Of a DNA stretch of 64,000 bases, positions 1 through 64,000 are shown piece by piece. The translations under genes were made by a program, and so were the position numbers. This DNA is from Telmatactis stephensoni (taxonomy: Eukaryota > Cnidaria > Anthozoa > Actiniaria > Isophelliidae): the NCBI GenBank assembly GCA_029948255.1, contig JALIZF010001430.1, positions 62,001 to 126,000 on the forward strand, written 5' to 3'. Positions within the stretch are counted from its first letter, which is position 1. The number at the start of each line of letters is the position of its first letter. The notes beneath the pieces were generated by a model. The model searched no databases, had not been told where the DNA came from, and saw only the letters and a list, made by a program, of their open reading frames with translations.

Positions 1-1206
1 CATTTAACCATTTTTTTCCTCTTATACTTCTCTCTAATCAACCAGTTTCTCTCTCTTTTCCCTCCATTCATTAAAAAGGAGGGGAAGTTAAGATGACACT
101 TTCTCCCCCCCCCCCTCCCTCCCTCCTTCTCCCCTTTAAGAGGGAATCCAAAGTTACCCAAGCATTTCAAAAAGAGGACAAAAAGAAGAGGTTACATCAT
201 AGTAATTTGTATATATTATATAAAATAGTTGCAGCAGCTAATCTTTTTAATAATTTGCAAAATTCTGTAAAGAATTCTAAATCCATAAGGAGTTTTACTT
301 CCAACTATTGGTTAGAGAAATGAATGTATATATTTTTAGAGATATATTATAATATAATGTATTTTTATAATTGTATACAGCTTCAATGTAAATAAGTGTC
401 TACTTTTTGAATTCTTTGTATAATAAAATTATTCTAATCAACAAAGATTGTGATATGGTTTTTATAACGAAAATTAAGGATAGAGTACTCTTCTATCCTT
501 AATTTTCGTTATAAAAACAATAAAGTTATTATAATTATTATAACATAAATCATCTTTATAACTGACATTTTCATCCTCTCAGCAAAAATCTCTCGCTAAA
601 AGGAAAATTAATTTTGAGAACTACATGTTCTTGAGTATGTTAATGTTATGATAAAAAATCTCTGTTAAAAACGTAAGACTTGTGACGTCTCCACACACTG
701 CAGTATATCAATATCGATCTTGCTGGTTAAATTACGTTATACGCAAAGGCATCACGGTACGTGTTTCTTGGCCTCTACTTTCAACAAAACGCGCTGGTGA
801 AATTTAGAGTGCTGTACTACAAATTCAATTTAAAATTTCTGCCCTGTTGCCTCCATTGTACCTGATATATTTCTAACACTTCTAGCGAACTTCCGCGACC
901 ACCACAGGAAGCCCAAGGAGCGAACAGGATGTGATACATTTTCGAATCTTGACAATCATATTGTCGCCAATACGTTACTCAAATCATAGTTTCAATTTCA
1001 TGAAAATGAAATGTTTGTAAATTCTACCTCTCTACGTGGAGCTAATTAGACCTTCCCAGAATTCATACAGTTTCAAGTCAAGGTTGGCCAATATTTCAAG
1101 TGTAATTCGGGAACTGATGTCTTTTATCCTGGGCCATCGATATCTTTGACACAAAGTACCCAGGACATCAAGGCAAGCTATTTCCTAGCACCCTCAGCGA
1201 TCTATT
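1..1206. other. Intergenic DNA, no gene recognised
   Basis: No open frame here looks like a protein. The first 130 bases are pyrimidine-rich with a run of C. Around 421-427 there is an AATAAA on the plus strand, so the left edge could be the 3' end of a plus-strand gene lying outside the window; that is only a possibility. A perfect hairpin lies at 458-518 and is listed separately. Bases about 1030-1206 would be the 3' untranslated part of the dioxygenase gene on the minus strand; I see no clear polyadenylation signal for it. Confidence 0.5.
458..518. repeat. Perfect inverted repeat, 27-bp arms
   Basis: The left arm (458-484) and right arm (492-518) are exact reverse complements separated by 7 bases. 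It is AT-rich and has no run of T typical of a terminator. It could be the remnant of a very short foldback element or a structured 3' UTR element. Confidence 0.85.
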
Positions 1207-2809
1207 CTAGTCAGCCAGCAGGTTAGCAAGTATTTTTCTTTTGCCTTTAAATCCAAGTCTTCCATGCAAAACCAGGAAGTTATCAACGAAAAGCACATCC
1301 CCTGCCTTCCACTGAAATCCAATGGCGCATTGCCACGAGCAAGCTCGAATGTGTTGAAGTACTTCCGGTTCAACTTCACTTCCGTCGCCGTATGCAGAGC
1401 TATGGATATACACACGATCCAAGTTTCCATCGGGTGGACACATGGGAGACCCTGTGAATCTAGTCAGGTGTTTCAGGTACACCTGGTTAAACCAAAGCTT
1501 TTCACCTGACTCAGGGTGAGTTAAGAATGCTGGTCGGTTTATCCAGAACTGAAGGCTGCCATTTGGATCCCATGAAAATTCAAACCCATCCTTTGTCAGA
1601 AACTTCTCAACTTGCTAAAAGAGAGACAGTCAGATATTAATTAGTAGTCTGTAATAAGTGTAATAGGCTCGACTGCCCCAGTATTTGTGAACCCTTGGAT
1701 GACTTATGAAGCATATTAAAGGTCTTTACTGTTGTTAGAAGACGTGATGCAAATTTTCCTGCAACATTGCACGCAACACAGTTGCACCTTGTGTCCACCC
1801 TTGCAATGTTGTGCGCAAAGTTGCAGAAAAAGTTGTAGCAGTACAACTTGTAAATCTGTTGAAGGGGTGAATGCAAGGTGCAAATATTTGAAAAAGCTGC
1901 AACAAATTTGCATCGTGAATCCGTGCCTTAAAAAGAATCGTACCTTTTTATCAGAGCTTCCAAACATGTCTTGCCAGGATCTATAGTCAGTGTTGTCCTC
2001 ATGAGGTACACGATACCAGTAACGTACGCCCTTCTCTTCCAGCTTGTTAAGAATGTCTGGATTAATCTTAGTCATCATTTCTCTACCATCACACAAGACT
2101 GTATACCCACCACAACCATCCTCAGGTTGCTCTAGACAGAAAAACGATAGCTGAAAAGTAGAAATTTTAGTATCATTAGCACCATATTAAACTATCAGTA
2201 CAATTCTGACAGACAAATCGGATAGCACTTGCTCACCTTTCTAGGGTAGACAGGGGCATAGGCCAGTTCATTGTGGAGTTCAATGGTGTGAGCAGATGGG
2301 TCATCATTAGCCGTATACACCTTCGCTTTATTGTTCACCACCTTACGATTTGCAGAACCACCTGTGTAGTCCATTCCTTTATATCCCATACTAAGTGAGA
2401 AGTCTGAAAAGTCTTCCGACTTTGTCAGCGGCATTCCACGGAAAAGTAGTGCACCATATTTGGACAAGTCACTCTCGATGATCCCACGACAAATTTGACT
2501 TAGTTCTGCTATGCTGTATTGTTGACCAGAGGGTTTCATTTGAAGAGCATGTGGGAAGTCTTGGCGTGGTTTTCCCAGGAATTTAGGATAACCTTCAGCG
2601 TGAGATCCTAGGAGCCATTTCCGACCGGCTATGACGTCATCGGTTTTGGGAGAAATCTCCTTAGCAGTCAGTGGTGTAAATATGGCGTCTTTCAGATTGA
2701 AGAACGACGGAGAACTGGAAAATAATCGCGAAAGACTACCACATAATGGCCGTAAAGTTACAAGGCGAGAGCTGAGAGTCTGTTTTACGAAGAAACCAAT
2801 GTTGTTCAT
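1207..2809 (-). CDS. TauD / clavaminate-synthase-like Fe(II)/2-oxoglutarate dioxygenase
   Basis: Three exons on the minus strand, 2237-2809, 1944-2150 and 1207-1614, join in phase 0 at GT-AG junctions to give 395 residues. The protein resembles the plant and bacterial clavaminate synthase-like TauD family, about 330 residues, plus an N-terminal extension. Residues 1-33 are rich in R, S and L with almost no acidic residues, which suggests a mitochondrial presequence. The facial triad is visible as H179-x-E181 in ELHNELAY and H377 in LVLHGR; R386 or a neighbouring Arg in GKRKIL would bind 2-oxoglutarate. The conserved GDVLFVDN stretch precedes the distal His. The substrate cannot be deduced: this is not BBOX1 or TMLHE, which carry an extra N-terminal domain. 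The start is the first ATG in the open frame. The family is confident, the role is not. Confidence 0.92.
1740..1910. repeat. Dispersed TTGCAAC-rich repeat, copy 1
   Basis: This piece in intron 2 of the dioxygenase gene has repeated ACATTGC / GTTGCA words in both orientations and a central phrase about TTGTGTCCACCC. Similar pieces lie at 32395-32465, 47880-48110 and 51755-51970. It is a short repeat with inverted ends, class unknown. Confidence 0.6.
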
Positions 2810-4489
2810 TTTGGCTGCAAAAACAAAACGAAATCTAATTACGAAGTAACGCCCGCAATGTTGTACGCGTAACGCGTTGTGAAGCGCGTGTTCACCCCAT
2901 GTGCGCGAACGTGGAGCTGCGTCATACCTTCTTCACTGGTCAGGGCTTACTTGTCTCACATAATAGAGGAGCATAGAGGAGTGCAGAAATGATATCGGCA
3001 AGTCATGCTGCTCGATCGTTAATAGATTGAATCGTCTCGTTTTAACAACTGTTCCAGTCCGTTGAGAAGTGATCAAGAGACTGATATAAAAAAGAAAGAA
3101 ATCTAAACACGTCTGTGAGACCACTAGGAATCGAACTCAGACCTCTTGCACCGAAGGCAATGCACTAACCAATTAACTGTGCCATCCTTCCTCCTTAGGA
3201 AATATTTTTAAAACGTGACCTTCCAGTATAGTTCAGTATGCTTCCAGCGCTTTTATTAAAGCATACTGGAAGTAAATGCCACCTTATACTGCTTTGGTTT
3301 GAGTTTGTATTCAGTCTAAACTTTTGCTGTAGAATAGCACCATCAAAGACAAATAGCGTGGAGCACACAGAAATATATATGGGGCACAATACGTTTATAT
3401 TTCCTTACGTACTGTCCAAATAGGTATTATAAATTGATTTTGACATTCGAAGAACTCCAAGCCAGACAAAACAAAATCTTTCTTGGATTTAATTTGAATC
3501 TTTTCTATATTATTTTGTTCTATAATTCCGGTGATTTCAATGATCATTCTGATGGACCCCTGTTGTTTCCATGGTTCCACTATTTCCAGTATTTCCTGCA
3601 AACGACAGAAAGAACCCCTTTTTTTTGGAATTACGTCTTTTGAGGATGTATAGAAAATACTAGAGACCAGCTATGATCAATCTATAGTTTAGATTTCAGC
3701 TTTTTGACGACATCACATATTTGTATTCTTTATACGTCAAATCCAGACATTTGGCGATTGCGTGACGGGAACAAAAATTAATGACCATTAATAACCAAGG
3801 ACACTATAAATTGAAAAATTCCAAACTTCGACTTTTCTGTGAAAACCATTAAGGATATATTCGTGCATTATTTTGAAGATGAACTTCCTTTAAATTGTAC
3901 GAGCTGTTGTCATGTTTTGCGAACATCACAATGACGACTTCAGTCAGAGATTTCGTCACAAAACATTTTCCCTAGCTCAATAGATCAGATTTAGCCTACC
4001 TTAAAACTTGACTTTTACATTCATCAAGACTTCCTGCAAAATAAAATAAGGCTGATCAAGGAATAGTCACGATCAAGTATGACGTACCAAGTATATAGTC
4101 ACGACATGTAGCGAACGCGCAACGTCAAGACACACAGGAAGCCCGGCACAGGTCAGGATATCACAACATTCAAGGAGCCCATCCGTTGACAAGGACCAAG
4201 TACTTTTTAAAGGTACTTTCATTATATCATATCCTTCCCCCCCCCCAACCTCCCCCTCTCCCCCACCTCTCCCGCCCGCCCGCCCACCTCGGAAACTAAG
4301 TACCAGTAGAACTGAAATAAAATGAAATATGAAGGGTGAAAAAAAAAAAAAACATCAAAGAGCGCAAAAAAGAAAGTAGTAAGTTTATCCTCTACGACTT
4401 TCAATAGCGTTCTAAATCCTTTGCGGAATGTAGCAGGTGAAGCGTATCTCGAAACTGGACTATTAGTTTTGGTTTTGGGTGGCATGGGT
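2810..4489. other. Intergenic region between divergent genes
   Basis: This lies between the dioxygenase start and the kinase start, and the two genes diverge. Bases 2810-2940, with several CG-rich words, are the likely dioxygenase promoter side. A SINE-derived tRNA-like segment is at 3125-3190. The rest shows poly-C (4230-4270) and poly-A tracts and no protein-like frame. Confidence 0.5.
3125..3190 (-). repeat. tRNA-derived SINE head
   Basis: Read on the minus strand, it has an A-box-like GGCACAGTTAATTGGTTAG and a B-box-like GAGTTCGATTCC at tRNA spacing, but the cloverleaf is imperfect and no CCA-side acceptor stem can be closed. The same head type occurs at 26870-27130. This is a SINE remnant rather than a working tRNA gene. 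Confidence 0.65.
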
Positions 4490-4496
4490 GGCGTGC

Positions 4497-4795
4497 TAAA
4501 ACGTTGGCCTCTCACCACTGTGGTCTAGCGGTCTAGGGTTCGCTGGTTCGAGCCCGCTGTGACCAGATGTGAATTGAGTTTGTTTGATGTGTTGTTCTCT
4601 CCCTTGCCAGCGAGGGTTTTTCTCCGGGTTCTCCGGTTTTCCTCCCTCCATAAAAATCAACATGTGAGTTGAGTGTTGTGTGCTAAAATAAGAAATGTAG
4701 TGGTAGTGAGTGTGAGATGAAAGACGGCCCAATGGAAGATTAGCGAAAGCTAAATTGGCTTCCGTCTATAAATAAATAAAGACTGTTACTTTACT
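4497..4795 (+). repeat. tRNA-derived SINE with conserved core
   Basis: A tRNA-like head has B box GGTTCGAGCCC near 4540-4560. It is followed by a core segment at about 4610-4650 (words GAGGG, TTTTTCTCCGGG, TTCTCCGG, TTTTCCTCCCTC) and an A-rich tail with AAATAAATAAA near 4770-4790. The same core occurs in the SINE copies at 6224-6640 (minus) and 9575-9840 (plus), although their 3' parts differ. Confidence 0.75.
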
Positions 4796-4864
4796 TTTGA
4801 GATCGTCCTTAACATTAGTATTGAAAATCACTTTTGAACTAATCCGACTCACTGATTCACACTA

Positions 4865-4899
4865 TGACGTCATGTGGTACTCTTGAATTAATGACGTCA
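4865..4899 (+). promoter_or_regulatory. Two palindromic CRE sites upstream of the TSSK-like kinase
   Basis: Two complete TGACGTCA octamers lie at 4865-4872 and 4892-4899, about 150-180 bp upstream of the kinase ATG. Each sits in ATGACGTCAT. CREB/CREM-family factors bind this octamer. Use in this gene is inference from position. Confidence 0.55.
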
Positions 4900-5047
4900 T
4901 AGAGAATGGGCACGTTCAAATTTGAGCGCGCGCTCAATTTCCTATATGAAAAAATGCAATGTATTTGTAACATTTACCATTAACTTTGAAATACAAATCC
5001 CAGGCAATCTCTTTGATCTGCCTGGGTAAAAAACATCAATAATAGGG

Positions 5048-8000
5048 ATGACATCGAAATACAGTGTTCCAGGAAAAGGAGGGATAAAGTTGGTCAAGAA
5101 GAACAACTCGTGGGTTCCGCAAAGGGAACATCGTAAAACTACGTTGGAAGTACATGGCTATACGATATCATCAACTCTGGGAGAAGGCGCATTTGCGAAA
5201 GTAAAGCTGGCAAAATCGAAAAAGCACAACTGCAATGTCGCTATCAAAATTATTGATAAGCGAAAGGCTCCTAAAGATTACATCTATAAGTTTTTACCCA
5301 GGGAAATTCACATAATGCATCGACTTAACCATCCAAACGTGGTAAGTATTCATAATAATGAGCAGTAATTTGATTATCCAACGCTGATTTAAATTTGCGA
5401 ACATATGTGTGGAGCTTCCCTTCTAATGTAAGAAAGAGTTTAATCAACTAATGTGGAATTAATTCTGATTTTTTGTGTCATTTCAAATGTAATGTTAGAA
5501 GGCCATCTAATTGGCTATCTTTCCTGCCTTTACTCAGTGAATTTTGCGAAATCCCGGCTTCCCCTTGCTTCTTCCTCGTCCTATCGCAAAAAGAACCCAA
5601 CACAAGTTATTAAGCTTTAGGGCATTGGTAAAAGAGGATAGTATAGTAAAGTGGAGAGAGGGAAGAGGATCAAAAGGGGCGACTGAGAAGGGAGAGCTGT
5701 CCTTATTTCTCCCTACCCTTTCTCCTCCCCCAAAGTCGGGGATTTTTTTAAAGCATTGTCAAACTGACGCCAATAAATAATAAAATAAATAAATAAATTG
5801 AGACAAAAATAATGAACGCCCCCTTCCCCCGGCTCGTAAAGCACGCGATGGGCCTGTCTATTGGATATCATGACTACATATGTTCTTCTCCTACAGATCA
5901 AACTCTATGAAGCCATAGAAACAGAGATAAAAGTCTACCTGGTACTGGAACTAGCCGAGGGCGGAGACTTACTCGAGTTCATCAACACTAAAACATCAGT
6001 AACAGAGGATGAGGCCAGAGCTTTGTTTTGCCAGTTTCTGGCTACCATGGCATATTGTCACAAGGAATCGGTGGTTCATCGTGATCTCAAATGTGAAAAC
6101 ATTTTGCTTGATGCCAAAGGGCGCATTAAGATAACAGGTTGGTATCAATACTGAACTGGACTAAAGAGGTCGGCCACTTTTTCTAATTCATTTTCCTGCT
6201 GAACTCTCCGACTTGATAAATTTGGTGTAGCTCGTCACCCTTCCTTGCAGCAAAAGTGCTGAATTACGAAGGGCGCAGCTCAACGTGATCGAGTCGAAGG
6301 TATACAAGGGCGCTTCCACTATACCGGAGACAATTACACTTTTACATACACACACAAGTAGCAGCCACTATACTAGTCTCCTTCGCGGCCATTTTTGGTC
6401 TTGTCACGCCACGCGAACGAGCCTAAGAACGGCTACGAAGGAGACTACCACCATATGACCCGTGTCAGATCACGGAGTACAGCTTAGTTCGAAACTAGGA
6501 AAAGCAAACCGGAGTACCCGGAGAAAAAACCTCGAAGCAAGGGAGAGAACGACTGGCTCGTCCGGGAATCAAACTCGGGTTCACAGAGGTGACAGACCGG
6601 CGCCCTCGCCGCTCAGCCAGTACCCTTGCTTCCCTCGATATGAACCGCTCAGAATTCAGTGCGCATCGTCGGTCTTTGCCTGACACAAACTATTTGAGCT
6701 TTGAATACACAATGTGTATATAGTAGATCCATTTTGTGATTCTACATATATATTCTTGAGAAGAAAAATTGAATCGAATATACCTTTCTTCTCATAATTC
6801 TTTTTCGGGACACCACAACGTGTATTCTATATTCTTCGAGGAATTTTTGTCTTTTAAACTCGGCGGTCTTTTAGAAATGGCTGTTGTTCGCGCCAACATG
6901 TTGCTGTCAATTGGAATTAGTGACCCGTCAAAGTTCGATAACTTTGCTTTGAATCGAAGCTAACATTGAAATTCAAAAGCGTACGCATGCGCACACGAAC
7001 TGGAGAAAAAGGACAATTGTAGGCTGATATTTCTTTCTTCTAATAGACTTTGGCTTTGCTACTAATACTTACAAAAGCCCTTTCCTTGAGACGTTTTGTG
7101 GGTCGTACGCTTACTGCAGTCCCGAGATTCTCCGAGGTGAGAAGTACAGTGGACCTGCCTCTGACGTATGGAGTATGGGCGTGGTGCTTTATGCTCTGGT
7201 TTGCTCACGTCTTCCCTTCAGTGACGATGATCTAAGGTTTATCATGAAAAATGAACCCAGGAAATTAAAGTTTTCAAAGAAGACAAGTCAAGGTAGGGCA
7301 GTTCAATTTAAACATATGAACTCCTCGGAAAGGAGATTTGAGGAAAAGAGGAAATTTGCTGTACATCAGATCAGAGGAACCATTTTTACCATAATGTCAT
7401 TTCGACTTGCGCTTTCATTAATTTTGTATCACACGTGTATAAAGTTTAAAAGTTCATCCCCCTTAACTCTGTTCCTACTTTGCCCCTTGCTAAATGTCAG
7501 GTCTGAAGGTTTATTCCCCGTGAATAGCATTCCCTAACGTGCCGCTCACTAAGAGCCGGTTCTGGAGATTGCAGCTGCTATTCGTAGGATAGAAAACATA
7601 GTGGCTGTGATTATTTGCCACTATCTGACTGTGTTTAAAATCGCTTGCACTTTGATCTGAATGCCAGGAATCCAGATAAGTGAGACACGCAAGGTTTACA
7701 GATTCAACTGTGAAACGGAAGGGTTACAGCAATGGCTTCTTTTTAGTTGTGTACTTTTTCGCATGGTGCCTTCACAATGCAAATCTATGATTGTTTTTCG
7801 TTTCACATGTATTCGTTTTTAGCCTGCAGAGATCTTATAAAGAGAATGCTAACCCTGGACGAGAATAAGCGTCCAACATCAGAGGAACTACTCCACGACC
7901 CATGGTGTAAGGAAGAACTACGAGAGAATCCAGACTTGGCGTATTTGGGTCACAGAAATTCACCACCACCAGAGATACACCCTCCTCCACCCCCTCCCCC

Positions 8001-10634
8001 ACCGATCAATGAATATGGTAAGAGTATAACAATCTAAAATGTAGGGAACAGACAAACTGAGAAAATTATTTGGGACAACACCCATGTACATTCAAGTACG
8101 TACCGCAAGTGCCAAATAGATATCATTGTAGTTGTTGTTGTAAATAAGCATTGTGTACTGCATCTCCCCTTCGACCCCTCCCCTCACTGGTCAGTAAATA
8201 TAGTAAGAATCCATGCACTCTTGTACATGAATTTACGGAAATCGGTCAGATCTGTTTTGCTCCTTTTAATGTACCCATATTCATATTTTTATCATAATTG
8301 CGATATAAATGAGACCTCGCACCTGGTTTATAACCTATATATGAATACTTTTCTTTGTTGTATTATTAAGGGAACAATTTTTTAGAGGAGGAAACGATAA
8401 TATAGTAAAAATCTGCAATGGACATCAGAATGTTTCAAAAGTGACCGAATTTCAAGTCGGTTTGACTTGTGAGTTTTTCGGCTATGAATCTATCAGTGCC
8501 TGTCTCCAACCGATTAGGCCCTAAAGTCGCCGAAACTTTGGGCAACTTAAGACGACTTAGGGCGACTTTAGGCGATTTAAGCGAAAATGGCCGTTTCCCA
8601 AGATCTGTATCTGTATGGTCCCAGCACTTGGCAAAGCTCATTAGACTACTTGCTGTATTTATAGTATGAGGTCTCATTGACAAGTAGCCCATTATTGCAT
8701 TTACGCCAAGCCGACCTCAATGCTGGTAGTGTAGGTCAGACCACACCACCGTGGAGTGAGTCCTCTACTAGCTAAAGCCTCGATTTAGTGCATATACTAT
8801 AATTCATCCACACCATAGAAAATACAGCCAATCAGAAAGCAGGAAAGCCGTTGTGTATTCGGCGGTATTCACCGATCCTTCCCATGACACTGCGCCGTTG
8901 TGATACAGTTGAATGACTCCTGTACTAGCCAGAGCCTCGTTCTTGTTACACTAGTTGTTTAAAAAACTTTATTACGTAAATTATATATTGTATAATTAGC
9001 AACTAGACCTGCTTTATTGTCAGTACATAGTAGTTATACAATGGTATAGAGTGGCATACCGTGGAATATCCCACGAGTCATTTGTGTATACAAAGAAAAT
9101 ACAAGTGACCAGTGCGATGTCCACAGTATTCCACAAGAAACCATTGTGTAACAATTTTATCCCACGCCAGAGAAAATACAGCAATTGGCGCAGTGTCATG
9201 GGAAGGATCGGTGAATACCGCCGAATATACAACGGCTTTCCTGCTTTCTGATTGGCTGTATTTTCTAGGGTGTGGGATAAATTATAGTATGCACTAAATC
9301 GAGGCTTTAGCTAGTACAGGACTCACTCCACTGTATCTTGGGAAACGGCCATTGGTCAAATAGTCGATGGGACTTAAGGCGACCTTTTACGATTTAAGAC
9401 GACTTAAGGGCCCGAGTAGGCCTATATATGGTAGAAAGGTTTTCGTTTGATAAAAAGTCCGTGTTCAACGCCGTGCCGTGACTCAGCATTTTCACTGGAT
9501 AAGAGATTACGCGTTTGTCAGTTGAACGGAATGAAAGGCAGCGGTGTCACATTAGTTTGTTGCAGTGTAAATACCGAAACACATTCGAGGGTTTTTTCTC
9601 CGGGTTCTCCGGTTTTTCCTCCCTCAGTAAAAACGAACTAGTTTCGATCTAAGCTGTGCTCCGTGATCAGACATGGGTCGTATGGTGGCTGCTATGTGTA
9701 TGTGTATGTAAATTTGTATGTAAATGTGTGATTGTTCAGTTGTTTGTAATGAAAGCGCCCTTGTAAACCTTCGACTCGATCACGTTGAGCTGCGCCCTTC
9801 GCAATTCAGCACTTAGCTGCAAGGAAGGGTGATGAGCTACTCCTAATTTATTTATTTATTTTTTCTTTAACAGAAGAAGAAATATTCCCTCAAGATGTCA
9901 CACGGTTTGTGGGAGCGCAAAAAATAGTCACGTGTCTGACGTCACCAATAGTTCAACTACCTGTAACTCTAACGTTTGACAATGGACGACGAAGGCACAC
10001 CCTTGCAGGCCACCCCCTCAAACATGAACTATCAAAACGACGAGTTTCTCTACGAGACGAGCTCCTAAGAACCATAGCAAGAAAGGAGATGAAATCCAAA
10101 TCATCACTGATGCTGCTGGATGTGAAGAGAAAATCCATGTCTTTGGAAAATGTGAAGAAAATGAACGAAAATAAACACATCCGACGGAATTCTTTGGTCC
10201 ATGACATTGTACACATTGATCATGAAGCGACAAGGGAACGACGTATGTCAATGACCAACCGGAAGGCTTCCTTGGTCGCTGATGTAGTCTATGCTCCTCC
10301 AACAGTGCAAACCAAGCAACAACCTCGGAAACTGCAATTTCTTCTTAGCAGAAAAAGCAGACAAGAAGTTGATTTCAAGGAAGTTGAGATTTGTGATCAA
10401 GAGGAGAGAGAAAGAGAACTTACAGCTCTAAAGTTTTCTAAAGGAGGGAATGCTGCTCGCATGGCAGCACAAGCAGCTCACAGAGAGCGCGAAAAACAAA
10501 AAGCCGTTGAGCAGCCACTGAGTACTCATGGAGAAGAAAAGATTACAAGATTGGAGAAGTGGCGCATGAAATGTGTGAAACTTTTGAACAAGACGACTTT
10601 GTTGGGCTCTGACTTTACATTTAAAGTAGTTTGA
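5048..10634 (+). CDS. Testis-specific serine/threonine kinase (TSSK)-like protein kinase
   Basis: Five exons, 5048-5341, 5897-6137, 7047-7292, 7823-8017 and 9874-10634, splice at GT-AG sites with matching phases (0,1,1,1) to give 578 residues. The kinase domain spans about 37-305: glycine loop G45EGAFAKV, Lys67 in VAIKIID, HRDLKCEN with catalytic Asp161, DFG at 179-181, and activation loop LETFCGSYAYCSPE with Thr194 at the LKB1-type position. The sequence IKIIDKRKAP, KFLPREI and YCH..VVHRDLKC are TSSK hallmarks. After a polyproline run (about 307-322) there is a basic tail of ~255 residues, unusually long for a TSSK, with repeated basophilic sites (KRRVSL, RRNSL, RRMSM, RKASL). A 15-residue spacer precedes the domain. 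TSSKs act in sperm formation in mammals; the role here is inferred. Confidence 0.93.
6224..6640 (-). repeat. tRNA-derived SINE interrupted by a foldback MITE
   Basis: It lies in intron 2 of the kinase gene, in reverse orientation. On the minus strand it reads: tRNA-like B box (GTTTGATTCCCGG) near 6560-6580, the SINE core (6500-6540), then a 3' part ending with CTTCGACTCGATCACGTTGA near 6275-6300. The same 3' part occurs uninterrupted in the plus-strand copy at 9575-9840. A 74-bp MITE sits inside it at 6374-6447. Confidence 0.8.
6374..6447. mobile_element. Short Mutator-like foldback MITE nested in a SINE
   Basis: Its ends are TAGTCTCCTTCG and CGAAGGAGACTA in inverted orientation. The flanks CCACTATA and CCACCATA look like a diverged ~8-9 bp target duplication. 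The uninterrupted SINE at 9575-9840 shows the corresponding empty site. It belongs to the same family as 11062-11175. Confidence 0.8.
8511..9424. mobile_element. Large nested inverted-repeat element in kinase intron 4
   Basis: Arms 8748-8891 and 9183-9335 are about 95% identical in inverted orientation. Outside them, GGCCGTTTCCCAAG (8589) pairs with its complement near 9340. The outermost segments are TTAGGCCCTAAAGTCGCC (8511) and GGGCCCGAGTAGGCCTA (ending 9424), with GCGACTTAAG-like repeats. No transposase frame is present. The outer ends resemble the units at 46976-47266. Confidence 0.75.
9575..9840 (+). repeat. tRNA-derived SINE, uninterrupted copy (5' truncated)
   Basis: This copy has the SINE core at 9583-9630 and the 3' part with CTTCGACTCGATCACGTTGA (about 9770). 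Its tail merges into TTTATTTATTTATT just before the exon 5 acceptor. The tRNA-like head is missing or degraded. The tail supplies the pyrimidine-rich stretch upstream of exon 5 of the kinase. Confidence 0.75.
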
Positions 10635-10769
10635 AAAGATATAAGGAGGATTTGAATGATGCAGAATTTACCAGATATCCTGTTGCTACAAGTACAATGA
10701 GAAAAGTAACAATGGCAGATCTGAACAATGCAATATTTGAAAAATGTTTGCATGGAATGAAATTTTATC

Positions 10770-10775
10770 AATAAA
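10770..10775 (+). terminator. Polyadenylation signal of the TSSK-like gene
   Basis: The first AATAAA after the kinase stop codon, 136 bases downstream. It would give a short 3' UTR. Confidence 0.6.
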
Positions 10776-11061
10776 TTACATGCTTTTTCTCACCATAAAA
10801 AGTCTTCATTTTCATTCATATAACTCTAGAAACATGGATCTTTTTTCTGTAATGTTACCCATAGCAAGGAGTTTCACTTTTTGTCCACTTCTGCAACAGT
10901 TATGAACAACACTCCATTCCACATCTTCTGCATTCCACATTTGCAGAAGTTCTACAAAAATGAGTTGATTCTACAAAAATATTTATGTATACTTAAGCCA
11001 TGCTCATTAAAGACAAAAAAAAAGTTAGGTGGCCTTTTTGGTATGGCTCAGGTAAGGTACA

Positions 11062-11175
11062 TAGTCTCCTTCGCAGCCATTTTTTGTATCGGGATCCCTG
11101 TCCCTCCCAAAGAAATGCATTGCTTTGGGAGGGACAGGGATCCCGATACAAAAAAACGGCTGCGAAGGAGACTAA
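11062..11175. mobile_element. Mutator-like foldback MITE with 9-bp target duplication
   Basis: It is almost entirely palindromic: TAGTCTCCTTCGCAGCC at the left, GGCTGCGAAGGAGACTA at the right, and long arms meeting near 11115. TAAGGTACA occurs directly before it (11053-11061) and again just after it (11076-11084), a 9-bp target duplication as made by Mutator-type transposases. It ends about 25 bp beyond the GPANK1 stop codon, so it is probably part of that gene's 3' UTR. Confidence 0.88.
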
Positions 11176-11199
11176 TAAGGTACAGTGTTTAATCTAGCC

Positions 11200-12821
11200 T
11201 TAGCTATTCATGTACAATCTCATATTTCTTTCCCATGCTTTTTCTTTGCTTTCTTTCAGTCGTTTCTGTTTCTTTGATAAAGTCTTTTGAGATTCCTTTC
11301 GTTCTGTTTTCTTGGAGATTTTCTGTCTTTTTACAGCACTGTCATCATGTGGTCCAAAGTGTGTGACTCTAGGTTTGGAAGATTTGCTGTTACCAAGACC
11401 ATATCTGTCCCTTTTTAAGACTGTTTTTATGGGATATTTTCTTCCTTCACCTTCTGGACCAAGACCTAAGTATTTGAAACAAACAGTTCATTAATAAAGT
11501 GATTATTCAAGCAACATAAAATGTGGCCACAATTCTGTGTATTGTGATATAACCTGGGGGGGGGGGGGGGTACACCCATATATTTGCTATACAGGTATGT
11601 GCGCCGCTGGATAGGGTATGGTTTTTGGTCCTGCTGTCTTGAACAGGGTATACATTTTACCCAAAATTGTCTTAAACGGGATCTATAATTTTGACGAGAT
11701 CCCAAGCCATATCATCTTTTTGTGTCTTAGATAGGGTATTATATTCAAAATAAACAAAAAAGTGCTTCCTAAGCCGTTTTTTGTCTAATCATATGCAACG
11801 GATCGGAATCAAATGACGAGGCTAGGATCGATTTTCTTCTCTTTTGTCTTGAACAGGGTATGATTCTTTCACTTGAGTGTCTTAAACAGGGTCAGGTTTC
11901 TAGAACTCCGGCAGCACACCCCTACCCAAAATGGGGTTGAGTATATAGCTCAAAAACTAACATACCTTTTTCCTCATCCCAGCCTGACTTTACCATCAGC
12001 TGATAACCAGGATTATTCCCAGGGATAGAGTAATATACCTCTTTGGGTTTATGCTGGCAGTTGAACTGATGAACTGTTGAACTTTGATGTTTTTTCTGGT
12101 CCTCTGTAAATTCTTGCTGACAAACTACACACCAGAAAGTAACATTTTTGCTGGTGCGTCTTTTTCTAGGTGCCCTAGAGGCAATTGAAATAGAATCCCA
12201 ATTTTCAAAAAGAGAAATTACTGTTTGATTTTTGGCTAGTTTTGCAAGATCTAGAGCTGTTTGGCCTTTGGAATTGATTAAATCTTTCCACAGTGCACCC
12301 TTTCTAAGTAGGTATCTAACAACGTCTGTTTGCCCACTATATGCAGAACACATCAAGGCAGTCCAGCCATATTGATCACAACTATTAACATCCAATTCTG
12401 TATTTTCACTCAGTAATTTTTCTATTTCATTCAAGTTGCCATCTTGAGCTGTTTGTAGATATTTATTAACTAGACGAACATTTGTGCTTCCAATATCAAC
12501 ACTGCTACCAGTGGAACATTTACTGTCATCAGATGAAGCAACACTGGAAATTCGGCTTTTGTTGTGTTGATTTCGACGTTTTCTGGTTTTACTCCTGTAC
12601 TTGGACTGATCAAACGTCCGTGTACTCTCTCCTGTATTATTACAAGTACTAGTTTCATTGCTTGTTGTTGAAGCTAAAACGCTATTGTAAAACTCCTTAG
12701 CTTCGTCTCCAGATAACGTCCCTTTTCTCTGAGATTTCTCTTTTTCTCTCGTAAATGATTCACTTGAAGACCTTTCTGAGGCTCGTACGAAATTCAAGTA
12801 TAAGTTGGAGTCCGAACACAT
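11200..12821 (-). CDS. GPANK1: G-patch and ankyrin repeat protein (GPANK1 orthologue)
   Basis: Two exons, 11966-12821 and 11200-11465, join in phase 1 (GT-AG) into 373 residues; human GPANK1 has about 356. The order is: low-complexity Ser/Thr/Lys-rich N-terminus (1-110), ankyrin repeats (about 115-205, with YGWTALMCSAYSGQTDVVRY), a zinc-finger-like segment (WCVVCQQEF followed by a His-rich stretch), and a G-patch (PGYQLMVKSGWDEEKGLG, then GEGRKYPIKTVLKRDRYGLG) crossing the intron. A Lys-rich tail ends in RLYMNS. An in-frame stop lies eight codons upstream of the chosen ATG. G-patch proteins usually work with DEAH helicases in RNA processing; the exact role of GPANK1 is not settled. Confidence 0.93.
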
Positions 12822-13260
12822 ATCAAATAGATTTCCATAGAGAAGTTAAAATAGCTCTATAAACTGCGAAAAATTGACGTTATGTTTCTATTTCTAAATC
12901 TGTAAAATTTCAAAATGGAGGACAAGAATGAGCCAGCATTACGTGAGCAGCGGTTATACCACAAGACAGGAATCCCGAAATTTATTCGATTGGTGTGCAC
13001 GCAGTTGTGCACAGTTCGTGGTTCCGGAGTCCTCATGACAACCGTTTCGCGCAGTGGGTTTGGAAAAGCAATAATAACCACAGGATACGGCAAACGGAAT
13101 TCGCACCTGGCGTTTCACGTTTGGCACTCAAACGAAAGAGCAACGTTTCACGTTTACGACAAACGCAAAATGAGCAACCTTCGCGCTGAAACAGCAACGC
13201 CAGACGCGAAAAAAAGCAGGTCATGTGATCCTCTTTGCCGTTTGCTGTTTCCTGTGTACG
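12822..13260. other. Upstream region of GPANK1, no gene recognised
   Basis: This is the promoter side of GPANK1. A 125-codon plus-strand frame starting ATGGAGGAC near 12915 has no recognisable domain and runs into the tandem repeat at 13261. Bases 13090-13250 are rich in repeated GTTTCACGTTT and GCAAACG words in both orientations and look like a degraded repeat. Confidence 0.45.
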
Positions 13261-15224
13261 TGATGCTTAATCTCTCTAACGACCTCTCATAAAGGTAAGG
13301 TATCACTATGATATCTTTTATGGGCTCTTGGTCGAATGCATAAACTGGAGAAAAAGGGAAAAAATGGAAAGGATTTAGACTTTTAAAAATGACTTACACT
13401 ATTCCGGCTAGGAAAGATGTAATATCCTTTCTGATCTCGAAGCGTTTCTGATCATTTATTCATTGCAAGCCTCTTTCCGAATGGATAACTCATTACGTTA
13501 TTCCCAAAATATGACAAGTATTTCCGATCCCAGTTTTTAGTATTGAATACGTGCCGTTATATTGAAAACGACAAGTGATCTCTATCAATATCTATTCATG
13601 ATCACGGTCGACCAAGGGACTCATTTTAAATTTGCCTAGCAGTTCTGAAGTTCACAGTATCTTATAAGCAATATACATTGCCTTTTCCAGAACAAATTTT
13701 CTAAATATTATAGTACCACCACCCTTGACCTACATCCATACTCTTTGGACTTCTAGCGCCCCTCCCGCTTGGGAAGAATTCTGCAAAGGAAAATAAGTAA
13801 ATTGATATCACATCTCTCATCTCTCTCGATCCTTTGATCACCTCGACCTCCCCGCCCAGAAACTAAGAACGCGGAATTATAGCAGAATCCCGCTTGCAGT
13901 TGAACTCCTAAAGAGATGCGTGATGCTTAATCTCTCTAACGACCTCTCATAAAGGTAAGGTATCACTATGATATCTTTTATGGGCTCTTGGTCGAATGCA
14001 TAAACTGGAGAAAAAGGGAAAAAATGGAAAGGATTTAGACTTTTAAAAATGACTTACACTATTCCGGCTAGGAAAGATGTAATATCCTTTCTGATCTCGA
14101 AGCGTTTCTGATCATTTATTCATTGCAAGCCTCTTTCCGAATGGATAACTCATTACGTTATTCCCAAAATATGACAAGTATTTCCGATCCCAGTTTTTAG
14201 TATTGAATACGTGCCGTTATATTGAAAACGACAAGTGATCTCTATCAATATCTATTCATGATCACGGTCGACCAAGGGACTCATTTTAAATTTGCCTAGC
14301 AGTTCTGAAGTTCACAGTATCTTATAAGCAATATACATTGCCTTTTCCAGAACAAATTTTCTAAATATTATAGTACCACCACCCTTGACCTACATCCATA
14401 CTCTTTGGACTTCTAGCGCCCCTCCCGCTTGGGAAGAATTCTGCAAAGGAAAATAAGTAAATTGATATCACATCTCTCATCTCTCTCGATCCTTTGATCA
14501 CCTCGACCTCCCCGCCCAGAAACTAAGAACGCGGAATTATAGCAGAATCCCGCTTGCAGTTGAACTCCTAAAGAGATGCGTGATGCTTAATCTCTCTAAC
14601 GACCTCTCATAAAGGTAAGGTATCACTATGATATCTTTTATGGGCTCTTGGTCGAATGCATAAACTGGAGAAAAAGGGAAAAAATGGAAAGGATTTAGAC
14701 TTTTAAAAATGACTTACACTATTCCGGCTAGGAAAGATGTAATATCCTTTCTGATCTCGAAGCGTTTCTGATCATTTATTCATTGCAAGCCTCTTTCCGA
14801 ATGGATAACTCATTACGTTATTCCCAAAATATGACAAGTATTTCCGATCCCAGTTTTTAGTATTGAATACGTGCCGTTATATTGAAAACGACAAGTGATC
14901 TCTATCAATATCTATTCATGATCACGGTCGACCAAGGGACTCATTTTAAATTTGCCTAGCAGTTCTGAAGTTCACAGTATCTTATAAGCAATATACATTG
15001 CCTTTTCCAGAACAAATTTTCTAAATATTATAGTACCACCACCCTTGACCTACATCGATACTCTTTGGACTTCTAGAGCCCCTCCCGCTTGGGAAGAATT
15101 CTGCAAAGGAAAATAAGTAAATTGATATCACATCTCTCTCGATCCCTTGCTCACCTCGACCTCCCCGCCCAGAAACTAAGAACGCGGAATTATAGCAGAA
15201 TCCCGCTTGCAGTTGAACTCCTAA
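13261..15224. repeat. Tandem triplication of a 660-bp unit
   Basis: Units are 13261-13920, 13921-14580 and 14581 to about 15224. Units 1 and 2 appear identical base for base. Unit 3 has a few substitutions (for example near 15057 and 15077), an 8-bp deletion near 15139, and runs at its end into unique sequence. There is no open frame along the unit, no RNA gene was recognised, and nothing resembles a transposon end. Confidence 0.95.
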
Positions 15225-15512
15225 AGAAAGCCAAAAAACTCTTAAAGATACTAGGATTAAACTGATATTAACCGCATAAACAGATTGATTTAAGTGAAAT
15301 GGGTTTTCGTTCGAGTTCGTAAGGGTTTCGAGTCGATCTCGTAGCAAAATGGGAACAGCAGGGTTCTGCCACGGATTCTGCAGAGCAGGTTTTTCTCATT
15401 GGAAGATTATAAACGTCATGTGATCAAAATGACAAACATGTCCAAGTGTCTTCTATATTTCTATTCCGGCTTCCGATTTCATTCACTGATCAGTGAAATT
15501 TCCTCAAGGGGC

Positions 15513-15627
15513 GGTGTGCACAGTAACCTGAGTATCAGGCCCTTCCCCTCCCCTCCCCTCCCCTCCCCTCCCCTCCCCTCCCCTCCCCTCCCAAAAGGGC
15601 CTGATAACTCAGGTTATGTGCACAGTG
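15513..15627. repeat. (CCCCT)n array held between inverted repeats
   Basis: About ten perfect CCCCT units (15543-15592) are flanked by a ~30-bp inverted repeat, left GTGTGCACAGTAACCTGAG and right the complement, CTCAGGTTATGTGCACA. The minus strand of the array is (AGGGG)n, able in principle to form a G-quadruplex. Confidence 0.85.
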
Positions 15628-15941
15628 TTTCCTGCAACTCACCTGCAATGTCGTTGCGAAACAATTTACACGAACCAGTTTAAAAAGCGTATATCACACA
15701 GATATCAAACCCAGCATCTGTAAAATTATTGCGAAAAAACGATTGTAGCAATGTCTCGCTTCGCTGCACAATTGATATCACTTGACCAACCAAGCTATCA
15801 AGTATTCGGCGTTTTTTGCTGCCACTAAAATCAAATCTATAAAACCCAGAAATTCACGACTTTCATTCATGATAAGAAGCAACATTTTTCTTCCAACTAC
15901 AGTCCGAGAAAAATGGCAAGTTCTTTCGTGGACTCATACAT

Positions 15942-16096
15942 TAGAGTGGTTTTCGTATGAGTGGGAACACTTTACGGTACGTCGTTACGATACGATACGG
16001 TTCAGCAGGAATTTCGAATGTTTTTATAGAAACTATGATACTGGTACAGGTACGATACGGTACGGTAAGTTTCCCACTCATACGAAAACGACTCTA
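15942..16096. mobile_element. TAGAGT-type MITE, copy 1
   Basis: It has terminal inverted repeats of about 28 bp, built around TTTTCGTATGAGTGGGAA, and an interior with repeated TACGATACGG words. Related copies in inverted order of interior sequence lie at 40521-40676 and 61522-61680. No coding capacity. Confidence 0.85.
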
Positions 16097-16287
16097 TACA
16101 ACGTAACAAATGTCAAGACCACCATTTTAATAACGATTTTATATGATACAATCTCGATAACGTATCAGTTTTGGTAAAGAACTTGTATTAAACTAGTCTC
16201 TTATGCAGTTTGTTTTAATGGTTTTGATCATGCAAAGAGAGAATAGTTACATGATTTCGGCAAGAAAATGTCACGCTGAACTTCGAT

Positions 16288-17070
16288 AGCCGGATACCAA
16301 AACCAAAATATTTAACAATTTTTACCAGTTTAGCCGTCTCTTTTGAAAACGAGAAATACTCCTCTTGGCCAGTTCCTAAATTGTAACTTGTTGCCGTGGG
16401 TGGCTGTTGACTCGGAAGTTTACACAACTTCAACAGCCACACACACTCCCCCACTTTAAAACAATGTTATATTTATTCTTGTAATTAATTTATCTAAAAT
16501 TTAGTAATATTCTTTTCTCTTTAAATACATATGTAAACTATATTTGTGTGAGAATAAAGAACTCGAACTTGAGCTTGAGCAAATATTTTGCCTGGCGATT
16601 GTTCAGGCTCTATAGATATTTTAAAATTAGTTATAATGCGGAATTTTAGGAGAGTAGCTATTTCAATATTCATTGAGTGGAACCCCTGTTAAGCTGCCAC
16701 CCTCGGGTAACGGGCAAGTGGTCGCTTAATAGGAGTTATATTTACAGTGTAACACTGATCATCTGGTCGCTAAATAGGGGTGTGCACTCGGAATAATTAC
16801 TTGCCAGTTTTATCGATTTTGATAAAACATCATCTGCCAACTTTCTCAAACTAGATCCCCATTGCTAATTATTTCCTTGATATGCTTCGATGCTGGGTTT
16901 CTGAGTGGCTCGATAAAATATCGACATAGATCAATACTAGCGTAAAGTACGTCAAAGTTTTCGGTCGTTGATCAACGGGACTCAAAAGGTAGATGCTATT
17001 AGAAGTATATAATAGGAAATAATATATATTGCTCCAATATTAGAATTCTATTTTAACTTCAATAATTATT
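16288..17070. mobile_element. 783-bp dispersed element with 12-bp target duplication, copy 1
   Basis: It begins AGCCGGATACC and ends TTCAATAATTATT. CTGAACTTCGAT lies directly on both sides (16276-16287 and 17071-17082). Copy 2 (20039-20817) is the same length within a few bases and about 97% alike by eye. There is no protein frame. The variable-length-type duplication and A/T-rich right end suggest insertion by LINE machinery, but I cannot name the family. Confidence 0.85.
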
Positions 17071-17082
17071 CTGAACTTCGAT

Positions 17083-17961
17083 GTCGCTGCATTAGCCAAC
17101 TTTGCCGTCAACGCAACAGCGAATCAAAAGCAATGCTGTTTTACCTATTGAGCATGTGTAAGATATTTGGTTCCAAACCTGTGATGTCAGCACTTTCGAA
17201 AGTCTCCCGCCATTACATTTTCACAATTAAAACGAGGGCGAATATCCGTTCTATACAGACTATACAGCCCCGATGCAAAATTCTGTCGCTTTTTGCTAAA
17301 ATAATATATATATATGAAATGCATCTAAGAAATCATGGCATAGCTTCGAAACTTTATTTATCTATTTATCTATCCATCTATCTATTCACTTATCGTTTTA
17401 TTCATTCTTTACTCATTCATTTGAACATTTTAATATCCATTGTTATCTACCCTGGGTTCCAGGGGTTTATCGTCACGTTCCGATGTTTATTACTCGTGCC
17501 CAGGCCTTTAGGCCGGCACGAGTCTAGGTTTGCGTTTTCAATCTATCGTCGTAGTCGAGAATGTGCCATGAAAACGAGGCAAGCCACAGGCACCCCAGGC
17601 AATCATTTAGAGCAGAGTGTAACACCAGCGTATAAAGCGAATAGACAGGTCCGGGTTCGTAATCCTCATGGAATAAAAATAATTTTTTTTTCCGGCTTGT
17701 TATGTAGTAAATATTATCTTTTCATTTTTTTGTATGCTTTTTTCTGGTTTTGAAGCATTTTAAGCTGTCTTTTAATTTGATTTAATTTCCAATATATTTT
17801 GACTCAAGCGACAGCTTGTCTGGCGATTGTCTGGCTCTTCGATTTGAGAAATTCAAGAATGTATTTCAATGTTCTCTGTAATTAAATGGTAAAAAAAAAT
17901 TTTTGGCATACAAACTAAATTAATACTATTAGAAAGTCAATGATTACAAAGCAACAGCTAC
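17083..17961. other. Repeat-rich spacer, no gene
   Basis: It contains a TTTATCTA-type tetranucleotide stretch (17345-17400) and, at 17452-17475, TACCCTGGGTTCCAGGGGTT, whose inverted counterpart lies at 19579-19602. These two may be the ends of an old element into which the BEL/Pao copy inserted. The 206-codon frame at 17133-17753 is low-complexity and is not accepted as a gene. Confidence 0.5.
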
Positions 17962-19134
17962 TGTTGTGAATTATGGGTTCCCTGTGTTATTCATAAACCA
18001 TAATTAACTAATTAGAACTGTGACGTAAGAATGTAAGCGCGCGGTGTCAGTGTAACATCAACTAATAAACGGTCTCGAAACACCAGCTAGTCTGCTCTCC
18101 CATCATTTACATCATAACAGCATGGAGTTTTGAGACACTGGTGCCGAAACCCGTTCGGTTTTATGAAAGACTTATCGGACTCATGAAAAGATGCCTAAAG
18201 AAGAGCATTGGCAAATCATCATTAAATATATTTGAGCTCAATACAGTCATCGCTGAAGTAGAAGCCGTCCTCAACAGTCGTCCACTAACCTACACGTACT
18301 CAGACATCCAAGATGGAACTCCCCTCACACCATCGCATTTCCTGTGTGGCCAGCGTCTGCTAAACTTGCCAGAGGAAGAATCAAGAGAAGATCCGCATGA
18401 CACCGAGTATGTACCACCAGGCTTCGAAACCGCCAAGTCCCTGAGGAGACGCGCGAAATATCACGAAACACTAATGAAATCCTTCTGGGCACGCTGGCGC
18501 AAAGAGTATCTGACGGGCCTAAGAGAGTTCCACAAGTCCAAAGGGGACAAAAGTCCAACAGAAATGAAAGCTGGAGACGTGGTGCTAGTGCATGACAATC
18601 TTCCAAGAAACAAATGGAAACTCGCAGTGGTGAAAAGTCTTCTTCCCGGAAAAGACGGCCGAGTTAGAGCCACCACTTTACGCATGAGCAAGGGGAACGA
18701 GTTTGTACGACCGATCGAAAAGCTATACCCGCTGGAATTATCTGAAGTTCTTGAAAAACAGCCTATGAGCAACAAGACCGAACAAGTTGAAACCTATGCA
18801 AGACCCAAGAGAGCTGCCGCGCAAAAGGCTTCAGAAAGAATAAAGCAGCAAGTTGAAGATGAAGTTAATGAACATACTGACTAAGCATAACTTTTCAACT
18901 GTAAGAACTGTAAAATGTCTGTATCTTGCGCTCGGGCAGTTTTGGCCGCCCGGGAGAGTGTTGTGAATTATGGGTTCCCTGTGTTATTCATAAACCATAA
19001 TTAACTAATTAGAACTGTGACGTAAGAATGTAAGCGCGCGGTGTCAGTGTAACATCAACTAATAAACGGTCTCGAAACACCAGCTAGTCTGCTCTCCCAT
19101 CATTTACATCATAACAGCATGGAGTTTTGAGACA
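17962..19134 (+). mobile_element. Miniature BEL/Pao LTR retrotransposon
   Basis: Two LTRs of 176 bp, 17962-18137 and 18959-19134, both TG...CA, appear identical. The 5' LTR is followed directly by a primer-binding-site-like TGGTGCCGAAACCCG (18139-18153). A purine-rich CGGGAGAG lies just before the 3' LTR. The 821-bp interior lacks gag, protease, reverse transcriptase, RNase H and the integrase catalytic core; only the integrase C-terminal region remains. No matching 4-6 bp target duplication is visible at the outer edges. Confidence 0.92.
18141..18884 (+). pseudogene. BEL/Pao pol fragment (integrase C-terminal region, DUF5641 type)
   Basis: An open frame of 247 codons begins at a GTG inside the primer binding site, with no ATG start. 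It matches the end of BEL/Pao polyproteins: FYERLIGLMKR, then EAVLNSRPLTY, then SHFLCGQRL, and the C-terminal barrel with GDVVLVHD and RNKWKLAVV. The integrase DDE residues lie in the deleted part, so it cannot be an active integrase. The open frame and identical LTRs suggest the truncated form transposed recently using proteins supplied by a full copy. Confidence 0.9.
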
Positions 19135-20038
19135 AAGACTTTATCAAAGAAAATAGACCGAGGTCAAACAGGTCGGTGTGCTTTCGTGACGCTACAACTA
19201 ACCGATGTGAATCGCTGTTTAATACCCTAGCAGCTATAAAATTACTTAATAAATATCAGACATAAAGGCAGCTCATATCTAAATGCCTTTTTAATTGGAA
19301 ATTTAGGAGCGAGACCGATACCTCCATGAGTTCAAATCAGCTTGCCGGCGAAGCAGACAAATATTCCGCCGTTCCGACCGAACTCAAAACGTGACCAAAC
19401 TGGCTTTAAAACACATTTATTCTCATGTCAGACTGAATTCCACTTGGGCACGAGTAAACGCACTATGTGCGTCTAGTTTACTTGATACTGAGAGTCACAC
19501 GACGAGAAACCGGTTTATTTTCGCTTCTCGCGCCTTCGGCGCTCGCCTACAAGAGAAGAACTCTCTAAAGAAAGCAAATAATAAACCCCTGGAGCCCAGG
19601 GTAATTGTTATCATGTAAAAAATCCTCAACCCGTGAAAAACCTTGAAAAATTAGATAAGAACACAGGAAATAGCAACTAAATATATATACTTCCTTTCGA
19701 CACCCTGCTAGGCAAACCTCCGCGAAAATGGGTAGTCCCCCGTCCTCGGAGACCCAGGGCGTCCGAGGACGGGTAGTCCCCCTTCCCCAGGGAGGTTATC
19801 TTGCAGACTTCATTTACTGCATACTGGGTTTTCCATAAACATCGCGAAACGTGGACCATACCGTTGTTAAACTTTCAAAGGGACAATGAGCTTAAGTTTC
19901 GATTAAGTTGCTTGAAGTCGATAGCGAGAAATGTTGGTTTAAAAGTTAACTGAACAAAAACAGAGTTCCGTTACTATGGCAACAAGGGAACCGGAAGCGC
20001 CACACGTCTACGCAGAGGCGATCACTGAGTAAATCATT
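19135..20038. other. Repeat-rich spacer, no gene
   Basis: No protein-like frame. There is a short palindromic segment at about 19730-19790 (GGGTAGTCCCC ... repeated around CGTCCTCGGAGACC) and a CG-rich stretch near 19530-19560. AAACCCCTGGAGCCCAGGGT at 19581-19600 is the inverted partner of 17452-17475. Confidence 0.45.
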
Positions 20039-20817
20039 AGCCGGATACCAAACCAAAATATTTAACAATTTTTACCAGTTTAGCCGTCTCTTTTGAAAAC
20101 GAGTAATACTCCTCTTGGCCAGTTCCTAAATTGTAACTTGTTGCCGTGGGTGGCTGTTGACTCGGAAGTTTACACAACTTCAACAGCCACACACACTCCC
20201 CCACTTTAAAACAATGTTATATTTATTCTTGTAATTAATTTATCTAAAATTTAGTAATATTCTTTTCTCTTTAAATACATATGTAAACTATATTTGTGTG
20301 TGAATTAAGAACTCGAATTTGAACTTGAGCAAATATTTTGCCTGGCGATTGTTCAGGCTCTATAGATATTTTAAAATTAGTTATAATGCGGAATTTTAGG
20401 AGAGTAGCTATTAATATTCATTGAGTGGAACCCCTGTTAAGCTGCCACCCTCGGGTAACGGGCAAGTGGTCGCTTAATAGGAGTTATATTTACAGTGTAA
20501 CACTGATCATCTGGTCGCTAAATAGGGGTGTGCACTCGGAAATAATTACTTGCCAGTTTTATCGATTTTCATAAAACATTATCTGCCAACTTTCTCAAAC
20601 TAGATCCCCATTGCTAATTATTTCCTTGATATGCTTCGATGCTGGGTTTCTGAGTGGCTTGATAAAATCGACATTGATCAATACTAGCGTAAAGTACGTC
20701 AAAGTTTTCGGTCGTTGATCAACGGGACTCAAGAGGTATATGCTATTAGAAGTATATAATAGGAAATAATATATATTGCTCCAATATTAGAATTCTATTT
20801 TAACTTCAAGAATTATT
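20039..20817. mobile_element. 783-bp dispersed element, copy 2
   Basis: This direct-orientation copy of 16288-17070 begins AGCCGGATACC and ends CTTCAAGAATTATT. There are small indels (for example two missing bases near 20411) and point changes. A target duplication is not clear here, possibly decayed. Confidence 0.85.
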
Positions 20818-21241
20818 CATAAAAAAATAAAATATATAAATAAATCGCTTATAATGAAATCACTAACACTTGAGATTTTTCACAACATTTGAAATACACG
20901 TGGTCTGTACTATACATATATACGTAATGTCATGTTCTATGGCACTTGAATTTCACGTTGGATTAATGTATGTAAATACATTAAAACAAGACCTTAAGCC
21001 CATAGATGGACACAAATAAAAGAAAAGATATCGCGAAAGAGTGAAATAATTTTTTTTAATTCGAGAAATTGGGACATTTATTCAAAAGTTTTAAAATTAG
21101 ACTGTTTTGACGTTGAAATTTATTTTTAGGGAACGTTGACGTCATAGACCCACCTACGACGATGTCATATTTACAACAGTTGATTACCCTTCAGTTCATT
21201 CTGCTTCCGCGAAGAGAACAAATGATCAGCACTTCTGAGCA
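20818..21241 (+). promoter_or_regulatory. Upstream region of the DOK-like gene
   Basis: AT-rich DNA with no frame. A TGACGTCA octamer lies at about 21137-21144, roughly 100 bp upstream of the start. No TATA box was assigned with confidence. Confidence 0.35.
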
Positions 21242-21257
21242 ATGCCTAGCTCAGTAA
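21222..21257 (+). other. Short upstream ORF overlapping the DOK-like start codon
   Basis: An 11-codon frame, ATG at 21222 to TAA at 21255-21257, overlaps the main ATG (21242) in another frame. If transcription starts upstream of it, ribosomes would have to bypass or reinitiate to make the main protein. Confidence 0.45.
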
Positions 21258-24200
21258 ACTGTCAGATAGACTTTTCTCTACAGCTTCTCCTCCGAAAGAG
21301 GAGTGGAAAGGTACGATATTGAGCTCATTATGAGATGTAGTTAGCTCAGAAGTTGGAGAGAGAACTATTTACTTCCGAGTTCGAGTGAGAAGTTCGACAC
21401 GGGGAATACGTCTGCAGATTCGCCATAATCACTCCTACCGCTTTCCACTAATGAGCCGTTTTAAAAGTATGCCTTTCACAACATTTATTTATCCTTAAAA
21501 TATCTCTCATTTGTATATATTCTTGCAGTGGAAGAAAAGGATCGTCGTACTTAGAAGACCTTTGGACAACATCCAAAAACGTAAGTATAAATAAAATAAG
21601 TTAAAATCATCAGGTTATTCTTCTGTGTTTCCACGATGTCAAAGCAACAAGTCAGGCAGCAACCTTTATTATTTGTTTAATCTTATGGGATTTTAAATGA
21701 AATTTTAATGAAATTATCGAAGAAAAGAATAGGTGATGAGTGGGTCGAATGTTGTTCGCAAGTTTGTAAACATTGTCAAATGCAAATATCTCAAGTAACA
21801 CGATTTGACATCGGTAAATGAATATCTGTCGTTTGTGAATATCTAAATGTATCGATTTGCGAAATGAAGTAAACTTTCTCACATATTTTTGATGCTGAGA
21901 AAATTAGCGAATATTCAACTTCGGTATGTCCCCGCTGACCCTGGCTATATTACGTAAATAATATAAGGCCGTGTTTAGACGTTGTACAAAATTTTAACAA
22001 TGGCCGCTGATGTTCAGTATTGTTTGAACATCTCTGATCTAGATTTACATGTAACGAATGTCAATTTGGTACATTTAAGTAGTTCACGATTGTACTTCAT
22101 GGATGAACGATCATTTAATTACTTTGTCTGAACGTACGGAGGTAACTGTATCATGTGTCTCCATGAAGTATTTGTGTAGCACTTCCGGTTCATAAACTAT
22201 TTTTATTTATCTAAAATTTTAAATATTAGCCAAAGGTAAGGTAAGGTAAGGTGATCGTGTTCTGTGACAGCAAACTGAAAGATTGTTTTTTTTTGTCAGT
22301 TTAAATTTTTTACAACTTCGTTTTATGTTTTACATTTTCTTTCAGTTTAATCTGTTAGAACACTCGAACCATGAACACCTCAAGTTTTTTTTCTCCCCTA
22401 TTTTAAAATACATCCCTTGAGCCAAGTTCAAGTTCAAGTTCAATTCACACTTCTTTCACAATGTTACATGTTTCTTTTTTATGACAATATAAACAATAAA
22501 AATGAACAGTTAGGATATGTTTAGTTGGTTAAATATAAATTTTGGAAGTGTGTGTGGTAGCTAGAGGAGCAAGGCTTTTGGGCTGGCAACCGCCACTTGT
22601 TGATTTTAATAGAATTGGTGTCAATTGGAATGAGACTTATTTTGATCACTCGGTGTATTTGAACTCAGTGAATCATCTTGGAGTGTTTGAAGCAGTAGAA
22701 AGCTTAGAAAAGAATAATCTGAAAAAACTCTAAGTTTTCACAGTCTGAGTGTCCTCATTGTAAAACTAGGAAGATTCTGGGGTGTGCACATGTGTCTGTG
22801 TGGTCATATCTAAATGCCTAAAGGATGTCATATAAGATTAGGGGAACTCACGTTCTATTGGTTCACCTGATTTAGGCAAATCATTAAATGAATCAAATAA
22901 ATACACTTAATAACTTAATAACCCAGACACATAACAGTTATTTATAGTTATCATCCTTGAAATTTCACCCTTTGAACTTTAACATTTATAACATTATTTA
23001 GAAATAAAACTATCATTATTCCTGATCAGCTATATTAGGATATATAAAGAGAGACGTGACATAGATACCCTTGAAATGTCGTCCAGACAATTCAAAGATT
23101 ACCAATATGACGTGCAATAGCATAGTGAAAGACTGCACAATGCAGATATAAATAGGAATGAGTCATCAGTGATCTATATCGGTATATCAAATGTCATTTA
23201 AATAGAAGCTTGACATATATTGAATATAATTTATTAGTGTCATCTAGTTAAAATATTGTATCTAATTCAAACATGATCAACATATTTATTTATCACAATT
23301 AATTTGTTATATTGGTAAGACAAATGTAATTAATGACAATCACAAGATTTATGAAAAAGGCAGTTCAACATCAATGATGTGATGCAAAAATATATCTTAT
23401 GTTAATGCCATGTACAGAAAATTGAAATGGCAATGTCTATTTATGGTACTTGTGGTGTGAATAGCATGAGTTCAACAATTGTCACTAATCTATTTATATT
23501 TAGTGTTAATCAGGTTTGGCACCACAATATAATATTGTACAATTATAATAGTGAGAGTTTGTGGTGTAATAGAAGTGTAATTGAAAATTAATATCCTTTT
23601 TAATTTATGTCTTTGTGCTGTGAAACTGTCAAAAGCTAATAGGAATATGAAACAGCTAATTATTTTTCTGCTTTTTGTATTTATCAAACTAATTCATGAG
23701 AAAACACAATTATAGAAAATCATAACTGTGAAGGAGTTTTTAAATCAGCAAGAGATTCATCTTGACTTACATACAACTTTAACACTTTTCTCAACCAAAA
23801 TCACCTTGATCTTGAATTACAAGATTATTGTTGAACTAAAAATAATCTTGTAATTCACGGTCCCCATGGGACATGTTCCTTCTTACCTGTAAACCTTACT
23901 TTAGCAATAAATTATCTGATGATGGACAGTGGAGACTGCCCAAAATATAATTTACTCACAAAATTAAAACTTCTCGTCATGATCATTCTATAATATCACT
24001 AAATTAGCCCAGAAAAATATCTTTATATTACTTATTTAAATAAATAAGTAGAGTGCACGCACTTAATCCGTGAAACATAGATAGTACAAAATAGTGCTAA
24101 ATTATGGTAATTCCTTTGTTTCCTATTGTCTAATCAATACTATTTAGTAGTAATTAGTAGTGTTTGTTTCACGGATTAAGTGCATGGACTCTAATAATAT

Positions 24201-27200
24201 AATATTCAAATAATAAATTAAGTAATATAAAAATATGAAGGGTGTGGCTCGCCATTTTAAAACCATGCAGAATCTTAAATGTTCACTACTATTAATTTGT
24301 AGATTATCTTGATGTACACCGACCAGTTGCAAAAGCCATAAAGAAGTTTGGTTCAGCTTTTTCTGAAGAGATTGAAATTTGTCCTCATAGTCACATTGTG
24401 ATTAAAGACACTGATGAGTTTTCACAAGACAAAAGCAATATGCTGGGATTGATATCAGTGGGTCGAAGTAAAGGAAAGAAATCTTATCTTTTTGCTTCCA
24501 CTGGCAATAATGATCTTGACAACCTTGCTGATGCCATTAAGCAAATATGTCAAGGTAAACAGTAACAATATTTGTTATAAAATCAGTAGTATTATCATAA
24601 TTTTAAGTTGTCAAGCAAATTATAATCTAATTTGCTTGAAAAGATTTCACATAAATAATATTATATTTAAATGGGGTACTGTAGCACTTGCAATCATAGC
24701 AATTGAATGTTCTGGTTGTACATACAATAGTCCCCTTCACAGTTCTCTGTGCCATCTTGAAAGGTAGCCATGCCTTTACATCGAAGCGAGACAAACAGTG
24801 AGTGTGCAATGATAGAGACCTGTGAATAATAATTGTCCTAGGTGTTAAAAAAGGTATCTATCATTGCATGCTCACTGTTCATCTCACTTCGATGCAAAGG
24901 CACGGCTACCTTTCAAGATGGCGCAGGGAACTGTGAAGGGGACTATTGTACAATAGTTGTCATGAATGGATTTCTCAGCACCCTGCAAGAAGTCGTTTTC
25001 GTGTCATATCTCAAAGAGAAGGTAGTTAGGAGAGGAAAACCACTGCTTGCAGGGTAGGATTTCAAATGCAGCAAATTTGACTGAAATTTTAAATTCAAAG
25101 TGGATCATTAGTTTGAACACTTTGCTTTGGCAAAAGGTTTAACATACAATCCTGCCAGCCATTTGTAAAGAACTGTGATTAACTCCAAATTAATGTAGTC
25201 TATCAGTACATGTACAATGGCATGGAATAATCTCTTCTCTGTAGAACCTCAGAACATCAGTAATGACAGGACTTTTACTACATTTTTTGCAGTCTCGACC
25301 TTTGAAGTGTCCATTGAGTCTGGTCAAAGCAATGAAATTCCCACAGGGGCAGCCTTGTTGCACATCTGGCCAAACAATGCATGTTTGACATCCAAGATTC
25401 CATTCATGAAAGTACTTCGAAGATGGCAGCTTGCTGAGCCTCTAGAGGCATTCAGATGGGAAAAATATGCTTTTTATCTTTACGACTACAAGAACCCTAA
25501 TCATCCATTATTCTTGTATGTGAGGTCAGAAGATGTCAAGATTATTCAGCAAGAATTAGATAGGTGTAAAGAGAATAGTACCATGGCAATTGCTAAGGAG
25601 TGTACCCCAAATGATTCCGAATCAGCATCTGAAGTAAAAGAAACTGTGGATGTTTGCAACAATAACCACCTTTGTGTGGATGATGTTGCATCAAAGTTAC
25701 CAAAAAGAAGCCAAAGCTTGCCAACAAACATGGAAAAAACAATCCAGAGAAAGTCAAACCAAAACAGTGGAGTATATGAGCATGTGGAAATTAAGTATCC
25801 TCAACATAAAAAAACTCGTCGCTGTAATTCAGATACAGCAATTATACGACAATCCCATAAAGAGGAAGTAAATTTCTTAGAAAATCAAAATAAAGCACCA
25901 CCATTGGATGGGAAAGATATTACATCTAAAATAGTAGACAATTGGAATATCAAAACTTTTGCAAATGAAATATTAGATTCACAAGAAAACAATTTAAAAA
26001 CCTCAATAACAAATGGCATTCAACATCAAGATAATAGTCAATACTATGCAAATGTTCAACTGAGACCTCCATGCTATATTTACACAAATGTTAACACAAT
26101 GGTGAGTGAAGAGGAAAGCCAAGAGATGCCTTACACATATGTTAACATCTTTTCTGGTAGCAGTTTTAAGGGTTGCTATGAAAACTGGGAACAGCAAAGT
26201 AGTATTTACTCAGAGATTTCACCACTCAAGGCATATGATGCACCTCCACTACCACCACGCCCATATCGGCCACAGCTTCCCCCACGACTTCATGGTACTA
26301 ATAAACTAAATAGTTCTGGTCCAGAAAGACCTCCTCCATTACCTCCAAAGCCAAAAGGCAGTGGTCCATCATGTCCTAAAGTTACCGAGACCTGGACAGC
26401 TCCAAGAATTCATGTGGCAGTCTTTACATCAACTGCTGTCATTGGACGTGTTTGGTTCTTGCGAGTGGCATTTCTGCATCAAGATGATAAGGATTCTACA
26501 TTCAAGGTCAGTGTGATATAATAACTAATTTGTACTTGAACTCAACTATACAATAAAAGTTTTAAAAATACATGAACTTATCACAGAAAAAAATCATCAT
26601 CATTGGCACCATCATCATCATCACCATCATTATCATCATGTGAAGACCCTGCAAGATGGATGCACATTTATTCAGAGAGACCAATAAGTCATTCTTGCTA
26701 TTATTGATTTCTAGAGAGTAATGAATATTGAAGCACTCAGTAATCATAAGTTTCATCAGCTCCAGTCCTTAGAAGTCTCATCTGATATCACTGTTAGTGT
26801 CAACCCAACAATGGCTGGCTTTGATTTGCTCAAGTACAGTCAACAGGTAAATAATCAATTTATCAGGCTGGAGCAAGTGTAGCTCAGGGGCCAGTTGTAC
26901 GAAGGGTGAATAGTGCTATCCAGAGCATAAATCCCTATCCAGCAGATAAAATCTATACAAAATCTATACAGTGGATAACTTTATCCAACCTTCGTACAAC
27001 CCGGCCCAGGTGGTTAGTGTGTGGCTTTCTGATGCAAGAGGTCCAGAGTTCAATTCTCTGTAGGATCACCTCACACTTGTTTTGACTTCTTTCCATTCCG
27101 TGTAACTTTAATTAGCTTAAAACGGAGCAATGAGGGGGGTAAAGAGCACAGTGTTGGCTTCCTGGGAGACCAGCATTCAGATGAAGGAACTACCAACACT

Positions 27201-28926
27201 AAATAATTATATTATTTAGTGCTTTACCTTTACCTTTATCCAGGAGGGGAGGATTTAATAATAACTTAAATTGTAGTATGGATGTAGATATGCACTGCAG
27301 CCAGTTTTTGGCTTGCAAAATTTGGAAACACAGTTTTTGAAAGAGGAAATGTCCAACACTCATCTGATGAGTTATGATTGGCATATGTATTACAGCCAGT
27401 TTTTTCTTGTAAAATTTCTAAATCCATCTTGGGACAAAAAATAATAATTTGCCTTATCCTACTGCTAAGTTAGGTAGGAAAGGGTTAATGAGGGATAGGG
27501 GTGTCCAAGCACAAGGGACATTTGACTTTTAAGAAGAATTTTTGGTCAAAATTCCCACCTTCCGTGCCCTCCCTCCCTGATTTCACATACAAAATACAAC
27601 TGTGAGTACAGTACTCTACTTAGCAGCTTGTTTGTACAGGCCACACAGGGTCTTAATGAATTTGTAGATGATAGTATTCATTCGTTTTTGTAGGAGATTG
27701 AATTGAATGATCTTAATAACCTACGGAAGGGTGACTGGTTCATCATCGAATTCCACATTCAAAATTCAGATGAAACAAAAGATTACTTTGTAAGCAATGT
27801 ATCCATTGGACCTACATCAACATGTTGCCGTCGAGCTTGTAAAATTGAGATGACAGTTGATGAAGTCTTTCAAAGACAGGTATGTGTTACAAGTTAGAGT
27901 ACTTCATATCAATCCTTTTAAAACAAAGCCAGAAGTAAATTAAATCTAAGCTGCTGTACATATAGGGGTTATATAATTATAAAGAGCATATTTCTTTAAA
28001 GTGTTTCAATGACATTTTTAATATCCGAGCTTTTGGGCCTCATTATTAGATTGGTTTGGCAAGCATGATGTGACAGGAAAGAGGATGCCATGCATGTTGA
28101 CAAATTTTATTCAAAACGACTATTGCATCACTGATGTCAAAAGAGGATGCAAAAAACAAGTGGAATGGGCTCAGGACTGAATAGGGCATTACAGTGACAT
28201 TGTTACAGTAGTCACACAGCAAACGAGTGTGATACATGTAAATTCGTCATTTCATGTCCTGTCTGGTGTCATGTCAAGTTTTCTAAATACTGTAAACCTA
28301 TTTACTACATTATATGAATTGACGTGTGTGAATAAGTTAGAAGTGCTACGTCAAACTCACTAGGGTCTGTGACAATCGTATTTTGACTCCACATGTCGTG
28401 GAATCTTTAATCAGTTGACTGATGAAGGCAGTGAGAGACAGTCAAAATATCTCCATTTTTTTATTTAATAATTTAATTTTGGTCTGGGTGCAGAAGAAAT
28501 TAATATTTAGTAGCTAATGCTTCCAGAGCAAGGGATCAATCAACTTTTTTCAAGTTTCTATTTTTCTTATTCTGTTCTTTTTAGGTCAACCATAAGGGTC
28601 CATCAAACCCAGTCCGATCACCATCCCTGTTACAAGACTACAACAAACGACAAAGACTTTGTCGAGCATTAGACATTACCATTAATTCCCAATGTCATGA
28701 TTGGCGACAAGTGGCAGGCTCTCTAGGCTTTACTTATCCCGAAATTATTGAGCTTCAAGACAAAGCTTGTAAATCTGGAACATTTTCTCCAACAGATGCA
28801 GTACTAACAATTTGGGAACAAAGAGAACCAAATTGTACTGTAGATAAACTAGTTAATATTTTAAGAGAAATAGGACGATTAGATGTAGTGCAGGACCTAG
28901 GCTATAGCATAACACTAGAAAGCTAG
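21242..28926 (+). CDS. DOK7-like PH-PTB adaptor with UPA-like region and C-terminal death domain
   Basis: Seven exons, 21242-21310, 21529-21580, 24303-24554, 25293-26506, 26715-26846, 27694-27879 and 28585-28926, have GT-AG introns and compatible phases (0,1,1,0,0,0), giving 748 residues. The PH domain (about 8-122) has the DOK7-like strand pair LLLRKRSGK / WKKRIVVLRRP. The IRS-type PTB (about 126-215) runs from STFEVSIESG through LRRWQL and LFLYVRSEDV. The tail (216-490) holds YEHV, YANV, YTNV, YVNI, YENW and YSEI, then APPLPPRPYRPQLPPR and ERPPPLPPKPKG. An UPA-like beta region follows (about 490-630). The UNC5-type death domain (about 650-740) shows RQRLCRALD, DWRQVAGSLGF and SPTDAVLTIWE. 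DOK proteins dock on activated receptor tyrosine kinases; UPA-death modules belong to UNC5/PIDD/ankyrin relatives. The first two small exons rest on phase and motif alone. Confidence 0.87.
24050..24192. mobile_element. MITE in intron 2 of the DOK-like gene
   Basis: Inverted ends of about 28 bp: AGAGTGCACGCACTTAATCC at the left and GGATTAAGTGCATGGACTCT at the right. It lies about 110 bp upstream of exon 3. No coding capacity. Confidence 0.85.
24724..24950. mobile_element. YY1-motif-bearing foldback MITE, copy 1
   Basis: A nearly complete palindrome of 227 bp in intron 3 of the DOK-like gene: TACAATAGTCCCCTTCACAG at the left and its complement at the right. Each arm carries an AAGATGGCG / CGCCATCTT-like word, a YY1 core. 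A second copy lies at 53530-53746. Confidence 0.9.
26870..27240 (+). repeat. tRNA-derived SINE interrupted by a MITE
   Basis: A tRNA-like head starts at GTGTAGCTCAGG, is cut at about 26888, and resumes at 27008 with TGGTTAGTGTGTGGC, followed by B-box-like AGAGTTCAATTCT. The 3' part runs to about 27240 and ends in an inverted AATAATTATATTATT and pyrimidine words. It lies in intron 5 of the DOK-like gene. The head matches the remnant at 3125-3190. Confidence 0.7.
26888..27007. mobile_element. MITE nested in the SINE A box
   Basis: Terminal inverted repeats: GGGCCAGTTGTACGAAGG at the left, CCTTCGTACAACCCGGCCC at the right. The interior has repeated ATCTATACA. CAGG borders both sides, consistent with a 4-bp target duplication, though it overlaps the element ends. 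The insertion splits the tRNA-like head. Confidence 0.8.
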
Positions 28927-31609
28927 ATGAATAATATTGACTACAATTGAAACTTTGTGCAAGGACACCCTTGACAGTTTGCACTCTACAGTTTCTGTTG
29001 CCATAGAGCTTTCGGTAACAGTACATTGTAATGGACCAAATTGTACATGTAAGAGAGTTAGTTATTATAGAGGTGGTCACTGTAGAGACGTACAATAGTT
29101 ATGGAACAGAGTTGGCTGTTAGTAAAGATTTGGCTGTACATACTAATACACTCTGCAAGTCACAGAAAGCCTACAGTAGAATTGACAACCCTCAGTCATT
29201 GACAGAATCCAAGCACAGACTGTTTTCATTGATTGATGACACAATGTAGCTAATTTTTAGTTTCTCAAGGCAGGACCTACTTATAATTTTGCAAATAACA
29301 CTTTTTATAATTGATACAGTAAACTGAGGTTTGAGTTTCATTCATCTACTGGAATCTGGGTATTATCATAAGCGTATCTCACTCCAAATATGAATACCTC
29401 TGGGTCCCAAAAGATGACCAACTTCCACACATACACTTTACCACTCTTGTACAATATTTTTATAACAGTTTCCACCAATAATTATTAGCCATTAATAACT
29501 GTATGATGATATAAAATAATGATGATAAAAAAATCTCACATCTGGAAATTCTAACTATTTTGTATAATTTTATTTAATCAGGTGCTCTTTATATTAAATA
29601 AGACATTTAAAGCAGGGCAGGACTGTGATGAAAATCACTCCAAACCTTGATTTAAAAATTCAGGCATAACAGTTTTTGTAAATATAATTATCATAAATAG
29701 ACTCAGCCAAGAGAAATGTTTTTATTCAAACATATTATATATGACATTAGCAACTGTAAACAACTTAGACTGATTGCTCTTTAACTACCAGTTACTGAAA
29801 AGAGAGTAATAATTTTAGAGCTGACATTTTGTAAACTGCTGTTCATTTAGCCCTACCATCTTAAAACATCAATGAACTGCATTATTATTTTATTCAGTAT
29901 GGTTGACTGAGATGATGATGCCTTTGTAAGTGCTTTCCAGAGATTTAGACAGCCCCAAATATGAAGTAGTTATCCAGCAACTGTCTGAAGATCATGGACC
30001 ATCACAAAAAAGATAGCAGGATATTGCAAGGCCTGGACTTCACAAGCAATTGAAGCTGAAGCAGAAGCAACAATACACCCAGACATATTGTTGCATTTCT
30101 CCCCTAGGTGTCATTAAATACAACAAGCAGTGTATTACTGTGTTTACAAATCTTGCTTCTCCTCATGCTTCTGGCACTTGTGGAAACCAGGCCCGTTTTC
30201 AAAAGCACATGACTGTGCAGTTGATGCTTGGAAAAAAAGACTAAACATTGCCTCTGGAAAGCACTGCTACTTAATATCTTATTTTCGAAAAGAATGTTAA
30301 AATATTAGCTGTAGTGATAGGTTGAACTAGTTGGTAGTTTGAGATAGTATAAGTTTTTACTGGTTGCAGCTTTATGCACTGTCTGACTGATATTCAGTCA
30401 TTTTATTGTTGATTTGATAAAGAATTCATAAAGTAGGAACATACTGTTCGATATTGTATTTTGCTAAATAAAATAATTTGTGAAAATTTATCTGCCTTAG
30501 GCTGTTTTTGGCTTTAAGTTACAATATGGCACAATTGATTATTTCTCAATCTTAAAATGGATAGCCCAAAAAAACAGCAGCTGCCTCTCATAAAACGGGG
30601 AGCTACAAGGTAATTTGATAAACACTATAAAAAAGAGTACATTATTACCCATCTAAATGAGTGTTAACATATCAAACATAGACTATATTACTAGTCTGCT
30701 GCAGCTATACATTCTGGGACTGTTAAAGTCCCTATGACGGATAATATTTTATTTTCAAACTCAGTTCTTGAAAGAAAGCATACATGTAGTAAAGATCTTT
30801 TAATCTTGTTTTTCCTCACTCCATATTTTCTGAGATATAAAGGTTTCAAATTTCAAAATGCAAATGTGATGACGTAAGAGGAGTAATCATTTATTATACA
30901 AAAACAAGAGAATTTAAATTACTTGTATTTTTCCATTTTGTAACTCATTTCCATTGGCAAAGCCTGTTGTTTAGTAAAAAATTTGGCTCTCGAATTGAAG
31001 TCCTCTTTTTGTAAAACCCATGAGAAGTTTGCAGTGTTGGCCTCCTCTTACGTCATCAAATTTGCATTTTGACATTTGAAACCTTCATATCTCAGAAAAT
31101 ACGAGGTAAGGAAAACCTGGGTAAAAAGATCTATGCTCTCTAAAAATAACTAAGTTTGAAATTAAAAAGTTATGTGTCATAAGGACTTTAATTCAGTAAA
31201 ATAATGCTGAACAAATGAGAATATGTCTGCTGTGTGCAAATTATATCGCTATTATTAATAGTGATATAATTTGCATTGAGTACTAGTAAGATAAGTGCTC
31301 TGGAGCAGTTTAAAAATTGAATGAAACAAGAAAACACAAAACAGATCTATGAGGAAGTGTGATCAAAGTTCTGAGATGTTTGAGCACCTAAAATGGTTTG
31401 TAAAAATCAATTACAAAAAAAATATTAATATTTCCCTCATGTTCTCAGGTATTATCAATGAGACTTAATTTTCAACATGCAATGACTATTAAACAGCCAT
31501 CATAACAGTGATCACACACCATTAAACCAACTTCTTATAAATTATAATTCCTATTTTACATTATACTATGATTAAAATTCACTGTCAGTACTAACCAGGT
31601 CAAGATTGT
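28927..31609. other. Intergenic region between convergent DOK-like gene and COQ7
   Basis: This holds the 3' UTRs of both genes. I cannot pick the polyadenylation sites: AATAAA near 30465 (plus) is one option. A possible MITE is at 29929-30265 (14-bp perfect inverted ends AGTGCTTTCCAGAG). A clearer foldback element at 30723-31191 is listed separately. No further gene is recognised. Confidence 0.5.
30723..31191. mobile_element. Foldback element with long imperfect arms
   Basis: The ends are TTAAAGTCC and GGACTTTAA. The arms (about 30723-30890 and 31030-31191) match inverted over ~160 bp with several mismatches; shared words include TTTCAAAT, ATATCTCAGAAAATA and CTTACGTCAT. The terminal octamer is the same as in the element at 56577-57151. 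Confidence 0.8.
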
Positions 31610-34600
31610 TCAGACTCTCTCTGCTATCTTTATTGCTATTTTACAACCTGTTTGTATAGTTTTCTTGAGCAATTCATACATTGGGGCCTGATAAATAAAA
31701 TAAGAGAAAAGTAAGAAACTATATACCAGTATTACATGTTATTTAATTAAGAGGAGATTTTTTCCAATGACGAGCAATAATGGCAAAAAGCGCCAAAAAC
31801 TAGACCTTTGTGCAAGTTTTAATCCAAATTTTGGATTAAAATTTTGTTCTGGATTAACACTCAAATCCTTTTTCTAGCAGTTAAAAACTGATGTACCAAG
31901 ATAAAATACTTGTTTACAATAGATTTTTGAACTGTACAAAGACTTTTTCTTGAAGTTGTGTTCCAAGGGAGTAAGCTTTTTCAAGCTTAATATAAAGAAA
32001 ACATACAGCAAATGAGCAAATGAAGGCCTAAACCTCATTTTCGATCCAAATTTTCGCTTTGGATTAACACTTTGATTCAACTTTCATCGGCCAAAACTAC
32101 TGACAAACAACTTATTAAAAAACTTTCTAACAAAAATGATTTTAGTTTTGTACAACAGCTATTCTTCAACTCAGGAGTTTTTGTCGTTCACTGCTCGAAC
32201 TTGAAAAAAATCCCTCTTAATTATACAATATCAATTAATTGTGTTCTTACAATAAGTAACATCTAGATATATATCTTTTTATAAATTAAAGTGTTCTTTC
32301 AAGGAAAGACACTTTTTCATCAGTGCTTAAGCCTGATGGACACCGAAAAGTCTACAATACTCTCATATGGACATCAAAGTCATCCCATTTTTTCTGCAAC
32401 ATTGTAACCAACACAGTTGCACCATGTTTCCACCCTTACATGTATAACAGTTGCGTGCCACATTTCACATAAAAATTACAAAATTAGAATCAAGTTCTAC
32501 AGATCTGTAAAGCCTGATTTCCATTTGATCGCTACAATTGCTACAATCGCTATGATCGATCGCCAGGATCGCTGTGATCCCTGGACAGTAGTTTCCATAT
32601 GATCGCCCTGATCACCACGATTGCCGAGATAGAAAAAATTATACATGTATCTCGGCGATTGCGATTGCCACAATCGCTGCAATTGCTGGAGTTGTGTTTC
32701 CATGTTTCCATTTGATCACTGCAATCAACAAAATACGTTTTTGGGCGATCCTGGTGATCATAGCGATCAAATGGAAACCGGCTTAATGGTTTCTGTAATG
32801 TGAGATTTGTTGCAGGTGAGTCAGGAAGTGGTTGGTAAAATGACTGGCTGTAGAGACAACTTTGGTAGGTTTTGCCCAACTTTCTTGGACAACTAAGACA
32901 ACATTTGGGAATAAATATCTCTATTTCTTGCCCTGGGCTCACAGTAACATGCCTTCCAACCTTAATAAACCCTCTGCATTTGAACTTCTGCAGCATTTAT
33001 AATTCTGCATTTAAATATTATTTTGAGGCAAACTATACACACCTGTTCTGCTCCATATTCTATGCCTTTATCTAAATGCTCTAACTCATCATCTCGAAAT
33101 TTTTGAATAACCTAAGTGCAGACAAAAACAAAAATTTAGTAAGATAAAGTAAAAATATCTTAAAGTGTATAATTATGCATTCAGACTAAGCCTAAATACC
33201 TGTAGTAGTTCTTTATGTTCTTCTTGGATACCATCTTTTAGTAATTCTCTAAGTTGACTGAAATAAGATTACCACCGTGTGCAAAATTACACATCTCGCC
33301 AGACTATAGTCTCTATTGGGAATTTGGTCAATAGGATACCAAAAATCCAGACAGAGGCAGAGTTTTCTATACTAATGTCTGAACACTTTGTTGGCTTCAC
33401 GGTAGCCTTTTGACCAAATCCTAATGAAGACTTTAGTCTGGCGGGGCGCGTTACTATGCACACGGTAGTAATCAAAGATATTATCATATGATACGTATTT
33501 AGCTCCATGCATGGTATGAAGAATAACCTTTGGAAATGATCACTTGACAGGGCACATACCGTACAGATATTTCAAGATGGTCCTAAAAAACCCATATCTG
33601 GACCATGACCAGTGCATGTGTCAAAAATACAAATAAAATTGTGATAAAAACAGCCAAATGCTTACTGACTGAGTTACAAAAATGTAGGTCAGTCCAGACG
33701 GGAAAATATTTGGCTCTTGCGTGGTCATTTGTATGGACCTTGCTGTGCTCATATGACCCGACCTCAAGCCAAATATTTTTCAGGCCGGCCCTCCCACTCA
33801 GTCAATAGGTACATAATAATAGAAAGGGTTTCATTGATATTAGCAATAGCAGGTTCCACTACTAAGATAGGTGTCTGAAATACAGATGTCCTACCATTAA
33901 AATATTGTATAACTAGAAAAAAATAGCCAGTGGTGAATGGCAAAACAGACGGCAATAAACCACCGGTAACCACCTATTAATGAAACCCCTGAATAGTATC
34001 AATAAGTCTCATATCATCCTTGGGCTGGATTAGCTAGTGTGCACTCTAGTTACTCAGGTATTTAACAGTGTTCATATTCCTTTGCCTAAAAGTATTTCCC
34101 ATGATAGGAAGATGAATGCCGTTCAATCATTCTAACCCCTCTGTCTATATGGCGCGTTTTTGGGGTCAAAATTAGAAATGCGTAACTCATGTAAATTACT
34201 TCTGAATTCAAAACTCTTAACGCGATTTTACTTCCAAAACGTATTTCTTTTAGAAACATTACTTTTGAAAAAGGTAACACATGTGCGCACTGACTTTTAA
34301 ATCCGCTACTTACGCAATTTGATTTGAATTAGTTGCGAACACTCACATTACTCACGTATTACTTGCGGACGCTCATATTACTTGCGAATACTGTTGCGAA
34401 CGCTCATATTACTTGCGAATACGTGGCGAACACTCGCCTTACTTGCGAACACGTATTACTTGCGAACACTCGTATTACTTGCGAACGCTCATATTACTTG
34501 CGAATACGTATTACTTGCGGAGGCTCACATTACTTGCGAACACTCACATTGCAAACGCTCACATTACTTGCAAACACTCAAATTACTTGCAAACGCTCAA

Positions 34601-37600
34601 ATTACTTGCAAACGCTCACATTACTTGCGAACACTCACATTACTTGCGAACATGCACTCATTACTTTCAAAGTACTTTTCGCCAGGCGTTCCTCGCCAAC
34701 CCAGATCAGGTGAATATATGCGCCTGCCATATAAAAGCCATGTTTGTTGATGCTGACGTCTTTCGATTGCTACGATATGTGTACAGCTCTTCTATTAACA
34801 ATATTCGAACCTTCTCATAATAGTCCTTTACTAGCAAAAAATGAATCCAAATGTTCTCCGGGAGTGCACTCAGCGCCTCATTGAGACGGCAGAACTTATT
34901 ACGAACTCGCCTGTCTCAAACCCAAGCCACTACATGTACTTCGACACCGGTAACATCAACTGCCACATCAACCCAGAGGCAGAGTACGTCAACTGTCGCA
35001 GGCACGACGAATTCAGCCTCATCTGCCCGGGAAGAACATAACAGGGTGTTCGGCTTCAGACCAAAGCCGGCTATGAGGAGAAGTCGGATACCCACCACAA
35101 GCCGCAGATCAACAAGACCATCTCCTTACGGCTCGACTAGGGGCAAACAACCGGCTTGGTCGCGCGCGTCTGCCTAGCGAATTCTGGCCAGCAACATCCT
35201 CCCTCAACTGAGGAAAGGATTAACCTAACGGTCAACGGGCTGGGAGAAAAAAAGATCTCCTTCCCGCAGGAGGGCAATCCAGCCCAAGTGCACGAGGCAA
35301 TCCTGGACGCCTTCCCGGCCCTAGAAGAAGGTGGCGGGTATGAAATCCTTCGAACTGGTGATGGGCGGTCGAAGGATTTCAGTGATCCCCATGCCTTCGG
35401 CTGGATTTTCTGTCCCTTACTTGAAAAGCGTTTTCGGGCAGGCAAAAGGATATCTCCGTCCATTACAAAAAGACGAAGGTGATTCAAATCAAAATGTTTA
35501 CTTTCCAAAGGGTATAAATCTCATCTTATACATGTAGAATCTAATCTAATTTAATTTCCTCATACAAATGATTCTACATTTGAATCAGGAGCCCATTACT
35601 TAACGACTCAACTTTTCAGGGATCATGTTACTGATTAGTTCAGTTTATGACTCCTACCGATAATCTTAAGAAAAACACTAGAATTTTGCTCTTTTGAAAA
35701 TAGTGCTAAAAATTACTAGGGTATAAAAGTGGAATTTTTTCACTTTCAAAAGATTTAAGTCAGTAGGAACTGTTTGCAAGGAGCCTGAAAATAAACATGA
35801 TCCTCTTTCCCTTCTCTCGATGGTAAATACCCCGCTTCCAGCACCACCACCCCCGTGATCCTATGCAAGCCTAGAACTCCATCATGAACACGTGTTGTAA
35901 CTCTCACCTTCGAAGTGTCTTCTTCATGACCAATTGCCATGTTCGTAAGTAATGTGAGTGTTCGCAAGTAATGTGAGCGTTCGCAAGTAATGTGAGCGTT
36001 TGCAATGTGAGTGTTCGCAAGTAATGTGAGCCTCCGCAAGTAATACGTATTCGCAAGTAATGTGAGCGTTCGCAAGTAATGCGAGTGTTTCGCCACGTAA
36101 TATGAGCGTTTGCAACGTATTCGCAAGTAATATGAGCGTCCGCAAGTAATACGTGAGTAATGTGAGTGTTCACAACTAATTCAAATCAAATTGCGTAAGT
36201 AGCGGATTTAAAAGTCAGTGCGCACATGTGTTACCTTTTTCAAAAGTAATGTTTCTAAAAGAAATACGTTTTGGAAGTAAAATCGCGTTAAGAGTTTTGA
36301 ATTCAGAAGTAATTTACATGAGTTACGCATTTCTAATTTTGACCCCAAAAATGCGCCATATGTCTATCATTGCTTTGTCCAATGGAAAAATGAGTCAGGG
36401 AGGTTGAAATACTAATAGTGAGATAATTTAAAGCTTCACTGTCTAAGAAGATTATTAAAAACAAGGCTGAGTATGATTTAAGGTCACAAGACAGTGAGAA
36501 ATGCAGTTAAAGATCTATCAACCTTATACCTACTTATCATAATGATCTCCAATGACTTCTTCTATTGCTACTGTACAAGCCATTGCTGCTTCTTTTCCAA
36601 GTAATGCTGTACCAGCACCTGTAGAATAAGTTACAAGTACATGTATAAGAGCAAGGTGCCAGTAGGTGGTTGGTAAGGTGTCAGGAAGTGGTTGGTAAGA
36701 TGTCAGTAAGTGGTTGGTAAGGTGTCAGGAAGTGGTTGGTAAGATGTCAGTAAGTAGTTGGTAAGGTGTCAGGAAGTGGTTGGTAAGGTATCAGGAAGTG
36801 GTTGGTAAAGTGTCAGTAAATGGTTGGTAACGTGTCAGTAAATGGTTGGTAAGGTATCAGTGAGTGGTTGGTAACGTGTCAGTAAGTGGTTGGTAAGGTA
36901 TCAGGACGTGCTTGGTAAGGTATCAGGAAGTGCTTGGTAAGGTGTCAGGAAGTGCTTGGTAAGGTGTCAGTAAGTGGTTGGTAAGGTATCAGGAAGTGGT
37001 TGGTAGAGTGATTTTTATTCAACCCATGAAAGAAAGCTTACTTACCTATTTGTACTAGTTGACAAACAACAAAGAAAACAATGAGTTTAGAGTGTACTAG
37101 TAACTGTTATGGGTACCATTTTTTTACAGGTCAAATAAAATCACTCTACAGAATCAGTAAATGGTTGGAAAGGTGTCAGTGAGTGGTTGGAAAGGTGTCA
37201 GTAAGTGGTTGGTAAGGTGTCAGTGAGTGGTTGGTAGAGTGTCAGTGAGTGGTTGGTAAGGTGTCAGTAAATGGTTGGTAAGGTGTCAGTGAGTGGTTGG
37301 TAAGGTGTCAGTGAGTGGTTGGTAAGGCGTCAGTGAGTGGTTGGTAGAGTGTCAGTGATTGGTAAGGTGTCAGTAAATGGTTGGTAAGGTGTCAGTAAAT
37401 GGTTGGTAAGGTATCAGTAAATGGTTGGTAGAGTGTCAGTGAGCGATTGGTAAGGTATCAGTGAGTGGTAGGTAATGTGTCAGTAAGTGGTTGGTAAAGT
37501 GTCAGTAAGTTGTTTGTAATGTGTCAGGTGGTTGGACTTATGATAAGTGTTAGCTAATAAGTGTTGCTAGTCAATAGGATTTTAGTCGATCAATCACTAA

Positions 37601-38440
37601 ATTTGTAAACTAATCTTTTTTAATTTAACCATCACTTCTATATTTTGTTCATACCTAATAGATAACCTGCTACATTCCATGCTGGGTGTAACAGTGTCGG
37701 TCTAACTCTTCTCTCATTTATCAGTTCTTCAAACTTAGCTAAGTGTTCTTTCTCTTGATCCCACATTCCCTGAAACAAAAAAGTAGGACAAATAATCTAA
37801 TAAGTTGCATTTTGTAGAAGGGAAGTGCGGCTTCTGAACCAAATGAATTTGACAAATTCGATTCAAACTGAATTTTTTAATTTTATAATTAATCAAATAC
37901 AATAGGTTCAGACGCCGCACTTCTCATTTACAAAATGCAACTATTAGATTCGACACGGCAAAAGTTCGACGTCTGAACTGGGCCTATTCAAATGATACTG
38001 CTGATTTGGCAGTTTAAAAAGCGATTCAAGAATACAATACAATACAATACAATAATCTTTACTGACTGGATATAGGACGTATCCAGATGCGCCAGCTTAC
38101 ACACAACAATTACATTGCTAAGAAGGATGTATAAAGGATCTCCAAAAGGTTTGTAAAATCACATCTATTATCTTTCATATATATTTGTTAAAACAGTGGA
38201 CACCAAAACAGCATTATTACATAACGCGCCACAAACCTTTATGACTGCACCGGGTTGTGTGTTGCGAAGCACAGCATATTGTCCAGCATAAATACGATCG
38301 GCTCCAAGTTCCCCAGCGTGGTCTACACGAATTATTCTATCTATAACTTCATCAGCTCGAGTCGTAGAGGCTTTTCTGCGTCGAGAAACCGAAGATAAAC
38401 TTCTTCTACAAACCGCAAACGTTCTCAAGCGCGCCGCCAT
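31610..38440 (-). CDS. COQ7: 5-demethoxyubiquinone hydroxylase COQ7, mitochondrial
   Basis: Six exons on the minus strand, 38237-38440, 37655-37769, 36534-36618, 33200-33257, 33043-33111 and 31610-31687, join in phase (0,1,2,0,0) into 202 residues (human 217). The enzyme hydroxylates demethoxyubiquinone in coenzyme Q synthesis at the mitochondrial inner membrane. A basic, Ser/Arg-rich leader (1-28) fits mitochondrial import. Di-iron ligands are all visible: Glu44 in VDHAGELGA, Glu74-x-x-His77 in DQEKEH, Glu126 in [11 protein letters not shown], and Glu163-x-x-His166 in DDELEH. The C-terminus AERV* matches the family. Introns 2 and 3 are packed with repeats, including a minisatellite and a 2.2-kb foldback element. 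The start lies in AAGATGGCGGC, a YY1-type motif. Confidence 0.96.
32395..32465. repeat. Dispersed TTGCAAC-rich repeat, partial copy
   Basis: A short piece with TCTGCAACATTGTAACC and CACAGTTGCACC followed by TTTCCACCC, matching the start of the copy at 1740-1910. It lies in intron 5 of COQ7. Confidence 0.5.
32509..32786. mobile_element. GATCGC-rich foldback MITE
   Basis: Inverted ends: AAGCCTGATTTCCATTTGAT at the left, ATCAAATGGAAACCGGCTTA at the right. The interior is a chain of GATCGC / GCGATC words, so it folds at several levels. It lies in intron 5 of COQ7. Confidence 0.8.
33267..33473. mobile_element. MITE abutting the COQ7 exon 4 acceptor
   Basis: Perfect 17-bp ends except one base: GATTACCACCGTGTGCA and TGCACACGGTAGTAATC. 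Internal words AGACT..AGTCT also pair. Only nine bases separate it from exon 4 (minus strand ...TTATTTCAG), so the intron branch region must lie within the MITE. Confidence 0.85.
34148..36360. mobile_element. 2.2-kb foldback transposon with tandem-repeat arms
   Basis: The ends are TATGGCGCGTTTTTGGGGTC and its inverted partner GACCCCAAAAATGCGCCATA. TGTCTA flanks both sides (34142-34147 and 36361-36366), a 6-bp target duplication. Each arm has ~185 bp of unique inverted repeat, then an array of ~19-bp units built on ATTACTTGCGAAC + CTCAC (34334-34660, and inverted 35942-36172). The centre (34660-35940) carries a broken gene fragment. The design resembles Foldback elements of flies, but no transposase is visible. 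It sits in intron 3 of COQ7. Confidence 0.93.
34841..35537 (+). pseudogene. Gene fragment carried in the foldback element
   Basis: Coding-like sequence is spread over frames. Frame A (34851-35177) is Ser/Thr/Arg-rich and contains FGFRPKP. Frame B (35156-35482) contains [12 protein letters not shown] and [15 protein letters not shown]. Frame C (35331-35537) contains [10 protein letters not shown] and [19 protein letters not shown], so at least one frameshift near 35370 and another before 35180 are needed. From memory, GLGEKK...GGYELLR...YLRPLQ is the N-terminal module of a large family of uncharacterised, often HECT-linked proteins in cnidarians and fish; no HECT part is present here. Confidence 0.6.
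36650..37540. repeat. ~22-bp minisatellite in COQ7 intron 2
   Basis: About thirty or more copies of a unit close to GTGTCAGTAAGTGGTTGGTAAG, with variation mostly at TAAG/GGAAG/TGAG/TAAATG positions. A 145-bp insertion (37005-37149) splits the array. A single unit-like sequence lies far away at about 32816-32840, in intron 5 of the same gene. Confidence 0.92.
37005..37149. mobile_element. MITE inserted in the minisatellite
   Basis: Inverted ends TAGAGTGATTTTTATT and AAATAAAATCACTCTA. The interior (37021-37130) is unlike the surrounding repeat, and monomers resume on both sides. Confidence 0.75.
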
Positions 38441-39308
38441 CTTGGAATTATAGTCCTCAAGGCATCATGGGTGTTTTATGAGGAACGCCTGTTTGTTTTA
38501 GTTTTGTACTTTTCGCGGGAAAATTTTTTCGCGGGTGATTTTTTAGCTGTCCCTAGCAGGTATGGGAAATTGGAAAAAATAAAATTCTTGAAAGAATAGC
38601 TGTAAACCCCCTATTATTATATTATTGTATGAAACTGACATGAGTGTGTGGGGAGGGGAGGGGTCAGCTTATGTTACAAGTTTAAAGGCGGTACTTGGAC
38701 GAAGAAATAAATTAAAATTGGAAATGACTTGAAACTTAGTAAAACCTATCTGTACGACTCCCAATACTTACCAAAAGCAACATTTTCTTTACATTCAAAT
38801 GAAACGAATAGAAATTGTCAAGTTATTAAAGTTGTAACTAAATGACGTCATTTACTCGACCTACTGTTCTTTTAGACGTTATATCAAAATTTCTCTTGAA
38901 ATGCAGAATTTTAGACAGAGTGTAGCTAGTTATTTAACTACATTCATCTTCAGATAGAAATAATCAATTTTAAATTTTCATCGATTTTCGTCCAAGTGGA
39001 CCTTTAATCTGAGTATAAATTCATTTCTGATCCATGGATATTTCTAAAAGTGGTATACCGATAGTCGTTTATATTAATCGTTAATTTTTTTGAAGCGATT
39101 TAAAACGTCTAGCTTCGGATACCTGGAGCTACGGGTACTTTTGGAGACGGTGTTGAAGTTAAAATATAAATCTTTCTAATCTATGGAACCAGTCATGAAA
39201 AACATTTTCATCTTATTACATCATTACGTATTGTCATACACCGGAAACAAGAACTTTCACACATGCAGAGAGTTTTATTTTGGCTTTGAATATGAAGACA
39301 CAACAACC
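38441..39308. promoter_or_regulatory. Head-to-head intergenic region, COQ7 / GGH
   Basis: An 868-bp gap between the two start codons with no gene of its own. The COQ7 ATG sits inside a YY1-type AAGATGGCGGC. A second in-frame Met codon for GGH lies at 39183 but would place extra residues before the signal peptide. No TATA box is assigned. Confidence 0.5.
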
Positions 39309-42300
39309 ATGATGTTTAGGATTCAACTTTCACTAGCGATTGTCGTTTTGGTTTCTTTGAAATCCAAATCGTACGGCAGAAAAGTACGGGTGGCAGCTGA
39401 ATTTCGCGGTGATAAAGATGTCAAAACAAACAGACCGATTATAGGTACAAACACCCCTTTAAATGATTTTGTTTCTTTTTATGCATTTCCACTAACTCTT
39501 CCTTACTTTCTTAGCATTTTTGGCTTCTATTTTTCTGCGATTCTCCCCAATAACAGTAATTCACGTAAATGCCAAATTTATTGGACTGCGAGGACGTCTA
39601 ATGATACAATGAGCTTTTATCTTTAATTCCAAAAGTTACAGTACAAAAATATAATTACCATAGCTGGAAAGAGCACGTCAAAATTAGTAATACTGTAAAG
39701 TTTGAATGAAGTAACTTTCAAACTCACAAAGATATGAATTTTCCGAAATCGATTAAATTTTGTGTGAAAACATTCGCTGGGGGGGTAGGCAAGAGATGCC
39801 TACCAACAAAGGTTAATTTTCTTACAAATTCACACTTTTCAAAAATTCATATTCTCGCGAGTTTTGGATTTAATTCCTTCAAGCTTCACTGTCTTGCTAA
39901 TTTTAACATGCTCTTTCCAGCAATGGTAATTCTTTTCCTGTTTTACGAATTTGAGAATACCTGATAAAAGCTCATTATTTGACGACATGAAATATAATTT
40001 CCAGGTATCCTGGCTCAAGACGATCAATCGCTAAAACCTTTGATCAAAAATGGCGATAGCTACATTGCGACGTCGTATGTGAAGTACATAGAGGCAGCCG
40101 GTGGAAGGGTTGTGCCAGTTAGGTAAAACTAAGGGAACAAATAACTTTAATTTTCATCTAAATTTGCTGAGTTCTTTTTAGACAGTCAAATGAATCTACT
40201 CCGAATTTCGTTCATTTTCTAGTCATCTCAAATTTCGTCGATTTAATTTCTTCAGTTAATTTCACAGGAATAACTTGACAAAAAGTACAATAGAGAAACT
40301 GTTTTATTCACTAAATGGGTAAGAAATCAGTTTTAATTAACTGTCATATGCTTAAATAAATAGAGTCATGATCAAGGATTATTTAAGTTGAAATTATTGT
40401 CATTTCATACCACCAGCAAGAAAATAATTGATAGTCACGCCCTAGTTGTTGTTCTCACGCGTTCGACAATCGCTGCGGGTGATTTGGTTTTTGACCCATA
40501 TCAGAATCCAACAATCGCGATAGAGTCGTTTTCGTATGAGTGGGAAACTTGCCGTGTCGTGTCGTATCTGTACCAGTATCATAGTTTCTATAAAAACATT
40601 CGAAATTCCTGCTGTAACCGTATCGTATCGTAACCGTACAGTGTTCCCACGTACTCATACGAAAACCTGCACTCTATAACAATCGAAACTAAAGAAGATT
40701 TTTTGTAGAAAGAGAACTGTGTTCTTTTTCACTTGATAACTGAAGCGCGAAACTTGCATTCATCGCAAGCTTCAGAAGCGTCAGCTTTTTCAAAGACAAA
40801 GTTTGAACTGAACTCAAATAATATCTAAGATTTTTAAAAAATCAACTTAAACACCTAACAACCTTCGTTTTGTTCACTTTTTTTCCAAGGATTCTGTTGC
40901 CAGGCGGATCAGTGGATGTGTTCAAATCTAAATATGCGAGAACAGCAAAAATCTTATTTGACTTGGCTAAAAAGGTAAATATAATTAATTGTTAATTTCT
41001 AAAAAGCTGCACAAAATGATAATCTAAAGAAATCTTACTGTTTATTGGGTCCAGGGACCCGTTACTCGAAACACCCGCGCCGATAACTTAACTGGCCATT
41101 CAGTAATTTATGCGGGAAAAATTATACGGCGGAGTACGCGAGCACCCGTAAACCTGCCTGTAAAAAATCGTTGGCCTTGGATTGAAAAACAAACGCGCGC
41201 TTCCAGAAACACCCGAAAACTTTACCCAGTAAGTTGACGGGGCCGTAAAATTATTGGGTCTTTCGAGAAACGGGCCCCGCCAGAACGACTGGAATATATG
41301 CCTTCTTTTTATATATTGGCCGATGACAATGATTTTGTAATTGAGTCTGCCATTTGTTGCGACAAGGCTCTGGATATTTTTTAATTTTCCTTCCGTGTTG
41401 CTTAATTCTGCTCGGTTCCAGAACAGGCTCACGTCGCGCTTGCACCTTCCACATAGCATTAACGTTAGGTGGCCAATAACTGTCTACCTTCTTTCTTACG
41501 ATGATGATGATGATGATGGCCATGATGATGACGACTGGTGATGATGAAAATTATGATAATGATAATAAAAACCAATAGCGCAGACTGCGCGATACCACCA
41601 TAGGAACCCCATAATTGTTGTGGACGATCAGAACGATACATGTGGTGGCCTGGTGGTCATTGATAACTATAGTCATTGACTTTGTTTTTGATCGATGTAT
41701 AGGCCAATGATAAGGATGACGTGTTTCCGATATGGGCCACATGCCTTGGATATGAAATACTTCATATCATGGTAGTCAAGGGTAAATCAATCAGAAGGAG
41801 CTGTGATGCAGAAAATTTGTCTTTACCACTAAAGCTTCATAAAGGTAAGAACAGATGAACCCCACCCAACAGTGACTTCGGGCATTAGGTTGTTTTGACT
41901 TTGACTACTTACGCGTAACTTTAAGATAAGGGTTTAAAAAGCGCAACAAATTTGTAACAATTAAGTTTATTATTTGCAATTAAGATGAAGATGAGGGGAG
42001 GGGAGGGAGGGGAAGTGGGGAACAATTTATGCAGACTTCGACCGGTTCATAGCTGTAGTTGTAAACGCATACAGTCCTGCTGCCTTTTTTGGCAGATTCT
42101 TCGTCGGGTTTTAGACAGAAATTTGTTTCAATTATTTTCTTACTAACCATTGAAGGTTACAGGAAAAGTCGACTGCTAAAACACGCCCCATATAAAATAG
42201 TCAAATACCTCAGCTCGTTGCCTCTCTCAATGCACATGCATAAAGCATGCATCACTGTCAAGGTAATTACTATGGAGTCGATTTAACAATTATATAATAG

Positions 42301-45300
42301 TGGCATATTACGCGCGCTCTGATTGGTCGAACAACCATGTGTGATTAGAGTACACACACATAGATGGCGTCATCGAATCTTACGCGGGTTCTGATTGGTT
42401 GGAATGTTTCGATAAAGATTATATAAAACAGATAGATGTTAAATAGATTCTATTTTCCCGTGCATCTGTTCTCTAATAGACTTTCAGATGACGTCAAAAT
42501 GTGATGAGAACAAAAAAGTACGCCATGAGACTAACAGGACCCACGAAAAAATGGAATTCATTTATTTTATATAATATTCAATCAATCAGAACGCGCGTAA
42601 GATTCTATGACGTCATCTATGCGTGTGTACTGTAATCATACACGGTTCTCGACCAATCAGCGCGCGTACGTAATATACCAATTATTATATATAAAATGCA
42701 ATAGTTAATTTTGACTAGAATAATAATGTCATAAAGAAAGCTTCCTAGTCCCTATATATCCATCACATGATCCCTAAATGGAACGGCTATAGCAGAGGTC
42801 TTACATCTCCACCGACAAAGTGTGGCCATGAAGTTGTCGGTGTGTGGTATGACCGCTTACTACACTACAGGGCCCACTGTAATTGGCGAAAGCTGTTGTG
42901 GTGTTCCTGCCTTCATCTGTTCATTGGAAGCAGTAAGCTTATAAACTAAACTGGGTGTGGTCTCAAGTACATGTATCCCATGTAATCACTTTTGATCTGA
43001 TTTATAGTTAGGAGTCTACGTGGTACTCCGGCTACGTCACACTAATCCTTATAAATTTGAAAACGCATTGTTTTTGCTATGGTTAAGCCTTCTGTCCACA
43101 CTAAAAGGGGATTTGTCTATTGTGCGAAGCCCGCGAGGAAAAAATATACCTTTTCATTTATCTGGAATTAGTCCAATATGGAAGTAGTCTCCATTCAATT
43201 AGTTCGGACTGACTTAGCACAGGGGGTGTTTACATGGCACTAGGATCATCTTAGCAGGCGAATCATCCTACTCGCTATACATTTATTGCATTCTGTTTAC
43301 ATGGAAATTTGTGTCTTCACTTCGGGTACTAGGATCATCCTACTAAACAGAATGCAGTAAATGTATAGCAGCTAGGATGATTCGTCTGCTAGGATGATCC
43401 TAGTGCTAGGATGATCCTAGTGCTAGGATAATCCTAGTGCCATGTTAACACCCCCTTAATGAGATACAAGCGATATATATATATATATATGGAAGCTGAT
43501 ATTCTTCACTGATACGTAATCATGGAGTGTATTTATCATCTTTAGACATACGAGGAAGAGAAGACTTTGCAAGACTTTTTTAGAATTGTGGCTACGAACA
43601 GGGGCAGGAAGGGCGTAGAGTTTGTCTCTTTGACAGAAGGTAATGACTTCATCTAAACGACTTTGGATCCCTGATCTTCGTGACATACGATACTTCACAT
43701 ATACAGTATATACACCTAATATAAGATTTTTTCTTGTGGCGGGCCATTGACAGCCGCCACTTTATATTATCAGTTCTTCAGTCTTTGAGGTTTAGTTTCT
43801 TTAAATCGTTTTAATTTGACAATCTTTTGTCGCAAGAGTCCGCTCGCCGGTCCGTCTGCGCTAATGTCAAAATTGAAATGCGCACGTAATCCTGATTGAA
43901 AAAAGGGATACATGCACAGAAGCTAAGCTCTTTATCAGATCGAGATCGTAATTACAATTTGGTTCACGTCACTACTGTAGCTCAGTGCAATCTATAGGTA
44001 GCATGCAAAACTGCAAAAAAATAAATGCATTCTTGTGCGTCTAACTGATTTCCCGGCCAAGTCCATATAGGGCTTGGATTCTATGATTCTGAACAGTCAG
44101 TGATTTTTTCAATTCGTTGTAATTAGTGTATATAATAGCATGAATCGAAAACATACCCCTCTAAATTAAACTACATGTGTCAAGTAAAGGAGGGGGAGGG
44201 GGAGGTATGAGGATATGGAACTAGGTTAAGATGCCAGGAATGTGTGTGTCTCTAATAAGGCCTACAATCATTGCCAGAATTGTTGGCACGATTTTGTCGG
44301 AGTGCGCGCGCACAGTAGACGGTAATGAAATTGGCTCCCCCCTCTCCCCCCTGTACAATGTTGCTGTGAAAGTCCCGACACCTACCACTTGGCAATCAGT
44401 CCGAAATACCTTTTAGCTAGCAGCAACATTGAACGGGGGGAGGGGAGTCCAAAGGTACAGCCGCAAAGTTTGCATTTATTTTTAAGAATATCCGTCAAAT
44501 GCACATCATGCCAACTAATTTTGGCAAGGGTTGTAGTTCAAAAGCCGTACTTTCCAGTATACCGTTCTCGATTCAAATTCTATTCCACTGGCTGGCTGTG
44601 GTGGTACTGAATGACTAGGCTAAGCACTGAAGACGAGGACGAGGACAAGTTTCCATTGAAGCAACTTTCTAATTACTCAATGAAATTGATTATTAATGTC
44701 TAACAAGGTCTTTACTGCATGGTACCGGTATTGCTTGGGTATTTAATTAACGAAAATGAAGCGGTTCTTGTTACCCTAAATTTCCTTTCGGTCATGCAAT
44801 AACCAATATCGCAGATTGCCATTCGCCATTCGCCCCGTCAACCTTTTTTGAAATAGCTTTATAAAGACTGAAATATATATGAACCTTTGAGAAACTGCAA
44901 TAATTTATTTTTATTTATTTATTTATTCAACTTCCACTGAGTGCATAAAATATAATGATAAATAATTATAAATGGTTGAATAATAACTTAATAATGCAAG
45001 GAAAAAACTCAGTGAGGGACAGTCACGACAGAGCAAGCTCCAACTAGGTGAAAGCCCAATAAAATAATGATAAAAAGAGGTATATATATATAAAAAAAAG
45101 AATGAATAAATTCTGACACTATATAACAACATATATCAATACTTTAAGAAACTCCTATAATAAGTTCAATTAATACCTATTAGAAACAACACTGGCGAAA
45201 GCTAGTTAAATTCCTAGTGGAATAACACTTTGGACACAAGGACTTCCAAGTATAAACGTTATCCTGATCAAACGTATTAATAAGGGCTTTTTTATAGTGT

Positions 45301-64000: not shown

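Follow-up and report, generated by a model that had tools for sequence, protein, structure and literature searches.

A single gene predicted in the anthozoan Telmatactis stephensoni joins a DOK7-like head to an UNC5-type UPA-death module. The gene lies on the plus strand at 21242-28926 of the window, the stretch of 64,000 nucleotides from contig JALIZF010001430.1 that was analysed. Its product runs from a PH-like part and an IRS/DOK-type PTB domain through a tyrosine- and proline-rich tail to a UPA domain and a death domain. This layout in one protein, proposed in an earlier note on the same DNA, is kept in other anthozoans. Docking proteins of receptor kinases and adaptors with a death domain are treated as separate toolkits, and this conserved protein merges both; the domain combination would let membrane signals feed directly into death-domain assembly. 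Among the matches listed by literature searches on the fusion or its setting, none described a joined DOK7-like and UPA-death protein.

Seven exons are predicted for the gene; they join in phase into 748 residues and a stop codon, and all six introns have a GT donor and an AG acceptor. Exon 1 (21242-21310) starts at the first ATG past an in-frame TGA at 21236, encodes residues 1-23 with the start of the PH-like domain, and ends after GK in phase 0. Exon 2 (21529-21580), which contains WKKRIVVLRRP and PH-like strands 1-2, and exon 3 (24303-24554), which holds the remainder of the PH-like domain, both end in phase 1, the latter inside V125. The PTB domain, the tyrosine/proline tail and the first UPA strands are located in the single open frame of exon 4 (25293-26506). 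Exons 5 (26715-26846) and 6 (27694-27879) encode further parts of the UPA domain, and exon 7 (28585-28926) encodes a linker, the death domain and the stop, all on the plus strand. The exons were also searched by tblastn with the Actinia orthologue as the query, which is independent of the gene model in the earlier note. Exons 3 to 7 were placed at the predicted positions with E values from 1.25e-04 (exon 3) to 7.9e-41 (exon 4). Exon 2 was matched in place with a non-significant E of 3.5, and the 23 codons of exon 1 gave no match with this query; both exons could be aligned to the Actinia orthologue at the protein level. The splice sites and the placement of exons 3 to 7 supported the in-phase frame of seven exons described earlier. 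The frame of exon 4 stayed open for 440 codons; when 25001-29000 was shuffled 300 times by mononucleotide and read in three frames, open runs reached 195 at most. Intron 3 also contains a 99-nt inverted repeat (24723-24950), with arms 90% complementary and 30 nt between them, resembling a small foldback element or MITE.

A search for relatives among 5.8 billion protein sequences scored the 7994 candidates with most words in common with the query, and four proteins had an E of 0.01 or lower. In Actinia tenebrosa, isoform X2 of LOC116302193 was 33% identical across 98% of the query. Nematostella, a laboratory species, carries the member LOC116618546, whose isoform X2 (P0002) showed 42% identity over 49% of the query; this entry is without most of the PH part. 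The other two matches were unnamed fragments (P0003 and P0004) covering exon 4. An alignment-based profile search recovered only the two fragments among 7982 scored candidates and lost the full-length orthologues, and the C-terminal part of the Actinia protein as the query matched only the two anemones. Judged from the sequences scored in these searches, the architecture is kept in two sea anemones, Actinia and Nematostella, where PTB, tail, UPA and death domain occur together in the order first read in Telmatactis.

In the head, the IRS/DOK-type PTB domain covers residues 125-217 (25293-25570). A whole-protein structural model of the Actinia orthologue contained an IRS-type PTB fold as found in the DOK family, and the PH-PTB part of Dok7 was its top Foldseek match. 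The Z of the PTB match was 13.9 for Dok7, tied with FERM F3 domains at 13.8. The profile match to Dok-7 was weak, with an E of 0.008 for the whole chain and 0.12 for the PTB stretch, and Pfam reported IRS-PTB in one of the five members of the alignment (E 0.071). The top structural match and the profile match together agree with the PTB domain assigned in the earlier note. The PH domain named there has indirect support, as a PH-like region. The Foldseek alignment to Dok7, which extended up to 237 columns, and the intron positions speak for it, whereas the PH part was modelled at low confidence and its stretch gave nothing significant against the Dok7 profile (1.7 bits, an alignment that pairs exon 2 with Dok7 GKKWKSRWLVLRKP and is not significant alone). 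PH was also absent from the Pfam matches of the three sequences of the five-member alignment that reach that far, two of which hold the whole PH part. The structure-model alignment left out tiny exon fragments. The phases of introns 1 to 3 are 0, 1 and 1 in both the predicted gene and human DOK7. Intron 1 precedes an aligned Trp, intron 3 splits an aligned Val (V125 here, V111 in DOK7), and intron 2 is in the same loop as in DOK7 but at a different residue. Hence, the PH-PTB region has intron positions of the DOK7 type in a comparison with human DOK7 alone among the DOK genes.

R158, R159 and R174 of DOK7 are the arginines of its phosphotyrosine pocket. None of the five aligned members has an arginine at any of these positions, the residues being E/Q/Q/A/A at R158, A/N/Q/G/Q at R159 and N/D/N/E/Q at R174. 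The R158-R159 columns were also seen against 3ml4, and the R174 column is aligned with less certainty. In the available text of one report, R158Q is a disease mutation of DOK7 (PMC10117378). Judging from the alignment, the PTB domain probably does not recognise phosphotyrosine in the manner of DOK7. Since the pocket arginines are missing in all five members, any receptor contact is probably phosphotyrosine-independent. Their loss weakens the receptor-docking step, and ordinary docking to phosphotyrosine on an activated receptor, as implied by the earlier reading, is not supported.

Three YxN motifs were found in the tail, at Y388 (26081-26089), Y407 (YVN, 26138-26146) and Y420 (YEN, 26177-26185), and each is invariant in all five members. 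YxN is the motif bound by the SH2 domain of Grb2. Residues 381-425 contain 14 invariant columns out of 45, compared with 3 of 160 in residues 221-380. When the YxN counts were compared with 5000 shuffles, the fractions were 0.0354 for Nematostella, 0.0186 for the predicted protein and 0.006 for Actinia, and 0.0002 and 0 of 5000 for the two fragments; with these fractions, the argument rests on the conservation of the motifs and not on their number. The proline-rich SH3-type motifs PLPPRP, QLPPR and PLPPKP (26246-26359) were read in the alignment, and PLPPRP and PLPPKP were also in the motif listing. A tail with candidate tyrosine sites for SH2 proteins, a feature of the DOK family, is therefore predicted here from the three conserved YxN motifs.

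At the C-terminus, the death fold reported for exon 7 was confirmed by Pfam PF00531, which matched above the cut-off (E 3.6e-12) and places the death domain at residues 658-740 (28651-28899). The UPA domain, at residues 495-635 (26402-27879, exons 4-6), was assigned from models of the Actinia orthologue and the alignment. Since the structural match list of the whole-protein model was filled by the PTB domain, the UPA-death part was folded alone. One of the five models was good (mean pLDDT 68.0; the others 58.7, 51.4, 47.2 and 46.0). The Actinia model matched UNC5B first and then ankyrin-B (ZU5-ZU5-UPA-DD) and NLRP1, with the UPA domains of NLRP1 and CARD8 among the matches; of UNC5B, only residues 688-941 were aligned. 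These results supported the UPA-like region before the death domain and the likeness of the C-terminal part to UNC5B, both put forward earlier. The UPA alone gave no UPA-family match by sequence, and a UPA-only profile gave four weak unrelated matches in the PDB (best E 0.29). The UNC5B sequence match spans just the UPA end and the death domain. For the death domain alone, MyD88 scored best in the single-sequence search, FADD, MyD88 and UNC5B were close together in the profiles, and the matches included the assembly-forming death domains of MyD88, FADD and RIPK1. The label of a UNC5-type death domain thus stands for the UPA and death domain taken together, where sequence profile and structural matches give a UPA-death module as in the UNC5 family, and the UNC5 link is not clear for the death domain by itself. 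A MyD88-only reading was rejected because a UPA precedes the death domain. ZU5 is the usual lock on UPA-death modules; it was not found in Pfam scans, and the region before the UPA is proline-rich and modelled at low confidence. Weak Pfam matches to YkoP (best E 0.01), DUF3127, Menorin, DMPK_coil and FAD_binding_8, below the cut-off where shown, were set aside.

Identity to the predicted protein was 73/141 in Actinia and 66/141 in Nematostella for the UPA, 49/91 and 58/92 for the death domain, and 33/91 and 30/90 for the PTB domain. The C-terminal UPA-death module appears to be under strong constraint. Its two domains are the best conserved parts against both anemones, which argues against a decaying passenger.

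We propose, with slightly less than even confidence, that the protein is a membrane-bound docking adaptor with a DOK7-like head, a tail of YxN and SH3-type motifs and a UPA-death part of the UNC5 kind, and that its clustering at a receptor would nucleate death-domain assembly. The PH-like part would anchor the protein at the membrane, and the head would dimerise as in DOK7. The PTB domain would bind a receptor without phosphotyrosine, in the style in which FRS2 binds FGFR. The receptor or an associated tyrosine kinase would phosphorylate the YxN motifs, and Grb2-type SH2-SH3 proteins would be recruited. UPA-UPA contacts, with no ZU5 lock, would reduce the threshold for death-domain oligomers, comparable to the role of UPA for the CARD in NLRP1 and CARD8. 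In the available text of one study, UPA promotes CARD assembly in NLRP1 and CARD8 and lowers the CARD filament concentration from 15 to 0.25 μM in CARD8 (PMC7794386); the available text of another reports that the PH-PTB part of DOK7 dimerises, promoting MuSK phosphorylation (PMC10117378). By analogy with these two observations, head clustering at the membrane would bring the UPA-death modules together. Caspase, NF-kB or plain scaffolding are candidate outputs. We infer that the signalling role would be proximity-triggered death-domain assembly, through which the adaptor may be coupled to cell death. A bolder form of this proposal, which we put forward as speculative and rather unlikely, is that anthozoans evolved a direct wire linking membrane receptors with death-fold assembly. 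An adaptor derived from DOK7 and independent of phosphotyrosine would carry an unlocked UPA-death part that polymerises on receptor clustering, and Grb2-type docking and death-domain signalling would be decided on one molecule. A UPA apparently free of ZU5, together with a PTB domain without the phosphotyrosine pocket, would offer a case in which domain shuffling that links growth with death or immune signalling in cnidarians can be tested.

The predicted protein resembles DOK7, the PH-PTB adaptor of MuSK, in the order of a PH-like part and a PTB domain, in being matched first by the fold of the Actinia model, in the phases of introns 1-3 and in a tyrosine-bearing tail. It differs from DOK7 in the absence of arginines at R158, R159 and R174 in all five members, in the added UPA-death part, and in having YxN as the conserved tail sites. 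UNC5B is a transmembrane netrin receptor with a cytoplasmic ZU5-UPA-death part, whereas the predicted protein has no transmembrane stretch by hydropathy (highest 19-residue value 1.49, inside the UPA), no ZU5 was found in it, and the DOK7-like head replaces the receptor. In the C-terminal UPA-CARD fragments of NLRP1 and CARD8, as apparently in the predicted protein, a UPA that lacks a covalent ZU5 is followed by a death-fold domain, but here this domain is a death domain and not a CARD, and no FIIND was found in Pfam scans. In FRS2-type proteins the tail serves SH2 proteins. FRS2 and the cnidarian Frs2-related PH-PTB proteins are similar to the predicted protein as membrane docking proteins with a PTB domain and such a tail; the predicted protein starts with MPSSVN and lacks the N-terminal myristoylation start (MG) of FRS2. 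The cnidarian proteins are described in a paper whose main text, as far as available, mentions neither death nor UPA (PMC7260276). MyD88 and FADD share sequence similarity in the death domain, but neither TIR nor DED was found in the predicted protein by Pfam scan.

The best surviving alternative, possible but doubtful in our view, is a docking scaffold in which the UPA and death domain would only give structure or promote oligomerisation, as in ankyrins, and would have no link to death or immune signalling. The second structural match, ankyrin-B, is consistent with it, as is the uncertain function ascribed to the ankyrin death domain in the available text of PMC5135030. The best conserved tail sites also resemble growth-factor docking sites; however, the death domain and the UPA are conserved to a similar degree, and the former resembles those of MyD88, FADD and RIPK1, which form assemblies. 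More improbable is an adaptor similar to a dependence receptor, which would promote death-domain signalling when unbound and be silenced by receptor engagement. UNC5 acts as a dependence receptor, and the nearest fold is that of its cytoplasmic UPA-death part, but no ZU5 lock was found here. Two separate genes, DOK-like and UPA-death, wrongly joined, are very unlikely and close to refuted, since the unbroken exon 25293-26506, a stretch open also in P0003 and P0004 (with apparent read-through into introns at both same borders), encodes both the PTB domain and the start of the UPA, and each of the Actinia and Nematostella proteins combines PTB, tail, UPA and death domain; this reading was rejected, and the single-gene join of the earlier note is retained.

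Several other features were observed in the window. Two tandem arrays (34332-34652 and 35940-36180) have an identical 19-nt consensus unit but on opposite strands, and flank open stretches at 34845-35520; the two may belong to a single element whose ends are inverted tandem repeats. At 36653-37528, a 22-nt unit is repeated about 40 times as a minisatellite. Retroelement pieces were found at 18069-18881 on the plus strand (DUF5641, presumably of the BEL/Pao type) and at 45183-46517 on the minus strand (reverse transcriptase). Exons of a TauD-type dioxygenase (Pfam PF02668; 1210-2932, minus strand), which we take to be TMLHE/BBOX1-like, and of a protein kinase (PF00069; 5030-7534, plus strand), presumably testis-specific-kinase-like, are also present, together with an ankyrin-repeat protein (11925-12845) and a CRAL/TRIO (SEC14-like) exon (53771-54163), both on the minus strand.
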